Below are positions 1 through 64,000 of a DNA stretch of 64,000 nt, piece after piece. Location: positions 633,992 through 697,991 of the forward strand of contig NZ_CP101322.1 of the NCBI RefSeq assembly GCF_024300625.1, given 5' to 3'. The notes under the pieces were generated by a model. The model worked only from the letters and a program-made list of their open reading frames with translations. It was not told where the DNA came from and made no database searches. Every line of letters starts with the position of its first letter. Within the stretch, counting starts at the first letter, position 1. This stretch comes from Halovivax gelatinilyticus (GTDB lineage Archaea > Halobacteriota > Halobacteria > Halobacteriales > Natrialbaceae). The translations under genes and the position numbers were made by a program.

Positions 1-120
1 GTCCGTCTCGTCCGGACCGTCGTCGGCGTCGTCACCGTTCAATCCAAGCGGCCCGAGACAGCCGGCGGTCAACAGCAGTACGGCAATCGATAGTACAGCA
101 GTGGTTCGTCGGAGGGACAT
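1..120 (-). CDS. Lipoprotein, N-terminal fragment (runs off left edge)
   Basis: Only the first 40 codons of this leftward gene are present; it starts with ATG at 120 and continues past base 1. The product has a short basic n-region (RR at residues 4-5), a hydrophobic stretch at about residues 8-17 and a lipobox LTAGC with the cysteine at residue 21. An Asp-rich stretch typical of mature haloarchaeal lipoproteins follows. It is therefore probably exported and lipid-anchored. The function cannot be judged from this fragment. Confidence 0.8.
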   Translation of the reverse strand, partial: MSLRRTTAVLSIAVLLLTAGCLGPLGLNGDDADDGPDETD

Positions 121-271
121 CTCTCGTCAAGTTTCGAGTACGTCAACCGTTAGTAAAGAAGGTTGTTGTTGGGTATGAGTGACAGGCTGACAGACGGTAA
201 ACGAGACTGGGCTCGATTACGCGGTCAGGAGACTGGGCCCTATTCCACGGCCGCTACGGCCGCACACGTTC

Positions 272-1600
272 TCAGTCGTCCGCGGCGGCGGCTTCGGCCT
301 CCGATTCGGCGGGAGCCTCCCGATCTATCTCGTCTAAGTACTCGTCGGCGTCGAGGGCGGCTTTCGAGCCCATCCCGGCCGCCGTGACGGCTTGCTGGTA
401 GTGAAAGTCGACCACGTCGCCCGCCCCGAAGATGCCGGGAACGTCCGTTTCGGTCTGGCCGCCGCCCTCGCCCCCGCGAGTCTTCAGGTAGCCCTCGTCG
501 TCCATCTCGACGCCGGTGGCCTCGAGGTAGTCCGTGTTCGGCGTGTGGCCGATCGCGAGAAAGACCGCGCCGACGTCGAAGTCGAACCGTTCGGTCTCGG
601 GATCGTCGAGCTTGTCCGTCGGGTGACCATCCGGATGGCTGGCGAGCGTGACGTGATCGACACCGTCCGCCGGCGAGCCGTGTACTTCGAGCAACTCGGT
701 GTTGCGCATGATCTCGATGTCGCCCGCCTCGACCTGCTCTTCGACGCGGTCGATCCAGTACTGCTCTGCGCGAAACTCCTCGCGGCGGTGGGCGATGTAG
801 ACGGTGTCTGCGAACTTCGTGAGAAACGACGCTTCCTCCATCGCGGCGTCGCCACCGCCGACGACCAGCATGTCCTCGTCGCGGAAGAACGCCCCGTCGC
901 AGGTCGCACACGTCGAGAGCCCGTAGCCCATCAGTTCGTCCTCGCCGGGAACGCCGAGCGTGCGAGCGCTCGCACCCGAGGCGGCGATCACGACGTCGGC
1001 GGTGTAGACGTCGCCGTTGGTGAGCGTGACGCGGAACGGCCGGTCGCTCGCGTCGACGGAATCGACGATCCCGTTTTTCGTCTCGGCACCGAACCGGCGA
1101 GCCTGTTCTTTCATGTTGTTCACCAGTTCGGGACCGCTGATTCCCTCTGGGAAGCCGGGATAGTTCGCGACATCGGTCGTCAGGGTCAGCTGACCGCCCG
1201 GCTCGTCGCCCTCGATGACGAGCGGGTCGTTGTTCGCACGAGCGGCGTAGATCGCCGCGGTGAGCCCGGCGATACCGGTTCCGGCGATGATGACACGGTG
1301 GTGGGCGACGACGTCGTCGGCCGCCGTGGCGTCGTCCAGTCCGAGCAACTCGTCGAGTTCGCCCGTTTCCTCGAGCGCGCTGGTCTCGTCCCAGCCGCCG
1401 AGCAGTTCGTCGTCGACGAACACCTCAGGGGCGGTCTTTCGGCCGTCGGCCCGCTCGACCATCTCGGAGAACAGCGCCTCGTCGCCGCTTACGTTGTACG
1501 TCTCGTACTCGATTCCCTTCGCGTCGAAGAGATCTTTCGCGTTTTCACAGTAGGGACACTCGTCCTTCGTGTAGATCTCGACGCGCGCCTGCTCGCTCAT
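272..1600 (-). CDS. trxB: Glutaredoxin-thioredoxin reductase fusion protein
   Basis: A 442-residue fusion. Residues 1 to about 85 form a glutaredoxin-like domain with a CPYC redox motif (Cys15, Cys18). The rest is a pyridine nucleotide-disulfide oxidoreductase of the thioredoxin reductase type: an FAD-binding GTGIAGL motif, the redox-active CATC pair, an NAD(P)-binding VVGGGDAA motif and a C-terminal GIFGAGD FAD motif. It should pass electrons from NAD(P)H through FAD to a thiol partner, here possibly its own glutaredoxin domain. The frame is open upstream to 2005, but MSEQ at 1600 starts right where homology begins, and the DUF357 gene is divergent upstream. The N-terminal fusion is the unusual point. 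Confidence 0.9.
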   Translation of the reverse strand: MSEQARVEIYTKDECPYCENAKDLFDAKGIEYETYNVSGDEALFSEMVERADGRKTAPEVFVDDELLGGWDETSALEETGELDELLGLDDATAADDVVAHHRVIIAGTGIAGLTAAIYAARANNDPLVIEGDEPGGQLTLTTDVANYPGFPEGISGPELVNNMKEQARRFGAETKNGIVDSVDASDRPFRVTLTNGDVYTADVVIAASGASARTLGVPGEDELMGYGLSTCATCDGAFFRDEDMLVVGGGDAAMEEASFLTKFADTVYIAHRREEFRAEQYWIDRVEEQVEAGDIEIMRNTELLEVHGSPADGVDHVTLASHPDGHPTDKLDDPETERFDFDVGAVFLAIGHTPNTDYLEATGVEMDDEGYLKTRGGEGGGQTETDVPGIFGAGDVVDFHYQQAVTAAGMGSKAALDADEYLDEIDREAPAESEAEAAAADD

Positions 1601-1735
1601 ACCAACGCGTACGAAAACGGCTCCTATACGCCTTGCGTTCTCAGCGACCCGTCCGTGACGAGGCGACGATTCGACGCGAGACAGGCGGTCCACCGAGTCG
1701 ACGGGCTTAGCAGGGGGCAGAACGCACTGACATGT

Positions 1736-2020
1736 ATGCCCGCCGAACTCGCCGAGAAGACAGACCGGTACGAGAATTTGCTGGCCGACGCGGTTGCAGA
1801 GGCGGAGATCGCCGCCCAGCCGGGGACGCCGCTCGCCGACGCCGCCGAAGAGTGCTTCGAGATGGCGACGTCCTACCTCGAAGATGGCCGCCACTTTCGC
1901 GAAGAGGACGATCTCGTCAACGCGCTGGCGTCGTTCTCCTACGGTCACGCCTGGCTCGACGCCGGTGCACGTGTCGGATTGTTCTCGGTCCCAACTGAGG
2001 GACACCTTTTTACGGTTTGA
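1736..2020 (+). CDS. DUF357 family protein
   Basis: A 94-residue protein starting MPAELAEKTDRY and containing the segment SYLEDGRHFREEDDLVNALA followed by FSYGHAWLDAG, which I recognise as the archaeal DUF357 family. It is probably an all-helical cytosolic protein; no enzymatic role is known to me. The ATG at 1736 is the first start compatible with the usual family length (about 90 residues). The much longer open frame upstream is antisense to trxB and is not coding. It is transcribed divergently from trxB, with 135 bp between start codons. Confidence 0.8.
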   Translation: MPAELAEKTDRYENLLADAVAEAEIAAQPGTPLADAAEECFEMATSYLEDGRHFREEDDLVNALASFSYGHAWLDAGARVGLFSVPTEGHLFTV

Positions 2021-2111
2021 GTAACCGTCGGCCCCACATTTGTCACGAATGATCCTCCAGTTTTCGAAAGGTACTTTACTGTTTGGCCGGTGTGTTTATA
2101 TTGCAGACGAC

Positions 2112-2192
2112 AGGTTTAAGTGCTCGCGACGATTACAGTAGGTTAGCTGGTGCCCAGGGAGCATTTCTTCTGGTTTCCCCACCCTGGAGCCA
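2112..2192 (+). promoter_or_regulatory. tfb promoter and possible 5' leader hairpin
   Basis: A TATA-like GGTTTAAG lies at about 2112-2119, which would start transcription near 2140 and leave a leader of about 65-70 nt. Within that leader CCAGGG (2154-2159) can pair with CCCTGG (2182-2187), extended outward by TGG (2148-2150) with CCA (2190-2192). Many haloarchaeal mRNAs are leaderless, so a structured leader here may be regulatory. This is a prediction only. Confidence 0.35.
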
Positions 2193-2208
2193 CGAGTAAC
2201 GATCCATC

Positions 2209-3195
2209 ATGACAGATACACGCATCCGAACCCACGCGAGCGATCGGGAACGAACCGATCAGAAACAGGAGACCGAATCGGTCGGTGCCGACGAGCGCGA
2301 GCACTGCCCGGAGTGTGGCGGCCGGCTCGTCTCCGATCAGGAACACGCCGAAACCGTCTGTACCGACTGCGGACTGGTCGTCGAAGAGAACGAAATCGAT
2401 CGCGGCCCCGAGTGGCGCGCGTTCGACAGCGCAGAGCGGGACAAGAAGTCTCGCGTCGGCGCACCGACGACGAAGATGATGCACGACCAGGGACTCTCGA
2501 CCAACATCGGCTGGCAGGACAAAGACGCCTACGGCAAGTCGCTGTCGAGCCGCCAGCGCCAGAAGATGCAGCGGCTTCGGACCTGGAACGAGCGCTTCCG
2601 CACGCGCGACTCGAAGGAACGAAATCTCAAGCAGGCCCTCGGCGAGATCGACCGCATGGCGAGCGCCCTCGGACTACCGGAGAACGTCCGTGAGACCGCC
2701 TCGGTCATCTACCGCCGGGCGCTCGAAGAGGACCTCCTGCCGGGCCGGTCGATCGAAGGCGTCGCCACCGCGTCGCTCTACGCCGCCGCCCGCCAGGCCG
2801 GCACGCCGCGCAGCCTCGACGAGATCTCGCAGGTGAGCCGCGTCGACCGCATGGAACTCACCCGGACGTACCGATACGTCGTCCGCGAGCTCTCGCTCGA
2901 GGTCAAACCCGCCGATCCGGAGCACTACGTTCCCCGATTCGTCAGCGGACTCGATCTCTCCGACGAGACCGAGCGAACGTCGCGAGAACTGCTCGAGTCG
3001 GCCCGCGGAAAGGGCGTCCACTCGGGGAAGAGCCCGGTCGGACTCGCCGCCGCCGCCGTTTACGCCGCCGCGTTGCTCACCAACGAGAAGGTGACCCAGA
3101 ACGAAGTCAGCGAGGTGGCTAACATCTCCGAGGTCACGATTCGCAACCGCTACAAGGAACTGCTCGAATCCTCGGAGATGGCTGCCCCGGCCTGA
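2209..3195 (+). CDS. tfb: Transcription initiation factor TFB
   Basis: A 328-residue homologue of eukaryotic TFIIB. The N-terminus holds a zinc ribbon with cysteines at 33, 36, 51 and 54 (CPEC and CTDC), followed by the B-finger/linker and two cyclin-like repeats; the second contains the C-terminal helix-turn-helix (about residues 285-315) that contacts BRE. It binds the TBP-TATA complex and recruits RNA polymerase. The length is normal for TFB. Haloarchaea usually carry several TFB paralogues, and I cannot tell which this is. It stands alone, with its own promoter. Confidence 0.95.
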   Translation: MTDTRIRTHASDRERTDQKQETESVGADEREHCPECGGRLVSDQEHAETVCTDCGLVVEENEIDRGPEWRAFDSAERDKKSRVGAPTTKMMHDQGLSTNIGWQDKDAYGKSLSSRQRQKMQRLRTWNERFRTRDSKERNLKQALGEIDRMASALGLPENVRETASVIYRRALEEDLLPGRSIEGVATASLYAAARQAGTPRSLDEISQVSRVDRMELTRTYRYVVRELSLEVKPADPEHYVPRFVSGLDLSDETERTSRELLESARGKGVHSGKSPVGLAAAAVYAAALLTNEKVTQNEVSEVANISEVTIRNRYKELLESSEMAAPA

Positions 3196-3391
3196 ATCGG
3201 ACCGGCGATCGGCGTATGCGTGTCGAGTTCGCGCGCGGATCTGGCGTCCTTTGTTGCACGATTTCGATCTGAGAGTGACTCCTCACCGTCTTTGCACACC
3301 CTTTTTCGGCGTCCGCTTGCGAATGAGCACAGCTCCACGACTTCGATTTCGGGCGACAACGTTTTTGGTGTCTGGTGTGCAATGGCGTGCC

Positions 3392-3571
3392 ATGGACGAG
3401 ACAACGGTCAGTTTACTCTGTCCCGAGTGTACGAAAGATTGGCAGCGACCGCCGTCCGACCTCCCGTCTCCCGCCGACCTCTTTCACTGTCCCAACTGCC
3501 ACGCGAGCCGAAGAACGGCAGAGTTTACGCGAACTGACCGGGACTTACAGACGTTGAAAACGCTCGGTTGA
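3392..3571 (+). CDS. Small zinc-ribbon protein
   Basis: A 59-residue protein with a CPEC motif near residue 10 and a CPNC motif near residue 33, spaced as in a four-cysteine zinc ribbon. Acidic and basic residues flank the core and no membrane segment is present. Such mini zinc-finger proteins are common and conserved in haloarchaea and are mostly uncharacterised. The frame is open further upstream, but MDET at 3392 gives a compact protein and leaves a plausible promoter (AACGTTTTTGG) just before it. The specific role is unknown. Confidence 0.7.
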   Translation: MDETTVSLLCPECTKDWQRPPSDLPSPADLFHCPNCHASRRTAEFTRTDRDLQTLKTLG

Positions 3572-3908
3572 ACCGCTCTCTCGTCACAAAATACGAGTAT
3601 CGCTCCCCTACGAGTGTCAACCTGAGCCTACAGCCGCCGATCCGAGCGAGTAACACTCAATTACCACGATCGTCGACTGCGATGAACGTCGACGGTCCGG
3701 ATTCACCCGTTATGACACCCGAACTATGTGAACAGTCAATTACGTAACGAAACGAAATATTACACGGACTCCTTCACGTGATTTCTCTCAGTCAATCACG
3801 GAGTGAGACGTATCAGGTATCACATACCCAGAGGGGAATATCCCGGGATGCGTGGTAACGCGACTCAGGATAATAATATAACCCTGCAGTTGGTATGGTG
3901 AGTTGGTT
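3572..3908. other. Intergenic stretch with an inverted repeat and the UPF0058 promoter
   Basis: No gene is supported in these 337 bases. It contains an inverted repeat, CGTGATT (3777-3783) with AATCACG (3794-3800), separated by 10 nt, and an AT-rich TATA element AATAATATAA at 3871-3880. The TATA element fits a start about 25 nt downstream, almost at the ATG of the UPF0058 gene (3909). The inverted repeat could be an operator for that gene. Confidence 0.4.
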
Positions 3909-4148
3909 ATGAAGAAGCAGGAGCTCATTCACCTTCACGGACTTCTCGCAGAGGTATCGAACCAGTGTTCGACATGGGAGAACTGCTCGATCGACCTCGG
4001 TGAGTACGAGTCGCTCGGCATTCGACCGACGTCAATTCACAAATCGAAAACGGACCACAAAGACGCTGTTTTTGCGCTTGCGGGCGGTATCACGGAACAC
4101 ATGACGGGATCCGAAGAGACGGAGACCGTCGCGGCAACTGCGGACTGA
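3909..4148 (+). CDS. UPF0058 family protein
   Basis: A 79-residue protein beginning MKKQELIHLHGLLAEV, the typical opening of the archaeal UPF0058 family. It has two helical segments, no membrane helix and a short disordered tail rich in Glu and Thr. The function is unknown. The ATG at 3909 matches the family start; a TTG two codons upstream is not needed. A TATA element at 3871-3880 suggests a nearly leaderless transcript. Confidence 0.85.
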   Translation: MKKQELIHLHGLLAEVSNQCSTWENCSIDLGEYESLGIRPTSIHKSKTDHKDAVFALAGGITEHMTGSEETETVAATAD

Positions 4149-4254
4149 TATCATTGCGGTCTCGGTCGTCCCATCGCTCATAGCGGCTGTCACGGACGAA
4201 CGAATCACCTACCTATCTCCTACTGACATCGAGCGTCGAATCGACGACAGAAAA

Positions 4255-4797
4255 TCACTCGACGAGATCTTCGAATTCGGGAAGGACGTCGTCGTCGGTC
4301 GATTCGTCGGTCGACGGCTCGGAGTCGCCGAGTTCGTCTGCGACCGCGTCGAGTTGCTCGTCGAAGTCCGGATCCACATCGTCTTCGTCCGACTTCACGT
4401 CTGACTCTTCGCCATCGTCGTCGGATTCGACAGACTCGTCGGTCGAGTCGTCCTCGTCTTCGTCCGGTAACTCTTCGACCTCGAGGACTTCGAGCGGGAT
4501 GTTTTCGAGTCGCTGGCCGATCTCCTTTCTCGCGATTCGTGCGGCGTGTTCGTCGCGCTCGACGTTGAACACGGTCATCTCGAGTTCGAGCGCGACGAGC
4601 GCCTCGTCGGCCGCGATGAACGCGGGTGGCAACTCCTCACCGGACGGCGAAGTCCGCTCGCCCATATTGATCTCGACGTAATTTAGATCGGGATTCAACA
4701 TCTCACCAGTCTTCGAAATCGCGATCCGAATCGCTTCATCCGGCGTACTCACGTCGAACACCGGAACGGCGGCTTCGACGACGACCCGACAGTGCAT
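4255..4797 (-). CDS. UPF0212/DUF555 family protein with acidic tail
   Basis: A 180-residue protein. Residues 1 to about 115 match the archaeal UPF0212 (DUF555) family: VFDVSTPDEAIRIAISKTG, then LNPDLNYVEI, then a segment AFIAADEALVALELEM followed by TVFNVERDEHAARIA. The last 65 residues are an Asp/Glu/Ser-rich low-complexity tail, probably disordered. Methanogen relatives, as I remember them, carry a Cys pair in the middle of the domain; here the equivalent reads RTSPSGEELPP with no cysteine, so a metal site has been lost or never existed. The function is unknown. Confidence 0.8.
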   Translation of the reverse strand: MHCRVVVEAAVPVFDVSTPDEAIRIAISKTGEMLNPDLNYVEINMGERTSPSGEELPPAFIAADEALVALELEMTVFNVERDEHAARIARKEIGQRLENIPLEVLEVEELPDEDEDDSTDESVESDDDGEESDVKSDEDDVDPDFDEQLDAVADELGDSEPSTDESTDDDVLPEFEDLVE

Positions 4798-4935
4798 GAC
4801 TCGCTATTCGGTGGCATGCAGTATCAAGGTTCGCCCCGGTGTCGACCGATGGACCGTCGTGGGCCCCGTTCGCGCCAACGGCCCGACGATCCCGTGTCGA
4901 AACGCAAATGGCCGTCCGTCCGCTCTGACCGACCG

Positions 4936-5838
4936 ATGGAAACGGGGTCGATTTCGAACGACGAACTCGTCGGCGGGTTCGACGCGTTCCTGACGATCGA
5001 GAGCGGACAGACCTACCGCTGGACGCGAAGCGACGGCGCGATCTACGCCGGCCGGCAGAACCCCGACGCCTGGTACGAACTCGCGATCGACGGCGAGGTC
5101 GTCAGGGCTCGCCCGACCGAAACCGGCCTGAAGTGGCGGTCGACGACCGACGCCGATCCGATCTTGAGGCGGCGACTCCGGCTCGACGACGACCTAGAGC
5201 GGATCGTCGCCGCCGCGCCGGACGACCCATTGCTCCAGGAGGCGTACGCGGCTCATCGAGGGCTTCGACTCGTGACGGATCCGCCGTTCGGAACCCTGAT
5301 CGCGTTCATCTGCTCGTCCCAGATGCGCGTCGAACGCATCCACCGGATGGTCACCACGCTCGCTCGCGAGTACGGCACCGAACTCGAGTTCGACGGTCAC
5401 ACGTACTACGACTTTCCGACCCCGGAGCAGCTCGCGACGGCAACCGAGGCCGAGTTGCGAGACCTCGGACTGGGATACCGAGCGCCGTACGTCGTCGAGA
5501 CGGCGCGGATGGTCGCCGACGGGGTCGCTCATCCGGAAGACGCCCGAGAGCTGCCTTACGAAGAAGCGCGCGAGTACCTTACCCGATTCGTCGGCGTCGG
5601 CGACAAAGTCGCAGACTGCGTCTTACTCTTTTCGCTCGGCTTCGACGAGGCCGTCCCGCTCGACACCTGGATCAAGACCGCCATCGCCGACTACTACCCA
5701 GACTGCGACCGGGGGAACTACGCGAAGACCTCGCGGGCGATACGCGAGCGATTCGGCGGGACCGACGCCGGCTACGCTCAGACGTACGTCTTTCACCACC
5801 TCAGAACGGGTGCGGCGACCACCGAACCAGTCGAGTAG
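4936..5838 (+). CDS. ogg: 8-oxoguanine DNA glycosylase/AP lyase
   Basis: A 300-residue enzyme of the OGG1/HhH-GPD superfamily. It removes 8-oxoguanine from DNA and can nick the abasic site. The helix-hairpin-helix region reads FVGVGDKVADC; Lys224 matches the catalytic lysine of human OGG1 (GVGTKVADC), and Asp243 in VPLDTWI matches its catalytic aspartate 19 residues later. The N-terminal part (QTYRWTRSDG and following) resembles the OGG_N domain. The frame is open upstream to 4792, but the first 48 codons look non-coding and would overlap the divergent UPF0212 gene; METGS at 4936 is the likely start. Confidence 0.88.
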   Translation: METGSISNDELVGGFDAFLTIESGQTYRWTRSDGAIYAGRQNPDAWYELAIDGEVVRARPTETGLKWRSTTDADPILRRRLRLDDDLERIVAAAPDDPLLQEAYAAHRGLRLVTDPPFGTLIAFICSSQMRVERIHRMVTTLAREYGTELEFDGHTYYDFPTPEQLATATEAELRDLGLGYRAPYVVETARMVADGVAHPEDARELPYEEAREYLTRFVGVGDKVADCVLLFSLGFDEAVPLDTWIKTAIADYYPDCDRGNYAKTSRAIRERFGGTDAGYAQTYVFHHLRTGAATTEPVE

Positions 5839-5907
5839 TCGTCCCAAATCGATAGACTGTCGACACGTATATGATAGGATTCGCCGAATGTGTAGGCGTG
5901 GTCCGGC

Positions 5908-6450
5908 CTACGAGTCAAACTGACAGGTTTTCGTGTCGGAGTTTTTATCAGGATGAATGATTTTTACCGTCGCGAATTCCGGCGGTGTGTTACCGTTTCG
6001 TTCCCAACGGGTCATCACAAACCAATTCTCTCGCGGAGATTCCAGTTCGTCTGGCCAATCGCCTATCGGTAGCTCGAAAATAACGTGTTCGTCATCAATA
6101 GATACATCTGGACACCACATCGAGCGCATCTCCGCATCAAAGTTGCATGCAAATGCGGCAATGAACTCAGCGCTGCCATCAAACTCGAGAAATTCCCGAT
6201 AGACGGGCTCTCTATCTTCATCGATAGTTATCGCCGCTGCTGCCTCGTCGGAGTTCGTGAATAAATCTGCTGTAAACGGTGAGCTGGTCCATCGATCGGC
6301 GTTTTCAGCAAATAATGGTTGGTTGTTTATTCCAAACGCAATATTTTTCATCTGGACCTCGGCGTCGTCGCTAGATAATACATTTGAACAACCTGCACTT
6401 ATCACGGGGAGAGCCACTGCAGCCGTGAGGAGGGACCGTCTGCTATGCAT
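5908..6450 (-). CDS. Haloarchaeal lipoprotein of unknown function
   Basis: A 180-residue secreted lipoprotein. It starts MHSRRSLLTAAVALPVISAG with the lipobox cysteine next (residue 21), so it has a short Arg-Arg n-region, a hydrophobic core and an ISAGC cleavage site. The mature part is soluble, with two cysteines in the middle (ACNF and MWCPD) and one near the end. An upstream ATG at 6462 adds MHAI but would weaken the signal peptide. AT content is a little higher than in neighbours, which suggests accessory status. No known domain was recognised. Confidence 0.7.
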   Translation of the reverse strand: MHSRRSLLTAAVALPVISAGCSNVLSSDDAEVQMKNIAFGINNQPLFAENADRWTSSPFTADLFTNSDEAAAAITIDEDREPVYREFLEFDGSAEFIAAFACNFDAEMRSMWCPDVSIDDEHVIFELPIGDWPDELESPRENWFVMTRWERNGNTPPEFATVKIIHPDKNSDTKTCQFDS

Positions 6451-6620
6451 TATAGCGTGCATCGATGTCCTTTAGCATAAGTTATTTCATGTTTACTTCT
6501 CCCGAGTATAACGAGTGTAACATTCACAATTTGAATGGAGAGTGAGATAGAGGTCCCCCATCAGCACGAGGCGGTGCAAAATGACGGTGGCCTGGTGTTA
6601 GAAGGTGCATCTCGAACCGA

Positions 6621-6884
6621 TCACTCCCGGTAATCGTCGCGACCGCGAATCGCCCAGTAGGCCTGCGAGACGAGCGTGACGAAAAAGACCACCGACAGCA
6701 CCGCGACCACGATTAGTGCAGCCGTGCGACCGAGCAGCCACCACGTTGCGCCGCCGGCGAGGACGACGAAGAGGACGCTCCCCGCCAGTAACTCCGCTAA
6801 CTCGCGAAGCGTCGCCCGACTGGTGGAGACGTCGACGAACTCGTCTTCGAGGCGATCCAGCAGCGACATCGTCGAGTCGTTCAT
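6621..6884 (-). CDS. Small membrane protein
   Basis: An 87-residue protein with an N-terminal soluble helix (LLDRLEDEFVDV), then two hydrophobic segments at about residues 33-50 and 53-73, ending in a charged tail. The start codon overlaps the stop of the upstream nuclease gene (ATGA at 6881-6884), so the two are almost certainly translationally coupled. The function is unknown. Confidence 0.65.
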   Translation of the reverse strand: MNDSTMSLLDRLEDEFVDVSTSRATLRELAELLAGSVLFVVLAGGATWWLLGRTAALIVVAVLSVVFFVTLVSQAYWAIRGRDDYRE

Positions 6885-7999
6885 CGACCGAAGTCACCAA
6901 GGGTCGTCTGGTTTCGCTTCAGCGGCTGCGAATCGTAGCCGTACTCGGTCGCGAGTACGTCAGCGAACGCCTCGTCGTAGCCGTGGTGCGTGTAGACGAG
7001 GTCGGGGTCGATCGCCTCGACGGTCGCGATCAGTTCGTCGAAGTCGCAGTGGTCGGTCAGCGGAAACGTGACGTCGTAACCGCCCCGATACCGGTAGGAG
7101 TCGTCGACGGCCCAGCCGGAAAAGCCCGCCTTCAGCGCGCCGGTCGACTCGGCGATCTCGTCGACCCACCCGCGACGGGACTGATTCGACGGCAGGACGA
7201 CGATCTCGTCCGTGAGCGGATCCCGGGTGGACCGTTCGGCCGAGACGCCGGCTCGCTCGCGCAGTTCGTCCGGGTCAGTCGGTCGGCCCGAAAACTCGAG
7301 GTCGGTCGCCGACGCGATCGCCCGGTTGACGTCGTCGATCGTCGACGTGACGAGAACGTCTCGATCGGCCGCTTCGCGGGCGAGCCACTGCACCTTCTGT
7401 GCGCGTCCGAGCGAGTAGCCGAACAGAAAGAGCGGGCGGTCGTCGTGTTCGCGAATCCACTCGCGGATCGCGGTGTCCAGTTCGGCCTGCGGCGGGAACC
7501 GATAGCGCGGGTGGCCGTAGGTCGTCTCCATCACCAGGACGTCGGCCTCGATCGCCGACGGGTCGAACCCGTCGAGATAGGCCCGATCGCGCGTCGAGAA
7601 GTCGCCGGTGTAGCAGTAGCGGGTTCCGTCGCCCGCTTCGATTATCGCCGCCCGCGAGCCGACGACGTGGCCCGCCGGGACGAGGTCGATGCCGGGTGCG
7701 GACTCGACGAAGTCGAAGTCGACGCCCGTCCGTGCGGTAGCGATCGCCGCCGTCTCGGTCGAACAGACGACCGTCTCGGGGCTCGAACTGAACGTGTGAT
7801 CGGCGTGGGCGTGGCTGACGACGTTGACGTCGCCCGCGGCCGAGCGCGCGTCGGCGACGACCAGCCGGCCCACGTCGAAGTGGATGCCGTCCCGGTGGGT
7901 GACGCGACGATTCACTGGCCGGTGTAGGGTCTGGACCGATGTCGACCTGTCGGTGCGATTCGCTCGACCCGGCGTGTGTCTGAGACGAATCGGAGGCAT
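6881..7999 (-). CDS. Metallo-beta-lactamase/beta-CASP exonuclease (mRNA 3'-end processing type)
   Basis: A protein of about 372 residues with the metallo-beta-lactamase signature SHAHADHTF and further metal ligands (GHVVGSRA, YTGDFST, LTDHCDF), matching the CPSF73-like/COG1236 group. Members are zinc-dependent nucleases of RNA or DNA 3' ends; haloarchaeal copies are annotated as mRNA 3'-end processing exonuclease or ligase-associated exonuclease, and I cannot separate the two. Start choice is uncertain: ATG at 7999 precedes a basic, poorly conserved stretch, while GTG at 7915 starts just before the conserved THRDGIHFDVG. Divergent from acyP, overlaps the next gene by ATGA. Confidence 0.75.
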   Translation of the reverse strand: MPPIRLRHTPGRANRTDRSTSVQTLHRPVNRRVTHRDGIHFDVGRLVVADARSAAGDVNVVSHAHADHTFSSSPETVVCSTETAAIATARTGVDFDFVESAPGIDLVPAGHVVGSRAAIIEAGDGTRYCYTGDFSTRDRAYLDGFDPSAIEADVLVMETTYGHPRYRFPPQAELDTAIREWIREHDDRPLFLFGYSLGRAQKVQWLAREAADRDVLVTSTIDDVNRAIASATDLEFSGRPTDPDELRERAGVSAERSTRDPLTDEIVVLPSNQSRRGWVDEIAESTGALKAGFSGWAVDDSYRYRGGYDVTFPLTDHCDFDELIATVEAIDPDLVYTHHGYDEAFADVLATEYGYDSQPLKRNQTTLGDFGR

Positions 8000-8081
8000 C
8001 GTCGGCCGACGTGGGCGAGGCCGAGCCGACGGACGGTGAGTCGCGTGATAATTTTTGACGCCGGCACTCGAAGATGGCCCC

Positions 8082-8360
8082 ATGAGCGAGCGAACGCGTG
8101 CACACGTTTTCGTTTCGGGGACGGTTCAGGGAGTCTACTACCGAGCGAACACCAGAGACGCCGCCAGGGAGGCGGGCCTCGACGGCTGGGTGAAGAACCT
8201 CCCGGACGGGCGCGTCGAGGTCGTGTTCGAGGGCCCCGAAGACGCCGTCGAGGCGGTGGTCGAGTGGTGTCACGAGGGCAGTCCGGCCGCCGACGTCTCG
8301 GACGTCGCGGTCGACTACGCGGAGCCGGAGGGCGAAGACGGGTTCGAGATCCGCTACTGA
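8082..8360 (+). CDS. acyP: Acylphosphatase
   Basis: A 92-residue acylphosphatase, which hydrolyses carboxyl-phosphate bonds such as acetyl phosphate. The signature GTVQGVYYRANTR contains the phosphate-binding Arg21, and VKNLPDGRVEVVFEG contains the catalytic Asn39 and the second family signature. Length and motifs are complete. The ATG at 8082 fits the family start. The 3' end overlaps the convergent gene at 8354 by 7 nt. Confidence 0.93.
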   Translation: MSERTRAHVFVSGTVQGVYYRANTRDAAREAGLDGWVKNLPDGRVEVVFEGPEDAVEAVVEWCHEGSPAADVSDVAVDYAEPEGEDGFEIRY

Positions 8361-8848
8361 GCCGCGCGAGAGGCGTCGAGCCACGGTGGTTCCTCGGTGT
8401 AGGCCCACTCGGCCCACTCGGCCTTCTCACCAGAATAGTACGCGCGATAGGCTGCAACGGGGTCACCCGGAACCCTGTACTGCTCGGGCATCGCCTGCGG
8501 TTTCGGGGTCGGACTCGCGCTCGAAAAGTCGATCTCGTCCGGATCGATTCGGTCGATCACCGTCCAGCTCTTGTGGTCGGTCACCTTCTCGTACCGCTCG
8601 CAAAACTCGGCATTGAGCGCCCGAGCGTGCTCGCGAAGTTCCAGCCAGTTCGCCCGGGATTCGCTCGCCCAGCGGGTGACGGGGTGGTCGCGGTGCGTCG
8701 GCCGGTAGAGAAATTCGCGGTCGCAGCCGTTCTCCCGCGCCGCGGTGCAAAGGACCTGGGCAGCCTCCAAGAGCATCTTGTTCACGTGCTGATCGCAGTG
8801 GTACCGGGCGGCCAGGCGGGGGTTCTCGTCGAGCCAGAAGACGTTCAC
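8354..8848 (-). CDS. Uncharacterised protein of a phage-associated family
   Basis: A 164-residue cytosolic protein beginning NVFWLDENPRLAARYHCDQH and continuing VNKMLLEAAQVLCTAA. It also contains HPVTRWASESRANWLEL and AYRAYYSGEKAEWAEW. I recognise this pattern (YHxDxHxxKM, HPxxxWxxES, AYRxYYxxEK) from small proteins of unknown function in many phages and some prokaryotes. Conserved His, Asp and Lys residues suggest an enzyme. The start is chosen as GTG at 8848, directly before NVFWLDE; an ATG at 8935 would add a non-homologous leader close to the divergent nnr promoter. Function unknown. Confidence 0.7.
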   Translation of the reverse strand: MNVFWLDENPRLAARYHCDQHVNKMLLEAAQVLCTAARENGCDREFLYRPTHRDHPVTRWASESRANWLELREHARALNAEFCERYEKVTDHKSWTVIDRIDPDEIDFSSASPTPKPQAMPEQYRVPGDPVAAYRAYYSGEKAEWAEWAYTEEPPWLDASRAAQ

Positions 8849-8967
8849 GATACGAGAAGGTGACCGACCGTCGAAAGGGTTTCGTCGGGACAAGCGATCA
8901 GGGCGAACTTCCCAGGAACGACCACCATCTCCCACACGTTTTTCGCCGGGCCGGTCGAACTCGGAGT

Positions 8968-10470
8968 ATGATCACGGGCGAACGGATGGCGGCGGTCGAC
9001 GCGAACGCCGCGGCGTTGGGGGTTACACAGGCCCAGTTGATGGAATCGAGCGGGAACGCCGTCGCCCGGACGGTTCGGGACGTGGCTCCGGACGGCGCGA
9101 CGGTGGCGGTCGTCGCGGGACGCGGAAACAACGGCGGCGACGGCTTCGTCGCGGCCCGGTTTCTCGATGGGACGGAAAACGTAGCCGACGAACCGACGTT
9201 CGACGTCACGACCCTGCTTCTCGGCCGGGCCGACCGGATCGGAACGGAGATCGCCCGACGCAACTGGGACGCGCTGGTGGCCGCCGACGCCGACGCTCGG
9301 GAGGTGACCGATTCGGCGACGTTCTCGCTACCCGACGCGGATGTCGTCGTCGACGCCATGCTGGGGACCGGCGTCAGCGGCGACCTCCGCGAACCGGCGG
9401 CGACCGCGGCCGAAGCGATCGCCGACGCGCCGGCGACCGTCATCTCGGTGGACGTCCCGTCCGGGTTCGACGCGAACGACCCGGGCGAACACTCGAGCGA
9501 TCCGGACGAGAACGAGTCGGACGACGCCAGAAATCCGGTCGATGCCGATCACGTCGTGACGTTTCACGACACCAAGCCCGGTCTCGAGGCGCTCGACGCG
9601 GAGGTCACCGTCGCCGACATCGGCATCCCGGCGGCAGCCGAGCGGTACGTCGGGCCCGGCGACGTCTCGCTCGCCGAACCGGCCGACCGGTCGGGTCGCG
9701 CCTACGTCATCGGCGGCGGTCCGTACACCGGCGCGCCGGCGCTCGCTGCACAGGCCGCCCTCAGAGCGGGCATGGAGCTTTCGTTCGTCGCCGCACCCGA
9801 CGCCGTCGCGAGCCAGATCCAGGGCTACGCCGAAGACCTGATCGTCCAGCCTTACGCGGGCGAACACCTGACGACCGACGAAGTTGACGGGCTGCTCGAG
9901 AGCGCGGAGGGCTACGACAACGTCGTCGTCTTCGGTCCCGGGCTGGGACGCGCCGAGGAGAGCCTGGAGGCCGCGCGAGAATTCCTCTCGGCGTACACCG
10001 GCCTCGCCGTCGTCGACGCAGAAGCGCTCGCCGTCGTCCCCGAGATCGAGACCGACGCGACACTGGTCTGTACGCCCAATCGAGGCGAACTGGCCCTAAT
10101 GGGCGGACCCGAAACGGACGACCTCCGGGAGTCGGCGGGCGATATCGAATCCGTCGCGGCGGATCTGGGCCACGTCGTCCTCGCGAAGGGCGTCGACGAC
10201 GTGATCACCGACGGCGAGCGAACCCGCGTCTGCCGCGTCGGCGTCCCTGGAATGGCCGTCGGCGGCACCGGCGACCTCCTCGCCGGTATAACGGCCGCCC
10301 TGCTTGAAGACGCGGAGCCGTTTGAGGCGGCCTGCGCCGCCGCCTACGTCAACGGACGCGTCGGCGAACGACTCGCCGAGCGCTGGGGTCACGGTGACGG
10401 TCTCGGGATAACGGCGTCCGACCTGCTAACCGAGATTCCCGGCGTCCTGTGGGGTGAGGGCGATGGGTGA
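8968..10470 (+). CDS. nnr: Bifunctional NAD(P)H-hydrate repair enzyme Nnr
   Basis: A 500-residue fusion of two repair activities for damaged NAD(P)H. The N-terminal YjeF_N domain (about 1-215) is the NAD(P)HX epimerase, with the GRGNNGGDGF motif at 51-60. The C-terminal ribokinase-like domain (about 230-500) is the ADP-dependent NAD(P)HX dehydratase, with GPGLGRAEES and the GGTGDLLAG motif near 432-440. An Asp/Glu-rich insertion (about residues 170-190) is a halophilic embellishment. ATG 8968 starts at MITGERM, the usual family start. moaC overlaps its last 8 nt, so the two form an operon. Confidence 0.92.
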   Translation: MITGERMAAVDANAAALGVTQAQLMESSGNAVARTVRDVAPDGATVAVVAGRGNNGGDGFVAARFLDGTENVADEPTFDVTTLLLGRADRIGTEIARRNWDALVAADADAREVTDSATFSLPDADVVVDAMLGTGVSGDLREPAATAAEAIADAPATVISVDVPSGFDANDPGEHSSDPDENESDDARNPVDADHVVTFHDTKPGLEALDAEVTVADIGIPAAAERYVGPGDVSLAEPADRSGRAYVIGGGPYTGAPALAAQAALRAGMELSFVAAPDAVASQIQGYAEDLIVQPYAGEHLTTDEVDGLLESAEGYDNVVVFGPGLGRAEESLEAAREFLSAYTGLAVVDAEALAVVPEIETDATLVCTPNRGELALMGGPETDDLRESAGDIESVAADLGHVVLAKGVDDVITDGERTRVCRVGVPGMAVGGTGDLLAGITAALLEDAEPFEAACAAAYVNGRVGERLAERWGHGDGLGITASDLLTEIPGVLWGEGDG

Positions 10471-11020
10471 CGATCAGCCGACCCGCGACGCCGAGACCGA
10501 CGCGGCGAGTTCGGACGCAACGGAGGATTCTGCCGGTTCGGAAGGAGACCTCACCCACACCACCGCCGACGGCGACGTCCAGATGGTCGACGTGGGACGG
10601 AAGCCGGACACGAGACGGCGGGCCGTGGCCGCCGGCCGGATTCGTCTGCGCGAGAGTACCGTCGAGGCGATCCGGGCCGACGAGGTCGGCAAGGGCGACG
10701 TCCTCGCGACCGCCCGCGTCGGGGCGATCCAGGCCGTCAAGCACACCTGGGAGACGATTCCGATGTGTCACCAGATTCCGATCACGAACGTCGAGACCGA
10801 CTTCGAACTCGGGGACGACGCCATAGAGATCGACGTCGCCGTCGAGACGACCGGCAAGACGGGCTGCGAGATGGAGGCCCTCGAAGGCGTGACGACCGGA
10901 CTGAACGTCGTCTGGGACATGGTCAAAGCCGTCGAGAAAGACGACGACGGGGGGTATCCGGAGACGCGTATCGAGGACGTTCGGGTGCTAGAGAAGCGAA
11001 AGGATGCGATCGATACGTGA
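10463..11020 (+). CDS. moaC: Cyclic pyranopterin monophosphate synthase MoaC
   Basis: A 185-residue MoaC, which acts in the first stage of molybdenum cofactor synthesis and makes cyclic pyranopterin monophosphate from the MoaA product. After an acidic 30-residue leader it shows MVDVGRKPDTRRRAVA, then KHTWETIPMCHQIPI and KTGCEMEALEGVTTG, the core motifs of the family. It overlaps the nnr stop by 8 nt (ATGGGTGA), so it is translationally coupled. The other molybdopterin genes are not in the window. Confidence 0.93.
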   Translation: MGDDQPTRDAETDAASSDATEDSAGSEGDLTHTTADGDVQMVDVGRKPDTRRRAVAAGRIRLRESTVEAIRADEVGKGDVLATARVGAIQAVKHTWETIPMCHQIPITNVETDFELGDDAIEIDVAVETTGKTGCEMEALEGVTTGLNVVWDMVKAVEKDDDGGYPETRIEDVRVLEKRKDAIDT

Positions 11021-11070
11021 CAGTGGAGAGGGACAGAAGGTACTTTTCGCCGCGTCCACTACGGCAGGGT

Positions 11071-12105
11071 ATGACCGAGGGGCAGGACGGACCTGCGGGA
11101 GACGAGAAGCCGACACCGGATCCGGAACCCGTCGCCGATCCGAGTGACGCGTTCCAGGCGCTCGGGAACGAGATCAGGACGGACATCCTGTCGACGGTCC
11201 TCGACGCCTCGGATCGCGACACCGCCAGCCTCTCCTTTTCGACGCTGTTCGACGCGTCAGACGTCGACACCACGGCGGGATTCTCCTATCACCTCGACGA
11301 ACTCGTCGGGCCGTACCTCGAGAAGGACGACAGCGGCTACGCGTTGACCTACGCCGGGCGCAAGGTCGCCCGTGCCGTCGAGGCGGGCGCCTACACGGAC
11401 CGGGTGTCTGGGTCGTCGGTCCCCATCGACGATCCGTGTCCGTTCTGTGCGGAGCCTCGTCTCGCAGCGACGACGAGCGACAACGTGGTGACGATCGACT
11501 GCGGTGACTGCGATCGATCGATCCTCACGCTCGGCTTCCCGCCGACGGGCTTTACCGCCCACGAGGATCGCCTCCCCGAGGCGTTCGACCGCCATCACCG
11601 CCATCGGCTCTCCCTGCTTTCCGACGGGGTTTGTCCGGAGTGTAGCGGACGCGTCGACCGTGACATCACCCCGATCACCGCGGACGGGGGCGAACCGATC
11701 GCACCGGCTCAGTCCGACGAATCGGACGCCGTTCCGGAGCCAGTCCAGACGACGTTCGTGTGTCGCCAGTGTGGCTACGACCTCCGCTGTCCCGTCACGC
11801 TCACCGTCCTCGAGCACCCGGCCGTCGTGTCATTTTACGACGATCACGACGAATCGGTCCGGGAGCGTCCCATCTGGAACGTCGGCCGCGAGTGGCGCGA
11901 GACGCCGCTTTCGTACGACCCGATCGCCGTCTGCGTCTCCGTTACGCTAGAGGAGGAGACGCTGGAGTGTTACGTCGACGAAACGGGATCGGTCGTCACA
12001 ACGCGACGACTCGACGAATCGAGCGGAGACAGCGAGTCGAGTCGTGCAGGCGACGACGCGACCGATGTCGACGCCGAGTCGGCCGCGAAAGCGGACGCCG
12101 CCTGA
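11071..12105 (+). CDS. ArsR-like winged-helix regulator with zinc-ribbon domains
   Basis: A 344-residue protein. Residues about 30-105 form a winged helix (DAFQALGNEIRTDILSTVLD, then FSYHLDELVGPYLEK) of the haloarchaeal ArsR-like type. The C-terminal two thirds have three cysteine pairs or clusters: CPFC/CGDC, CPEC and CRQCG, consistent with two treble-clef or ribbon folds as in haloarchaeal DUF7351-like proteins. It is probably a DNA-binding transcription regulator with a metal-dependent sensor part. The tail is acidic and disordered. It lies 50 bp after moaC with its own likely promoter. The regulon is unknown. Confidence 0.72.
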   Translation: MTEGQDGPAGDEKPTPDPEPVADPSDAFQALGNEIRTDILSTVLDASDRDTASLSFSTLFDASDVDTTAGFSYHLDELVGPYLEKDDSGYALTYAGRKVARAVEAGAYTDRVSGSSVPIDDPCPFCAEPRLAATTSDNVVTIDCGDCDRSILTLGFPPTGFTAHEDRLPEAFDRHHRHRLSLLSDGVCPECSGRVDRDITPITADGGEPIAPAQSDESDAVPEPVQTTFVCRQCGYDLRCPVTLTVLEHPAVVSFYDDHDESVRERPIWNVGREWRETPLSYDPIAVCVSVTLEEETLECYVDETGSVVTTRRLDESSGDSESSRAGDDATDVDAESAAKADAA

Positions 12106-12128
12106 ATCGATTCCCCTGGCGGCGATCC

Positions 12129-12994
12129 TCAGGAGGCCACGTTTTCGAGAACGTCTGCGATCTCCGCTGTCGATCGGCGGGCGGTTGCCGATCCTCGCCC
12201 GATCGTGAGACACTCGTAGGCAGACGGATTCGGCTCATTATCGGTTTTTGCGAGGGCACCGAGCGCCATCGAAACGCCGTCCGAAGCGGTGAGTTCGTCG
12301 GTCGGCGTCGTTTCGAGGACGTCCTCTAGGCGCTCTCTGAGGTCCGAAGTCGCGTCCCCGATACCCACGGCCTGCCAGCCGTACGGCGTCCCGCCGGGTT
12401 CTACCTCGAACAGGTGACCCGTCCCGTCGGCCTCGTCGGTTCCCCGCTTCGGGGTGGAGACACTTCGGGTCGGGTCGACGCCCGCGACCAGCAGTGCGGC
12501 CCCGAACGGTCGCGATCCGGCCGTCTGTGTCGACTCCTGAACGTGATCGGCGAGTGCGGTCGTCACGGACTCGACGGGAGCCCGTTCGCCGTACTGGAGT
12601 CGATGGCGCTGCGCGACCACTCGAGCGTGCTCGACGAGTTGGCGGGCGTCAGCGGCGTGGCCCGCCGACGCGATGGCGAGGTGGTCGTCGACGGGCGGTC
12701 GTGTTCGAGTTCGTACAGCCGACGTTCTGCGCGAAGCTGGTCGACCAGCGACTGTGCATCGCTCACCCCGCCGGCGAAGGCGACCGCTGCGCGATTCCCG
12801 ATCGGTTCGACCTTCTGCATCGACTGGTTCGTTACGAACCGCCCGCCGAGGCTCGCTCGCGCATCCGCTCCGATGACGACGCCGTCGGAACCGGCGAGTC
12901 CGACCACCGTCGTCCCTGTGGTGAGTTCGGTCGATACATCCGCAGTCGTCGTGTGCGCGGTCGTTTCTGGAACCGCGCCGTCGATTCGGTCCAT
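12129..12994 (-). pseudogene. Frameshifted hybrid proteasome subunit (beta-type N-half, alpha-type C-half)
   Basis: Starting at ATG 12994, the product has a beta-type proteasome N-terminus: TTGTTVVGLAGSDGVVIGAD, ASLGGRFVTNQSMQKVEPI, then a first helix AGGVSDAQSLVDQLRAERR ending LYELEHDRP (about 12680). Here the frame breaks. One frame over, the sequence continues directly with an alpha-type segment: DDHLAIASAGHAADARQLVE, HRLQYGERAPVESVTTALAD, HVQESTQTAGSRPFGAALL, then GGTPYGWQAVGIG, ending at 12129. The alpha part repeats the same structural helix, so both parental helices are present. The total of 866 nt is not a multiple of three. This looks like a deletion fusing two neighbouring paralogues and leaving a broken gene. 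A programmed shift or a sequencing error cannot be excluded. Confidence 0.7.
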
Positions 12995-13028
12995 ACCCGG
13001 AACACGGTCCAACCCGGAATAATTGTTA

Positions 13029-13046
13029 GCTAAAATATATTTTAGC
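13029..13046. promoter_or_regulatory. 18-bp perfect palindrome in divergent promoter region
   Basis: GCTAAAATATATTTTAGC is a perfect 18-bp palindrome between the proteasome-like gene (start 12994) and glmM (start 13157). Its AT core can act as a TATA box for the leftward gene, and the symmetry would also suit a dimeric regulator. Confidence 0.5.
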
Positions 13047-13156
13047 CGGATCGGGGAACGAACGTCGGACGACCGCCGTCGCCGATCCGGATCCACGAGG
13101 GCCACTCGACTCGCCGGGTCAGTGGGTCTAAGTAGTCGCTCGCGCAAGCCCGACAC

Positions 13157-14581
13157 ATGACGCTGTTCGGGACGGCCGGAATCAGGGGGCCGGTCGCGGA
13201 GACGGTGACGCCGTCGCTGGCGATGGCGGTCGGGCGAGCGGTCGCTCGCGACGCGGAGGGAGCCACCGTCGTCCTCGGATACGACGGACGCGAGACGAGC
13301 GAGACGCTCGCGGCGGCGATGGCCGCCGGGCTCTCGGCCGGTGGAGCGGCGGTCCGACGACTCGGTCGCGTCCCGACGCCGACGCTCGCGTACGCCTCGC
13401 GCGGCCAGCGCGGGGTGATGATCACGGCCAGTCACAACCCGCCGGCGGACAACGGGATCAAACTCTTCTGCGACGGCGTCGAGTACGATCGCGACGCCGA
13501 ACGGGCGATCGAAACGGGCGTCGAAACGGCCCGGGAATCCGCGTGGGATCGGTGGGGGACCATCGAACGGGCAGACGCCATGGGCGAGTACCTGGCGGAC
13601 GTCGCCGCGTACGTCGGCGAGCGATTCGAGGGCCTGAGGGCCGAAGAGGGCCGGCCGCTCGACGGACTCTCGATCGCCGTCGACTGCGGGACCGGCGTCG
13701 GCGGGGAGGCGACCCCGCAGGTGCTCGGCCGTCTCGGCGCCGACGTCACCGCACTCAACGCCAACGTCGACGGCCACTTCCCGGCCAGAGAGAGCAAGCC
13801 CACGCCGGAAACGCTGACCGACCTCGCCGCGTTCCTCGAAGAAGGGACCGACGACCTCGGGCTCGCTCACGACGGCGACGCCGATAGACTCGTCGTGCTC
13901 GGTCCGGACGGGACCGTCGTCCACGAGGACACCGTCCTCGCCGTCGTCGCGGCCCACTACGTCGAGGAATCTACCGCATCCGACCCCGTCGTCGTGACGA
14001 CGCCGAACGCCTCGGCCCGGATCGACGAGCGAGTTCGAGCGGCGGGCGGGCGGGTCGAGCGCGTCCGACTCGGCGCGCTCCACGAAGGGATCGCCCGCGT
14101 CGAGGAGGCGGCGAGCAACGGGACGGCCGGCAGCGCCAGTGAGACGGCCGTCGTCTTCGCCGCCGAGCCCTGGAAACACATCCATCCCGCGTTCGGCGGC
14201 TGGATCGACGGGGTCGTCAGCGCCGCGATGGTCGCCGGCCTCGTCGCGGCGGCGGGCGACGTCGAGACGCTTCGCGACCCGATCACCGAACGACCGTACC
14301 GAAAGGTGAGCGTCACGTGTCCCGACGATCGAAAGGAAGCCGTCATGGCCAAGCTCGATTCGGACCTTCCCGAACGCTTCCCAGAGGGAACGGTCGAGAC
14401 GGACTACGGCGTTCGGATCGAACTCCCCGACGCTTCGTGGCTGCTCGTCCGGCCCAGCGGGACGGAGCCCTACGTCAGGCTGTACGCCGAGAGCGACGAG
14501 GTCGAAACGCTCGTCGCGGTTGCGACGAGCGTGATCGAAGCGGCCGTCGAAGAATCGTCCGATGAAAAACCCTCGCGGTAG
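13157..14581 (+). CDS. glmM: Phosphoglucosamine mutase family protein
   Basis: A 474-residue alpha-D-phosphohexomutase that interconverts sugar 6- and 1-phosphates, most likely glucosamine phosphates for UDP-GlcNAc and glycan synthesis. The phosphoserine loop TASHNPPADNG places the catalytic Ser92; the metal-binding loop is HDGDADRL; the sugar-binding loop AEPWKHI differs from the usual GEESG/GEQSG; the phosphate-binding loop is RPSGTEPYVRLYAES. All four domains are present. It starts MTLFGTAGIRG, typical of archaeal GlmM/phosphomannomutase proteins, which are hard to tell apart by sequence. Confidence 0.88.
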   Translation: MTLFGTAGIRGPVAETVTPSLAMAVGRAVARDAEGATVVLGYDGRETSETLAAAMAAGLSAGGAAVRRLGRVPTPTLAYASRGQRGVMITASHNPPADNGIKLFCDGVEYDRDAERAIETGVETARESAWDRWGTIERADAMGEYLADVAAYVGERFEGLRAEEGRPLDGLSIAVDCGTGVGGEATPQVLGRLGADVTALNANVDGHFPARESKPTPETLTDLAAFLEEGTDDLGLAHDGDADRLVVLGPDGTVVHEDTVLAVVAAHYVEESTASDPVVVTTPNASARIDERVRAAGGRVERVRLGALHEGIARVEEAASNGTAGSASETAVVFAAEPWKHIHPAFGGWIDGVVSAAMVAGLVAAAGDVETLRDPITERPYRKVSVTCPDDRKEAVMAKLDSDLPERFPEGTVETDYGVRIELPDASWLLVRPSGTEPYVRLYAESDEVETLVAVATSVIEAAVEESSDEKPSR

Positions 14582-14621
14582 CCATCGGTAGGCCAATGAC
14601 GCTTCGAGAGTATACACGGGT

Positions 14622-15026
14622 ATGAACGACCTCGTCGAACGCGCGCGCGAGATTCAGCGAACCGCCCACGTTCCCTACTCCGAGTACCGCGTCGGAGCCG
14701 CACTCGAAACGGCCGACGGCACGGTGGTTACGGGCTGTAACCTGGAGAACGTCAACTTCTCGAACAGCCTCCACGCAGAGGAGGTGGCGATCGCCGAAGC
14801 CGTCAAGAACGGCCACCGCGAGTTCACCAGGCTGGCCGTCAGCTCCGACCGGCGTGACGGCGTCACCCCCTGTGGAATGTGTCGCCAGACGCTCGCGGAA
14901 TTCTGCGAGGCCGATCTCGTCGTCGGCTGCGACGAGGGTGACGACGAATCGGGCGAACCGATCGTTGCGGAGTACACCCTGGGCGAGTTGCTCCCGGCGG
15001 CGATGAATCAGGAGTACTTGGAGTGA
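14622..15026 (+). CDS. cdd: Cytidine deaminase
   Basis: A 134-residue zinc enzyme converting (deoxy)cytidine to (deoxy)uridine in pyrimidine salvage. The motif HAEEVA (His51 zinc ligand, Glu53 proton shuttle) and PCGMC (Cys84, Cys87 zinc ligands) are complete, and the N-terminus has the usual PYSEYRVGAAL. The last 180 nt (14847-15026) are repeated at 16681-16860 with about 16 mismatches. Its natural partner in salvage, a nucleoside phosphorylase, lies at 17382. Confidence 0.94.
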   Translation: MNDLVERAREIQRTAHVPYSEYRVGAALETADGTVVTGCNLENVNFSNSLHAEEVAIAEAVKNGHREFTRLAVSSDRRDGVTPCGMCRQTLAEFCEADLVVGCDEGDDESGEPIVAEYTLGELLPAAMNQEYLE

Positions 15027-15138
15027 GACGGTACTCGGTCGGGTGAATGTACTAGATCACGTTCTCGAGTCGATCCCGCAGAATCGTCCGGTGACAGCGC
15101 TTTTTCGCCGTGGACTCGAAGCACACCAGCGTGATCGA
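14847..15138. repeat. Left copy of a direct duplication flanking the island
   Basis: This segment holds the last 180 nt of cdd plus the 3' end of a convergent DUF488 gene. It is repeated in the same orientation at 16675-16966. Over the 180 cdd nucleotides I count about 16 mismatches (about 91 percent identity) and no gaps; the DUF488 part is also closely similar. Confidence 0.85.
15052..15138 (-). pseudogene. 3' fragment of a DUF488 gene
   Basis: Read leftward this encodes SITLVCFESTAKKRCHRTIL then RDRLENVI and a stop, matching the C-terminus of the complete gene at 16868-17326 (SITLVCFENTAKKRCHRTIL). The upstream part is missing: similarity stops at about 15138, where the island begins. It has no start and cannot be functional alone. 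Confidence 0.8.
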
Positions 15139-15256
15139 AACGTTCCTCAAAAGAGTGTCAGAGACGATATTTCTCGCGTACCAGGTATGACACGCGTCGG
15201 ACAACATTATCCCGTTCCAACAGGCGTTTCAGCACGTCAGTACTAGCGTAAGAGGC

Positions 15257-15556
15257 CTACTCACTTTTCGAAAGGCGCAGATCCGACGTTGCTGAGCCCT
15301 CGTGCAACACGAACGTCACGATACCAGCGATGGTTGTCACGCAATAGAGACTGGCTAACTGAATCGTTGACAGCGAGATCGGCCTCGTGTTGACAACTAA
15401 TATCATCAATAAGAACGCCCAAGTAAGTATGAAGAATATCCATCCATAAATTTCCATCCGATCTGCACTCCCTATGATTTCAACCAATATTAATAATATT
15501 AATGATACATATAGTATAATTAGCAACCCGAATATAGTGAAATCCGTAGCTACCAT
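15257..15556 (-). CDS. Small three-helix membrane protein, candidate halocin immunity/export partner
   Basis: A 99-residue very hydrophobic protein with predicted membrane segments at about residues 8-28, 37-55 and 62-84, and a short charged tail. It starts 58 nt after the stop of the upstream halocin-like gene in the same direction, so both could share a transcript. AT-rich codons set it apart from the surrounding chromosome. Small membrane proteins next to peptide toxin genes are often immunity or export factors; that is inference from position only. No known family was recognised. Confidence 0.55.
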   Translation of the reverse strand: MVATDFTIFGLLIILYVSLILLILVEIIGSADRMEIYGWIFFILTWAFLLMILVVNTRPISLSTIQLASLYCVTTIAGIVTFVLHEGSATSDLRLSKSE

Positions 15557-15614
15557 GCGGGAACTCCGATCCGAGCGATTTCATTCACACGTTTGGATTG
15601 CATTCCTAACACCA

Positions 15615-16556
15615 TCAGCACCTAGGCAGTTCTTCGTTAAAGAAGCCCTCCGAAACCCTCATTGAGTCATCATTGGCTACACTAAAGTCGGAGCAATTGA
15701 AATCCTGTTCCAGAAGCCAACTTTGTTCAACATCCTCTTGGACAGTTACTGTACTAGAGAAACAGTGAACAGTCGAAATGCCAGCAAGTCCTGCCCCAAT
15801 TAAACATGAACCACACGTAATTCGTGAAGGGTCAAAAATACAAGCACTACATCCCAACCCAGCAAAACCTGCAGTAGCTATCGCTAATGCCGTACAGCCC
15901 CACTTAGCATCAGACCCGATCTCAACATCGACCCTGCAACAACCGTCTCCACCATCGCCAGGCCCCTCAATTGGGTCAGTTGAATTGGAACCCAGATCAG
16001 TGGAGTCTGTTGCAATTGCATCGTCTCGGAACTCTCGATCCCGAACGCTAATCGTTCCATCATCACACGTTATTACCGAGATCTCATCCCAACCGAACAA
16101 ACCAGTGGCTCGCTTTCTGCGTTCATTGTTCGGAGTAGGAATTTTTCGGACGTGATGAGCAACCGTATTCTGTGGTAAATCTAGGCCCACTGTGTCGTTC
16201 CCGATCCAGATAACGACCATCTCTTCGTCAGCAACGATCTGTCGTCCTGGTATCGTTCTTTCAGCGTCGGCGACGATAAGATCGTAAAAGCCACCGGATT
16301 CCGTATTTGTAACTCGTCTCGCTTCTATTTGGTCTTCCAGAATCTGCCACCCACGTGACTCGTTATGGGATTCGATTTTTTGAAACGCATCGTCGGAAAA
16401 CGCATCTGTAAGGACACGCTGACGAGTATGGCCGTCGAATGATTCGACAGTCACGTCACTCGTATCATCAGCGCTAGTCTCTGCACTAGCTGAATTCACC
16501 GAACCGATTCCGATCGACGCCGAACCGATTGATTGAAGTATTTTTCTTCGTTGCAT
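15615..16556 (-). CDS. Halocin C8-like precursor (secreted, cysteine-rich C-terminus)
   Basis: A 313-residue protein. The N-terminus MQRRKILQSIGSASIGIGSV followed by NSASA resembles a Tat signal peptide with cleavage near residue 25. Residues about 30-200 form a soluble domain. Residues 206-313 hold ten cysteines (206, 207, 221, 236, 239, 248, 251, 265, 288, 313) and two Gly/Ala-rich hydrophobic stretches (ALAIATAGFAGLGCSAC and SCLIGAGLAGIS). This plan matches halocin C8 (ProC8): Tat signal, an immunity-type domain (HalI), then a C-terminal peptide that in HalC8 also has ten cysteines. A TATA-like element at about 16575-16585 fits a nearly leaderless start. The cleavage site is not evident. 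The assignment rests on architecture, not on a database match. Confidence 0.6.
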   Translation of the reverse strand: MQRRKILQSIGSASIGIGSVNSASAETSADDTSDVTVESFDGHTRQRVLTDAFSDDAFQKIESHNESRGWQILEDQIEARRVTNTESGGFYDLIVADAERTIPGRQIVADEEMVVIWIGNDTVGLDLPQNTVAHHVRKIPTPNNERRKRATGLFGWDEISVITCDDGTISVRDREFRDDAIATDSTDLGSNSTDPIEGPGDGGDGCCRVDVEIGSDAKWGCTALAIATAGFAGLGCSACIFDPSRITCGSCLIGAGLAGISTVHCFSSTVTVQEDVEQSWLLEQDFNCSDFSVANDDSMRVSEGFFNEELPRC

Positions 16557-16674
16557 ACATCCAATTTCAGCAACAACTATATAATAATTCCCATTGTGAT
16601 TTCTATTGGCCCTAACCTTCGGTTACTTCCTGCTCGTTCTCGACTATCGATAGATACAAACGGTCTCGTCAAAC

Positions 16675-16860
16675 ACTCTCGACCAGCGTGACGGCGTGAC
16701 TCCCTGTGGAATGTGTCGCCAGAGGCTCGCCGAATTCTGCGAGGCGGATCTCGTCGTCGGCTGCGACGAAGATGACGACGAATCGGGCGAACCGATCGTT
16801 GCGGAGTACACCCTGGGCGAGTGGCTTCCCGCAGCGATGAGCCAGGAGTACCTGAAGTGA
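16675..16860 (+). pseudogene. 3' fragment of cdd
   Basis: This encodes DQRDGVTPCGMC through EYLK and a stop, in frame with and about 91 percent identical at DNA level to the end of the intact cdd (14847-15026). The 5' two thirds of the gene, including the HAEE motif, are absent. Differences such as GEWLPAAMSQEYLK versus GELLPAAMNQEYLE show that the copies diverged in separate lineages or are old. Confidence 0.85.
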
Positions 16861-16966
16861 AACGGCGCTACGCGATCGATTCGAGGGCGGATTCGAGTTG
16901 ATCTCGTAGAATCGTCCGGTGACAGCGCTTTTTCGCCGTGTTCTCGAAACAGACCAGCGTGATCGA
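16675..16966. repeat. Right copy of the direct duplication flanking the island
   Basis: Partner of 14847-15138. It carries the cdd 3' fragment and continues into the intact DUF488 gene. Similarity ends just after GTGATCGA (16959-16966), the same point where the left copy (15131-15138) changes into island sequence. Confidence 0.85.
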
Positions 16967-17326
16967 CTCGCCGCTTCGTAGTCGTTCTACGAGCGCATCG
17001 ATCGCCTCACCGGCCGTGTCCGACGATTCGAGGTAGGTACGGTATCGCTCGGCGAAACCGGTTTGCTCCCAGGCGGCGTTGTGCGCCTCCTCGCCACAGA
17101 TCCCGCCCCGTTTGAGGTCGTCCTCCGCTCGTTTCGTCTCCTCGAGGAGTTCGCGCGGCGGGCCGAGTGCGGGGACGTTCTCGTCCACGGCGGCGTGAAA
17201 CCAGGGCGTCGGGTTGCACACGACGCCGACGCGCGTCGTCTCCGGTGGCAACTCCGCGAGGTCGTGCTGGAGCGCGGCGACGTAGGTGTCAAAAAGCGAC
17301 CCGGTACCTGCGTTCGAATCCGCCAT
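16868..17326 (-). CDS. DUF488 family protein
   Basis: A 152-residue protein. The C-terminal part ITLVCFENTAKKRCHRTIL carries the conserved C-x-E and CHR motif of the DUF488 family, and the N-terminal part has GVVCNPTPWFH. Family members are uncharacterised cytosolic proteins; the conserved Cys, His and Arg suggest an active site. The start ATG at 17326 lies 25 nt from a TATATA element, so the mRNA should be leaderless. The frame is open further upstream but into promoter DNA. Its 3' end is duplicated at 15052-15138. Confidence 0.82.
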   Translation of the reverse strand: MADSNAGTGSLFDTYVAALQHDLAELPPETTRVGVVCNPTPWFHAAVDENVPALGPPRELLEETKRAEDDLKRGGICGEEAHNAAWEQTGFAERYRTYLESSDTAGEAIDALVERLRSGESITLVCFENTAKKRCHRTILRDQLESALESIA

Positions 17327-17350
17327 CACCGAACGTTCGTCCGGGGCAAG

Positions 17351-17356
17351 TATATA
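17351..17356. promoter_or_regulatory. Shared TATATA box for two divergent leaderless genes
   Basis: The palindrome TATATA lies almost exactly midway between the DUF488 start (17326) and the nucleoside phosphorylase start (17382): 25 and 26 nt away. Both distances equal the usual TATA-to-start spacing in haloarchaea, so one box could drive leaderless transcription in both directions. Confidence 0.6.
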
Positions 17357-17381
17357 CACCGGGGCGAGAAATCTCGCCACC

Positions 17382-18227
17382 ATGACCGACGACGCCTCCG
17401 AACCCCACCGCGCCCACAGCGAGGACCCGAACGCCGAGGTTCAGTACCACCTCGAAGTCGGTCCGGACGACGTCGCCGACCGCGTCCTCCTGCCGGGCAA
17501 CCCAGAGCGCATCGAGAAAGTCGTCGCCTGCTGGGACGACCACGCCGAAGTCGCCCACCACCGCGAGTACCGCACCGCGACCGGCTCGTTCGAGGGCACG
17601 CCGATCTCGGTCACCTCGACGGGGATCGGCAGTCCCTCCGCGGCGATCGCCGTCGAGGAACTCGCCCGCGTCGGCTGCGACACGTTCGTCCGCGTCGGCT
17701 CCTGCGGGGCCATCCAACCGGGCGTCTCCGTCGGCGACCTCGTCATCACGACCGGCGCGGTCCGTCAGGAGGGAACCAGCGACGAGTACGTCCGCGAAGA
17801 CTACCCCGCCGTCGCCGACTACGAGGTGGTGAGCGCGCTCGTCGCCGCCGCAGAGCGACTGGGCTACGACTATCACACCGGCCTGACGGCGAGCACCGAC
17901 TCCTTCTACGCCGGCCAGGGTCGATCGGGACTCGACGGCTTCGAGGCCGCCGGCTCCGAGACGCTCGTCGAGGAGCTCCAGGCCGTCAACGTCACCAACG
18001 TCGAGATGGAAGCCAGCGCAATCCTCACGCTCGCGAACGTGTACGGTCTGCGGGCGGGCGCCGTCTGTACCGTCTACGCCGACCGCGACGGCGGCGAGTT
18101 CTCGGTGACCGGCGAATCGAGAGCCGCCGAAACCGCCTCGCTCGCTATTCATCTACTCCGCCGGATGGACGAGCGGAAAGCCGAGGCCGGCGTCGATCGC
18201 TGGCACGCCGGGCTCTCGATCGAGTGA
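17382..18227 (+). CDS. udp: Nucleoside phosphorylase (uridine phosphorylase type)
   Basis: A 281-residue PNP/UDP family enzyme that splits nucleosides with phosphate into base and ribose 1-phosphate. Motifs include LLPGNPERIEKV, STGIGSPSAAIAVEEL, RVGSCGAIQPGV (phosphate and ribose site), TDSFYAGQGR (pyrimidine-type base pocket) and NVEMEASAILTLA (ribose-binding Glu-Met-Glu). The order matches uridine phosphorylases better than purine enzymes. With cdd 2.4 kb upstream it forms a pyrimidine salvage neighbourhood. Confidence 0.87.
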   Translation: MTDDASEPHRAHSEDPNAEVQYHLEVGPDDVADRVLLPGNPERIEKVVACWDDHAEVAHHREYRTATGSFEGTPISVTSTGIGSPSAAIAVEELARVGCDTFVRVGSCGAIQPGVSVGDLVITTGAVRQEGTSDEYVREDYPAVADYEVVSALVAAAERLGYDYHTGLTASTDSFYAGQGRSGLDGFEAAGSETLVEELQAVNVTNVEMEASAILTLANVYGLRAGAVCTVYADRDGGEFSVTGESRAAETASLAIHLLRRMDERKAEAGVDRWHAGLSIE

Positions 18228-18398
18228 GGAACGAACACAATACGACGAGACGAGTGACAGAGACGCGCGGTGGAACAGGCCCTGGGTCGAATTAGTTGAG
18301 GGAAACACTACGATAAGGTTCTCCTCAATCAAGCGTCTACCCTTCGACGACGGGTTTTGGCAGAAACCGGGTATCGCCATCGACGGTTTCGGAGAGAG

Positions 18399-18848
18399 TT
18401 ACGCGATCGCGGTGTCGTCAGGAACGACGGCGAATCCGAGCGTTCGAAAGTCGTCGGGATCGAAGGTGAAAACGTGCCCGATATCGTATTGAAGGGCGAT
18501 TGCACCGCCCAGGTGATCGAAGAATGCGATCTTCTGATCGTCGTACCGAACAAAACAGTCGTGTGCTGCGTCGAAGGTCGTCTCGTCGACGGGTAATACG
18601 TTGATCGTTTCCGAGGTACGAATCTCTTCCAGCGTCGAGACGGCCTGGCGGTGGCCCTTCCGATAGAGGATTACCGTCGCGAGTTCGGCGAGTACGTACC
18701 GGCTCGTGAACACCGGCCCGAACTGGTCGCCCCCCTGAATCACATCGAACACCGCCTCCGCCCGCGCATGGTTATCGTCGTCTTCGACGTAGGCCGCATA
18801 GAAACCGCCCGTATCGACGAATAAGGGAGCCGGTGTTCCCGAACTCAT
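18399..18848 (-). CDS. vapC: VapC-type PIN-domain toxin
   Basis: A 149-residue PIN-domain protein, expected to be a magnesium-dependent RNase of the VapC toxin family. The four acidic positions of a PIN active site are visible: Asp12 (LFVDTGGF), Glu55 (VLAELATV), Asp111 (FFDHLGGAIAL) and Asp130 (FTFDPDDF). It starts within the stop codon of the upstream winged-helix gene (4-nt overlap ATGA), the normal arrangement antitoxin first, toxin second. Targets are not predictable. Confidence 0.85.
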   Translation of the reverse strand: MSSGTPAPLFVDTGGFYAAYVEDDDNHARAEAVFDVIQGGDQFGPVFTSRYVLAELATVILYRKGHRQAVSTLEEIRTSETINVLPVDETTFDAAHDCFVRYDDQKIAFFDHLGGAIALQYDIGHVFTFDPDDFRTLGFAVVPDDTAIA

Positions 18849-19216
18849 GTGGGGTTGCCTACAGCCCCGCCGTACAGAATTTCATCGATACGTTCGGATG
18901 TGTCCGCTGGGTCACCAGCTTCGAAGGTCGTTCGTTCGAATATCGGATCATCGGTGTTCACGTCGGACGGTTTCGACGCGTTTTCGCCGTCGGCAAGCCA
19001 CCACACGACGGCACGACCACCGACCTTCGCCTTCTCGAGTGCGCCGTCGTCGGCCAGTTGCTGCAACCGTCGGTAGGCCTGCGACCGATCGAGGTGGTAG
19101 TGGTCAGCGATTGATCGTGCCGTCTGGAACGGGCGATCGGCACGTGAAAAGTACGCGAGAAGGGACTCGTCACTGACGGTCTGGGAGAACGTTCCACGAT
19201 CGTTCCGTTCGCTCAT
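18845..19216 (-). CDS. Winged-helix antitoxin partner of VapC
   Basis: A 123-residue protein with a winged-helix domain at about residues 15-75 (SLLAYFSRADRPFQTARSIA, then DRSQAYRRLQQLADDGALEK). A C-terminal acidic tail ends in ERIDEILYG, which may wrap around the toxin. It overlaps vapC by 4 nt. It is not an AbrB or RHH antitoxin, but haloarchaeal VapC genes are often paired with such HTH proteins. The direct repeats just upstream are probable autoregulatory sites. Start ATG 19216 is chosen because the upstream extension covers the promoter. Confidence 0.75.
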   Translation of the reverse strand: MSERNDRGTFSQTVSDESLLAYFSRADRPFQTARSIADHYHLDRSQAYRRLQQLADDGALEKAKVGGRAVVWWLADGENASKPSDVNTDDPIFERTTFEAGDPADTSERIDEILYGGAVGNPT

Positions 19217-19224
19217 ACCACTCA

Positions 19225-19265
19225 CTTCGTAGTGTAAGGTGTTAAGTTGTGCCCTTCGTAGTGTA
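19225..19265 (-). promoter_or_regulatory. Candidate operator: two direct repeats upstream of the antitoxin
   Basis: CTTCGTAGTGTA occurs at 19225-19236 and again at 19254-19265, identical 12-mers 29 bp apart in the same orientation, directly before the antitoxin start (19216). They bracket the expected promoter, so binding by the winged-helix protein would repress its own operon. Confidence 0.55.
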
Positions 19266-19407
19266 CCGGGTACGGAGCAGCACCTATCCCTTGCAACGGA
19301 AACCGACGACATCGAGTGGAGGATGTCGAACAGACGAATCGACCGCCACGCGACCCCCTATCCGCTCTCGGAAAAGCGACCTCGTATGAATCGGAATGGG
19401 CGACCAC

Positions 19408-20172
19408 TCACTCTCTGACCTTCACGATCCCTTCTTCGAACACCTGTCGGTTGGGAATGACGTACTCCTCGTCGTCGGACTCGACGATCGTCACGAAGAT
19501 GTCTACTTCCTGAACGATACCCGATCGGTCGCCGACGCGAATGCGGTCGCCGATGCCGTACGGTTGATTGAGCAGCAGGTAGATCCCGACCGCGCTCGAG
19601 ACGAGAAAGTCCTTGAACGCGTAGGCGCCGACGATGACCAGACCCGCCGTGTAGACGACGAGGAGGATCATCAGCGCGGTGACGTGCACGCCGACTTGCG
19701 ACAGCGCGATGAGGATGACGACGTAGAGAATCGAGTACTTCACCACCTTCGGGATGATCGACGCCTCGGGGAGCTTGACGCTTCGGAGGTACTCGCCGAC
19801 GACGAGTTCGGCCTTATCGGCGATAATAAACCCGATGACCAGGACGAGGACGGCGATGAACACCTGCGGGAGAAAGAGCGTCACGTCCGCCCAGAACTGA
19901 TCGGTATCGAGCAACTGGGCGATGTGGATCGCCGTCAGCGCCGCGATGCCGTAGATAAACCACGAGCTCAGGCGAGCGACGATCTGCACCGTCGAGGTCC
20001 CGAGGCTCTGGGCGCTTCGCTCGAACGGCGTCCCCTCGACGGCGTCCGGAACGCCGGCGGCGGTCAGCAACTCCCTGTTCAACCGGCCGACGATCAACCC
20101 GACGATGATGCCGAGTACCAGGACGGCCACGGCGATGACGGCCGGTTCCTCGACGAACGCCTGTGCGTCCAT
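19408..20172 (-). CDS. MscS-family small-conductance mechanosensitive channel
   Basis: A 254-residue membrane protein. Four to five hydrophobic segments (about 12-30, 65-85, 100-120, 140-160, 167-185) precede the MscS beta domain: KDFLVSSAVGIYLLLNQPYG, then IGDRIRVGDRSGIVQEVDIF and IPNRQVFEEGIV. The domain is cut short after the beta barrel, as in many haloarchaeal MscS-like proteins. It should release solutes on hypo-osmotic shock. It starts one base after the dacZ stop (TGATATG), so it is translated from the dacZ message. Confidence 0.88.
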   Translation of the reverse strand: MDAQAFVEEPAVIAVAVLVLGIIVGLIVGRLNRELLTAAGVPDAVEGTPFERSAQSLGTSTVQIVARLSSWFIYGIAALTAIHIAQLLDTDQFWADVTLFLPQVFIAVLVLVIGFIIADKAELVVGEYLRSVKLPEASIIPKVVKYSILYVVILIALSQVGVHVTALMILLVVYTAGLVIVGAYAFKDFLVSSAVGIYLLLNQPYGIGDRIRVGDRSGIVQEVDIFVTIVESDDEEYVIPNRQVFEEGIVKVRE

Positions 20173-20173
20173 A

Positions 20174-20986
20174 TCAATACGCCTCCGGGTCGACCTCCAG
20201 GATTAGTTCACCGGCTTTGAATGCCCGCACCATGCCGTCGCTCTCGGAGAGGGCCACGGCGATCGAGTTCGTATCGCGGGTGATCGCCCCGGCCGCCATG
20301 TGTCTGGCGCCCAGACCCTTCGGCAGGTCGACGCCCTCCGCGGCGGGTTCGAGATACCGATAGGCGGAGACGATCTTTCCGGAATCGGAGATGACGAACG
20401 CCCCGTCGAGTCGCGAGAACTCCTTTAGCATGACCGTCACGATCGGGTCGCCGACGTGGACGTGTGACTTCTCGAACGGGTTGTACGACAGCGGGCGGGA
20501 CTTGTTCATCACGTTCCCCGCGTCGCCGACGACGAACAGCGCGCCCACCGGTTTACCCTTCTGTCCTTTCTTTCCGAGGTTGATCGCGACTTCGAGGACG
20601 GCCTTGATCACCTCCGGATCGGCTCGCGACTTCGCGAAGAGACCGTAGAGTCCGTGCTGGTCGTCGGCGTCGGCGCGTACGCGCGAGACGGTGTCGATGC
20701 CGTCGTCGAAGACGCTCGTCGCACACGCGAGGACGTCGCCGTCGTCGATGACGCCCTGTTCGAGCGCGCCTTCGAGACCGAAGCGCACCCGCTCCGTGAC
20801 GTCGGCGAATTCGAGCGGCAGTTCGACGAACGGATCGGCGCCGACGGTGTTGTCGGTGCCGATGGTGATGATGTCTAGGTCTTCGAGGTCGGCGAATCGC
20901 TCGTAGTACGACCCGCTCGGGGAGAACAACACGAGCGCGTCGACGTTCTCGTAGATATCCCCGAATACGTCGTCCAACCCGTCCAT
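20174..20986 (-). CDS. dacZ: Diadenylate cyclase DacZ
   Basis: A 270-residue enzyme that makes cyclic di-AMP from two ATP. The C-terminal DAC domain (about 120-260) has the DGA motif (194-196) and the second active-site motif GARHMAA (228-230, where many DisA-type proteins have RHR). The N-terminal 110 residues form the domain typical of archaeal DacZ. In Haloferax volcanii DacZ is essential and c-di-AMP is linked to osmotic balance; co-transcription with an MscS-like channel here fits. A TATA-like GCTTATTCG about 25 nt upstream of 20986 suggests a leaderless mRNA. Confidence 0.9.
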   Translation of the reverse strand: MDGLDDVFGDIYENVDALVLFSPSGSYYERFADLEDLDIITIGTDNTVGADPFVELPLEFADVTERVRFGLEGALEQGVIDDGDVLACATSVFDDGIDTVSRVRADADDQHGLYGLFAKSRADPEVIKAVLEVAINLGKKGQKGKPVGALFVVGDAGNVMNKSRPLSYNPFEKSHVHVGDPIVTVMLKEFSRLDGAFVISDSGKIVSAYRYLEPAAEGVDLPKGLGARHMAAGAITRDTNSIAVALSESDGMVRAFKAGELILEVDPEAY

Positions 20987-21194
20987 TGGTACTACAACCC
21001 GGTTGCGCTCGAATAAGCGTTTGGGAGCGTCGTCTGACGAGCGTCGTGCAACTGTGGGCCTTCTGAGAGAATCAGAGTCGGCGTCTAAGTAGTTGCGACT
21101 GTGCGTCGATGGCCGTCGCTACGGGGCGTAGCGTTCGAAGAAATGAAATCGCACCGCGGGTCGGAGGAATACTCCGATGGTTTAGCGTGTCGAC

Positions 21195-23447
21195 TTAGTC
21201 CATGCGGCGCAGGGCCAGCATGGCAGCGCTGAGGAGCGCGACGAGGGCGACAGCGACGCCGAAGCCGGGCGTTCCGTCATCGTCGTCATCGTCGTCGTCA
21301 TCGTCATCTTCAGGCGCGTGGTCGTCACCTTCGTCGTCCTGTCCGTCGTCGGATGGTGGCTGCTCTTCTTCGTCAGCCACGGTCAGGACGCCGGAGTCAG
21401 AGTCGTCGTCAGTCTCGACTTCCCACTCGATGTCGCCTTCGGCGGCGGTGTCGAAGTCGTGGCTGAAGTCGGTCGAGTCGCCGGATTCGAGTTCAACGTC
21501 CTCGGAGACGACTTCCTCACCAGCGACGGTGACCGTAACCGTACCTTCGGCCGTTCCAGCGCCGGTGTTGGTGATCGTCACGTCGAGCGTGGCGTCGTCA
21601 CCAGTCTCGACTTCCGCAGGAGCGTTAGCGGAGATGCCGAGGAATGGGTCGTCACCGACTTCTCCGATGAGACCTTCGGCTTGCGCAGATGGGCCATCGA
21701 CTTCGGCCGCGGAGAGGTCGAATTCAACGTCTTCAATCTGTCCGCTGAAGTCCATTGCAGCCGTCCACGTTCCATCTGCTTCGACTTCCGTATCAGCTGG
21801 GATGTAGAACGGGTGTGGCTCGCCTGCTTCCGCCTCAAGTTCGATGATTGCACCAGGTGCTGCATTCGAAGTGCCGGTGATCTCTTGGCCTTCGTCGGCA
21901 GCGACCTCGAAGAGTTCCTCATCGAAGGCGAGCGTTCGCTCTTCGACGGTAAACATGTCCTCGAAGGACTGGGCTTCAGCCGCGTACGGGTTCGCCTCAT
22001 CGAAAGCTTCCTCAGAGGCGTCAGCGACCATGTTCAGGTCAACGTCGAAGCCGAATCCTTCCTCAGCACCGGTTTCTTCACCGGTCTCGAAGAAGATAAC
22101 GGCTCGTTCGTCATCTTCGGACCACTCATCGAATTCATCAACGTCAAGACTCTCTGGTTCCGCGTTGAATCCAGCGTTGTTCTGTACGACGGTAAGGTTG
22201 AACGGATTATCGACAGCGAAGAATCCGTTGCCTTTGATCTCAACTGCCACGTAGTCGCCTGCAGCGACCGTGCCGTCAGCTTCGGCTCCGTACTCATCGA
22301 GGGTATCAACATCGTCGTCATTGACGACGTAAGTGGTGACGTCCTCGATGGCGCCGTTACTGAAGCGGAAGACACCGCGGTCGTGGCGGTCATCCTCGTC
22401 CTCGTGGTACAGGTTCATGTCGAAGCTGTTGGTCCACTCGTTGTAGACTTCGAGCTGGGTTGCTGCGTCCCAGTCTGCACCTTCAGTGACTTCGAAGTTA
22501 CCGTTCTCTGTCGTGGCGATATCATCGTCATCACCGGTTCCGAGTTTGGTCGTGTCGATATCGATCTCGACATCCTCATCGTCGTCAGCTCCCGTGAGCT
22601 CACCTTTGAGGACCGTGATTGGGTCATCTTCGCCTTCAGGCGTCCAGTCAATCGATAGGATTGCGCGGTCGGTGTTATCGAGTTCGAGCGTCACCGTGTT
22701 TTGGTCACCGAGAATACCCTCTGCGACGCCAGTGCCGGAGAAGCTAACGTGCGCATCGTCCTCATCGAGGACCTCGATGCTAAAGTCATCCTCAGCGACG
22801 GTGTCGGCAGCACTCACGGTGAAGTTGTATTCACCGGCTGCGACTTCGTCGAAGTCAACGTTAACGGTCTCGTCGTTGCCGAGATCGGCGACAACTGCAA
22901 CGTCATTACCGTCCGCGTCCTCTCCGAGATCAGCGCCTTCGATCATGCCTGCGAGATCGTCAGCGTCGAAGTCTTCGCTGGTGATCTCAGCGTCGTAGCC
23001 GGAGCGGTCGGACTCGATCGAGACGTCTGCGTCACCGTCAGGTGCGACGGATTCGTCAAGCGCGGTCGCGACGATGGTCTGTCCACGGATGTCGATTTCA
23101 GCGGTTTCGCCATCGTGGCTGACCTCGTACGTACCTGGTCCGAGGAACTGGCTGGCCGTGTTCAGCGTAGCGACGCCTTCGTCGATGCTCAGTTCAGTAC
23201 CTCGATCGCCATCGACTTCGCTGACGTCAACAACCCCGTCATCTGACAGGGCTTCTTCATTGATCTGATCGAACTCTACCACTTCGCCTTCGTAGAAGTT
23301 GTCGCCGTCCGAGATGGTGACTGGGTCATCATCTGCGGCAACGGAGCCGGCAAACGCAGCCGACATAGCAACAACGGACAGCACCATAAGCGCGGCCAGG
23401 AACACTGCCTGTCCCTTTTCGCGGAATGATGTCGTATTGCGTGTCAT
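21195..23447 (-). CDS. csg: S-layer glycoprotein with PGF-CTERM anchor
   Basis: A 750-residue major cell-surface protein. A signal peptide (about 1-38, hydrophobic core FLAALMVLSVVAMSAAFAG) is followed by a large Asp/Glu-rich ectodomain with beta-rich repeats; NFT and NLT are possible N-glycosylation sites. The end has a Thr-poor stalk, a run of eleven Asp, then TPGFGVAVALVALLSAAMLA and RRMD: the PGF-CTERM signal that archaeosortase ArtA removes while lipid is attached. It is shorter than the Haloferax and Halobacterium proteins. Very even codon use suggests high expression. The long open frame on the opposite strand is an artefact of GAC/GTC-rich codons. Confidence 0.92.
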   Translation of the reverse strand: MTRNTTSFREKGQAVFLAALMVLSVVAMSAAFAGSVAADDDPVTISDGDNFYEGEVVEFDQINEEALSDDGVVDVSEVDGDRGTELSIDEGVATLNTASQFLGPGTYEVSHDGETAEIDIRGQTIVATALDESVAPDGDADVSIESDRSGYDAEITSEDFDADDLAGMIEGADLGEDADGNDVAVVADLGNDETVNVDFDEVAAGEYNFTVSAADTVAEDDFSIEVLDEDDAHVSFSGTGVAEGILGDQNTVTLELDNTDRAILSIDWTPEGEDDPITVLKGELTGADDDEDVEIDIDTTKLGTGDDDDIATTENGNFEVTEGADWDAATQLEVYNEWTNSFDMNLYHEDEDDRHDRGVFRFSNGAIEDVTTYVVNDDDVDTLDEYGAEADGTVAAGDYVAVEIKGNGFFAVDNPFNLTVVQNNAGFNAEPESLDVDEFDEWSEDDERAVIFFETGEETGAEEGFGFDVDLNMVADASEEAFDEANPYAAEAQSFEDMFTVEERTLAFDEELFEVAADEGQEITGTSNAAPGAIIELEAEAGEPHPFYIPADTEVEADGTWTAAMDFSGQIEDVEFDLSAAEVDGPSAQAEGLIGEVGDDPFLGISANAPAEVETGDDATLDVTITNTGAGTAEGTVTVTVAGEEVVSEDVELESGDSTDFSHDFDTAAEGDIEWEVETDDDSDSGVLTVADEEEQPPSDDGQDDEGDDHAPEDDDDDDDDDDDGTPGFGVAVALVALLSAAMLALRRMD

Positions 23448-23887
23448 GTATTATGTTATGTTGTGTTAGTTCGCGTGTTGCGGTCGATGCACCGGGTAGC
23501 GTTCACGTCTCCACCAGCCCGGCGCGGGTGGATTCGCTTATCGGCCTCCCGGGTAGGGGTACCCTATCCTTACTAACGACCCGTAATAAGTTTTCTAGTT
23601 TCGGATTGTCAGTCCTGATGATGCGTAAGCGGGTGTTACCCCCCGAAGAACCCCCGAAATCGGCGTATTTCCATCGGTTTGGGATTTTCCAGCGACTGCC
23701 ATTTATATACCCTATTCCGTGTCGGGGCGTTGAACAGTTCCGGTAGTCCGATATTACAGCGATTTCGGCCGATGAGCCATAGCGATTTCGCTCGAAGGGT
23801 GGTCGACAATAGCGGCTTACCCACGCGCGAAGAACAATTATTTCATTGAGCGTCAGTCACATCGCCAGCGTCAATCGGCGGTCGTCG
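23448..23887 (-). promoter_or_regulatory. Long upstream region of the S-layer gene with two candidate promoters
   Basis: No gene is supported in these 440 bases. On the leftward strand a TATA-like CTTATTA (23584-23590) would start an mRNA near 23563 with a leader of about 115 nt, in line with the long leaders known for haloarchaeal S-layer genes. A stronger box, TATATAAA (about 23702-23709), lies 255 nt from the start codon and could be a distal promoter or serve another transcript. The leader contains the palindrome GGGTACCC. Confidence 0.5.
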
Positions 23888-24157
23888 TCAGAAGTCGAGC
23901 ACCATCACCCGACAGCCACAGGGTGAAAGGACGTGTGCGTCCGGCCCCGAGGAGGTGACTCCGAACACCGGATAGTGACACTTCGGACACCGATCGTCCG
24001 TCGGCAGCGCCTCGTCCGGCACGGAAGCCATGTCGACGTCCGCCAGCTCGCGCGGATCGACAGTCCCCCCGTCGTGCCGGTCGAGGACTGACGCCTCGTC
24101 GTCGGACGCCGCCGCTGGCGTCGCGTCCGAGGCCGATTCCGCGTCTCGATCGCTCAT
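23888..24157 (-). CDS. Small zinc-binding protein
   Basis: An 89-residue protein. The first 50 residues are acidic and Ala/Ser-rich, probably disordered. The C-terminal 40 hold CPKCHYPVFGV and SPCGCRVMVLDF, a four-cysteine zinc ribbon. It is a typical conserved haloarchaeal small zinc protein without known function. The start at 24157 (MSDRDAES) is chosen over upstream in-frame starts because the preceding residues look non-coding and Arg-rich. Confidence 0.65.
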   Translation of the reverse strand: MSDRDAESASDATPAAASDDEASVLDRHDGGTVDPRELADVDMASVPDEALPTDDRCPKCHYPVFGVTSSGPDAHVLSPCGCRVMVLDF

Positions 24158-24276
24158 CCACCCACCCCAGCAGGTAGAACGCGACCGATGGACGACGCCG
24201 GGAGTGGCCGCTGTCCGTGCGGGTTCTCGGCGTCGCGAAGAACATACCATCGTCGTAACTGTCGATACCGCGGGCG

Positions 24277-24420
24277 TGCGAGACCTTTTTGTCTCGTGGG
24301 CGGATACGCAAACATGGCTTCAATTCCATTCTAGGGTTGGAAGCCACGTCCTGGGTGTTGGCGCACCCGGGGCATTTTTCGTGCGTGCCCCCGCGCGTCG
24401 TGAGCACGTGGCTTCCATGT
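24277..24420 (-). ncRNA. Candidate structured RNA (multi-hairpin element)
   Basis: This intergenic segment is dense in exact inverted repeats. An 11-bp stem joins GGAAGCCACGT (24339-24349) and ACGTGGCTTCC (24406-24416) and encloses two hairpins: GGGTG-6 nt-CACCC (24353-24368) and GGGGCA-11 nt-TGCCCC (24369-24391). Outer arms ACATGG (24312-24317) and CCATGT (24415-24420) also pair. GAAGCCA (24340-24346) could instead pair with TGGCTTC (24315-24321), giving an alternative fold. A separate hairpin CGAGAC-CTTTTT-GTCTCG lies at 24279-24296. A TATA-like element at 24435-24448 sits about 25 nt from the leftward RNA start near 24420. The strand is a guess, and it matches no RNA class I know. Confidence 0.4.
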
Positions 24421-24434
24421 ACGGGTAGAATGTG

Positions 24435-24448
24435 AAATAATATATAGC
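24435..24448. promoter_or_regulatory. AT-rich box between candidate RNA and HTH gene
   Basis: AAATAATATATAGC is a good archaeal TATA element. It is about 25 nt from the left-going RNA start proposed near 24420 and about 25 nt from the rightward ATG at 24470, so it could serve either or both directions. Confidence 0.45.
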
Positions 24449-24469
24449 TACTGGTTGGTAGAGATTGAT

Positions 24470-24538
24470 ATGAGCGGTCGAAAATCGAGCGTAGTAAAGG
24501 GAGCGTCGGTCGACGATGTGACGGACGACCGCCGATAG
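24470..24538 (+). CDS. Possible 22-codon leader ORF before the HTH gene
   Basis: ATG at 24470 opens a 22-codon frame (MSGRKSSVVKGASVDDVTDD, then RR and a stop) that ends 11 nt before the ATG of the HTH gene. With a TATA box at 24435-24448 it would be the first start on the transcript. It may be a leader peptide, a remnant of a lost partner gene, or chance. Confidence 0.25.
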   Translation: MSGRKSSVVKGASVDDVTDDRR

Positions 24539-24549
24539 CGGTGACCATC

Positions 24550-25074
24550 ATGCCCGACGAACCCAACACCAACACGCCTGAAACCACCGATGGCGAGCAC
24601 ACTGACTCTACTGACAAAGCGATCGCCATGCACGATATCGAAGCGGAAGCGGGGTTCCTCGAGGACCACGATCCCAAGGACTTCCCTGCGGTGGTGCAAC
24701 TCACGTCCGAGCCCGAAGCGGTACACCGGCAGAACGCGGTAGACCGGATCGAGCGCTGGGAAGCTGGTGAGGAAGTCCCGCACGTCATCAACTTCCAGAA
24801 CCCGAGCGATCTTCGAGCGTTGCTCACCGATCGGCGAATCGAACTCCTCCGGTCGATCATGGCCGAACGGCCCGACAGCATCCGCCAGTTGGCCGAGCGG
24901 GTAGGGCGCGACGTCAAGTCGATCCACGACGACCTGCAACTACTCGCGGAGTACGACATCGTCCACTTCGAACAGGCCGGGCGGGCAAAGCGGCCGTTCG
25001 TGCCTTACGAAACGATCGAGGTCTCCCTCGAGATTTCGACGCCTCGGCCCGCTGATAGCGAGTCGTTAGTCTGA
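24550..25074 (+). CDS. HTH regulator of the antitoxin-associated HVO_A0114-like type
   Basis: A 174-residue protein. The first 70 residues are acidic; the C-terminal half is a winged helix: NPSDLRALLTDRRIELLRSI, then RDVKSIHDDLQLLAEYDIVH and AKRPFVPYETIEVSLEI. I recognise this ending from haloarchaeal HTH proteins (HVO_A0114-like) that usually follow a DUF6516/TumE-type toxin gene. Here no such gene precedes it; the upstream DNA holds only the proposed structured RNA and a 22-codon frame. ATG 24550 is preferred over GTG 24541. It is probably a repressor of its own locus. Confidence 0.72.
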   Translation: MPDEPNTNTPETTDGEHTDSTDKAIAMHDIEAEAGFLEDHDPKDFPAVVQLTSEPEAVHRQNAVDRIERWEAGEEVPHVINFQNPSDLRALLTDRRIELLRSIMAERPDSIRQLAERVGRDVKSIHDDLQLLAEYDIVHFEQAGRAKRPFVPYETIEVSLEISTPRPADSESLV

Positions 25075-25156
25075 ACGAACTTGAATACGCCGACGGTTTG
25101 CGAATAGATAGAGTTTTAAAATAGTCATCGTATTGAAGGAATATAGGTGCTGGTGC

Positions 25157-25552
25157 GTGAGGAAAAGAGAGTACATCGTACCAATCCGCCTCCCGTATAC
25201 GCGAATACGGTCGGTCATCGAAATTGAAAACGGTGCAGTCCTCTCGTTTGTCGTCCAGTTGGAGTACAATGTTGCACACAGCCCCAGTACACTTGAACGC
25301 TGGAACGGAGTTGCCAGATTCGATCATAATCCGAAATCAGCAGAGGGCCACGACATTCGTACAGAGGGTCTACACATGGATATTGCAAATCCGAACGGAC
25401 CAGATCAGCGTGCGTGGGGGTTCCCGGACGTCCCGGTGAACCGGGCGGTCGATTTCTGTGAACAGTACTTCCGAGCGAATCACGAACGGTTGACCAAACA
25501 GTTCTGCAAACAATGGGGGTTCGAACGGTGGAATCTACCTAATCGTCGGTGA
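25157..25552 (+). CDS. Conserved haloarchaeal protein (DUF7718-like)
   Basis: A protein of about 131 residues with KREYIVPIRLPYTRIRSVIE, then VARFDHN, EGLHMDI and NRAVDFCEQYFRANHERLTK. I recall this pattern (RFDHN ... H-D-I ... EGLHMD) from a haloarchaeal family of unknown function, with moderate certainty on the DUF7718 name. Conserved Asp and His residues would suit a metal-dependent enzyme, possibly a toxin nuclease, given the HTH gene 82 nt upstream. GTG 25157 is used because no ATG lies close before the conserved start. A/T-rich codons suggest transfer. Confidence 0.6.
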   Translation: MRKREYIVPIRLPYTRIRSVIEIENGAVLSFVVQLEYNVAHSPSTLERWNGVARFDHNPKSAEGHDIRTEGLHMDIANPNGPDQRAWGFPDVPVNRAVDFCEQYFRANHERLTKQFCKQWGFERWNLPNRR

Positions 25553-25709
25553 ATGGCGACTCTTCGTCATCGATCCGTTCCAACTCGAGGTCGGATAGTG
25601 CCGGTAACGGATACGCTCGTCGGTCTGCACGGAACGTACTCGCTGGGCGATCCGTCTCCGCTGCAAGGTGTTCAGGGGCACCGATCGAATCGTTCTCACG
25701 TAAACTCAT
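25539..25709 (-). CDS. Small acidic protein
   Basis: A 56-codon leftward frame from ATG 25709, beginning MSLRENDSIGAPEHLAAETD and ending ERIDDEESPFTDD. The composition is strongly acidic, as expected for a halophile protein, unlike the Arg/Ser-rich reading of the other strand. Its stop overlaps the end of the convergent DUF7718-like gene by 14 nt. There is no known domain. It could be an antitoxin-like peptide or an independent small gene. Confidence 0.5.
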   Translation of the reverse strand: MSLRENDSIGAPEHLAAETDRPASTFRADRRAYPLPALSDLELERIDDEESPFTDD

Positions 25710-26043
25710 AGTCACGTCGAAACCGTTCTTCTACGAGACTACTCCCCGTATCGACAAATAAGTTTCGACCACCACAGGTGCTAGAAGAAGCGGTTTGGAG
25801 AACTACTGGCCTACGAGCGTATCATCTCACTGTCGAACTCATTGGCGAGGCCTCCGGTAAAGGGGCCGCTAACCCGAACTATTCTCAGCAGTTCACCCTC
25901 AACACAGCGGACTACTGAAGCGTTCTTCTGCGATTTGAGCCGCTGGAATCGAAACGAGGACGCTAACTCATTGAGAACACCACACCTTCGATATAGGACG
26001 AATCGACCTCAATCTATATCTACATTCGGATCGAATCTCCCGC
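25710..26043. other. Intergenic stretch, 334 bp
   Basis: No convincing gene. One rightward frame from GTG near 25780 gives about 45 residues (VLEEAVWRTTGLRAYHLTVE, ending QQFTLNTADY) with an ordinary composition but no recognised domain; it may be a decayed gene end. AT-rich DNA at 25995-26030 (GATATAGG, CTATATCTAC) probably holds the promoter of the HTH gene at 26044. Confidence 0.35.
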
Positions 26044-26583
26044 ATGGACGATGCCGACCGCGACGGGAATTCGACCGTTCTCGAACGGCAGACGACGGGT
26101 GAAGATCGTGTCCGGATGGTCGCTCGCCAGTTGACCGAACCCAGAACGGCGAACTGGGTCGCATCCGAAGCCGGCTGGTCGCACGAACCCACCAGGCGCG
26201 TCCTCGAACGACTCGTCGACGTCGGCACGCTCCGACGCGACGATACCGGCTCGAACGTCACGTACGTGACGGACTACCGCCAGCAGGCGATCACGGAAGC
26301 GACGAGATTGCGAGACGGTGATCGAAGCGTTGAGGAGCTAACAGAGCGCCTCGCGGAGTTCTCCGACCGAATCGACGAGTGGAAATCCGAGTTCGACGTC
26401 GAGTCACCGAACGAGCTTCGAGCCACAGTCGGTGACGCACGCCCCGAGAAAGAGCGCTCGAGACGGCGCGAAGTCGCTCGCGAGTGGGATGTGTTACGGC
26501 GACGCATCGAGATCGCTCGATTCGCCATCCGAGAGTGGGACTTTCTGGCACCCGCAACGAACTGCGCCAGCGCGGACCGCTGA
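26044..26583 (+). CDS. HTH regulator of module A (DUF7342-like)
   Basis: A 179-residue protein with a winged helix at about residues 20-80 (RVRMVARQLTEPRTANWVAS, then HEPTRRVLERLVDVGTL), a conserved linker YVTDYRQQAITEATRL and a helical, coiled-coil-like C-terminus (VEELTERLAEFSDRIDEW). It is related to the HTH protein at 27542-28078: both have the wing, the Y-x-x-x-x-x-x-EA-x-R segment and a VEEL/IEEI helix. The next gene starts 3 nt after its stop. It is probably the DNA-binding, antitoxin-like half of a two-gene module. Confidence 0.7.
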   Translation: MDDADRDGNSTVLERQTTGEDRVRMVARQLTEPRTANWVASEAGWSHEPTRRVLERLVDVGTLRRDDTGSNVTYVTDYRQQAITEATRLRDGDRSVEELTERLAEFSDRIDEWKSEFDVESPNELRATVGDARPEKERSRRREVAREWDVLRRRIEIARFAIREWDFLAPATNCASADR

Positions 26584-26586
26584 TCG

Positions 26587-27051
26587 ATGTCCGTTCCGCA
26601 CCCGGGCACGGATCCGAACGCTCACCTCTATACCCAGTTAAAGCGAGACGTCCTCGATCGAATACCGCACATCAAATCCGTCGAGTATCGTCCAGATCCG
26701 GTCGAAGCGACGTCTCTCTGTGGAGTGTTCGACCCGAATCGACTCGATCCGCCGACCGGACCGGACGACCCGGAGGTAACGATCGTCTGGGTTCGGTCGA
26801 CACCACACGATTGGTTCAGGGTCGATTACGTCGATCCGAACACCAACTTTCACGCCGGGTGGTACCAGGACGAAGATCACCCTGAGCTCGGTCCGACGCA
26901 TTTTCAGTGCACGCGCGAAACGGGCACGGAACGCCGAGCCGTTCGATTCGAACACGAGACGCCGTCACTGATTCTATGGGAAATCGTCGAAGCGCTGCTC
27001 GAGAACGTGATCCCTGACGCCCAACCCGATCGGGGGACCGACGCCACGTAA
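26587..27051 (+). CDS. Partner protein of module A, toxin-like candidate
   Basis: A 154-residue soluble protein: HLYTQLKRDVLDRIPHIKSV, EYRPDPVEATSL, then VTIVWVRSTPHDWFRVDY, GWYQDEDHPELGPTHFQ and a C-terminal helix LILWEIVEALLENVIP. It is distantly similar to the partner protein of module B (27095-27541): both have Y/F-x-PD, a beta strand ending in W, a hydrophobic-Y strand, W-x-x-D-x-HP and a final H-F. The His and Asp residues could form a nuclease site. It starts 3 nt after the HTH stop. Toxin function is inferred from layout only. Confidence 0.65.
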   Translation: MSVPHPGTDPNAHLYTQLKRDVLDRIPHIKSVEYRPDPVEATSLCGVFDPNRLDPPTGPDDPEVTIVWVRSTPHDWFRVDYVDPNTNFHAGWYQDEDHPELGPTHFQCTRETGTERRAVRFEHETPSLILWEIVEALLENVIPDAQPDRGTDAT

Positions 27052-27094
27052 CGAGAATCGGCGAACACAATCGTCCGTTATTTCTGCCCGTCAA

Positions 27095-27541
27095 CTACCC
27101 CCGCTCCTCCCAGCACCGTTCGATCCGTTCGTCGATAGCGGCGAGTACCGTCGACGCGACGTCTATCGGGTGTATCGACTGACAGGCCAGATCACGAACT
27201 TCGTCCGCGTTCGGCGGTCGATGGAAGTGCAGACGCGAATTGTGTGCGTTCGGGTGGCGATCCCAGCGACACTCCCACCGTTCGTCCGTCCTCGTCTCCA
27301 GGTAGTGAAACGAAAAATCACCGCTCTCGAACCACCGTACGTCAATGCGGGCACGCGACACCGCGGGCGGATACCGATCGGTATCGACCTGCGCTCTGAG
27401 AAGTCGTGGCTCGTAGCTGTCGGGTTCGAACGCGGTCGTCGTGATCGCCGGCTCCGTCGAGAAGAACCGCTCGAGCAGTCGAAGCCTCTGCCGATCCGGC
27501 GGTCCAGTCGAATTCGGCCGCTCGTTCGCTGGAGGCGCCAT
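27095..27541 (-). CDS. Partner protein of module B, toxin-like candidate
   Basis: A 148-residue soluble protein: RLRLLERFFSTEPAI, TAFEPDSYEPRLLRAQVDT, ARIDVRWFESGDFSFHYLE, WECRWDRHPNAHNSRLHFH and a helix VASTVLAAIDERIERCW. The region W-x-x-R-W-D-R-H-P and H-x-H is the most conserved-looking part. Its ATG follows the TAA of the upstream HTH gene with no gap. It is distantly homologous to the product of 26587-27051, and the two genes converge with 43 bp between stops. Confidence 0.65.
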   Translation of the reverse strand: MAPPANERPNSTGPPDRQRLRLLERFFSTEPAITTTAFEPDSYEPRLLRAQVDTDRYPPAVSRARIDVRWFESGDFSFHYLETRTDERWECRWDRHPNAHNSRLHFHRPPNADEVRDLACQSIHPIDVASTVLAAIDERIERCWEERG

Positions 27542-28078
27542 TTACGCCGGAATGAGGTGGCCGTCGTTCTGTGCAAGTTGACGGGCGAGTTCGTAAAGTC
27601 GAACGTCTCGAACGACCGACTGCCACTCGCTCACCGCTTCCATCCGTTCGTGGATCGCGTCGTGGTCACCACGTTCGAACACCGAGACAGAATCGGGGTC
27701 GGCGGTTCCGAATCGATCTTCGTACATCGACCGGCGGCGTTCGAGTCCCGCGACGCGCTCGATGATCTCCTCGATCGTGAGATCGCGGGCGATCCGACTC
27801 GCTTCCTGCCACTCCAGGTAGCCGTCGTTACGCTCGTATCGGGCGGGCCGACCGCTCGGATCGGCCCGAGCGATTCCCATCACTACGAGACGGTCCAGGT
27901 GTTTCTTGGCCGCGTTCGGGGAACAGGTGGCGATCTCCGCGATCTCCGCGTAGGCCGTCGGTTCGGTGATCCCCAGGACGGTGTCGTAGACGCGATCGAA
28001 CGTGTCGGTATCGTCGCTCCACCGTCGGCGCACCTCGTCGATAGCCTCGTCCGACGGGAGCGGGTCGAAATCGGTCAT
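27542..28078 (-). CDS. HTH regulator of module B (DUF7342-like)
   Basis: A 178-residue protein with a winged helix at about residues 35-95 (AYAEIAEIATCSPNAAKKHL, DRLVVMGIARADPSGRPARY), then NDGYLEWQEASRIARDLTIE and a long helical C-terminus. It is related to 26044-26583. It is directly joined to its partner gene (stop TAA followed at once by ATG). The spacing and order (HTH first) match toxin-antitoxin operons in which the regulator is the antitoxin. Confidence 0.7.
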   Translation of the reverse strand: MTDFDPLPSDEAIDEVRRRWSDDTDTFDRVYDTVLGITEPTAYAEIAEIATCSPNAAKKHLDRLVVMGIARADPSGRPARYERNDGYLEWQEASRIARDLTIEEIIERVAGLERRRSMYEDRFGTADPDSVSVFERGDHDAIHERMEAVSEWQSVVRDVRLYELARQLAQNDGHLIPA

Positions 28079-28406
28079 GGTCGTACCTACGACCCAACCC
28101 GCAATATGTCTTTGTTACTCGCACATATTTGAGTTTCTGGTGTGCGTGCCCGGGACCCAATACGACACCGCCTCCGATCCACTGACGCGTCACGACCGTG
28201 GCCGCGTGCAAAACCGACTAGTTCCCACACGAAAGCTCAATCCACCCACACGGTGGCCCCCGATGAAGGGGATCTCACCTCCAGTATCGACGCCTCATGA
28301 GATCGTCGCGTACGCGCGCGGTGAGAGTTCACCAGATAGCATAATTCACCGGATAGCATCAAGCACCGTCCGCGCGTAGCGCTACGCACCGACTCCGGTG
28401 AGCGCC
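28079..28406. promoter_or_regulatory. Upstream region with tandem repeat and palindrome
   Basis: No gene is supported. It contains a 17-bp tandem repeat, TTCACC(A/G)GATAGCAT, at 28328 and 28345, followed by the perfect 14-bp palindrome GCGTAGCGCTACGC at 28374-28387, 20 bp before the methyltransferase start. These look like binding sites. The left end (28085-28135) is AT-rich and probably holds the promoter of module B. Confidence 0.4.
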
Positions 28407-29252
28407 ATGGAATCCGAACGAGCCATCATCGATAACTACGCCCGACCCAACCTGGACGAGACGATCCTCACCGCCCTCGAACGCGCTGGAACCGACCCCG
28501 CGTCCCTCACGCGCGACGACGTCACCGCCGTCGACGAGTTCCACATCAAAGGGCGCGAGGCGACGAGAGAACTCGCGGAGCTGGCCGAGTTTTCCGCCGG
28601 TTCAACCGTGCTAGACGTCGGGAGTGGCGTCGGCGGCCCGGCCCGGACGCTCGCGGCCGAGTTCGACTGTCGCGTGACGGGGATCGACCTCGTCGACGAG
28701 TACTGCCGGACCGCGACCGCACTCACAGAACGGGTCGGCCTCGACGATCGGGTGACGTTTCGGCGGGCGAACGCGCTCGACCTGCCGTTCGACGACGAGC
28801 GGTTCGACGGCGTCTGGCTGCAACACGTCGCGCCGAACGTCGAGAATACGAGTCGACTGTTCGCCGAACTCCACCGAGTCCTCCGGCCCGGCGGTCGGCT
28901 GGCGCTCCACGAGATCTACGCGGGGTCCGGCGGATCGCCCCACGTCCCGGTGCCGTGGGCGTCTGACCCGTCGATCAGTCACCTCCGCCCCGTCGACGAA
29001 CTCTCGGAATCGCTGGTCGATGCAGGATTTGAAGAGATCGTCTGGCGGGACGTGACCGACGAGTCGCTCGCGTGGTTCAGAGTGAAAGTGGAGAAGATGA
29101 GCGAGCGACCGGCAGACGCGCCGACACCGGTCGGACTCACCCCCCTCATGGGTCCGGACACCGCCGAGAAGATGCGAAACGTCGTTCGCAACTTGGAAGA
29201 AGAGCGCATCGGCGTCTGCCAGGCGGTGATGGCGGCGTCACCACGGCGGTGA
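28407..29252 (+). CDS. SAM-dependent methyltransferase, class I
   Basis: A 281-residue methyltransferase. The SAM-binding motif I reads VLDVGSGVGGPARTLA (about residues 68-83), with motif II VTGIDLVDEYC, DLPFDDERFDGVWLQH, and motif IV/V RVLRPGGRLALHEIY. The GSGVGGPAR form and an N-terminal helical cap resemble sterol/tocopherol and glycine/sarcosine-type small-molecule methyltransferases rather than RNA enzymes. The C-terminal extension (MSERPADAPTPVGLTPLMG) may bind substrate. The substrate is unknown. ATG 28407 is preferred over GTG 28398. Confidence 0.82.
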   Translation: MESERAIIDNYARPNLDETILTALERAGTDPASLTRDDVTAVDEFHIKGREATRELAELAEFSAGSTVLDVGSGVGGPARTLAAEFDCRVTGIDLVDEYCRTATALTERVGLDDRVTFRRANALDLPFDDERFDGVWLQHVAPNVENTSRLFAELHRVLRPGGRLALHEIYAGSGGSPHVPVPWASDPSISHLRPVDELSESLVDAGFEEIVWRDVTDESLAWFRVKVEKMSERPADAPTPVGLTPLMGPDTAEKMRNVVRNLEEERIGVCQAVMAASPRR

Positions 29253-29348
29253 GCCGGGAGTACCGGTTGGAGTCCACTTCCCGGTATCGCAGGCCGTTCG
29301 GCCCGCCGATAGACTGAACGTTAATACCCGGGAGTCCTACACCTAGGT

Positions 29349-31847
29349 GTGAACGACGGGACGACGCGACGCGCGATACTGGCGACCGTACTCGGCGCCG
29401 GAGCGGTTGGGCTCGCGGCTTCGGACGCCAGACGGCTGCTAAACCAGTTCGCGCCGCTCTCGGGGAGCGTCTGGACGGCCGCCGATCGCGAGCCAGAGGA
29501 GGCCGTCGAGAGCCCCTACGGCGAGGCGACGGTCCACCGCGACGAGTGGGCGATTCCGCACGTCGAGGCCGACGACGAGGCGGCGGCGTACTTCGCCGTC
29601 GGCTACGTCCACGGGATCGACCGACTCTTCCAGCTCGACATCCAGCGCCGCCAGATGCGCGGCCAACTCGCCGAGATCGTCGGCCCCGAGATGGTCGACG
29701 ACGACGCGTTCCACGTCAGGATGGACTTCGCCGGCGCGGCCGAGGTCACCTGGAACGCGCTCTCCGAGACTGATCACGCCGCGCTCGTCGAGGCCTACGC
29801 CGACGGCGTGAACGCGGCGATCGAGGACGAGCCCCTCCCGGTCGAGTTCGACCTCCTCGGGTACGAACCAGCCGAGTGGACGCCCGTCGACACGATGCTC
29901 ATGCAAAAGCAGATCTCCTGGGGCCTGACGGGCAACTTCGGCGAGCTTCGCCGCGAGCGCGTCGCCGACGCCCTCGGATCCGAGGTGACGGACGAACTCT
30001 TCCCGCCCGACCTCGACCACGACGTCCCGATCCTCCGACCCGGTGACGATCGCCTGGGGACCGTCGGCGGGGCGGACATCGACGATGAAGGCACGCCGAC
30101 GACCAGTCGCGTTCAGCCGAGATCAGTCCGTGACCGGCCGGCGAACGGACGCGGGCAACCGACCAGCGCGCGCGACGACGCCATCGCCGGAGGCGACGAC
30201 GCCGGCGAGGCGGCCACGACCGATTTCCTCGCGTGGCTCTCCCGGTTCGAATCGCCCGCCGGCGTTGGCTCGAACAGCTGGGTCGTCGCCGGCGAGCACA
30301 CCGAGAGCGGCCGACCGCTCGTCGCCAACGACCCGCACCTCCTGTTGATGACGCCGCCGGTGTGGTACGAACAGCACGTGAAGACCCCCGAGCGAGACGT
30401 CCGCGGGGTGACCTTCCCCGGCGTGCCGTTCGTCGTCATCGGCTACAACGATCGGGGCGCCTGGGGATTCACGAACGTCGGGGCGGACGTGCTCGATTGC
30501 TATCGCTACGAGATCGACGACGAGCGCCAGCAGTACTACTACGACGACGAGTGGCGCGACTTCGACCTCGAAGAGCGAGAGATCGCCGTCGCCGACGCAG
30601 ATGACGAGACGATCAGGGTCAGAAAGACCGTCCACGGGCCGTTGATCGAACGCGAGGGCGAACACGTCGGCGTCGCCTGGACCGGCCTCTCGGCGACGCG
30701 AACCTCGCGGGCCATCGACGATCTCGGTCGGAGCGAGGGAGTAGACGACGCGCTCACCGCGATCGAGCGGTTCGACGAGCCGACGCAGAACTTCGTCTAC
30801 GCGGACGCGGACGGCCGGACCGCCTACTACGTGACCGGACAGATCCCGGTCCGAACCGAAGACGGCGAGCCGGTCCGGGGCGACCGCGTCTTCGACGGGT
30901 CGGCCGGCGAAGCCGAGTGGGAAGGCTACGAGCCCTACGGCGAGAGTTCCTGGGACGGGTTCGTCCCATTCGACGAGAAGCCACACGCGATCGATCCGGC
31001 CGTCCTGGCCACGGCGAATCAGCGCGTCGCCGACGAGCCCGACCACTACCTCGGGACGGCCTACGCGGCCCCCTACCGCGGCGAGCGGATATACGACCGA
31101 CTCGACGCGCTCACGGGCGACGGCGAGACGGGCGTCGACGATCACGCCGCGCTCCAGACAGATCGGGTCGACCCGCGCGCCCTCCAGCTGATTCCCGAAC
31201 TGTCGGCGGCGGTCTCGCGAGAGGCGACCGATCACGATCGACTCGTCGATGCCGCCTCGACGCTCGCCACGTGGGACGGCGAGATGGCTCCCGACTCCGA
31301 AGCCGCGCTGCTGTTCGCCCGGTGGTTCGAACACTTCAGAGCGGGCGTCTGCGAGCCCCACTTCGACGACGCCGGTCTCGACGAGTCGTACTACCCGAAC
31401 GACTGGGTGATCGCCACCCTTCCCGCAACGAGCGGATTCTTCGACGAGGCGACGCGATCGGAGACGATGATCAGCGCCCTCGAATCGACGCTCATCGAAC
31501 GCGAGAACGAGGAGTGGGAGACCTTCGGCGACTACCAGACGACCGCGCCGATCGAACACCCGTTCGGAACCGAGGCGTCGTTTCTGAACTACGACGAACG
31601 ACCGATCGGCGGTTCCCGGGCGACGGTGAACAACTACCGGCGCGAATCGGCGATCGGCGCGAGCGTTCGACTGGTGGCCGAACCCGGCGGGGACGTTCGG
31701 ACGATCCTCCCCGGCGGTAACTCCGGCGAGTACTTCTCCGATCACTACGACGACCAGTTCGAAACGTGGGTCGACGGGGGCTACCGGGAGGCGCCGCTCG
31801 AGATCGAAGGCGAGCGAGTCGTCACATTCGAGGAGGGATCGCGATGA
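29349..31847 (+). CDS. Penicillin acylase family amidohydrolase
   Basis: An 832-residue N-terminal nucleophile hydrolase of the penicillin amidase (peptidase S45) family. A Tat-like leader (TTRRAILATVLGAGAVGLAA) points to export. The A-chain part spans about 40-300; a low-complexity spacer (about 245-290) precedes the autocleavage site Gly307-Ser308 in GVGSNSWVVAG, where Ser308 becomes the N-terminal nucleophile of the B chain. Family members split amide bonds of acylated compounds such as penicillins, acyl-homoserine lactones or acyl amino acids; the natural substrate is not predictable. It starts with GTG and overlaps the next gene by ATGA. Confidence 0.88.
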   Translation: MNDGTTRRAILATVLGAGAVGLAASDARRLLNQFAPLSGSVWTAADREPEEAVESPYGEATVHRDEWAIPHVEADDEAAAYFAVGYVHGIDRLFQLDIQRRQMRGQLAEIVGPEMVDDDAFHVRMDFAGAAEVTWNALSETDHAALVEAYADGVNAAIEDEPLPVEFDLLGYEPAEWTPVDTMLMQKQISWGLTGNFGELRRERVADALGSEVTDELFPPDLDHDVPILRPGDDRLGTVGGADIDDEGTPTTSRVQPRSVRDRPANGRGQPTSARDDAIAGGDDAGEAATTDFLAWLSRFESPAGVGSNSWVVAGEHTESGRPLVANDPHLLLMTPPVWYEQHVKTPERDVRGVTFPGVPFVVIGYNDRGAWGFTNVGADVLDCYRYEIDDERQQYYYDDEWRDFDLEEREIAVADADDETIRVRKTVHGPLIEREGEHVGVAWTGLSATRTSRAIDDLGRSEGVDDALTAIERFDEPTQNFVYADADGRTAYYVTGQIPVRTEDGEPVRGDRVFDGSAGEAEWEGYEPYGESSWDGFVPFDEKPHAIDPAVLATANQRVADEPDHYLGTAYAAPYRGERIYDRLDALTGDGETGVDDHAALQTDRVDPRALQLIPELSAAVSREATDHDRLVDAASTLATWDGEMAPDSEAALLFARWFEHFRAGVCEPHFDDAGLDESYYPNDWVIATLPATSGFFDEATRSETMISALESTLIERENEEWETFGDYQTTAPIEHPFGTEASFLNYDERPIGGSRATVNNYRRESAIGASVRLVAEPGGDVRTILPGGNSGEYFSDHYDDQFETWVDGGYREAPLEIEGERVVTFEEGSR

Positions 31848-32374
31848 CCGCAGACGAGGAATCTGACGAGTCGATTGAGGACGCCATACCGACCGACGAC
31901 GGGGACGAGGACGACGTCCCGGCTGGCGACAATTTCGCCGCCGTCGGCGACGCCCGTGAACCGGACAGCGAGCCGTCGGCGCGAACCGAGCCGTCGGACG
32001 ACGAGCGCTCGGTTCGATCCGATCCATCGGACGGACCGATCCGACCGTCGGAGCTGCTGGTACGGGCCCGGACGCACCCGCGAGACCACTGGGTGGCGCT
32101 GGTCGGGGCGGTGCTCGTCGGCCTGGTCCTGTCCTGGCTCCACTGGATCGGTCTCATCCTCGGCGGCGCGCTCGTCGGGTTCGTCTCGCCGTCGCTCCGA
32201 CGGGCGGTCGTCGCCGGACTCGGATTCGGCGGGCTGGTTCTGATCGTCTTCGCCGCCAGCCTCGGCCTTCGTCCCGCGATGGCCGCGTTCGCGATGACGC
32301 CCGCGACGTACGTGACCGTCGGTGCCGCGCTCGGGCTCCCGACGTTCGGCGCGCTGGTCCGCGGGCTCTACTGA
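31844..32374 (+). CDS. Membrane protein with acidic cytoplasmic N-terminus
   Basis: A 176-residue protein. Residues 1-75 are very acidic and disordered; then come three to four hydrophobic segments (HWVALVGAVLVGLVLSWLHW, LILGGALVGFVSP, AVVAGLGFGGLVLIVFAASL, and one near the end). Its start overlaps the stop of the acylase gene (ATGA), so production is tied to it. The function is unknown. Confidence 0.72.
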   Translation: MTADEESDESIEDAIPTDDGDEDDVPAGDNFAAVGDAREPDSEPSARTEPSDDERSVRSDPSDGPIRPSELLVRARTHPRDHWVALVGAVLVGLVLSWLHWIGLILGGALVGFVSPSLRRAVVAGLGFGGLVLIVFAASLGLRPAMAAFAMTPATYVTVGAALGLPTFGALVRGLY

Positions 32375-32432
32375 ACGCCGGCCGACGGTCGCCGGGCGAA
32401 GAAGGAGTCCGACGGCCGTCGAACGGGAGGCT

Positions 32433-33194
32433 ATGCTCGCCGTCGTCGGAACGAGCGCGTCGGACACCGAATCGGTCGTCGTCGCCGGATCGCTGGCGCT
32501 GCTCGCGCTCGTTCACCTGATTCCGCGATTCCTGCCGCGCCCGGTGGCCACGCGACCGACCCTGCTATCGTTCGCCGGCGGCGTCTCGCTCGTCTACGCG
32601 TTCGTCCACCTATTTCCCGACCTGGACGAGCGACGCGAGGCCATCGACGGCGTCGACGTCATCGCGTTCACGCTCGCCGCCGAACACGTCTACGCCGTGG
32701 CGTTCGTCGGGCTCGCGGCGTTCTACGGGCTGGAACGACTGGCCACCGTCACGCGAAGTCACGAGTTCGCCCGCGATCTCGGCCCCGTCTCCGACGCGCC
32801 GGTCTTCTGGGTGCACGTCGCCGGCTTCGCCGTATACAACGCCGTCGTCGGATACGCGCTCGTCCAGGGTGAAACCGGCGCCGACAACACCGCGCTCTTC
32901 GCGGTCGCGATGGCGCTGCACCTGTTCGGCAACGACGAGGCGATGGCCACCCACCATCGAGAGCTGTACGCGACCTACGGGGAGTGGATCCTGGCCGGAG
33001 CCGTCCTCGTCGGCGGCGCAGTCGGGATCGCGATGACGCTCGATCCGGCCACCTACACCGTCGCGCTCGGCCTGCTGACCGGCGGGATCGTCTTCAACGC
33101 GATCAAGGACGAACTGCCGCGGACTCGCGAGAGCCGGTACTGGGCGTTTGCGGCCGGGGCACTCGGATACGGTACCGTGCTGGCGCTCGTCTAA
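32433..33194 (+). CDS. Polytopic membrane protein, possible metal-linked transporter
   Basis: A 253-residue protein with about eight hydrophobic segments. Polar residues sit inside or beside them in a repeating way: FVHLFPDLDER, AAEHVYAVAF, WVHVAGFAVYNAVVGY and LHLFGNDEAMATHHRELYA. The His/Glu/Asp positions recall ZIP-like metal transporters, but I do not see the full signature. It lies 58 nt after the previous membrane gene in the same direction. Its stop overlaps the convergent DUF5789 gene. Function uncertain. Confidence 0.7.
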   Translation: MLAVVGTSASDTESVVVAGSLALLALVHLIPRFLPRPVATRPTLLSFAGGVSLVYAFVHLFPDLDERREAIDGVDVIAFTLAAEHVYAVAFVGLAAFYGLERLATVTRSHEFARDLGPVSDAPVFWVHVAGFAVYNAVVGYALVQGETGADNTALFAVAMALHLFGNDEAMATHHRELYATYGEWILAGAVLVGGAVGIAMTLDPATYTVALGLLTGGIVFNAIKDELPRTRESRYWAFAAGALGYGTVLALV

Positions 33195-33580
33195 TCGGCA
33201 CCGTCGGCGCCGGTATCGCTCACCGCCGACTGCGACGATTCGTCCAGCTCCTGGAGGTCGCGTTCTGCATTAGCCTCGTGTCGGTCTCCTGCTTCACCGG
33301 TGATCTCGCCCAGGATAGCCTCGCGTGCCTCGGCTTCCGAGGCGAACTCGTCTGTGGCGAGCCGGTCGAACGCGCTCGCGAGCGACTCGGTCTCGTTGGG
33401 GAGATCGATCTCGTCTAGCGCGTACTCCCGAGATAGTTCCTCGCCGGTCACCGGGTACTGGACCTCTCCCAGGCGCGCCTCGACGTCGGCGACGATCGAC
33501 TCCGTCGTCTCCGCCCGGTCGGCCTTGCGCTCGTTTATTCGTCGTTGTGCGCGCTCTCGGTCGGCCGATTCGTCGGTCAT
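33191..33580 (-). CDS. DUF5789 family protein
   Basis: A 129-residue acidic soluble protein with the conserved block YPVTGEELSREYALDEIDLP, then NETESLASAFDRL. I recognise it as the small haloarchaeal DUF5789 family, of unknown function. The N-terminus is a charged helix (ADRERAQRRINERKADRAET). The start ATG is at 33580; upstream open frame is not conserved in character. Its stop overlaps the end of the convergent membrane gene by 4 nt. Confidence 0.75.
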   Translation of the reverse strand: MTDESADRERAQRRINERKADRAETTESIVADVEARLGEVQYPVTGEELSREYALDEIDLPNETESLASAFDRLATDEFASEAEAREAILGEITGEAGDRHEANAERDLQELDESSQSAVSDTGADGAD

Positions 33581-33701
33581 ACTGATCGATTCACCCCGCC
33601 CACTGGAAATGAACGGGCCTGCAGTAGCCGGCTCCCTCGGTCTGTGGGAGACGGCGGCTGATCGATTCCTCCGACTCGCGATCTGACCGAGGTCGGTGAC
33701 A

Positions 33702-33714
33702 ACGTGTAACACGT
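33702..33714. promoter_or_regulatory. Inverted repeat upstream of glutamate dehydrogenase
   Basis: ACGTGT-A-ACACGT is a perfect inverted repeat 66-78 nt upstream of the gdh start, in a plausible operator position. Confidence 0.35.
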
Positions 33715-33779
33715 CAGCAACGGACAACCCGGCGCCGAGACCGGAACTACGAAACCCTCTGGCTCCCATGGAGTAACCG

Positions 33780-35075
33780 ATGACCGCAAATGTTGCCGAA
33801 GAGGCGGGTGACGAACCCACGGAAAACGAGCCGGAGACGGCCCTAGAAACCGCCAGACGCCAGCTCGCGCGCGCTTCGTCTCACGTCGACATCGACCCGG
33901 CGGTGGTCGACCGACTCAAACAGACGCGGAAGATCCACGAGGTAACGATGCCGCTCCGACGCGACGACGGCAGCGTCGAGATGCTCACCGGCTTTCGCGC
34001 CCAGCACGACAGCGTGCGCGGGCCGTACAAGGGCGGCCTTCGCTATCATCCGGAGGTCTCCCGCGAGGAGTGTGCCGGCCTCGCCATGTGGATGACGTGG
34101 AAGTGTGCCGTGATGGACCTGCCCTTCGGCGGGGCCAAAGGCGGCGTCGTCGTCGATCCGAAGCAGCTCAGTTCGAGCGAGAAGGAGCGGCTCACCCGCC
34201 GGTTCACCCAGGAAATCCGATCGGCGATCGGCCCGACGAAGGACATCCCCGCGCCGGACATGGGGACCGACCCGCAGACGATGGCCTGGATAATGGACGC
34301 CTACAGCATGCAAGAAGACGAGACCATCCCGGGCGTCGTCACCGGCAAATTGCCCGCCGTCGGAGGCAGCCCCGGTCGCGAGGAGTCGCCGGGACGCAGC
34401 GTCGCGATCATCACGCGCGAGGCCTGCGACTACTACGACTACGACCTGGAAGAGACGTCGGTCGCCGTCCAGGGGTTCGGGAGCGTCGGCGCTAACGCCG
34501 CCCGCCTGCTACACGAGTGGGGCGCGAACATCGTCGCCGTCAGCGACGTCAACGGCGCTCGCTACGACGAGTCGGGAATCGACGTCGACGAAATTCCCTC
34601 TCACGATACCGAGCCGGAGGCGGTCACCGCCGCGACCGGCGTCGGAACGAAGATTCCGAACGCGGAGTTGCTCGAACTGGACGTCGACGTCCTCATTCCC
34701 GCGGCGATCGGAAACGTCCTCACTGAGGATAATGCGAACGACGTGAAAGCGGACATGATCGTCGAGGGCGCGAACGGCCCGACCACGTTCGCCGCCGGGG
34801 CCATCTTCAACGAGCGTGACATTCCGGTCATCCCCGACATTCTCGCGAACGCCGGCGGCGTGACGGTGAGCTACTACGAGTGGCTCCAGGGCGTCAACCG
34901 CCGGAAGTGGAGCCTAGAACGCGTCCACCGCGAACTCGAAGGGGATATGCTCGCCGCCTGGGAGAGCGTGAAAGACGAAGTCGACGAGCGCGACCTGGCC
35001 TGGCGTGACGCCGCCTACGTCGTCGCTCTCAAACGGATCGCCGCCGCCCACGAGGCACGCGGCGTCTGGCCCTGA
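33780..35075 (+). CDS. gdhB: Glutamate dehydrogenase
   Basis: A 431-residue Glu/Leu/Phe/Val dehydrogenase, which interconverts glutamate and 2-oxoglutarate plus ammonia. The N-terminal domain has [13 protein letters not shown] and the catalytic-lysine region [14 protein letters not shown]; the C-terminal Rossmann domain has [20 protein letters not shown]. It also has [15 protein letters not shown] and VEGANGPTT, both typical of the family. Coenzyme preference cannot be read safely. It would deaminate glutamate from peptide breakdown, matching the peptidase-rich region downstream. An acidic leader of about 25 residues precedes the core. Confidence 0.92.
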
Positions 35076-35243
35076 TTCTGAGCGCGGTTGCGCCGACCGA
35101 CGTCTCCCGTTCGATCGCAGTTTCGGTCCGATTCGCCGCCAGGTAGCCGTCTGCCAGTCTGGGGCCGTCAGTCATCTCGAGCGCGTGAAACGCGGCTGAG
35201 CCGACGCAAAACCCTTCGGCGCTGGCCGACAAACACTAGATAA

Positions 35244-35894
35244 ATGGGGGGCGAAACCGACCGTATCGAGCATCCGATCTTCGCCAGAGCGTACGCTCGG
35301 TTCGACTCCTTCGACAGACTCGCATTCGGCGCTCACCGTCGCTGGCTGGCCGACGGACTCGAGGGACGGATCGTCGATCTGGGCGCCGGCGACGGGGCGA
35401 TGATCCCCTACGTCGAGGACGCGATCGGCGATCCGGCCCGACTCGAGTACCACGCCGTCGAACCGGATTCGACGATGCGCTCACACGCCCGCGATCGCGC
35501 CCGGCGACTCGGGTTTCCCGCGACGTTCCACGACGCGCGGGCCGAATCGCTCCCGTTCGACGACGACAGCGTCGACGTCGTCGTCTCGTCGCTCGTGTTC
35601 TGCTCGATCGCAGATCCCGAGGCCGCCGTCGACGAGATCGCCCGCGTCCTTCGTCCCGGCGGCGAGCTTCGCGTTCTCGAACACGTGGGCGGCGACGGCT
35701 GGTACCGGCGCGTCCAGTCCGCCCTGACGCCGGCGTGGAAGCGCGTCGCCGGTGGCTGTCACCTCGATCGCGACACGATCGAACGGTTCGAGGACCACGA
35801 CGCGTTCGAGGCGGCCGCGTTCGACCGAACCGGCGCCCGGACGTACCCGGCCGCCCCCGTCGTCCGCGGCCGACTGCGACGTCGCGCCGACTGA
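35244..35894 (+). CDS. SAM-dependent methyltransferase
   Basis: A 216-residue class I methyltransferase of the Methyltransf_11 type. Motif I is RIVDLGAGDGAMIPYV (about residues 43-58), then EYHAVEPDSTMR, LPFDDDSVDVVVSSLVFCSI and RVLRPGGELRVLEHV. The C-terminal WKRVAGGCHLDRDT resembles UbiE/MenG-like and METTL7-like small-molecule methyltransferases. The substrate is unknown. It stands alone between gdh and an MFS gene. Confidence 0.82.
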   Translation: MGGETDRIEHPIFARAYARFDSFDRLAFGAHRRWLADGLEGRIVDLGAGDGAMIPYVEDAIGDPARLEYHAVEPDSTMRSHARDRARRLGFPATFHDARAESLPFDDDSVDVVVSSLVFCSIADPEAAVDEIARVLRPGGELRVLEHVGGDGWYRRVQSALTPAWKRVAGGCHLDRDTIERFEDHDAFEAAAFDRTGARTYPAAPVVRGRLRRRAD

Positions 35895-36006
35895 CTCGCG
35901 GGGCTTCGACGACGCACCCAACCACATTGCGGAACTGATTGCCGGCTGAAGGGGCGAGTCGTTCCGCATTCCGAATCGCTAATGAGCGAGAGCGTCCCTA
36001 CCCACC

Positions 36007-37290
36007 ATGGTCAACTCTCGGGCGGTGGTCAAGTACTACCTGTACAAGGCCACCGAGGCGGTCGAGTTCTACCGCCCGATCATGTACCTCTACTTTCTCT
36101 CGCAGGGTCTTTCCTTCACGCACATCGTCATCATCGAGGCCCTCTACAACGTGACGACCGTCGTCGGCGAGGTGCCGACCGGGTACGTCGGCGACCGAAT
36201 CGGTCGGCGAAAAAGCTTACTCGTCGGCGCGGCGCTCATCACGGCCACGCTGGTTGGAATCGCCCTCGCGAGTTCGTTCGTCGCGTTCGCGCTGCTCTTT
36301 ATTTGCTGGTCGCTCGGCTACAACTTCCGGTCGGGGACCGAAGACGCCTGGGTCTACGAGACGCTCGCCGACACCGACGACACGAAGGCGTTCACCCGCG
36401 TGCGCGGTCGCGGCCAGTCGGTCGCGCTGACGGCCGGCGTCGGCGCCTCGCTCGTCGGCGGCTATCTCGGCGGAATCGACCTATCCTTGCCGTTTCTCGC
36501 CGCCGCGCTGTTCACCGGCCTTGGAATGGTCGTCATCGTCACCCTCGACGAGCCGAGAACCTACGAGGAGAGCGACTCCAGCGAGATGAGCATCCGGGAG
36601 GCGCTGGACGTCGTCGCGTCGGCCGTCGGTCAGCGCAAGCTGCGCTCGTTCATCCTCTACTACTTCGTGCTCTTCTCGGCGATCACCTACCTCGTCTTCA
36701 TCTTCCTGCAACCGGTCTTCGAGGACGTCCTCACGGACCTCGATCCGGGCGTCACGCTCGTCGTCCCGCTGCCGGCCATCGACGCCTACACCCTCTCGAT
36801 CGGCGCCGGAAACGTCGAGACGCTGCTCGGCGGATACTACGCCGCGATCAGTCTCGTCTCGGCGGCCGTCACCTACCGGATCGGCGCCATCCGCGAGCGG
36901 GTCGGCCTTCGCGGCTGGTTCGTCGTCGTTCCCCTGATCGTCGGCGCGTTGCTCGTCTCGATGGCCGTCGTCCCCGCGATGGCGTTCGTGGCGCTCTTCG
37001 TCGGCTGGGCGGTCGTCGAGCCGACGCGCGTGCTCGCCGGTCAGTACGTAAACGACCGCGTCGAGACGCTCGGGCGGGCGACCGTCCTCTCCGCCATGGC
37101 GATGGTGAGCGCGCTCACGGTCATCCCGTTCCAGCTCGGAAGCGGCGTCCTCTCAGACCTCGTCTCGCCGCTGTACGCCCTCACGATAGCCGGCGGACTG
37201 TTGATCGTCGGCTCCCTCGCGATACTGGCGTGGGAGTCGCCGATTCCGGAATCGTCGGCCGACGCGGCCGGGACCGAGCCGACGGACTGA
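36007..37290 (+). CDS. Major facilitator superfamily transporter
   Basis: A 427-residue transporter with about twelve membrane helices. The MFS motif A in the loop between helices 2 and 3 reads GYVGDRIGRRKSLLVGA. A related signature in the second half is weak. A long cytoplasmic loop (about 185-220) separates the halves. The opening NSRAVVKYYLYKATEAVEFY resembles DUF3543-free MFS proteins of unknown substrate. It probably exports a small molecule; the substrate is not predictable. Confidence 0.85.
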   Translation: MVNSRAVVKYYLYKATEAVEFYRPIMYLYFLSQGLSFTHIVIIEALYNVTTVVGEVPTGYVGDRIGRRKSLLVGAALITATLVGIALASSFVAFALLFICWSLGYNFRSGTEDAWVYETLADTDDTKAFTRVRGRGQSVALTAGVGASLVGGYLGGIDLSLPFLAAALFTGLGMVVIVTLDEPRTYEESDSSEMSIREALDVVASAVGQRKLRSFILYYFVLFSAITYLVFIFLQPVFEDVLTDLDPGVTLVVPLPAIDAYTLSIGAGNVETLLGGYYAAISLVSAAVTYRIGAIRERVGLRGWFVVVPLIVGALLVSMAVVPAMAFVALFVGWAVVEPTRVLAGQYVNDRVETLGRATVLSAMAMVSALTVIPFQLGSGVLSDLVSPLYALTIAGGLLIVGSLAILAWESPIPESSADAAGTEPTD

Positions 37291-37367
37291 CGAGGGCCCG
37301 CCGCTGAATTCTCGGACGGGTTCGAGCACACTCGGCAGGTTCGGGCACGCTTAAGCCGAGCCAACGC

Positions 37368-37805
37368 GTGTCACCGATCGTGCGAACGAGTTTCAATATT
37401 CCGGACGACGTGCTGGAGAAATTCGACGAGATCTGGCGTTCACAGGGGTTCAGTTCCCGCTCGCGCGCGGCCAGAGAGGCGATGCAGGAGTACATCGAAT
37501 CGCACCAGACGTTAGACGAACGGACCGGGACCGTGGCGGCGGTCGTCGTCTTCGATTACGTCTACCACGACGTCGTCGCGGACGTCCACGAGATTCAACA
37601 CGAGTTCGAAGACGTCGTCAACGCCTCGAGCCACGTCCACCACGGCGAGTGGTGTCTCGAGACGGTCCACTGTACGGGAGACGCGGACGAGGTGCGAAAA
37701 CTCGTCTACCGGCTACGCAACTTCGACGCGGTTCGCCGGGTGAAGCTGATGGTGGTCGATAGCGACGAAGAAAGACGCGATAACGAAGTCGAACCTCGAG
37801 GGTAA
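37368..37805 (+). CDS. nikR: Nickel-responsive regulator NikR
   Basis: A 145-residue regulator. Residues 1-48 form a ribbon-helix-helix DNA-binding domain (VRTSFNIPDDVLEKFDEIW, SRSRAAREAMQEYIES), followed by an ACT-like nickel-binding domain. The four high-affinity nickel ligands of E. coli NikR align with His78, His89, His91 and Cys96 (in HEIQH, ASSHVHHGEWCLE). With nickel bound it should repress nickel uptake. It starts with GTG. The nickel/cobalt transporter follows after 112 bp with its own operator-like site. Confidence 0.92.
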   Translation: MSPIVRTSFNIPDDVLEKFDEIWRSQGFSSRSRAAREAMQEYIESHQTLDERTGTVAAVVVFDYVYHDVVADVHEIQHEFEDVVNASSHVHHGEWCLETVHCTGDADEVRKLVYRLRNFDAVRRVKLMVVDSDEERRDNEVEPRG

Positions 37806-37868
37806 CGCCACAGGTGTGACCCCGCACGCACTTTGGGGACGATGCTGCCGGATTATTACGCCACCCCG

Positions 37869-37883
37869 TGTTACATCGTAACA
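37869..37883 (+). promoter_or_regulatory. Candidate NikR operator
   Basis: TGTTAC-ATC-GTAACA is a perfect 6-bp inverted repeat with a 3-nt centre, immediately upstream of a TATA-like GCTATATC (37885-37892), which itself is about 26 nt from the transporter start at 37918. A repressor bound here would block TFB/TBP access. Confidence 0.55.
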
Positions 37884-37917
37884 AGCTATATCGGCGACCG
37901 GCCGCTCGGTTCGACGT

Positions 37918-38817
37918 ATGATCCCGGATGGAACGCTCGGACTGTACCTGGGCGTGATGGTCCTCGGCGCGGTGCACGGAATCCTCCCCGACCACGGGTG
38001 GCCCGTCGCCGCGATGTACGCGATGAATCAGAAGCGAACGTGGTTGCACGGGCTGGCTTCGGGGTTCATCCTCGGCTTCGGTCACCTCGTCAGCAGCATC
38101 ACCGTCGTACTCGTCTACTTCTGGGCGCTGAGTTACTTCGACCTGACCGAGATCCACGGACTCCACTACCTCGCAGGGGCCGTCCTGATCATCCTCGGCG
38201 TTCGCGAGTACGTCCGCGGTGGCCACTCGCACGACCACGTCCACGCCGACGAAGACGGACACGATCACGACGACCACGACCACGACGATCACGCCCATGC
38301 TCAGGACGGCGAGCACGATCACGCACACGACGACCATGCCCACGACGACGGACAAGTTCACGACCACGACCACGACGATCACGATCACGACGATCACGCC
38401 CATGCCCACGATGGCGGACACGATCACGGCCCGGAGAGTCCGGGCTGGCTACGAAAGATCAAGATGGCGATCCCGTTCGTCGGTTCCGACGAGGCACACG
38501 AACACACCCACTCGCTCGAAGAGCGGGCCGACGAACGCGGTCTCTACGGGATCGCCGCGTTCGCGTTCCTCCTCGGGTTCGCACACAACGAGGAGATCGA
38601 GATCATCGCCATCTGCACGGGGTCGGACCAGTGTCTCGAACTCATGTTCGCCTACGCGCTCACGGTGCTCATCGCCGTCGTGGCCATGACGTTGCTGCTC
38701 ATCGCCGGGTTCGAACGCTACAAAGACCGAATAGAGCAGTACCAGGGATACCTGCCGACGATCACCGCAGCCGTGCTGGTCATCATGGGACTCGCGTTCA
38801 TCGCTGGTGTTTTCTGA
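37918..38817 (+). CDS. Nickel/cobalt transporter with His/Asp-rich loop
   Basis: A 299-residue membrane protein of the nickel/cobalt transporter (NiCoT/UreH/RcnA-like) group. Helix 1 has the HX4DH signature (His20, Asp25, His26 in HGILPDH), helix 2 has GFGHLVSS, and the second half has LGFAHNEEIEI. Between helices 3 and 4 lies a loop of about 75 residues (about 100-175) made almost only of His and Asp, able to bind many metal ions. It sits directly behind nikR and a candidate operator, which supports nickel. Uptake is more likely than efflux under NikR control, but the His-rich loop also occurs in exporters. Confidence 0.85.
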   Translation: MIPDGTLGLYLGVMVLGAVHGILPDHGWPVAAMYAMNQKRTWLHGLASGFILGFGHLVSSITVVLVYFWALSYFDLTEIHGLHYLAGAVLIILGVREYVRGGHSHDHVHADEDGHDHDDHDHDDHAHAQDGEHDHAHDDHAHDDGQVHDHDHDDHDHDDHAHAHDGGHDHGPESPGWLRKIKMAIPFVGSDEAHEHTHSLEERADERGLYGIAAFAFLLGFAHNEEIEIIAICTGSDQCLELMFAYALTVLIAVVAMTLLLIAGFERYKDRIEQYQGYLPTITAAVLVIMGLAFIAGVF

Positions 38818-38912
38818 TACGTTCGTAGGCCCCCCAGTCTATCGATTATGACGATTCGTCTCGTTCGTACTAAGTAGCTATTTGTGGTCCCGGGAACCCA
38901 TCTACAGTGGGT

Positions 38913-39437
38913 ATGGAAAACACACCAGAATCTGACCTTCTTCCGAACGTTGAAACGATCACCGAGGGCGTCGAGGTCGTCTCGAACGTCTACGACCAGC
39001 CAGGAATCGAGACGCTCGAAGGTCGCATGGGGCTTCTCCTGCAGGGAGCGGACGTACAGAGCCACTTCATCGAGATGCCGCCGGGGATGTTCACGCCCGA
39101 GCACGCCCACGAAACGGAGTCGATCATCGTGACGTTGCGCGGCGAGTGGATCCTGTGCGCCGACGGAAACCGCCGCGTGATGGAGGCGGGCGACGTCTTC
39201 TGGTTCGGGCCGGGCGTCGCGACCGGCTACGAAGTGCCGCCGACGTTCGAGGATGAGGCGCTCATCCTCGTCTTCAAGGGTCACCTCTCGGACGGATCCA
39301 GGGAGGGCTTCGTCGAGTACATTACTGAGGAGATGAATCCCCACCTCGAGGCAGAGCGCGAGGACGGAACGCCGTTTACGTTCGACGAAATCCCCGACGA
39401 CCACCCCGCCAAAGAGTTCGCCGCATCGCTCGACTAG
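38913..39437 (+). CDS. Cupin-domain protein
   Basis: A 174-residue protein with a conserved double-stranded beta-helix: PPGMFTPEHAHETESIIVTL carries the metal-binding HxHxxxE of cupin motif 1, and MEAGDVFWFGPGVATGYEVP matches motif 2, though the usual His there is not obvious. It may be a small-molecule binding protein or dioxygenase/isomerase; no substrate can be named. The M32 peptidase gene starts one base after its stop, so they are co-translated. ATG 38913 is preferred over GTG 38907. Confidence 0.8.
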   Translation: MENTPESDLLPNVETITEGVEVVSNVYDQPGIETLEGRMGLLLQGADVQSHFIEMPPGMFTPEHAHETESIIVTLRGEWILCADGNRRVMEAGDVFWFGPGVATGYEVPPTFEDEALILVFKGHLSDGSREGFVEYITEEMNPHLEAEREDGTPFTFDEIPDDHPAKEFAASLD

Positions 39438-39438
39438 A

Positions 39439-40944
39439 ATGGCCGACACATCCGACGCGTACCAGACGTTCGAACAACACGTCGAGCGGATGATACAGGT
39501 GAGCCACGCCTCGCGAATCCTCGACTGGGACCAACAGGTGACGATGCCCGAGGGCGGAACCGCCGCGCGCTCGCGCCAACTCGCCACCCTATCGGGTATC
39601 GAACACGAACTCCTGTGCGACGACGAGCTCGGGACCCTCCTCGACGAACTCGACGGCGCGGAGCTTGACCCGGTCCGGGCGGCAAACGTTCGCGAAATCC
39701 GCCGCAGGCACGACCGGGAGGTCCGCGTTCCGAGCGACCTCGTCGAACGAACGAGGCGGGCCCGGAGCGACGCCTTCGAGACCTGGAGCGAAGCGAAAGC
39801 CGCGGACGACTTCGCGACATTCGCGCCGGCGCTCGAAAACTTGATCGAGCTCCGTCGGGAGTACGCGGCGTGCGTGGCCCCCGACCGGGATCCCTATCGG
39901 GTTCTCTTCGAAGAGTTCGAACCGTACGTCGAGTTCGACCGGGCGGTCGAGATTCTCGATACGCTTCGCAAGGAGATTCCGCCGCTGATCGACGCGATCC
40001 GCCGGAGCGACGTCTCGCCCGACGACGGCGCCTTCAAGGGGTCGTTCGACCCGACGAAGCAGGAGTCGTTCGTTCGCGACGTGCTCTCGGACCTGGGCTA
40101 CGACTGGGACCGGGGACGGCTCGATACGTCACCCCATCCGTTCCAGCGAGGGTCCCCGTACGATGCGAGACTCACGACGCGATTCGACCGGACGAACCCG
40201 CTGGACGGGCTGACGAGTGCGGTACACGAGTTCGGACACGCGCTCTACGTACAGAACCTGCCCCGAGAGCACTACGGGTCGCCGGTCGGCGAGCCACGCG
40301 ACATGGTGGTCCACGAGTCCCAGTCGCGGTTCTGGGAGAACCACGTGGGCCGCTCGCGGGCGTTCTGGGAACGGACGCTCTCGATCGTCCGGGAGCACTT
40401 CCCGCAGCTCGATGACCTCACGGTCGAGCGGGCCTACCGGAGCGCCAACGTCGTGACCCCGGACACGCCGATACGCGTAGCCGCGGACGAACTCTCCTAC
40501 CACCTCCACATCGTCGTGCGGTTCGAAATCGAGCGGGCGCTCGTCCGAGACGAACTCGACGTGTCCGAGGTGCCCGCCATCTGGAACGAAAAGATGGAAT
40601 CCTACCTCGGGTGTTCGCCGGAGTCGGCGGCCGAGGGCCCGCTCCAAGACGTCCACTGGAGCAACGCTACGTTCGGGTACTTCCCGACGTACTCGCTCGG
40701 TAGCGCGGCGGCCGCGCAGTTTCGGTCGGCATTCGAGGCGGCTGTCGGCCCCGTAGACGAGGTCGTTCGAGACGACGGTTTCGAGCCGGTGTCCGAGTGG
40801 CTCCGCGAGAACGTCCACCGCCACGGCAAGCGGTTCAGGACCGACGATCTTCTGATCGAAGCGACCGGAGAGCCGCTCACCGCGGATCCGCTAGTGAACT
40901 ACCTGCGGGAGAAGTACGGACGACTGTACGCTATTTCGGGGTAA
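39439..40944 (+). CDS. Carboxypeptidase Taq (M32 family)
   Basis: A 501-residue cytosolic zinc metallocarboxypeptidase. The active-site HEFGH is at residues 263-267, followed by the family motif HESQSRFWEN (third zinc ligand Glu). The opening FEQHVERMIQVSHASRILDW, then DQQVTMPEGG, is the standard M32 N-terminus. It removes C-terminal amino acids from peptides. Full length for the family. It is coupled to the upstream cupin gene. Confidence 0.93.
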   Translation: MADTSDAYQTFEQHVERMIQVSHASRILDWDQQVTMPEGGTAARSRQLATLSGIEHELLCDDELGTLLDELDGAELDPVRAANVREIRRRHDREVRVPSDLVERTRRARSDAFETWSEAKAADDFATFAPALENLIELRREYAACVAPDRDPYRVLFEEFEPYVEFDRAVEILDTLRKEIPPLIDAIRRSDVSPDDGAFKGSFDPTKQESFVRDVLSDLGYDWDRGRLDTSPHPFQRGSPYDARLTTRFDRTNPLDGLTSAVHEFGHALYVQNLPREHYGSPVGEPRDMVVHESQSRFWENHVGRSRAFWERTLSIVREHFPQLDDLTVERAYRSANVVTPDTPIRVAADELSYHLHIVVRFEIERALVRDELDVSEVPAIWNEKMESYLGCSPESAAEGPLQDVHWSNATFGYFPTYSLGSAAAAQFRSAFEAAVGPVDEVVRDDGFEPVSEWLRENVHRHGKRFRTDDLLIEATGEPLTADPLVNYLREKYGRLYAISG

Positions 40945-41077
40945 GTCCGTACGGACCGATCGACGCCGCTGACCCGCCTCAGCAATTCCGGTATGAACGA
41001 GGCGGCGAATCCGTAATAATCCGGCCACCCGGGACGGCTATCCCCACCCTCATTAGGAGCCCGACGCAAGGTACCGT

Positions 41078-42391
41078 ATGACGGAGTGGATCGGAGAGAC
41101 CTTCTGCAGCACCGTCGGCTGGGACCACCTCGAGCGGCTGGTCGACATCGACCACCGGATGGCCGGGAGCGAGGGCGAACGGGCCGGTGCGGAGGCGACC
41201 CGGGACGTACTCGACGAGGTCGGCTGTCGAAACGCGAGACTCGACGAATTCGACCTCCAGGGCTGGACCCGCGGCAATAGCGACGTGACCCATCCGGAAA
41301 CGGGTGCGACCTACGAGTCGATCGCGCTGCCGCGTAGTCCGAGCGCCGACGTCAGAGCCGAGTTCGTCGACCTCGGCTACGGCACCCCCGGAGACTTCGA
41401 GTCGACCGACCTCGACGGGAAGATCGTGATGGTGGCGTCGAATATGCCGAGCTACCACGATCGGCTCATCCACCGCCGGGAGAAGTACTACTACGCCGTC
41501 GAAGCCGGCGCGGCCGGGTTCGTCTTCAGAAATCACGTCGAGGGGCAGCTCCCACCGACCGGCTCGATCGGCCGCCCGGGCCATCCGATCGGCGAGATCC
41601 CGGCCGTCGGCGTGAGCAAGGAGGTCGGAACGACGCTGGGACGGCGTTTCGACGGGGACGAGCTGAAACTCAGCATCGAGGCGGATGTCCACCCGGCGAC
41701 GAGTCAAAACGTCCACGCCGAACTCGGTCCCGAGACCGACGAGCGCCTGCTCGTCACCTGCCACGTCGACGGTCACGACATCGGCGACGGCGCGATGGAC
41801 GACGGCGCGGGAACGGCGACGATGGTCGAGGTGGCGAAGATTCTGGCCGACCGCGAGGACGAACTCGCGACGCGCGTCGAGTTCGTCGGCTTCGGCGCCG
41901 AGGAGGTCGGCCTCTGTGGCTCCGAACACCACGCGACGACCTGCGACCCGTCGACGGTGAAGGCGGTGATGAACCTGGACGGCGTCGTCCGCGGACGAAC
42001 GCTCCAGTTTTTCACGCACACCTTCGACGAACTCGGCGATGCAGCCCGACGGGTCACAGAGCGATTCGATCATCCGATCCGGCTCATCCCAAGGGAGGGC
42101 TACCGAGGCGACCAGTGGCCGCTGGTCAGAGAGGGCGTCCCGGGCTACTTCATCTCGGGCGTCAGAGAGTCCGAAGGGCGCGGGTACGGACACACGTCGG
42201 CCGACACGCTCGACAAATTAGACGTTCGAAACCTCCGAGAGCAGGCCGTGCTTCTCGCCGAGCTGGCCGTCGAACTCGCGAGTGACGACGTCTCGATCCC
42301 CCACCGAACCCGCGAGGACGTCGCCGAATCGTTCGAGTCAGAGGGACGGGCTGAGGGGATGAAAATCATCGGCGAGTGGCCCTACGAGTAA
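41078..42391 (+). CDS. M28 family aminopeptidase with PA domain
   Basis: A 437-residue zinc peptidase. A PA domain (about residues 90-200, with LDGKIVMVASN) is inserted before the catalytic core. The zinc ligands are visible in order: His (HVDGHD from 229), Asp (MDDGAG), Glu-Glu (GAEEVGLCGS), Asp (MNLDG) and His (GYGHTSADT). No signal peptide is apparent, so it may act in the cytosol on imported peptides. It lies 133 bp after the M32 gene in the same direction. Confidence 0.88.
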   Translation: MTEWIGETFCSTVGWDHLERLVDIDHRMAGSEGERAGAEATRDVLDEVGCRNARLDEFDLQGWTRGNSDVTHPETGATYESIALPRSPSADVRAEFVDLGYGTPGDFESTDLDGKIVMVASNMPSYHDRLIHRREKYYYAVEAGAAGFVFRNHVEGQLPPTGSIGRPGHPIGEIPAVGVSKEVGTTLGRRFDGDELKLSIEADVHPATSQNVHAELGPETDERLLVTCHVDGHDIGDGAMDDGAGTATMVEVAKILADREDELATRVEFVGFGAEEVGLCGSEHHATTCDPSTVKAVMNLDGVVRGRTLQFFTHTFDELGDAARRVTERFDHPIRLIPREGYRGDQWPLVREGVPGYFISGVRESEGRGYGHTSADTLDKLDVRNLREQAVLLAELAVELASDDVSIPHRTREDVAESFESEGRAEGMKIIGEWPYE

Positions 42392-42430
42392 TTGGCATTC
42401 CTGCCGAGGAGCGGTGGTTCGGGCCGCCGT

Positions 42431-43171
42431 TTACTCGGCGTCTTCGTCTCGTTCGCCGTGGACCGGCTGGTCGATCCAGTTGTAACACCGATACGTCCGC
42501 GCCTCGCGGTCGTCGGTCAGCATCTGGATCGGGATGAATCCCTTGCCGCCGCGCGAACCGGCCTTTTTGACCGTCGGATCGTCCGCGAACGTCATCAGCT
42601 TCGCGTCGATCGAGAACGTAAACTCCAGTTTCCCGCGGAAGTTCTCGTCCGGGTCGAACGAGACGGAGACGTCACCGGCGCCGACGCCGAAGATGGCGGC
42701 GTCGGTTTCGGTCGAGACGCCGACGTCGTGACTCGCGAGTCCGCCCTGGAGTTCGTCGAGCCACGCGCGCATCTCCTCGCGGTCGAGCGACCGGGAAAGG
42801 TCGAACGACGCGTCCGACGTCATCGATCCCTCCTCGAACTCGAAGTCCGGGTACCGAAGCTTCTCGTCCGGCAGGACGTGCGAAGTGGACTCGGGGTCCG
42901 GCGGCCGAGACGGAACGTCGAGTTCGTCGCTGATCGTCGAGCGCTCCGGCTCGGCGGGTTCGTCCTCGACGTCGTCGGCTGTCGATCCGTCCGCCGGTTC
43001 GCTCGTCACAGACCCGTTCACCGCTTCGCCCGTCGCCGTATCGTCGGCGTGCTCGTCAGTCGCCGGTTCGTCGGGTTCAACGGTCGTCTCACCGTCGTCA
43101 GTCACGTGCGATACCTCCGACGAGTCCGAGTGGTCACAGCAGGGAACCTCTTTCGACTCGTCACTCCCCAC
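42431..43171 (-). CDS. Acidic protein with amphi-Trp-like domain, coupled to ABC operon
   Basis: A 246-residue protein starting with GTG at 43171, inside the end of the upstream ATPase gene (11-nt overlap). Residues 1-85 are a Ser/Asp/Glu/Thr-rich disordered region with a CC pair near residue 11. Residues about 115-215 (SFDLSRSLDREEMRAWLDEL, VSVSFDPDENFRGKLEFTFS) resemble the haloarchaeal amphi-Trp domain. The last segment KKAGSRGGKGFIPIQML is distinctive. It is the last gene of the leftward peptide ABC operon; its role there is unknown. Confidence 0.65.
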   Translation of the reverse strand: MGSDESKEVPCCDHSDSSEVSHVTDDGETTVEPDEPATDEHADDTATGEAVNGSVTSEPADGSTADDVEDEPAEPERSTISDELDVPSRPPDPESTSHVLPDEKLRYPDFEFEEGSMTSDASFDLSRSLDREEMRAWLDELQGGLASHDVGVSTETDAAIFGVGAGDVSVSFDPDENFRGKLEFTFSIDAKLMTFADDPTVKKAGSRGGKGFIPIQMLTDDREARTYRCYNWIDQPVHGERDEDAE

Positions 43172-44192
43172 GGTGGACCTCCGCGGCGAAGTGACACCAC
43201 GAGGTGGCGTCTTCGACCGCCTGCGGGTCGGGCACCTCCGTCCGGCACCGTTCTTCTGCGATCGGACAGCGCGTGTGAAAGACGCAGCCGTCGGGCGGAT
43301 CGACGGGACTCGGGACCTCGCCTTCGAGGATGAACACGTCCTGAATCGTCGTCGACGGATCGACGTCCGGAATCGCCGCGAGTAACGCTTCGGTGTAGGG
43401 ATGGGAGGGGACCTCGAAGAGCTGTTCGGCAGGCCCGACTTCCATCAGCGTCCCGAGGTACATGACCGCGATTCGGTCGGCGATGTGTTTGACGGCGCTC
43501 AGGTCGTGGCTGATGAAGACGTACGTCAGGCCGAGTTCCCGCTGGATCTCCATCAACAGGTTGAGGATGCTCCCCTTGACGGAGACGTCGAGCGCCGAGA
43601 CGGGCTCGTCCAGAACGAGTACGCTCGGCTCGGTCGCGATGGCGCGGGCGATGGCGACGCGCTGGGCCTGTCCGCCGGAGAGTTCGTGCGCGTAGCGGTC
43701 GACGTGGCGCGACGAGAGATCGACCAGTTCGAGCAGTTCGTCGATCCGTTGTTCGCGCTCGTCGGCGGACCAGCCCTGCGTCCTGAGCGGTTCGGCGATC
43801 GACTCTCCGACTTTCATCCGCGGGTTGATGCTCGAGGTCGCGTTCTGGAAGACGACGCCGACGTCGGCGAGCAGGTCGGTGTCGCGACTGCGAGCGCCGC
43901 CGACCGGCGTCCCGTTGATCCGTATCTCGCCCTCGGTCGGCGTGTACAGCCCGGTCACGAGATTCGCCAGCGTCGACTTGCCGCTGCCGCTCTCGCCGAC
44001 GATACCGAGCGTTTCACCCTCGTGGGCGGAGAGGGTGACGTCCGACACCGCCTTGAGCGACGTTCGCGTGCCGAAGAGCCGATCGAGCAGCGAGTCTTCT
44101 ATCGGAAACGACTTCGAGACGCCGTCGAGTTCGATGACCGGCTTCGACGCCGCCTGCGACGTCGATCGGGCCGCCGTACGTTGTGAACTCAC
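43161..44192 (-). CDS. dppF: Peptide/nickel ABC transporter ATPase, DppF type
   Basis: A 343-residue ABC ATPase. Walker A GESGSGKS is at 66-73, the signature ELSGGQAQRVAIAR is followed by Walker B VLVLDEPVSALDVS, and the C-terminal oligopeptide/dipeptide domain has GCVFHTRCPIAEERC. It powers uptake through the neighbouring permeases. It starts with GTG within the stop of dppD (4-nt GTGA overlap). Substrate may be peptide, nickel or another small solute. Confidence 0.9.
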   Translation of the reverse strand: MSSQRTAARSTSQAASKPVIELDGVSKSFPIEDSLLDRLFGTRTSLKAVSDVTLSAHEGETLGIVGESGSGKSTLANLVTGLYTPTEGEIRINGTPVGGARSRDTDLLADVGVVFQNATSSINPRMKVGESIAEPLRTQGWSADEREQRIDELLELVDLSSRHVDRYAHELSGGQAQRVAIARAIATEPSVLVLDEPVSALDVSVKGSILNLLMEIQRELGLTYVFISHDLSAVKHIADRIAVMYLGTLMEVGPAEQLFEVPSHPYTEALLAAIPDVDPSTTIQDVFILEGEVPSPVDPPDGCVFHTRCPIAEERCRTEVPDPQAVEDATSWCHFAAEVHRGE

Positions 44193-45253
44193 AACGATCC
44201 CTCCACGCCCACCGGTTCGTCGTCGGGATCGGGAACCCCATCGAGGTTACAGCACTTCGCGTGCTGTCCGTCGCCGCAATCGACCACCGGCATCGGGCTG
44301 TTTCGACAGCGGTCGTGGGCGTACTCACAGCGCGAAGCGAACGGACAACCGGTGATGCCACCGAGTTGGTCGGGTACCTGTCCGTCTATCGTCTCTAGAG
44401 GTTCCTTCCGCGTGGCCCCCTGGGGCATACACCGAAGCAGCGCTTGCGTGTAGGGGTGGCGCGGCTCCGTGAGGATCTGTTCGGTCGTCCCGGTCTCCAT
44501 CACCTCGCCGCCGTACATGACGACGACGCGATCGCAGACGTCGGCGACGACGCCGATGTCGTGGGTGATCATCACGACGGACATCTCCCGCGAGTCGCGC
44601 AGATCCGCGATGATCTTCAGGATCTGAGCCTGAATCGTCACGTCGAGCGCGGTCGTGGGCTCGTCACAGATGAGTAAATCCGGCTCGCTGGCCAGGGCGA
44701 TGGCGAGCATCGCGCGCTGGCGCATTCCGCCGGAGAACTCGTGTGGATACGCGTCGAGTCGTTCGCCTGGGTTCGGAATGCCCACCTCTGACATGAGTTC
44801 GACGACTCGGTCGCGCTTTTCGGCCCAGTCGGCCCGATCGGAGAGCAGTGGAAGGTTCAGGTACTCGCGCAGCGTCTGGTTGTCGGGATCGTCGTGGATC
44901 TTCAGCGATTCGATGATCTGCTCGCTCACGGTAAAGACCGGGTTGAGCGTCGTCATCGGGTCCTGAAAGACCATCGACATGCCGCGGCCGCGCAACCGAC
45001 GGATCTCCTCGTCGGTCGCCGCCGTCAGGTCCGTTCCGCGGTACTCGATCGACCCCTCGACGATTCGGCCCGGGTCCTCCAGTCGCATCGCCGACAGCGC
45101 GGTGACGGACTTGCCGCTACCGCTCTCGCCGACGATACCGACGATCTCGCCGGGCTGGACGTCGAACGAGACGCCGTTTACGGCGTGGACGGTTCGGTCG
45201 AACGTCTCGAAGTGCGTGTGCAGGTTGTCGATTGAGAGTAGTGGATCGCTCAT
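44189..45253 (-). CDS. dppD: Peptide/nickel ABC transporter ATPase, DppD type
   Basis: A 354-residue ABC ATPase with Walker A GESGSGKS at 42-49, FQDPMTTLNPVF (Q-loop region), signature FSGGMRQRAMLAIAL, Walker B LLICDEPTTALDVT and a C-terminal GCPFASRCEYAHDRC cysteine motif of the oligopeptide/dipeptide family. It works as the partner of DppF. Overlaps the next gene by 4 nt and is 4 nt from the upstream permease gene. Confidence 0.9.
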   Translation of the reverse strand: MSDPLLSIDNLHTHFETFDRTVHAVNGVSFDVQPGEIVGIVGESGSGKSVTALSAMRLEDPGRIVEGSIEYRGTDLTAATDEEIRRLRGRGMSMVFQDPMTTLNPVFTVSEQIIESLKIHDDPDNQTLREYLNLPLLSDRADWAEKRDRVVELMSEVGIPNPGERLDAYPHEFSGGMRQRAMLAIALASEPDLLICDEPTTALDVTIQAQILKIIADLRDSREMSVVMITHDIGVVADVCDRVVVMYGGEVMETGTTEQILTEPRHPYTQALLRCMPQGATRKEPLETIDGQVPDQLGGITGCPFASRCEYAHDRCRNSPMPVVDCGDGQHAKCCNLDGVPDPDDEPVGVEGSL

Positions 45254-45257
45254 CTGA

Positions 45258-46187
45258 TCAGAGCCCCTTGTTCTGGACTGAATCGGCTTCTTTCGGATCG
45301 AGCAAGTCGCGCAGTCCGTCCCCGAGGAGGTTGAATCCGAGGACGGCGAGCATGATCGCCAGGCCCGGAAGGTTGACCACCCACCAGGCGCTCTGGAGGT
45401 ACTCGCGTCCCTCCGCGATCATCGTCCCCCACTCCGGCGTGGGCGGCTGTGCGCCGAGCCCCAGGAACGAGAGACCCGCGGTCGCGAGGATGACCGTCGC
45501 CATATCGAGCGTCGCGAGCACGACGACCGGACCCATCACGTTCGGCAGGATGTGACGACCGACGACGCGAATGCGACTCGTTCCCATCAGCTGGCTCGCT
45601 TTGACGTACTCCTGTTGCTTGACCGAGAGGACGCTCCCGCGAACGACGCGCGCGTAACTCGTCCAGCCCACGATCGCGAGTGCGATCATGATGTTGGTCA
45701 AGCTGGGTCCGAGGATGCCGGCGATGACGAGCGCCAGCAACAGCCCGGGGAACGCGAGCAGGATGTCGACGAGGCGCATCAACGCCTCGTCGACGTAGCC
45801 GCCGGCGTAGCCGGCAGCCACCCCGACGGCCGTTCCGATAGCGAGTGAGATGCCGACGACGGCCACTCCGATCATGAGCGAGATACGCGAGCCGTAGATG
45901 AGCCGCGAGAGGATGTCCTGGCCGAGCTGGTCGGTGCCGAGCGGGTGCTCGAGCGACGGACCTTCCAATCGGTCCTCTAAGTTCTGCTGTTCGGGATCGT
46001 GCGGCGCCAGAAACGGCGCGAAGATCGCGGTGAAAAGCAGCGCGAGGACGATGGCGAGTCCGATGATGTTCAGCTTGTTCGCGCGGAACTGAGCCACCTT
46101 TCGCGAGTGATAGACGGCTCGCGCGCGACGGCCGAACGACCGCGCTCTGGCGCGCATCGTCGGTTGCTCGGGAACGTCGGTGCTCAT
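45258..46187 (-). CDS. dppC: Peptide/nickel ABC transporter permease, DppC type
   Basis: A 309-residue membrane protein with about six helices, an N-terminal cytoplasmic arm (about 35 residues) and the permease EAA motif EYVKASQLMGTSRIRVVGRH followed by ILPNVMGP. HPLGTDQLGQDILSRLIYGS is the typical DppC/OppC sequence. Its start overlaps the dppB stop (ATGA). It forms the translocation pore with DppB. Confidence 0.9.
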   Translation of the reverse strand: MSTDVPEQPTMRARARSFGRRARAVYHSRKVAQFRANKLNIIGLAIVLALLFTAIFAPFLAPHDPEQQNLEDRLEGPSLEHPLGTDQLGQDILSRLIYGSRISLMIGVAVVGISLAIGTAVGVAAGYAGGYVDEALMRLVDILLAFPGLLLALVIAGILGPSLTNIMIALAIVGWTSYARVVRGSVLSVKQQEYVKASQLMGTSRIRVVGRHILPNVMGPVVVLATLDMATVILATAGLSFLGLGAQPPTPEWGTMIAEGREYLQSAWWVVNLPGLAIMLAVLGFNLLGDGLRDLLDPKEADSVQNKGL

Positions 46188-47131
46188 CGGTCACCACCCT
46201 CGAACGAGATGCGCGGATCGACGTACCGATAGGTGACGTCGACGAGCAGGTTCGTCACGACGAAGATCACGGCGACGATCAGGACGAGCCCCTGCACGAT
46301 CGGATAGTCGCGCGCGAAGATCGAATCGATTAGCAGGCGCCCCAGCCCGGGTCGCTGGAAGACGATCTCGACGATGACGGCCCCGTTCAGCAGGTAGCCG
46401 AACTGGAGGCCGACGATCGTGATCACCGGGATGAGCGCGTTTCTGAGCGTGTGCTTGTAGACGACGATGCGCTCTCTGAGGCCCTTCGAGCGGGCCGTCC
46501 TGACGTACTCTTCGTCCATCGCTTCGAGCATCGACGATCTGAGCAACCGGGTGATGATCGCCGCCATTCCGGTCCCGAGCGTGATGGCAGGTAGGACCAG
46601 GTGGCTGAACGTGCCGAAGCCGTACGTCGGGAGGAGACTCAGCCAGACGGCGAAGATGAGCATCAGGAGGTACCCGAGCCAGAAGTTCGGCATCGAGAGA
46701 CCGAGCAGGGCCCCGATCTGGCTGCCGTAGTCGAGCCGACCACCTTTGTGGACGGCGCTGATGACGCCGGCCGGTATCGCGACGACGAGCGCGACGAGAA
46801 GGCCGGCGACGGCGAGTTCGATCGTCGGCATGAGGTTCTGCTGGATCAACCCCATAACCGACGTATCGGCGTGGTAGGACTGACCGAGGTCGCCCCGGAC
46901 GACGTCTGAGAGCCAGTGTAAGTACTGAATCGGAATCGGATCGTCGAGTCCCTGTTCGGTTCTGAACTGTTCGACGGCTGCTTGCGAGGGCGTTCGGCCC
47001 CCCATCTGGGCGCGGAGGATCGTGCGAGCCGGATCGCCGGGGGTGACGAACGTCAGCATGAACGTCACTATCGAGACGCCCACCAACACGATGAGACCCG
47101 TAAATACCCTCCTGACGGCGAATTTCCACAT
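46184..47131 (-). CDS. dppB: Peptide/nickel ABC transporter permease, DppB type
   Basis: A 315-residue membrane protein of the DppB/OppB/NikB type, with about six helices. It opens FAVRRVFTGLIVLVGVSIVT then FMLTFVTPGDPAR, both usual for the family, and has the EAA loop EYVRTARSKGLRERIVVYKH. It lies 18 nt after the binding-protein gene and overlaps dppC by 4 nt. Confidence 0.9.
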   Translation of the reverse strand: MWKFAVRRVFTGLIVLVGVSIVTFMLTFVTPGDPARTILRAQMGGRTPSQAAVEQFRTEQGLDDPIPIQYLHWLSDVVRGDLGQSYHADTSVMGLIQQNLMPTIELAVAGLLVALVVAIPAGVISAVHKGGRLDYGSQIGALLGLSMPNFWLGYLLMLIFAVWLSLLPTYGFGTFSHLVLPAITLGTGMAAIITRLLRSSMLEAMDEEYVRTARSKGLRERIVVYKHTLRNALIPVITIVGLQFGYLLNGAVIVEIVFQRPGLGRLLIDSIFARDYPIVQGLVLIVAVIFVVTNLLVDVTYRYVDPRISFEGGDR

Positions 47132-47149
47132 AGATAGGTGTAGTATGGA

Positions 47150-48682
47150 TCAGTATTCGAGCGACGTCCACCGGGAGAACTGCGGGATCGGAGCCAGGTC
47201 GATTCCCTCTACGTCTGCGGCGTGGCCGGCGACGAACTCGTTGTAGTAGATCGGGATCGTCACGGCCTCCTCGTGCATGATCTGCTGTGCCTCGACGAAC
47301 GCCGCCTCCTTCTCGTCCGGATCGATCGTCTGGAAGCCGGTCTCGATTAACGAGTCGACCTCGTCTCCGACGTTGTGGATGCCGGTTCCTTCGTCCTCGT
47401 AGAGGCGCTGGTTGACGTCACCTTCGGAGTGGAACCACTCGTAGATGATGTAATCGGCGTCTCCGCTGTTCGAACCGCCAGCGTCTAAGTTGAGGTGTGC
47501 CTCGCCGTCGCGCTCCATCTCCGAGAACTGCGCGCGTTCGACCTGGACGATCTCGGCGTCCACGCCGACTCCGTCGAAGGCGTCGAGCAGGACCTGCGCG
47601 ATCTCGCGGCCGTCGACGAGGTCGTTCGGGAGCAATATGTCGAGCGTCTCGCCGTCGTAGGCGGACTCCTCGACCAGCTCCGCGGCGAGTTCCTCGTCGT
47701 GTTCGTAGGGGTCGATCTCGTCGTGAGCCGACCAGAAGATGATCGGCGAGATCGGACCGCGAGCCGGGTTGCCGACGCCTTCTAAGATCGTATCGACGAG
47801 CAACTCCTGATCGACGGCGTGATTGAGCGCGCGTCGCAGCGTCGCGTCGTCGGTCGGCGAGCGGTGGATGTTGAAACCGGCGAACCCGGCGTCCGCGGTC
47901 TCCTGGCGGGCGACGACGATCGAATCGTTGTCCTCGAGCGTGGCGACCTGACTTCGCGGGGGCGACATTCCAACGTCGATCTCGTCGTTAGTCAGCGCGA
48001 TGGCGCGCGTGTTCGGATCTTCGATGACCTCGAACGTGAGCTCCTCGAGTTGCGCACCGTCGTTCCAGTAGTCTTCGAACGCCGTCGTCCTGACTTCCTG
48101 CTGTGGGACGATTTCGTCGACCTGGAACGGACCCGTACCGATTACGAGATCGTCGGAGTGGTCGCGATCCGGGTGCTGGATGCAGGCCATGTTGTGCGCG
48201 ATCGTCCCCGGGAACACGGGGAACGGTGCCGTGTTGGTGAACTCGACGGTGTGGTCGTCGAGCGCTTCGATACTCCCGGACTCGATCTGCAACCAGCCGG
48301 CCGCCCACACGTGTTCTTCGAGGAGCGCCTCGAACGAGAAGACGACGTCGTCGGCCGTCATCTCCTCGTCGTTGTGAAACTGTACGTCCTCTCTGAGTTC
48401 GAACTCCCAGGTCGTCTCGCTCGTCTGTTCCCAGTCGGTCGCGAGCCACGGGGTGAGTTCCATCTCCTCGTTGACCCAGACGAGCGGTTCTAGAATGTTC
48501 GTCCAGTACGGCGTCACCCCGCCGTAGAGGTTCCAATCCTCTCGCGTTGGATCGTCGTCGATAGCAATGCGTGCGGATCCGTCCGCCGAATCGGAATCAT
48601 CTGCGCATCCGGCGATCGACATGACGCCGATCGCGGCCGCAGACCCGAGCACCTCTCTTCTTTTGAATTTGTTGCGTGTCAT
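47150..48682 (-). CDS. Peptide/nickel ABC transporter substrate-binding lipoprotein
   Basis: A 510-residue solute-binding protein of the SBP_bac_5 family. The N-terminus combines a twin-arginine-like KRREVLGSAAAIGVMS with a lipobox SIAGC (Cys26), so it is exported folded and lipid-anchored. Typical family segments include WNLYGGVTPYWTNILEPLVW, LREDVQFHNDEEMTADDVVF and LRRALNHAVDQELLV. It captures the substrate for the four downstream genes and is first in the operon. NikR lies 10 kb away, so a nickel complex is possible but not shown. Confidence 0.9.
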   Translation of the reverse strand: MTRNKFKRREVLGSAAAIGVMSIAGCADDSDSADGSARIAIDDDPTREDWNLYGGVTPYWTNILEPLVWVNEEMELTPWLATDWEQTSETTWEFELREDVQFHNDEEMTADDVVFSFEALLEEHVWAAGWLQIESGSIEALDDHTVEFTNTAPFPVFPGTIAHNMACIQHPDRDHSDDLVIGTGPFQVDEIVPQQEVRTTAFEDYWNDGAQLEELTFEVIEDPNTRAIALTNDEIDVGMSPPRSQVATLEDNDSIVVARQETADAGFAGFNIHRSPTDDATLRRALNHAVDQELLVDTILEGVGNPARGPISPIIFWSAHDEIDPYEHDEELAAELVEESAYDGETLDILLPNDLVDGREIAQVLLDAFDGVGVDAEIVQVERAQFSEMERDGEAHLNLDAGGSNSGDADYIIYEWFHSEGDVNQRLYEDEGTGIHNVGDEVDSLIETGFQTIDPDEKEAAFVEAQQIMHEEAVTIPIYYNEFVAGHAADVEGIDLAPIPQFSRWTSLEY

Positions 48683-49069
48683 CAGGTTACACTTCAGGTA
48701 TGAAGGGGCTTTGCTTCTTTGACCTAATAAACATTACCCCATTTATATACTCTGCCTAATTATATTATTCAGATTGTCGAGACGCGTCGAGAGCGCCCCA
48801 GGCGCCATTTTACGCGTGTGCGGACCTAGCACAAATGAGAACCACCCGCACAGGAATTTATATTCTAAAATAAATCGGGGGAACTATCCGGGGAAGCCCG
48901 TGGGAGGGCGCCTCGATTTTCAAATCGACATCGATGAGCTCGGCGCATTCGTCTCTGAGTGCGCTCTCGACCCACTCAACCGTGCCGGCGGCAAGCCGAG
49001 CAGCCCGGCGTCGCGAACCGCCGTCGAAAAGCGGAAACACGTTTAATCCAGCGGTGACTCTGTGGCGGT
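48683..49069. other. Divergent promoter region, with one doubtful ORF
   Basis: AT-rich DNA at 48720-48775 probably holds the promoter of the leftward ABC operon. TTTAAT at 49042-49047, 25 nt before the egsA start, suggests a leaderless egsA mRNA. A 60-codon leftward frame from GTG 49040 to 48858 (MFPLFDGGSRRRAARLAAGT and on) has a plausible composition but no recognised domain; I do not count it as a gene. Confidence 0.4.
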
Positions 49070-50131
49070 ATGTTCGAAAAATCCTCGTGGATTCGCCTGC
49101 CGCGCAACGTCGTCGTCGGCCACGGCGTCATCGACGAGGTCGTCCCGGTCACCGACGAACTCTCGCTTTCGGGACGACCGCTGCTGGTAACGAGCCCGAC
49201 GCCGCGCGAAGTGGCCGGTGAGACGATCGTCGCCGACTTCGAGGCCAGCGGCGTCGACCCCGCCGTGGTGACCGTCGAGACCGCCTCGTTCGAGTCGGTC
49301 GAGACGGTGATCGAGGCGGTCGAGGCGGAGGAGGCGGACTACCTGGTCGGCGTCGGGGGCGGCAAAGCGATCGACATCGCGAAGATGGCCAGCGACCACT
49401 GCTCGATGGGCTTTCTCTCGGTGCCGACCGCCGCCAGTCACGACGGCATCGTCTCGAATCGCGGTTCGGTTCCCGAGGGAGACACCCGTCACAGCGTCGC
49501 CGCGGAGCCGCCGCTCGCCGTCGTCGCCGACACCGGAATCTTGGCCGACGCGCCGTGGCGGCTCACGACCGCCGGCTGTGCCGACATCATCTCGAACTAC
49601 ACCGCCGTGATGGACTGGCGACTCGCCCACCGGCTGAAGAACGTCGAGTACTCCGGGTTCGCCGGCGCGCTCTCGGAGATGACCGCCGAGATCTTAGTCG
49701 ACAACGCCGATTCGGTCAGACCGGGCTTAGAAGAAGCCGCCTGGATTGTCACGAAAGCACTCGTCTCCTCCGGCGTCGCGATGTCGATCGCCGACTCCTC
49801 GCGACCCGCCAGCGGCGCCGAACACCTCTTTTCCCACCAGCTCGACCGGCTCGTCCCCGGCGCGGCGTTACACGGCCACCAGGTCGGCGTCGGCTCGATC
49901 ATGACCGCCTACCTCCACGGCGGCGAGCGCGGCTTCTGGCTCGATATCCGCGACGCCCTGGATAGCATCGACGCGCCGACGACCGCCGCCGAACTCGACA
50001 TCGACGACGAGATCGTCGTCGAGGCGTTGACGACCTGCCACGAGATCAGAGACCGCTACACCATCCTCGGCGACGGGATGGACGAAGGCGCCGCCCGAGA
50101 AGTCGCCCACAAGACCGGCGTGATCGGCTGA
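49070..50131 (+). CDS. egsA: sn-Glycerol-1-phosphate dehydrogenase EgsA
   Basis: A 353-residue enzyme that reduces dihydroxyacetone phosphate to sn-glycerol 1-phosphate, the backbone of archaeal lipids. It shows RLPRNVVVGHGVIDEV at the start, the nucleotide-binding GVGGGKAIDIAKMAS, PTAASHDGIVSNRGSV, and zinc ligands in AGCADIISNYTA, GAEHLFSHQLD and LHGHQVGVG. Length and motifs are full. It is single-copy and essential in archaea, so the locus is core chromosome. Confidence 0.95.
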   Translation: MFEKSSWIRLPRNVVVGHGVIDEVVPVTDELSLSGRPLLVTSPTPREVAGETIVADFEASGVDPAVVTVETASFESVETVIEAVEAEEADYLVGVGGGKAIDIAKMASDHCSMGFLSVPTAASHDGIVSNRGSVPEGDTRHSVAAEPPLAVVADTGILADAPWRLTTAGCADIISNYTAVMDWRLAHRLKNVEYSGFAGALSEMTAEILVDNADSVRPGLEEAAWIVTKALVSSGVAMSIADSSRPASGAEHLFSHQLDRLVPGAALHGHQVGVGSIMTAYLHGGERGFWLDIRDALDSIDAPTTAAELDIDDEIVVEALTTCHEIRDRYTILGDGMDEGAAREVAHKTGVIG

Positions 50132-50275
50132 GGACGTCGATCGAACGGAATTCTTCGTCGCCCGTGGCGTCGTACAGCCTGGCGAGGCGTCGGTCGCCGC
50201 AACGACGTTCCACAGACCGTGTTTGTAATTGGCTCGTGAAACGGAGTATTTGGGGGCGCGAGTTGACATATCGCC

Positions 50276-52099
50276 ATGGAGGTAGCGGTGGCGACCGCCG
50301 CCCCACCGGTGACAGCCGAGGTTCTCGTCGCCTACGCCGTCGTCTGTCTCGCCCTCGTCCTCTTCGTGTTCGAGCCGATTCCGGTCGACATCGGAGCGAT
50401 CGTCGTACTCGTCGTGCTCGTGGTGCTCGAACCGTGGACGACGATCAGCCCGGAACAAGCCGTTTCGGGGTTCTCGAATCCGGCGACACTCACCGTACTG
50501 GCGATGTTCGTGCTGAGCGAGGGCATCAATCGAACGGGGACGATCCGGTTGCTCGCGGATCAGATCGTCGGACTGACTGGCGACGACGAGCGAAAGCAAC
50601 TGGCGGCGGTAATCGGCTTGAGCGGCGGCTTTGCGGGCGTCGTCAACAACACGCCGGTCGTCGCCGTCCTCATTCCGTTCGTCACCGACCTCGCCGAGCG
50701 GACCAACACCTCTCCGTCGAAGTTGTTCATTCCGCTCTCCTACGCCGCGATGCTCGGTGGGATGCTCACGCTCATCGGGACCGCGCCTAGCATCCTCGCG
50801 AGCGACATCTCCGATCGCCTCATCGATCGACCGTACTCGATGTTCACGTTCACGCACCTGGGGGCGCTCGTCTTGCTCACCGGCGCGATCTATTTGCTCA
50901 CGATCGGTCACCGGCTCATTCCGGAGCGCATCGACCCGGACGAAGACGCGTCGGATCTGTTCGAAACGCGCGAATACGTCTCCGAGGTGATCGTCCCGCC
51001 GAATTCGACCTTCGTCGGGAAGACGGTGCGGGAGGTAACCGACCAGATCGGGCGGAATACGGACGTGCTCCGAATTCTTCGACGCGGAAAGGTAATCCAC
51101 AGAGATCTAGACGAGCGGGCCATCCGAGCTGGCGATCACGTTCTGTTTCGCGGGCGGCGGTCGACGCTCCTCGAACTGACCGACTTTCGAGGACTCCAGG
51201 TCGCACCCGGACCGGCAACCGGCGGCCGAGCGGACGACGGCGACAGTTCTCCGATCGTCGAAGTGATCGTGGTCCCCGAAGTGGCCATCGCCGGCGAGTC
51301 GATCACGGTCGCGGATTTCAGGCGTCGCTTCGACGTTGCCGTACTCGGGATCCGCCGACAGGGCGAGATCGTGACCGGCCAGCTCTCGAAAACCCGCCTG
51401 CGGAACGGTGATACGCTGCTCGTGCAGGCGAGTGAACCGGCGATCGAACGACTGATGGCGAACTCGAACTACGTCGTGACCGAGGAGGTCACGCGGCCCG
51501 CGTATCGAACGGACCGCATTCCGGTCGCGATCGCTATCGTCGTCGGCGTCGTGGCGATCGCGGCGGTCGGCTGGCTCCCCGTCGCGATCGCGGCCCTCGC
51601 GGGAATGGCGGCGATGGTGGTGACCGGCTGCGTCAAACCGCCGGAGGTGTACGACGCGGTCGACTGGAACGTCATCTTCCTGCTCGCCGGGGTGATTCCC
51701 CTCGGCATCGCACTAGAACAAACCGGCGGTGCAGAAGTCCTCGCTCACCAGATTACCACCATCGCCGACTACGTTCCACTCGTCGTGTTTCTCGTCATAT
51801 TTTACATGTTGACGGCACTCATTACGGAAATTATCACGAATCTTGCGAGCGTCGCGCTCATGACACCGATCGGAATCGACGTCGCCCTGGAACTCGGCGC
51901 GGAGCCCTTTTCGTTCGTCCTCCTGGTGACGTTCGCGGCCAGTGACTCGCTGATGACGCCGGTCGGATACCAGACGAATCTCATGGTGTACAGTCGTGGG
52001 GGCTACCGATTCACGGACTTCATGCGCGTCGGTATCCCCCTCCAGCTGTTACTGGCCGTCGTCACGTCCGCCGGAATCGTCGTCTTCTGGGGCGTCTGA
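50276..52099 (+). CDS. SLC13-family anion transporter with two RCK_C domains
   Basis: A 607-residue membrane protein. Two membrane halves (about 10-215 and 415-607) with ArsB/SLC13-like motifs (GFSNPATLTVLAMFVLSEG, GVVNNTPVVAVLIPF, LIGTAPSILASD, NLASVALMTPIG) flank a cytoplasmic part with two TrkA-C (RCK_C) domains at about 225-300 and 315-390 (VPPNSTFVGKTVREV, VPEVAIAGESITVADF). Relatives carry sulfate or other divalent anions, and the RCK_C domains may sense ligands such as c-di-AMP in some transporters. Its 3' end overlaps the convergent PPOX-like gene by 51 nt. Confidence 0.88.
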   Translation: MEVAVATAAPPVTAEVLVAYAVVCLALVLFVFEPIPVDIGAIVVLVVLVVLEPWTTISPEQAVSGFSNPATLTVLAMFVLSEGINRTGTIRLLADQIVGLTGDDERKQLAAVIGLSGGFAGVVNNTPVVAVLIPFVTDLAERTNTSPSKLFIPLSYAAMLGGMLTLIGTAPSILASDISDRLIDRPYSMFTFTHLGALVLLTGAIYLLTIGHRLIPERIDPDEDASDLFETREYVSEVIVPPNSTFVGKTVREVTDQIGRNTDVLRILRRGKVIHRDLDERAIRAGDHVLFRGRRSTLLELTDFRGLQVAPGPATGGRADDGDSSPIVEVIVVPEVAIAGESITVADFRRRFDVAVLGIRRQGEIVTGQLSKTRLRNGDTLLVQASEPAIERLMANSNYVVTEEVTRPAYRTDRIPVAIAIVVGVVAIAAVGWLPVAIAALAGMAAMVVTGCVKPPEVYDAVDWNVIFLLAGVIPLGIALEQTGGAEVLAHQITTIADYVPLVVFLVIFYMLTALITEIITNLASVALMTPIGIDVALELGAEPFSFVLLVTFAASDSLMTPVGYQTNLMVYSRGGYRFTDFMRVGIPLQLLLAVVTSAGIVVFWGV

Positions 52100-52522
52100 A
52101 TCGATGCGAACCTGTGACGATCGACCCGACTGGTCGTTGATGACGAACTCGTACCACTGGTGGTCGATATCTTCCGGCGGGTGGTCGAACACCGTAATCT
52201 CGATCTCGGTCGCCTCCGCGTAGAACGACCGTTCGTTCGTTAGATCGATGTCCTCTAGCCGTCGAAGGACGCCGGTGAGGACCACGCTCTTCCACGCCGA
52301 GGGCGAGTCCCACTCGTAGGTAGTGAAACAGGCCAGTTCGGTCGATTCGATGAAGGCGTGCTTGCGGCTCTCGGGGACGAAGCCGAGGTCGAAGAGACAC
52401 CGGTGGTAGGCGTCGTCGTAGGCGAACGAGATCGGTATCGCGTACGCCATACCGTCTCGCGTGAGTGAAAGTACGCCGGTCCCCCGTTCGTGGAGGAACG
52501 ACTCGATTTGGGGTCGAGTCAT
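52049..52522 (-). CDS. Pyridoxamine 5'-phosphate oxidase-like flavin-binding protein
   Basis: A protein of about 157 residues with the split-barrel pattern of haloarchaeal PPOX-like proteins: IESFLHERGTGVLSLTRDG, MAYAIPISFAYDDAYHRCLF, SVVLTGVLRRLEDID and YEFVINDQSGRSSQVR. It probably binds FMN or a related cofactor. ATG 52522 gives a slightly short N-terminus; GTG 52600 would add VKKWRNGKRLADDRVSIVPA and may be the true start. The last 51 nt overlap the end of the anion transporter gene on the other strand. Confidence 0.72.
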   Translation of the reverse strand: MTRPQIESFLHERGTGVLSLTRDGMAYAIPISFAYDDAYHRCLFDLGFVPESRKHAFIESTELACFTTYEWDSPSAWKSVVLTGVLRRLEDIDLTNERSFYAEATEIEITVFDHPPEDIDHQWYEFVINDQSGRSSQVRIDSDAPEDDDSGGRDDGQ

Positions 52523-52813
52523 TCCCGTCCCGTACGCGTACGCTGGCACGATACTGACACGGTCGTCGGCCAGCCTCTTGCCGTTACGCCACTTCTTCAC
52601 CTGCTGTGAAAGCCGAACCCGCCGTTCGGGTCCAGGGCGTCGGTCGTAGCCGGGTCGGGGCCAAGATACCCGCACGGGGCCGGTAGCCCCGCCAGGGTCC
52701 GTAGTCGCCCTGTCGAGAGTTGGAAACCGCGTCAAGGGTCCAGTTACAGCGTCGAGTCTGACGCGAGCAACGAGCGCGCGACAGACTGAGCGGTACCAGT
52801 CCGCAGCGAGGCC

Positions 52814-54637
52814 TCAGACGTGCTCGTCCAGAAAGTCCGCGATTTCCGAGTAGGCCTCGATGCGGTTTTCCAGCTTCGAAAAGCCGTGGCCCTCGTCGTC
52901 GAAGATCAGCTTTCGGACGGGTAGACCCCGTTCGCGCGCCTCCTCGACGATCTGTTCGGCCTCGCCCACGGGCACGCGCGGGTCGTTCTCCCCGTGGAGG
53001 ACGAACAGCGGCGCCTCGATCTCCTCGACGCGGTGAATCGGCGAGATCGACTCGAGGAACTCTCGGTCCTCGGCGAGGCTCCCGTACTCGGCTTCGCGAA
53101 GCGATCGACGCCAGTCACCCGTGTTCTCTAAGAAGGTGACGAAGTTTGCGATGCCGACGATGTCGATCCCAGCCGCCCACAGATCGGGGTACTCCGTCAA
53201 CGATGCGAGTACCATGAACCCACCGTAGGAGCCGCCCATACAGGCGATTCGGTCGGGATCGATCGCCGGGTGATCGGCGAGCCAGTCGACGCACTCGGCG
53301 ATGTCGCGAACCGAGTCCATCCGCTTTTCGACGTCGTCCAGGCTCGCGTACTCGGTGCCGTAGCCGGACGACCCGCGGACGTTCGGTTCGAAGTACGCGT
53401 AGCCGCGGTCGAGGAAGTACTGCTTGACCCCCGAGAACGAGGGCCGACGCTGGCTCTCGGGTCCGCCGTGGATGTCGACGATGACCGGCAAATCCTCGCC
53501 GGCGTCGGCCGGCAGCGTGAGAAAGCCCGGAACCGAGAGGCCGTCGAAGCTTTCGACGCGGACCAGTTCGGACGCGTCGAACGTCTCGCGGGGGATGCCC
53601 GCCGTCGGGGCGTCCGTCCAGCGCTCGGCCGCGCCGGTCTCGACGTCGACGACGAAGACGTTGGCGTTGACGGTGTCGCCGGTCGTCGTGCAAGCGAATC
53701 GCTCGGCGTCGGGATCGAACGAGACGGCACCGGCGACGCCGCCGGGAAGGTCCGGTTCCGGGAACGTCTCGAACGCGGTCGGATCCGAGTCGTCGAACTC
53801 GCCGACGGTGAACTCGGTGTAGCCGTCGACGTTTCGCGAGAAGACGAACCGGCCCGACTCGTCGTCGAGCGCGATGCCGTCGACGTTCCACCCGTCGCCG
53901 TCGGCGACGATCTGTAGGGTCTCGGGGCCGAACTCGTCGGCGTCGAGATCGACGTAGGCCAGATAGAGCGTGTCGCTGTCCTGGTCGGTGACGGTGTAGA
54001 TTCCGCGGCCGTCCGGGGCCCAGCTCGCGCTCGTGTACCTGACCTCCCCCTCGTGCGGTGTGAGGTGGGTCAGCTCACCCGATTCGAGGTCGAGCGTGTA
54101 CAGATCCTGATCGAAACTCGCGTGGGCCTCCGAGACGAGAAGGTGCGAGTCGTCGGGACTAAAGCCGGCGAGAGAAAGCCAGCCGTCGCCCTCGTAGACC
54201 ATCGTGGCGTCGTCACCCGTCGCATCACGATCCTGGACGTAGAGGTCGAAGACCGCCTCGTCGCGGCGGTTCGACGCGAACGCAACGCGCCCGCCGTCGT
54301 GGCTCCACCCGCCCCAGCGGTGCTTGGCGTCGGGGTGTGCGGTCAGATTCTCGATTCGGCCGTCGGTCGCGTCGAGTCGGTAAAGCTGTGCGCGCTCGTT
54401 TCCGCCCTCGTCCATCCCGAAGACCAGCTCCGGTCGCTCGGGCGACCAGCTGGCGAACGTCACTCGCTCGTCAAAGAAGGTTCGCTGTGTCGGCCAGCGT
54501 CCCGGGCCGTCGAGCGTCCACACCTGGCTCACGCCGGTGGTGTTCATCAGAAAGGAGAGTCGTTCGCCGTCGGGACCGAACGACGCCGACGAGGCCGAGC
54601 GGATGTTGAGGTAGCGGTCGATGTCGTAGGCGCTCAT
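52814..54637 (-). CDS. S9 family serine peptidase (acylaminoacyl peptidase type)
   Basis: A 607-residue prolyl-oligopeptidase family enzyme. Residues about 1-340 form a beta-propeller (repeated SWSPDG-like blades such as FASWSPERPELVFGM, GGWSHDGGRVAFASN, SASWAPDGRGIYTV). The alpha/beta hydrolase domain has the nucleophile in GGSYGGFMVLA (Ser near 470), Asp in HGENDPRVPVGEA and His in DDEGHGFSK. No signal peptide: cytosolic. It cleaves short peptides and fits the two flanking peptide transporter operons. Confidence 0.92.
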   Translation of the reverse strand: MSAYDIDRYLNIRSASSASFGPDGERLSFLMNTTGVSQVWTLDGPGRWPTQRTFFDERVTFASWSPERPELVFGMDEGGNERAQLYRLDATDGRIENLTAHPDAKHRWGGWSHDGGRVAFASNRRDEAVFDLYVQDRDATGDDATMVYEGDGWLSLAGFSPDDSHLLVSEAHASFDQDLYTLDLESGELTHLTPHEGEVRYTSASWAPDGRGIYTVTDQDSDTLYLAYVDLDADEFGPETLQIVADGDGWNVDGIALDDESGRFVFSRNVDGYTEFTVGEFDDSDPTAFETFPEPDLPGGVAGAVSFDPDAERFACTTTGDTVNANVFVVDVETGAAERWTDAPTAGIPRETFDASELVRVESFDGLSVPGFLTLPADAGEDLPVIVDIHGGPESQRRPSFSGVKQYFLDRGYAYFEPNVRGSSGYGTEYASLDDVEKRMDSVRDIAECVDWLADHPAIDPDRIACMGGSYGGFMVLASLTEYPDLWAAGIDIVGIANFVTFLENTGDWRRSLREAEYGSLAEDREFLESISPIHRVEEIEAPLFVLHGENDPRVPVGEAEQIVEEARERGLPVRKLIFDDEGHGFSKLENRIEAYSEIADFLDEHV

Positions 54638-54833
54638 GTCCGACAGCGAGTCGCCCCGTCGTCCTATGTGTTCGGGTTCCGGCGGTCCACCGCGAGGAGG
54701 GCCGACCCGAGTATCGCATCCGTACGCCCGTTCAGCTCGCGCCTACGAATCTTCGGCGCGGCCTACATCGAAACTCGTCGATCGTCGCCCCTTATAAATC
54801 GTCGCCTACACGTGTTCACGACTGTTCAAATAC

Positions 54834-54862
54834 GCGTAATTATATTCAGGATATATTCGATT
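54834..54862 (+). promoter_or_regulatory. Probable promoter of the rightward ABC operon
   Basis: An AT-rich block with TAATTATATT and ATATATTCG lies 40-65 nt upstream of the ATG at 54899, the only strong TATA-like DNA in the divergent region shared with the S9 peptidase gene. Confidence 0.45.
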
Positions 54863-54898
54863 AGACTTACCCCGTACCCGGCCCAGTATTGGGGGTGT

Positions 54899-56836
54899 AT
54901 GCCGCATGGTAACAGCCTGTCTCCGAACCGGCGACAGGTACTCGGTATGGTCGGTGGGGCGACCGTGGCCGGAATCGCAGGATTCCCGGCCGTAACGGCA
55001 CAGGACGACGACCTCGACCCCGTCGAGGACCGCGTCGAAGTAGATCCGGCCGACATCGTCGAGGGCGGGACGTTAAACGTCGGGCTCGTGCTCGACCCCG
55101 ACACGTTCGACGAACCACAGAGCGTGGAAGCGCCGGCGACGATCGTCCACCAGCTCTTCTACGAGACGCTCTTGCGGCCGTCCGCATCGGGCGAACCGCA
55201 CGAGTGGCTCTCGGAGTCGTTCGAGCTCGTCGAAACGCAGGACATCGATCGGTCGGCCTACGAGGAGTACATGGTCTCGGCGCCGATCGAAGACGGCGTC
55301 ATCGAGACCGAAGAGCAGATCGTTGTGACACATCCAGAGACGGACACCGCCGAGGACGACGAGGCACAGGTGCTCACCGTCGCGGAGACCGGTGACGCCG
55401 TCGCCGACGGCGTCTTCGGGATGCAGTACCGACACGAGCTCCACGAGGGGGTCGAATTCCACAACGGCGAGGAGTTGACCGCCGACAACGTCGTCCAGTC
55501 CTACGAGCGCTGGGAGCACTCGGCGAACGCCGGGCAGGTGTTCGATCAGTTCCTCCACGCGGAGGCCGAAGACGAGTATACGGTCAGCATCTACTCGCAG
55601 GTTCCCGACGCGGAGGCGATCGACGACAACCTCTGGCCGATCTACCCCGAAGAACAGGCCGACATCCCGCTCGGCGAGTGGGATCCGCTCGAGGGGAACG
55701 ATCCCATCGGGACCGGTCCGTGGGTGTTCGAACAGTACGAAGAGCAGAACTTCATCGTCGTCAGCCGCAACGAGAACTACTGGCTCGAGGAGGTCGGCCT
55801 CGACGCGATGCCGTGGTGGGATGGTCCCGACGACTTCCCGGCCAGTCCCGTGATCGACGAGATCCAGATGGAAATCGTCCCGGAAGACTCGACCCGGGCG
55901 GCCGCCCTCGAGACGGGCGAGATCGACCTGACGTACAACCTGACGGCCGATCAGAACACCAGTTTCGATCAGTCCGAGGACTTTCGCGTCGCGACGAGCT
56001 CCGGCGGCTCGTACCTGTTCGTCCAGTTCCCGGTGACCGTCGAGCCGTTCGACGACGAGCGGGTTCGGCGGGCGGTCAATCACCTCATCCCCCGAACGGA
56101 CATCGTCGAGACGATCGAACAGGGCTGGGCCACCGAAGCGTGGGCGCCGCTGCCGGAACTGGCGGCCGAAGCCGGGACGACGGACTACGAGCAACTCGAG
56201 GAGAATCTCCGCGAGTACAACGAGTTCAACCCCGAACGCGCCCAGGAACTCATCGAAGAAGCCGGCGTGGAGACGCCGATTCAGGCGAACTTCCAGACGA
56301 ACTCCGACAACGACGACCGCGTCCGCAAGGGCGAGTTCATCGTCGAGTCGTTAAACGCCTCGGGGCTATTCGACGCGACGCTCGAGACCCCGGGCGACCT
56401 CACGACGTTCGTCGGGATGTTCTTCGAGCCCGACTACCACGAGCAGGGTAACATCGCCATGGTGGGCCTGTCGGGAACGTTCAACCCGCACAGCTTCGTC
56501 GAGGCGATCCACCACCCGGATCAGTTCCTCGAGTGCTGTAACGGCAACATCCCGCCAGGATCGCTGCCGGCCGAGTTCGTCGAGGACATGGACAACGCCC
56601 AGTTCGGGATCGACATCGCTGACGATCCGGACATGCGCGCAGAGCGCTACGACGAACTCTGGGAGCAATTCCTCGAGATCAACGCGAACTCGATCGTCGA
56701 CTTCGAGATTCAAAGCGCCGTATTGAACGACGTCGACCTCCACGGCTACAACATGTACCCGTTCGTCACGGGACTGCTGAGCTACGGCCTCCACAACCCG
56801 ATCGACCAGCAGATCACCTACATCGATCGACAGTGA
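54899..56836 (+). CDS. Peptide/nickel ABC transporter substrate-binding protein
   Basis: A 645-residue SBP_bac_5 protein, the first gene of the rightward operon. A Tat signal (NRRQVLGMVGGATVAGIAGF) without lipobox cysteine is cleaved near AVTAQ, so the mature protein may be held by other means. Family segments include LHEGVEFHNGEELTADNVVQ, DPIGTGPWVFEQYEEQNFIV and RRAVNHLIPRTDIVE. It is longer than most relatives: an acidic insertion at about residues 105-165 precedes the HEGVEFHNG segment. Substrate is not predictable. Confidence 0.88.
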   Translation: MPHGNSLSPNRRQVLGMVGGATVAGIAGFPAVTAQDDDLDPVEDRVEVDPADIVEGGTLNVGLVLDPDTFDEPQSVEAPATIVHQLFYETLLRPSASGEPHEWLSESFELVETQDIDRSAYEEYMVSAPIEDGVIETEEQIVVTHPETDTAEDDEAQVLTVAETGDAVADGVFGMQYRHELHEGVEFHNGEELTADNVVQSYERWEHSANAGQVFDQFLHAEAEDEYTVSIYSQVPDAEAIDDNLWPIYPEEQADIPLGEWDPLEGNDPIGTGPWVFEQYEEQNFIVVSRNENYWLEEVGLDAMPWWDGPDDFPASPVIDEIQMEIVPEDSTRAAALETGEIDLTYNLTADQNTSFDQSEDFRVATSSGGSYLFVQFPVTVEPFDDERVRRAVNHLIPRTDIVETIEQGWATEAWAPLPELAAEAGTTDYEQLEENLREYNEFNPERAQELIEEAGVETPIQANFQTNSDNDDRVRKGEFIVESLNASGLFDATLETPGDLTTFVGMFFEPDYHEQGNIAMVGLSGTFNPHSFVEAIHHPDQFLECCNGNIPPGSLPAEFVEDMDNAQFGIDIADDPDMRAERYDELWEQFLEINANSIVDFEIQSAVLNDVDLHGYNMYPFVTGLLSYGLHNPIDQQITYIDRQ

Positions 56837-56900
56837 CCGGCGGACGAGTCGAGGAATCGACGACGACCATCCGACGCGCCCCGTTCGGGGCTCGATTCAC

Positions 56901-57857
56901 ATGAGTCTCAGGCGTTTCATCCTAAAGCGGTTCCTGGTGACGATCCCAATCCTCTTTGGGGTCTCGATAGTGACGTTCGCACTCGTCCACCTGACGCCGG
57001 GCGATCCGGTCAGCCAGATGGTCGCGCTAAATCCGGACGTCTCTGCGGCGGAAGAAGAACAGATACGCCGACAGTACGGCCTGCACCTGCCCGTCTGGGA
57101 GCAGTACGTAAACTGGGTCGGGGGGATCCTCCAGGGCGACTTCGGCGAGATCATCGGGACCAATCGTGCCGTCGAAGACGTCGTCTGGGCTCGACTGCCG
57201 GAGACGATCGCGCTCGGTCTGTTCGGCTGGGGCTTTGCGCTCCTGATCGCGATTCCGACCGGGATCTACGCGGCGGTGAACAAAGACCAGATCGGTGACG
57301 ACGCCAGCCGCGTCGTCGCCCTCTCGGGTATTTCGATCCCGAACTTCTGGCTCGGACTCATGCTAATCTTGATCTTCGCCGTCGTCCTCGGCTACTGGCC
57401 CGTACTCGCCCCGCGCGAGCCGCTCTATCACCCGGATATGTTGTGGTACCTGGTCTTGCCGGGTATCACGATCGGAACGGCCTCCTCGGCCATCCTGATG
57501 CGAATCATGCGCTCGTCCATGGCGGAGGAGTTGAACAAAGAGTACGTCACCGCGGCCCGGGCGAAGGGACTGCCCGAACGGACGGTCATCTTGAAACACG
57601 TCCTGCGGAACTCGCTCATCTCCGTCGCCACGGTGGCCGCGTTTCTCACCGCGAGCATCATCTCCGGATCGGTCGTCGTCGAGGTCGTCTTCAGCTGGCC
57701 GGGGCTCGGCCGCGAGTTCATCAACGCGATCCAGGCGCGCCAGATCGACCTCATCCTGGCGATCACGCTGTTTACCGGCGTGGCGATCATCCTGGCGAAC
57801 TTGCTCGCCGACATCGCCTACGCGCTGCTCGATCCGAGAATCAGAGACGAGTACTGA
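56901..57857 (+). CDS. dppB: Peptide/nickel ABC transporter permease, DppB type
   Basis: A 318-residue permease with about six membrane helices. It opens FILKRFLVTIPILFGVSIVT then FALVHLTPGDPV and has the EAA loop EYVTAARAKGLPERTVILKH. Second gene of the rightward operon, 64 nt after the binding-protein gene and 6 nt before dppC. Confidence 0.9.
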   Translation: MSLRRFILKRFLVTIPILFGVSIVTFALVHLTPGDPVSQMVALNPDVSAAEEEQIRRQYGLHLPVWEQYVNWVGGILQGDFGEIIGTNRAVEDVVWARLPETIALGLFGWGFALLIAIPTGIYAAVNKDQIGDDASRVVALSGISIPNFWLGLMLILIFAVVLGYWPVLAPREPLYHPDMLWYLVLPGITIGTASSAILMRIMRSSMAEELNKEYVTAARAKGLPERTVILKHVLRNSLISVATVAAFLTASIISGSVVVEVVFSWPGLGREFINAIQARQIDLILAITLFTGVAIILANLLADIAYALLDPRIRDEY

Positions 57858-57863
57858 CCACAC

Positions 57864-58919
57864 ATGACCACAGAACGATACGTACCAGACGAGCGCGGTC
57901 GGATCCAGATCACGGGGTTCGATCCGGAACGCGTCATCGAACGCGAACCGCTATCAGAGTGGACGGAAGATACCGGCGGCGAAACGGTCGGCCGGTGGCG
58001 CAGAGCCGTCGGACGGTTCACCCGGAATCGAAGCGCCATGCTCGGACTGTTCGTCGTGCTCGTCATGACGCTGCTCGCCGTCTTCGCCCGCCCGATAACC
58101 GTCGGCGGCTTCGCCGTCCAGCCGTACGCCATCGCCCCGTTCGAGCCCTCTGATATCGTCGCGTTTCACGGCTCCGACGCGGGTATCTACGCCGAACCGT
58201 CGCGAGAACACCCGATGGGAACCGACGAGACCGGCCGCGATCTGTTCACCCGGGTGCTCTACGGCGGCCGATACAGCATTTCGATCGGCTTCATCGTCGT
58301 CTTCCTGACGGCGACGTTCGGTATCGTCTACGGGAGTATCTCCGGCTACTTCGGCGGCTGGACCGACGAGATCCTGATGCGCTTTGTCGACCTCATCTTC
58401 GCGTTCCCCGGACTCGTGCTCGCGCTGATCATCGTCGCGATGCTCGGCGGCGGCTACTGGCAACTGGTCGCAGCGTTCAGCCTGGTCGGCTGGGCCTCCT
58501 ACGCTCGCCTGATACGCGGCGAGGTTCTCAAGGTGAAACAAAACGAGTACGTACTCGCAGCGAAGGCGCTCGGTGCGCGCGATCGATCGATCATCTTCAA
58601 GCACGTCGTGCCCAACGCGTTGGCCCCGGTGGTCGTCCAGGCGTCACTCAGCGTCGGGACCGTCGTCATCGGCGTCGCCGCGCTCGGCTTTCTCGGCGTC
58701 GGATTCGACCCCGGAACGCCCGAGTGGGGAACGATGTTAGACGCCACGCGCGAGACGCTGATCGCCGGGCCGACCGGGTCGATCCCGTGGTGGGCGACGG
58801 TGTATCCCGGCGTCGCGATCTTCCTGTTCGTGATGGCCATGAACTTAATCGGTGACGGCATCAACGACGCGCTCGACGCCCAGGAGGGCGAAGTCGCCCT
58901 GCAGGGAGGTGGCGGCTGA
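57864..58919 (+). CDS. dppC: Peptide/nickel ABC transporter permease, DppC type
   Basis: A 351-residue permease. A cytoplasmic N-terminal arm of about 55 residues precedes the first helix (MLGLFVVLVMTLLAVFA); HPMGTDETGRDLFTRVLYGG is the typical DppC block and EYVLAAKALGARDRSIIFKH the EAA loop. About six helices. It ends in TGATG, overlapping the dppD start by one base. Confidence 0.9.
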   Translation: MTTERYVPDERGRIQITGFDPERVIEREPLSEWTEDTGGETVGRWRRAVGRFTRNRSAMLGLFVVLVMTLLAVFARPITVGGFAVQPYAIAPFEPSDIVAFHGSDAGIYAEPSREHPMGTDETGRDLFTRVLYGGRYSISIGFIVVFLTATFGIVYGSISGYFGGWTDEILMRFVDLIFAFPGLVLALIIVAMLGGGYWQLVAAFSLVGWASYARLIRGEVLKVKQNEYVLAAKALGARDRSIIFKHVVPNALAPVVVQASLSVGTVVIGVAALGFLGVGFDPGTPEWGTMLDATRETLIAGPTGSIPWWATVYPGVAIFLFVMAMNLIGDGINDALDAQEGEVALQGGGG

Positions 58920-60001
58920 TGGCGCTGCTCGAAGTTTCGGACCTCTCGGTGAACTTCTACACCCAGGAGGGCGTCGTCAAGGCCGTCGACGGGCTCTCTT
59001 ACGAGATCGACTACGGGGAGAAGTTCGGCGTCGTCGGCGAGAGCGGCGCCGGAAAGAGCGTCACGGCCCTCTCGCTGATGCGCCTCATCGAGGATCCCGG
59101 TCGGATCGTCGAGGGCGAGATCGTCTTCGACGGTCAGAACCTGCTCGAGCTGAGCGACCAGGAGATCAGAAACGTCAGGGGCAACCGGATCGCCATGATC
59201 TTTCAGGACGCACAGACGGCGTTGAACCCGGTCTACACGATCGGCGAGCAGATCGCGGAGGCGATCAGACACCACCTCGGCTACGACACGGAGCAGGCGA
59301 AAGCCCGGGCGATACAGTTACTCGACGACGTGGGCATTCCGGAGGCAGAAACCAGGTACAACGACTATCCCCACCAGTTCTCCGGCGGGATGCAACAGCG
59401 CGCCGTCATCGCCATCGCCCTCTCGTGCGATCCCGACCTGCTCATCTGTGACGAGCCCACGACCGCGCTCGACGTGACGATCGAGGCCCAGATATTGGAA
59501 CTGATCGAGGAACTCGCAGACGAGTACGACACGGCAGTCCAGCTGATAACCCACGATCTCGGCGTCATCGCGCAGGTCTGCGATCGCGTGCTCGTCATGT
59601 ACGCCGGCAAACCGGTCGAGAAGGCGGACGTCGACGACCTCTACTACGATCCCAAACACCCCTACACGGTCGGGTTGATGAGTTCGATCCCGCGCGTCGG
59701 CGATCCGAGCGATCGCCTCCAGACGATACCGGGAACCATGCCGGACCTCGTCGAGCTGCCGTCCGGCTGTAGTTTCCACCCGCGGTGTCCGTTCGCAGAG
59801 GAGGTCTGCCCGCAAATCGAACCACCCCTGGTTGACGTCGAAACCGGCCTCCCGGCCGAGGAGTCGGCGACGCACTCGTCGGCCTGTCTCGAGTACACCG
59901 GCGACTTGGAGGAGGGTCTCGACTACGAGGTTCACGTCGAGGAAACGGCGGACTACGAACCGGATCAGCCCGAAGACACCCGACCCGAGGAGGGAGATTG
60001 A
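58919..60001 (+). CDS. dppD: Peptide/nickel ABC transporter ATPase, DppD type
   Basis: A 360-residue ABC ATPase. Walker A GESGAGKS is at 40-47; FQDAQTALNPVY, signature FSGGMQQRAVIAIAL, Walker B LLICDEPTTALDVT, and the oligopeptide/dipeptide C-terminal block GCSFHPRCPFAEEVC follow. The tail is acidic. It overlaps dppC by one base, and dppF starts 1 nt after its stop. Confidence 0.9.
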   Translation: MALLEVSDLSVNFYTQEGVVKAVDGLSYEIDYGEKFGVVGESGAGKSVTALSLMRLIEDPGRIVEGEIVFDGQNLLELSDQEIRNVRGNRIAMIFQDAQTALNPVYTIGEQIAEAIRHHLGYDTEQAKARAIQLLDDVGIPEAETRYNDYPHQFSGGMQQRAVIAIALSCDPDLLICDEPTTALDVTIEAQILELIEELADEYDTAVQLITHDLGVIAQVCDRVLVMYAGKPVEKADVDDLYYDPKHPYTVGLMSSIPRVGDPSDRLQTIPGTMPDLVELPSGCSFHPRCPFAEEVCPQIEPPLVDVETGLPAEESATHSSACLEYTGDLEEGLDYEVHVEETADYEPDQPEDTRPEEGD

Positions 60002-60002
60002 G

Positions 60003-61460
60003 ATGGAACGACCGTCCGATTCGAACGAGTACACGCTGGACGGCGCCGTCGACGGGCAACCGCCCGATCGATCGAACGAGGAGCCGCTGCTCGCCGTCGA
60101 GGGGCTGACGAAGTACTACGACGCGAGCACCGGATTCGTCGACCGGCTGCTCGGCCGAGAGCGGAAGGTCCGGGCGGTCGACGGCATCGACCTCGAACTG
60201 TACGAGGGCGAAACCCTCGGCATCGTCGGCGAGAGCGGCTGCGGGAAGACCACGCTCGGCCGGGCGATGCTCCAGCTGGTCGAACCGACAGACGGAGCGG
60301 TCTACTATCGAGGTGAGGAGCTGACCGGCGCGTCGAGTAAGCGGATTCGTGAACTCCGAACGGACCTCCAGTACATCTTTCAGGACCCGTTCTCGAGTCT
60401 GAACCCCCGGCTGACGGTCGGCGACATCATCGGCGAACCGCTCGACATTCACGACATCGCCGAGGGCGAAGCGCGGACGGAACGCATCTACGACCTCTTA
60501 GAGACCGTCGGGTTGAACGCCAGTCACACCTACCGCTATCCTCACGAGTTCTCCGGCGGACAGCGCCAGCGAATCGGTATCGCCCGCGCGCTCGCCGTCG
60601 ATCCAGAGGTGATCGTCTGCGACGAACCCGTAAGCGCCCTCGACGTCAGCGTCCAGGCCCAGATTCTGAACTTACTCGAGGACCTTCAGGACGAGTTCGA
60701 CCTCTCGTACATCTTCATCGCCCACGACCTCTCCGTCGTCGAACACATCTCCGACCGTATCGGCGTCATGTACCTCGGGAAGATGGCCGAGATCGGCTCG
60801 ACGGCGGAGGTGTTTACCCCGCCGTACCACCCCTACACTGAGGCGCTGCTGTCGGCGATCCCGGAACCCGATCCGCGGTGGGAGGGTGATCAAATTTTTC
60901 TCCCCGGTGACGTCCCCTCGCCGCTCAACCCGCCGTCGGGGTGTCGGTTTCACACCCGCTGTCCGCGCGTCATCCAGCCCGCGGGCTACGACCTCGAACA
61001 GTCGGTCTGGCGCGACGTGATGACCTTCAAGCTCAGACTCCGCGAGGCCGACGGACTCGAAGCGGTTACGGCGATCGAAGGCGCGAGTGACGGCGAGATG
61101 CGAACGGATGCCGACGAACCCGAAGACGCCATCGAACCGCCGGATCCGAGCGAGATTTCGAGAGACCACCTGGACGAACTGGTCCGCGAGGAGTTTTCGC
61201 TCCCGGCGTACCTCGAAGATCCCGACGCAGAAGACGTCATCAGCGACACCGTCGGTCTGCTCTACGACGGCGACCTCGAGGGCGCCTCGACCCGCCTCGA
61301 TCGAGCGTTCGAATCGCCGTGTGAAGTTCACCCGCCGGCGCTGTACCCGACCGGCGAGACCCACCGCATCGCCTGCCTGCTGTACGACGATCGCTACACC
61401 GGCGAGGAGTTTCGCGAACCCGCGACCGGCGGGACCGACGAAGCCGCAGCCGACGACTGA
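60003..61460 (+). CDS. dppF: Peptide/nickel ABC transporter ATPase, DppF type, with insertion
   Basis: A 485-residue ABC ATPase, about 140 residues longer than bacterial DppF. Walker A GESGCGKT is at 76-83; FQDPFSSLNPRL, signature FSGGQRQRIGIARAL and Walker B VIVCDEPVSALDVS follow. The C-terminal oligopeptide/dipeptide domain is split: GCRFHTRCPRVIQP (about 313-326) is followed by about 105 acidic, helical residues before the rest of the domain, SPCEVHPPAL and THRIACLLYDD (about 437-465). I recall a similar insertion in other haloarchaeal DppF proteins. Last gene of the operon. Confidence 0.9.
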   Translation: MERPSDSNEYTLDGAVDGQPPDRSNEEPLLAVEGLTKYYDASTGFVDRLLGRERKVRAVDGIDLELYEGETLGIVGESGCGKTTLGRAMLQLVEPTDGAVYYRGEELTGASSKRIRELRTDLQYIFQDPFSSLNPRLTVGDIIGEPLDIHDIAEGEARTERIYDLLETVGLNASHTYRYPHEFSGGQRQRIGIARALAVDPEVIVCDEPVSALDVSVQAQILNLLEDLQDEFDLSYIFIAHDLSVVEHISDRIGVMYLGKMAEIGSTAEVFTPPYHPYTEALLSAIPEPDPRWEGDQIFLPGDVPSPLNPPSGCRFHTRCPRVIQPAGYDLEQSVWRDVMTFKLRLREADGLEAVTAIEGASDGEMRTDADEPEDAIEPPDPSEISRDHLDELVREEFSLPAYLEDPDAEDVISDTVGLLYDGDLEGASTRLDRAFESPCEVHPPALYPTGETHRIACLLYDDRYTGEEFREPATGGTDEAAADD

Positions 61461-61575
61461 GCCGTCGCGCCCGTGTCGGTCGAACTGACAGCGTCGATCG
61501 GTCGCCCCGATCCGGCGGCTCCACCGGGCAATCGTCGGCACGTCGCTTTTGTCCGTCCACTCCGTGCTAGGGGTG

Positions 61576-62115
61576 ATGCGTCGGATCTACGAGTCGGAGG
61601 CAGTCGAACGCGACGACACACCCTTTACCCCCGGCGAACGAGCGCGTTCGGCGAAACCCGAGGCGTTTCGCTCGATCCCGGGTGGGAGCGTGAGTCGGTG
61701 GTTTCTACCCGATTGGATCCGATACCGGGCACTTTCGATCGACATCGAGACGGCAAAAGAGACGTACGCCGTCGGCGAACGGATCCGCTTTGCGGTCACG
61801 ATACGAAACGCGATGCCGTTTCCCGTGACGATCCCGACGGTGACGCCGCTTCTGTGGACCTGGCACGTCGACGGACACGAGGCGGCGGCGACGTTCGACC
61901 GAGAGGAACCGATCACGGAATCGCGCGCGTTCACGTTCGACCGTGGCGAGCGAAAACGGTTCGTGCGTCGGTGGGATCAACGGTATCAGGTCGCCGCGTC
62001 GGAGTGGGAGCCGGCCGGGCCCGGAACGTACACGATCGGGGCGTCGCTCAACGTGGAGTCACCCGAACGCTGGGGGCTCACGGCCGACACGACCGTCGAG
62101 GTACGCAATCCGTAA
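61576..62115 (+). CDS. Haloarchaeal beta-rich protein, BsuPI/DUF7974-like
   Basis: A 179-residue soluble protein. After about 45 residues the pattern is of a beta-sandwich: ALSIDIETAKETYAVGERIR, FAVTIRNAMPFPVTIP, TWHVDGHEAA, FDRGERKRFVRRWDQRY and AGPGTYTIGASLNV. The NGE-like alternation of strands and the phrase VTIRNAMPFPVT resemble BsuPI-type intracellular inhibitor domains and a haloarchaeal family I think is DUF7974; neither name is certain. It has its own position 115 bp after dppF. The start is ATG 61576; GTG or earlier codons are possible. Confidence 0.65.
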   Translation: MRRIYESEAVERDDTPFTPGERARSAKPEAFRSIPGGSVSRWFLPDWIRYRALSIDIETAKETYAVGERIRFAVTIRNAMPFPVTIPTVTPLLWTWHVDGHEAAATFDREEPITESRAFTFDRGERKRFVRRWDQRYQVAASEWEPAGPGTYTIGASLNVESPERWGLTADTTVEVRNP

Positions 62116-62249
62116 TCAGCCACACGACGCAAGCGATATCAGACGTGGCGACCGAGCCGACCGATCTGGATCACGACGGCCCCCGAGAGACGGCTCGCGG
62201 ACGGACGAATGCCGTGAATTTATAGCCCGTCGCTTCGTGGCCGGCGATA

Positions 62250-63311
62250 ATGCGCGTGGCCGCCGTCTCGCTCCGGACCGCCCACCACGAGGAGACGGAC
62301 GCGACCGGGCGGTTCCGGACGGTTCTCGAATTACTTCGCGACGGCGGCCACGACGTGCACGTCCTGTGTGCCCGCTGGTGGCCAGACGACCGAGACGTCG
62401 TCGCCGACGACGGCATTACCTACCACGGACTGGTCCCGACCCGCGACGCCGGTCGCTCGTTCTGCTGGCGGCTGCCGATCGCGATCCGCCGGCTCGGCGC
62501 GGACGTCGTTCACGTCGCCGCGGAACCGCCGGCGCAGGTGCTCGCCGCGCGGTGGGGAACGACGCTCTCGAACGTACCGCTCGTCGCCGAGTGGACCGGC
62601 GCCAACGGCTCGAAAGAGACGCGCGACTACCGTCGAGCGGCCAGGCGAGCCGACGCCGTCGTCACCCCGTCCCGACTGGTCCGAACCTGGGTCCGCGAAC
62701 TCGGCGTCGACGGCGAGGACGTCGCCGTCGTCCCGGATCCGATCGATCTCGACCGAATTCGGTCGATCGAGCCGGCCGATTCGACAGACGTCGTCTACGC
62801 CCGTCGACTCGACGAGGGAGCGAACCTAGAGAGCGTCCTGCTCGGGCTGGCGGAACTGCGCACCAAGGACTGGACCGCGACCGTCGTCGGTGACGGCCCA
62901 CGACGGGGCGCCTACCAGGAGATGGCCCGAGAGCTGCGAATCGACGACCGGATCGACTTCGTCGGCGCCGCCGACCGCGACGAGCGCATCGCCATCTACC
63001 GCGGCGGGCACGTCTTCGCCCAGACGGCCGAGTTCTGTCTCTACCCGACAGAGCTGGCCTGGGCGCTCGCCTGTGGTTGCGTCGGCGTCGTCGAGTACCA
63101 CGTCGACTCAGCCGGTCACGAACTCGTCGAGGGACGCGAACGCGGCTTCCGGACGACCAGCGAGACCGAACTTACCGACGCGATCGTCACCGCCGGTCAA
63201 CTCGAGCGAACGGACTTCGACGACTCGTTCGAGGCGCTCGATCGGCGGGCGGTTCGCAACCAGTACCTGAATCTCTACGAAACTCTCCAGGACGAAGCCG
63301 GACTGTTCTGA
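62250..63311 (+). CDS. Glycosyltransferase (GT4-like, GT-B fold)
   Basis: A 353-residue GT-B glycosyltransferase. The N-terminal Rossmann half has VLELLRDGGHDVHVLCARWW and DVVHVAAEPPAQVLAARWG; the C-terminal half has VVPDPIDLDRI, ATVVGDGPRRGAYQEMAREL, IDFVGAADRDERIAIYRGGH and the donor-site region FCLYPTELAWALACGCVGVV, in which the usual E-x7-E motif appears as PTELAWALACG with a weak second acid. It probably uses a nucleotide sugar to build a cell-surface or lipid-linked glycan. Confidence 0.82.
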   Translation: MRVAAVSLRTAHHEETDATGRFRTVLELLRDGGHDVHVLCARWWPDDRDVVADDGITYHGLVPTRDAGRSFCWRLPIAIRRLGADVVHVAAEPPAQVLAARWGTTLSNVPLVAEWTGANGSKETRDYRRAARRADAVVTPSRLVRTWVRELGVDGEDVAVVPDPIDLDRIRSIEPADSTDVVYARRLDEGANLESVLLGLAELRTKDWTATVVGDGPRRGAYQEMARELRIDDRIDFVGAADRDERIAIYRGGHVFAQTAEFCLYPTELAWALACGCVGVVEYHVDSAGHELVEGRERGFRTTSETELTDAIVTAGQLERTDFDDSFEALDRRAVRNQYLNLYETLQDEAGLF

Positions 63312-63358
63312 ATCGATCGTCACACGGAGAATTCACTGCGCTGAGCACGGACGGTACC

Positions 63359-63408
63359 GACACCCGGACGAGAACGCGTCATCGACACCCGGACGAGAAC
63401 GCGTCATC
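63359..63408. repeat. Perfect 25-bp tandem duplication at a gene 3' end
   Basis: The 25-mer beginning GACACCCGGACGAGAACGCG occurs twice in exact tandem (63359-63383 and 63384-63408). The right copy contains the stop codon of the leftward methyltransferase gene (63404-63406). Confidence 0.9.
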
Positions 63409-64000
63409 GGCACCGGGCGAGGACGTACCGCCACTGTCCCCCGCCGAGTTCGTCATCGAGCGTCCACTCGTTCTCGACGGAAAATCCCGCCGCGTCGAGT
63501 GCGTCTTTCGACCGGTCGATGTCGTGGAAACTCCAGGACATTTCGGCACCGCCGTCGAGCCAATCCGGGTTGGATCCCTCCCACGCGCCCTCTCCGAGCG
63601 TGACGAGGAGCCAGCCGTTCGGGCGGAGCACGCGTTCGAACTCGGCGAAGACCGTCTCGTGCTCGTCGCGGGGAACGTGGATCACCGAGTGGAAGGCACA
63701 GACCGCGTCGAACGTCTCCGGTTCGAACGGCAACGCGGTGAGATCGCCCTGTGCGAGCGTCGCGGCCGCACCGCCCCCACGACTCGCCAGTTCGAGTTGG
63801 GCGCGCGAGACGTCGAGACCGACGACGTCCGCCCCCGCCTCGGCGAGCGGCCGCGTCGCGGCCGTGCCATCGCCACAGCCGGCGTCGAGGACGGTCGGTT
63901 CGGCGTCGTCGATCCGATCGAGTAGCTCCCGCAGAAGCTGGCGTTCTCCCTCGTCCTGATCGCGTTCTGCGGCGTAGGTCTCCGCGAGGTGGTCGTAACC
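63404..64000 (-). CDS. SAM-dependent methyltransferase, C-terminal part (runs off right edge)
   Basis: The last 198 codons of a leftward gene whose start is beyond base 64000. Visible motifs are TVLDAGCGDGTAATRPLAEA (motif I), VVGLDVSRAQLELA, LPFEPETFDAVCAFHSVIHV and RVLRPNGWLLVTLGEGAWEG, a class I Methyltransf_11 protein. The WEGSNPDWLDGGAEMSWSFH segment and the ending GGGQWRYVLARCR are typical of a haloarchaeal small-molecule methyltransferase group. The substrate is unknown. Its 3' end lies in a 25-bp tandem duplication. Confidence 0.85.
   Translation of the reverse strand, partial: GYDHLAETYAAERDQDEGERQLLRELLDRIDDAEPTVLDAGCGDGTAATRPLAEAGADVVGLDVSRAQLELASRGGGAAATLAQGDLTALPFEPETFDAVCAFHSVIHVPRDEHETVFAEFERVLRPNGWLLVTLGEGAWEGSNPDWLDGGAEMSWSFHDIDRSKDALDAAGFSVENEWTLDDELGGGQWRYVLARCR

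Follow-up and report, generated by a model that had tools for sequence, protein, structure and literature searches.

What the window (the 64,000-nucleotide stretch of Halovivax gelatinilyticus DNA analyzed in this study) carries at 12129 to 12994 on the minus strand is very probably a two-gene accessory proteasome operon that was wrecked by a single deletion of ~0.63 kb, i.e., a deletion pseudogene whose products are nonfunctional. A beta-type N-terminal piece followed, in another frame, by an alpha-type piece had been placed here by a preliminary description, and both the arrangement and the position are confirmed by PF00227, NCBIfam models, and trees; this two-piece structure is not a chance match. 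The window genome is a single contig of 3.70 Mb, in which the core alpha gene (G000:136585) and the core beta gene (G000:3429331), both far from the locus, are intact. Because the core genes are intact elsewhere, the best reading is an accessory proteasome locus that recently became a pseudogene by deletion, not the gene of a chimeric protein.

The remnant of the accessory beta-type gene (beta') occupies 12692 to 12994 and comprises codons 1 to 101, with the C-terminal part gone. The remnant of the accessory alpha-type gene (alpha') occupies 12129 to 12692 and comprises the last 187 codons (residues at 12132 to 12692) and the stop, with the N-terminal 70 residues (G004 numbering) gone. The deletion junction lies at 12690 to 12700, with at most a few nucleotides in common. 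Frame 0 from the ATG at 12994 encodes the beta-type N-terminal part, which begins with MDRIDG, continues through TELTTGTTVVGLAGSDGVVIGADARASLGG and AVAFAGGVSDAQSLVDQLRAERRLYELEHDRP, and ends with LYELEHDRP, where the frame switches at ~12692; the alpha-type C-terminal part then starts with VDDHLAIASAGHAADARQLV and runs through VDDHLAIASAGHAADARQLVEHARVVAQRHRLQYGE and TQTAGSRPFGAALLVAG to ENVAS and the stop at 12129. The frame-0 ORF reaches its stop at 12565, giving 143 residues from the beta' ATG, and the alpha frame has its earliest start codon, a GTG, at 12620, within the first helix. The beta' piece matches PF00227 with 71.8 bits over profile positions 3 to 78 and the alpha' piece with 97.2 bits over positions 42 to 175, both far over the cut-off. 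Positions 42 to 78, which correspond to a strand and the first helix (presumably S5 and H1), are covered by both pieces, in agreement with the earlier observation that the first helix is present twice. The top NCBIfam models are those of the archaeal beta subunit (TIGR03634, 3.9e-21) for the beta' piece and of the archaeal alpha subunit (PRK03996, 2.1e-39) for the alpha' piece; both scores are under the full-length cut-offs because the pieces are fragments.

When aligned with 12 intact beta' proteins, the beta' remnant retains the propeptide, Thr1, D17, and the K33 equivalent, together with the motifs TELTTG|TTVVGL, GADAR, and MQKVE. The sequence stops at residue 101 and lacks the S129, D166, S169 region, for which the relatives have GSG and ERD..SG. 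The alpha' remnant lacks the N-terminal helix H0 and the SPDGRLYQVEYA segment, which are present in 15/15 intact alpha' proteins aligned, and keeps the alpha-type core between S5 and the C terminus, with ASAGHAADARQLV and RPFG. Identity to the same-genus proteins is 69 to 73% for the beta' remnant and 59 to 66% for the alpha' remnant. In the trees, the beta' and alpha' pieces group with same-genus beta' and alpha' (SH-aLRT of 98 and 100, respectively) in accessory clades that are distinct from those genomes' own core genes. Long branches are seen for some accessory beta rows, and in both trees, as rooted in the drawings, the accessory pair L048 from another family falls on the side of the core genes.

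Separate adjacent beta-like and alpha-like genes, which the preliminary description had suggested looking for, are found in 4/4 same-genus genomes examined (G001 to G004). Each has two complete genes at the syntenic site, beta' with 235 to 241 codons and, directly after it, alpha' with 256 to 258 codons. Synteny extends on both flanks across 18-kb stretches, with an intact neighboring gene at 13157 to 14581 on the plus strand, whose product we take to be phosphohexomutase-like, serving as anchor and control. As in pseudogenes generally, the frame is disrupted and intact orthologues occupy the syntenic place. One alpha' profile and one beta' profile were used to survey 125 genomes of the family. 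Strong alpha' matches (at least 351 bits, against 348 or less for the next class of alpha genes) are present in 32 genomes, and strong beta' matches (E value of 1.3e-87 or better) in the same 32. All 32 strong pairs are adjacent on one strand with beta' first, the profile matches being -5 to 115 nt apart, and none of them is fused; the window locus is the 33rd pair and the sole truncated one in this sample. A more diverged pair was located in 8 further genomes (G013, G025, G062, G063, G068, G142, G143, and G145) via the palindrome described below. Thr1, D17, and the K33 equivalent are present in every row of the intact beta' proteins, and the later catalytic-region residues are present in nearly all. 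The preliminary description had also considered that relatives might carry an intact single-type gene in one frame. No such gene spanning both frames is present in the family survey or the 237 fetched loci, both motifs being found in one frame in 0/237; L191, L220, and L235, whose matches are unusually long, consist of adjacent beta' and alpha' genes.

The sequence missing from the window amounts to 634 nt relative to G004 and 628 nt relative to G001, G002, and G003, which rules out a single-base read error, one of the sources previously proposed for the frameshift. The proposal of an unequal deletion between adjacent paralogues is borne out in that the same-genus relatives have both genes, beta-like and alpha-like, intact and adjacent in the order seen here, but the breakpoints are not structurally equivalent. 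Within beta', the cut follows helix 1 (residue 101), whereas within alpha', it lies just 5' of the preceding strand S5 (residue 71 in G004), and it is because of these non-equivalent positions that S5 and H1 occur twice. The longest words common to both junction flanks in the relatives are 4 to 6 nt, and the longest repeats in an intact relative's locus are 12 to 30 nt and imperfect beyond 13 nt; no long direct repeat was found in that locus. Homologous or unequal exchange at matching sites is ruled out by the non-equivalent breakpoints together with the lack of a long common repeat, and the junction fits a deletion with little or no homology.

The deletion is known from one assembly, and it is conceivable, but improbable, that the strain has both intact genes and that the assembly dropped ~0.63 kb. 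The estimated completeness of the window assembly is 95.5%, compared with 99% in the sister genomes, which is in favor of such an artefact. The dN/dS values of both remnants relative to the relatives are ~0.21 to 0.26, those of intact relatives at similar distance being 0.17 to 0.33; an artefactual deletion would likewise leave constraint unrelaxed, whereas the same values, taken with the unmutated upstream palindrome, would fit a young event. On the other hand, the repeats and flank words given above are not long enough to collapse, and internal stops are found in 0/11 neighboring control genes of the window, so that the assembly here is not generally frameshifted. We infer a genuine and recent loss in the organism. 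Ancestrally, the site would have carried a catalytic beta' gene and, within a few bases, an alpha' gene, as it still does in the relatives. A single deletion of ~0.63 kb would have removed ~140 codons from the end of beta' and ~70 codons from the beginning of alpha', leaving the remaining parts joined out of frame. A ribosome starting at the beta' ATG would then make the 143-residue product, in which 101 true residues are followed by a wrong-frame tail and the second half of the fold is missing. In alpha', there would be neither a proper start nor the N-terminal helix, which alpha subunits need for ring assembly. Neither remnant would be able to build a proteasome, and the cell would depend on the core alpha and beta genes, which are intact. 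Both genes are almost certainly dead, and presumably no functional subunit is produced.

The preliminary description had raised the expression of an unprecedented chimera in case the shift was programmed or a read error. Both premises fail, and an expressed chimera is unlikely, since no slippery heptamer (X_XXY_YYZ) is present in any register of the whole gene, no relative has a fused gene, and 628 to 634 nt are missing. The locus was likewise rejected as a programmed frameshift gene because it has no slippery site and its two-frame arrangement is not conserved (0/32 pairs fused). The alpha frame is open across the whole beta' part, with one stop at its natural end, and a shift at any position would therefore read through into alpha'; however, at this G+C content, second frames are often open by chance, and in each fold, one half is either absent or duplicated. 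A novel subunit type with S5-H1 doubled, produced by programmed frameshifting, is accordingly extremely improbable. It is also scarcely credible that one fragment still functions alone, e.g., that the truncated beta' acts on the core proteasome as a decoy or poison subunit. Constraint at the codon level is still seen in both remnants, but constraint measured against relatives mostly records the time before the deletion, and beta' is left without the S129, D166, S169 region and half of the sandwich. Deletion pseudogenes between neighboring paralogues similarly involve adjacent related genes, one deletion, an out-of-frame fusion, and intact copies in sister species, whereas here the breakpoints are non-equivalent, the common sequence is minimal, and there is no exchange at matching sites. 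Genes with programmed ribosomal frameshifting also have two overlapping open frames that resemble one longer product, whereas here there is no slippery site and the arrangement is not conserved. The apparent chimera is an ordinary dead gene, and no new proteasome architecture need be proposed.

A perfect 18-bp palindrome, GCTAAAATATATTTTAGC, is located at 13029 to 13046, 35 nt upstream of the beta' ATG, and this copy is exact although the pair is broken. The palindrome is the putative promoter or operator of the beta'/alpha' locus. In a search of the 125 family genomes allowing up to 3 mismatches, it is found within 300 nt upstream of beta' in 32/33 strong loci (28 exact, three with 1 mismatch, and one with 2 mismatches); the exception is G030, in which the fetched stretch contains a copy with 4 mismatches. 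Nine other matches in the family have at most 2 mismatches, seven of which are upstream of diverged pairs; of the remaining two, one is a second site in G088. The other is in locus L261 (G064:C32:105500-110500), in which the palindrome at 2248 has 2 mismatches and the surrounding 5 kb contains neither a pair nor the regulator gene, both of which are present in some sister genomes; this is possibly a second independent loss. Matches with 3 mismatches occur at 24 other places in the family, and the one that was inspected (G013) is upstream of a diverged pair; a reversed control pattern also matches at 3 mismatches, about 36 times. At the level of the order, the exact palindrome with two more bases is present in 49/392 genomes. 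We opened 30 exact loci (the window copy and 19 loci outside the family among them), and all 30 are upstream of a beta'/alpha' pair, with the beta' start less than 400 nt downstream. Conservation reaches the flanking TAACA and, in many genera, also TTCGTACGCC upstream. The promoter element is thus conserved nearly base for base across families and occurs almost nowhere else among the sites inspected.

The presumed regulator gene, a conserved partner of the pair, lies at 11071 to 12105 on the plus strand, convergent to alpha', and its 344 codons include DUF7347 and DUF7351, which we read as winged-helix-like and zinc-ribbon-type, respectively. The family is multi-copy, with 13 matches in the window genome. 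A close orthologue is found on the opposite strand in 33/33 strong loci, separated from the pair by a gap of -54 to 1522 nt. In the eight diverged loci, the regulator gene is on the opposite strand beyond alpha' at a distance of ~0.25 to 5.5 kb, and two loci of other families show the same arrangement. The largest distance is seen in L267 (G145; 2337 to 7850), where ~5.5 kb separates alpha' from the convergent regulator gene, compared with tens of bases in most genomes, and this gap is a probable insertion. The DUF7347/DUF7351 protein is likely to be the regulator of the pair, and we hypothesize that it binds the palindrome.

Since the palindrome is upstream of 30/30 opened pairs and the regulator gene is present at 33/33 loci, the second proteasome looks privately regulated, and in the window the operator and the presumed regulator appear to outlast their target. 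The catalytic residues kept in beta' and the N-terminal SPDGRLYQVEYA kept in alpha' lead to the prediction that the intact pair forms a working second 20S proteasome or mixes into the core one. It is plausible, though somewhat short of probable, that haloarchaea have a dedicated second proteasome whose operon is switched via a genome-unique 18-bp palindrome bound by the DUF7347/DUF7351 protein, the window lineage being a natural knockout. The haloarchaeal 20S core (PsmA, PsmB, and PsmC; alpha1, beta, and alpha2 in Haloferax volcanii) belongs to the same PF00227 family and has the same alpha/beta division. In H. volcanii, a second alpha subunit is described as a source of variation among core particles (PMC2910475); here, by comparison, a tandem beta'-alpha' pair belongs to non-core clades, and this second set is broken in the window. 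A review (PMC7601130) states that archaea have only two types of proteasome subunit. Our searches of the open-licence literature found neither the accessory pair nor the palindrome nor the DUF7347/DUF7351 protein described, which is weak evidence of absence. The value of the wreck is that it points to an accessory pair scattered across haloarchaea and to a natural loss of that pair. The role of the second proteasome and the time at which it is switched on become testable questions, and the window species, with the pair broken and the presumed regulator and operator intact, is a natural comparison strain.

Several other features were observed in the window. One ORF of a relative in the syntenic block matches the window in two frames (4682 to 4846 and 4897 to 5829), but a frameshift there was rejected, as the ORF was judged to be antisense to a real minus-strand gene. 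An open frame at 2446 to 3192 has 98% protein identity to G004, compared with about 55 to 90% for its neighbors, and looks recently exchanged or mobile. At 14846 to 16966, there are direct repeats of 186 and 74 nt (91% identical, with spacings of 1834 and 1828) that consist of the 3' end of a cytidine deaminase gene and the 3' end of a DUF488-type gene. These repeats flank a 313-aa ORF (15615 to 16556, minus strand) with a twin-arginine-like start, a cysteine-rich C-terminal part, and no Pfam match, which we take to be halocin-C8-like; G002 has an ORF that is 56% identical to it between the same neighbors.

Follow-up and report, generated by a model that had tools for sequence, protein, structure and literature searches.

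Few halocins have been sequenced, and detection based on the halocin C8 domain model TIGR04449 (halocin_C8_dom, curated cut-off 24 bits) misses the gene described here and its relatives. In bacterial class II bacteriocin operons, a gene for a small secreted peptide is followed by a gene for a small membrane immunity protein, an arrangement to which the present cassette can be likened. A 2019 archaeal survey by Makarova and coworkers reportedly expands the halocin C8 family, and it may already list relatives of this gene. For the halocin C8 precursor ProC8, which comprises HalI and HalC8, the helix-loop-helix of the HalI segment has been reported to be essential for immunity, according to the title of Mei 2008 as it appears in the reference list of PMC11509114. 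In addition, HFX_0892 of Haloferax mediterranei is cleaved by a serine protease to give an active N-terminal two-helix fragment (PMC12893001). Here, we describe a locus of Halovivax gelatinilyticus that was analysed in a window of 64,000 nucleotides, which is the whole stretch of DNA studied (NZ_CP101322.1, positions 633,992 to 697,991). Its features, which are listed in Table 1, are best accounted for, at a probability of roughly 0.7, as a two-gene halocin-type bacteriocin cassette, in which a HalI-type precursor gene is accompanied by a candidate membrane immunity gene and which has been horizontally acquired and lost. The source genome is labelled G000, and the other G and L numbers designate the other genomes and loci compared.

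Table 1. Features of the cassette and its flanks, in window positions.
Feature	Position	Strand	Basis or remark
Flanking imperfect direct repeat, left: 3' part of cdd with DUF488-gene 3' end remnant	14846..15138	+	
99-aa predicted 3-TM protein, candidate immunity protein	15257..15556	-	starts 58 nt past precursor stop
Precursor CDS, 313 aa	15615..16556, stop included	-	ORF translation; homologues
Ten-cysteine C-terminal peptide, residues 206-313	15618..15941	-	Cys count
Cys core C-x14-C-x2-C-x8-C-x2-C-x13-C, residues 221-265	15762..15896	-	best conserved block
Gly-rich linker GPGDGGDG, residues 198-205, abutting first Cys	15942..15965	-	relatives' linkers
Remaining soluble N-domain, residues 103-190, beta-rich, with conserved WIGNDT motif	15987..16250	-	alignment; AF2
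HalI-like segment, residues 33-102, helices predicted at 42-54 and 56-67	16251..16460	-	hhalign; AF2
Tat-like signal, residues 1-30: RRKIL, hydrophobic stretch, SASAE	16467..16556	-	inspection; RR invariant in 12 relatives
TATA-box-like TTATTATATAG, 20-31 nt 5' of ATG, putative promoter element	16577..16587	-	sequence
Flanking imperfect direct repeat, right: 3' part of truncated cdd with 3' end of intact DUF488 gene	16680..16966	+	

A sequence-only reading of this DNA had proposed an open reading frame whose product starts with a Tat-like signal, continues as a soluble domain, and ends in 108 residues that include ten cysteines, and this was borne out on the minus strand. Translation gave an intact frame with an ATG start and no internal stops, and the plus-strand reading of 15615-16556 contained many stops. 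By inspection, the N-terminus MQRRKILQSIGSASIGIGSVNSASAE follows the twin-arginine plan, and the precursor runs from MQRRKILQSIGSASIG...SASAE through a soluble acidic middle part to the Cys-rich end. The RR motif was invariant in the alignment of 12 relatives, and none of the Tat models reached its cut-off with the precursor in a search with curated models. In the AlphaFold2 (AF2) model, the pLDDT was about 65-90 over residues 41-100. Many relatives also carry a Gly-rich linker, such as PPGGGSSEC, GPGGGGGC, and PGDGGGGC, and this linker is proposed to be the region of processing, where cleavage would take place. The position of TTATTATATAG fits a leaderless haloarchaeal transcript. Searches of NCBIfam, Pfam, PADLOC, and PHROGs returned nothing specific for the precursor; a match to TafE covered residues 1-42 only, that is, the signal, and was set aside.

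Among 391 genomes of the class, full-length relatives were found in G101 of the same genus (56% identity), Natrialba (42%), and Natrarchaeobius chitinivorans (27-30%), together with more distant ones, and a 12-sequence profile gave strong full-length matches in about 20 genomes. Many weaker matches to this profile represented the Tat signal only and were excluded from the relatives. A search of genome contigs recovered 0 relatives with the single protein as the query and 3 with the alignment. No relatives were found in viral contigs, in plasmids by single-sequence tblastn, or in the PDB by sequence search with the family profile.

The plan of ProC8, an immunity domain followed by a halocin, had been suggested for the protein as a whole; support was found for its architecture and for a middle domain homologous to HalI, and none for assigning the C-terminal peptide to a halocin C8 subtype. 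For this comparison, both families were split into an N-domain, beginning about 30 residues past the RR, and a Cys-rich C-domain, which were then aligned using hhalign. With family profiles from which the signal had been removed, the N-domain matched that of the ProC8 family at 94.9%, with an E-value of 4.5e-8 and a score of 52.9 over 70 columns. Of 200 column shuffles, 199 scored no higher than 12.1, the remaining one (score 130 over 4 columns) being set aside as an edge artefact of hhalign, and the reversed control gave 16.7. N-versus-C cross comparisons gave 0.1% or less, and HMMER, used in either direction, picked up proteins of the opposite family with scores above those of shuffled decoys. 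The relationship emerges only at the level of the family profile: the window protein alone gave a nonsignificant E of 0.24 against the ProC8 N-domain profile, and the close trio alone reached 43.8% with the ProC8-family N-domain by hhalign. The full A1 profile matched the N-part of L037 (in G004), which we take to contain the halocin C8 sequence itself, at E 1.2e-7 with the signal included. Because the hhalign comparison was conducted without the signal, the possibility that the N-domain match reflects the Tat signal only was ruled out. At the family level, these profiles show kinship between the middle domain and the HalI portion of halocin C8 precursors. The approximately 70 aligned residues include both predicted helices, and this two-helix segment probably corresponds to the helix-loop-helix of HalI that is reported to be essential for immunity.

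The C-terminal region contains 10 of the 11 cysteines of the precursor, at residues 206, 207, 221, 236, 239, 248, 251, 265, 288, and 313. Cysteine accounts for 0.74% of residues in the neighbouring genes, from which 0.8 would be expected per 108 residues (binomial P of at least ten, ~1e-8), and the enrichment is not a matter of chance because all ten are conserved in the closest relative, G101 (56% identical). Identity to G101 was 68% in the Cys core, 51% in the N-domain, and 30% in the downstream membrane protein. The spacing within the core is near-palindromic (14, 2, 8, 2, 13), and its inner cysteines C5 and C6 (239 and 248) are always both present or both absent, with both gone in one subgroup. 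In the alignment, C207 and C288, and no others, are missing from the Natrialba relatives. Extra cysteines beside the core were present on both sides in 15 of 23 relatives, on neither side in 7, and discordantly in 1, with a Fisher P of 3e-5 that overstates the significance because of the kinship of the 23 sequences. Thus, the loss and gain of cysteines in symmetric pairs, together with the symmetric spacing, suggests nested disulfides, which may lace a helical hairpin in the core. In the AlphaFold2 model built with 4 sequences, the pLDDT of the Cys-rich part stayed mostly below 50, and the domain modelled by itself gave 40. With the full model, Foldseek and VIA-align returned only unrelated folds (best E 0.59, best Z 4.2), and the peptide had no detectable relation to peptides of known activity in curated families, the PDB, or hhalign comparisons.

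Profile comparison with the halocin C8 family did not support the proposed subtype. TIGR04449, which gave matches above its cut-off in 42 of the 391 genomes, did not match the precursor even at E <= 10, and the C-domain matched the halocin C8 C-domain at 2.3% by hhalign, with a score of 17.2, the highest null score being 15.4. The difference from halocin C8 in Cys spacing and tail length, which had been noticed in the sequence-only reading, was evident from the frameworks: CC-13-C-14-C-2-C-8-C-2-C-13-C-22-C-24-C in the window peptide and C-2-C-7-C-3-C-7-C-13-C-7-C-8-C-8-C-5-C in halocin C8. On these sequence grounds, we place the precursor outside the halocin C8 peptide family. The sole TIGR04449 match in the source genome lies elsewhere, at G000:C1:2075990 (L124:2783-3709, about 2.076 Mb); it is a protein of 308 aa, and its Cys framework is unlike those of the window peptide and halocin C8 alike.

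Several alternative explanations have to be weighed against a bacteriocin precursor with a peptide of its own. The spacing CxxC...CxxC is typical of metal sites, and Tat carries folded cofactor proteins, so that the protein could be exported by Tat to bind metal or to serve as a structural component of the cell surface, with CxxC-x8-CxxC forming a zinc or iron-sulfur site and with no antimicrobial role. However, L010, L011, L022, L104, L105, and L126 have lost exactly one Cys from each CxxC with the rest kept, which disfavours a metal site because a four-Cys site is destroyed by such a loss, and the Gly/Ala-rich hydrophobic surroundings and the HalI-like domain ahead also argue against this explanation, which we consider unlikely. 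It is likewise improbable, and slightly more so, that the peptide truly belongs to the halocin C8 family and has diverged past profile detection; the related N-domain, the same architecture, and the presence of ten cysteines in each would be in line with such divergence, whereas the failure to match TIGR04449, the low hhalign value, and the different framework speak against it.

A further question is whether the antagonistic part might be the helices of the N-domain rather than the Cys peptide, as for HFX_0892, given that the precursor likewise has an N-terminal two-helix segment in the AF2 model. The homologous HalI segment has, however, been reported for immunity and not for killing, as far as the title of Mei 2008 in PMC11509114 tells, and the Cys core is better conserved than the N-domain in G101 (68% versus 51%). 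We therefore give very little weight to this explanation and prefer the reading in which the Cys-rich peptide of a two-gene cassette is the active part.

Beyond the sequence-only reading, we observed a downstream membrane gene, flanking repeats, and the AT-richness of the cassette. The 3-TM protein encoded downstream is homologous to the neighbour proteins in G101 and Natrialba. To compare loci, a TM neighbour was defined as an ORF of 45-160 aa on the same strand within 300 nt downstream, with at least 2 TM segments by simple hydropathy, and those found had 2-4. Such a neighbour was present in 11 of 20 relatives and 10 of 25 halocin C8-domain genes compared with 5 of 116 control ORFs, giving Fisher P values of 1e-7 and 9e-6, respectively, which overstate the significance as related sequences are not independent. 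The remaining 9 of the 20 relatives have no TM neighbour by this rule, and this is also the case for genuine halocin C8 loci, such as L037. Immunity is the simplest reading of the downstream gene, and, given this association, its product is likely a second immunity protein. At another site of the source genome (L125:2760-3101; G000:C1, about 2.896 Mb), we found a gene for a 113-aa multi-TM protein with 36% identity over 66 aa to the cassette membrane protein and saw no precursor beside it; it is possibly an orphan immunity gene.

The cassette is AT-rich, with a GC of 0.42-0.48 and a GC3 of 0.41-0.51 compared with a GC3 of 0.76-0.86 in the neighbouring genes, and its relatives are AT-rich as well. 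The flanking repeat copies, of about 290 bp, are 91% identical over ungapped blocks of 186 nt and 74 nt, and they are nearer to each other than either is to any congener, indicating a recent duplication within this lineage. In the congener G043, the site is empty, with glmM-cdd-DUF488 uninterrupted, and in G101 a related cassette lies on the opposite side of cdd. These features are consistent with recombination having brought in an allele that carries the cassette. Inserts at the glmM-cdd junction differed among congeners (L091, L121, and L123): they were of the cassette type in G101 and comprised two membrane-protein ORFs in G208, and a HEAT-repeat-like gene adjoins cdd at this junction in G071. 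Elsewhere in the window, a gene for a PIN-domain-like protein (18399-18848, minus strand) overlaps an upstream one for a winged-helix-like protein (18845-19312, minus strand), and on inspection this pair looks like a toxin-antitoxin system.

The two-helix domain was also encountered in other contexts. In 40 further loci that were picked from the profile search, a joint profile placed it above every decoy in 26, and the cargos that follow it were of different Cys-rich or Gly-rich types with diverse Cys patterns. At five two-gene loci (L129, L138, L139, L143, and L165), a Tat-HalI-like protein of approximately 200 aa is followed at -1 to +2 nt by a separate ORF of 175-188 aa that encodes 6-7 Cys but lacks a recognisable signal, and it is possible that the product of this ORF is exported piggyback on its HalI-like partner. 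At L136, L145, L150, L153, and L158, we observed Tat proteins whose Cys-poor cargo has an extended hydrophobic segment, rich in Gly, around LLPEPGSTAxG, and a neighbour of 2-3 TM segments is present at four of these loci. The five perhaps represent another halocin-like class. As a tentative generalization, which we put forward as a speculation below even odds, the HalI helix-loop-helix domain could be a general, exchangeable module for Tat export and latency in a large polymorphic class of archaeal bacteriocins rather than an immunity protein reserved for halocin C8. It would then precede several unrelated Cys- or Gly-rich peptides in different haloarchaea, sometimes as a separate gene with a signal-less toxin-like neighbour that is perhaps exported piggyback, and the small multi-TM neighbours would provide dedicated immunity.

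Taken together, the precursor is best read as belonging to a class of haloarchaeal bacteriocins that is modular and moves horizontally. In the mechanism that we propose, the 313-aa precursor would be exported in a folded state by the Tat pathway, as its RR signal implies, and cut by an extracellular protease near the Gly-rich linker ahead of Cys206, releasing a peptide of about 108 residues that is hydrophobic and rich in Gly and Ala. The 45 residues at its centre may form a helical hairpin held by the disulfides Cys221-265, 236-251, and 239-248, as the spacing and the paired loss and gain of cysteines would have it, and by analogy the peptide could enter or perturb the membranes of related haloarchaea. 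The N-domain probably keeps the peptide harmless within the precursor and forms part of the self-protection, to which the 3-TM protein would likely add a second immunity protein, and the cassette would be gained and lost horizontally. Provided that the HalI-like domain stays constant while the peptide varies, haloarchaeal bacteriocins should be findable by the pro-domain together with a small membrane neighbour, and the role of HalI in latency, export, or immunity becomes a testable question.

The comparison with described systems defines the place of this cassette. Class II bacteriocins differ from it in having a double-glycine ABC or Sec leader instead of a Tat signal and by the large folded pro-domain found here, and the two are not homologous as far as compared. 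HFX_0892 (PMC12893001) shares with it a secreted haloarchaeal precursor with presumed activation by extracellular proteolysis, but its active fragment is N-terminal, and the likeness drawn here is one of description. The relatives in G101, Natrialba sp. SSL1, N. hulunbeirensis, and N. chitinivorans have the same whole architecture and Cys core; those of G101 and Natrialba also have the downstream membrane protein, whereas the hydropathy criterion detects no TM neighbour for the N. chitinivorans copy and the Natrialba copies are without C207 and C288. Compared with ProC8 (L037), the C-terminal peptide is unrelated by profile and has another Cys framework, it comprises 108 residues with a tail of about 48 residues against 76 residues in halocin C8, and the locus adds a Gly-rich linker and an adjacent 3-TM gene, the latter being absent from L037. 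Both are nevertheless single precursors with a Tat-like signal, a related HalI-type N-segment of approximately 70 residues, and a Gly/Ala-rich C-terminal end with ten cysteines, and the present precursor, which shares the HalI-like pro-domain and carries another Cys-rich peptide, probably works like ProC8.
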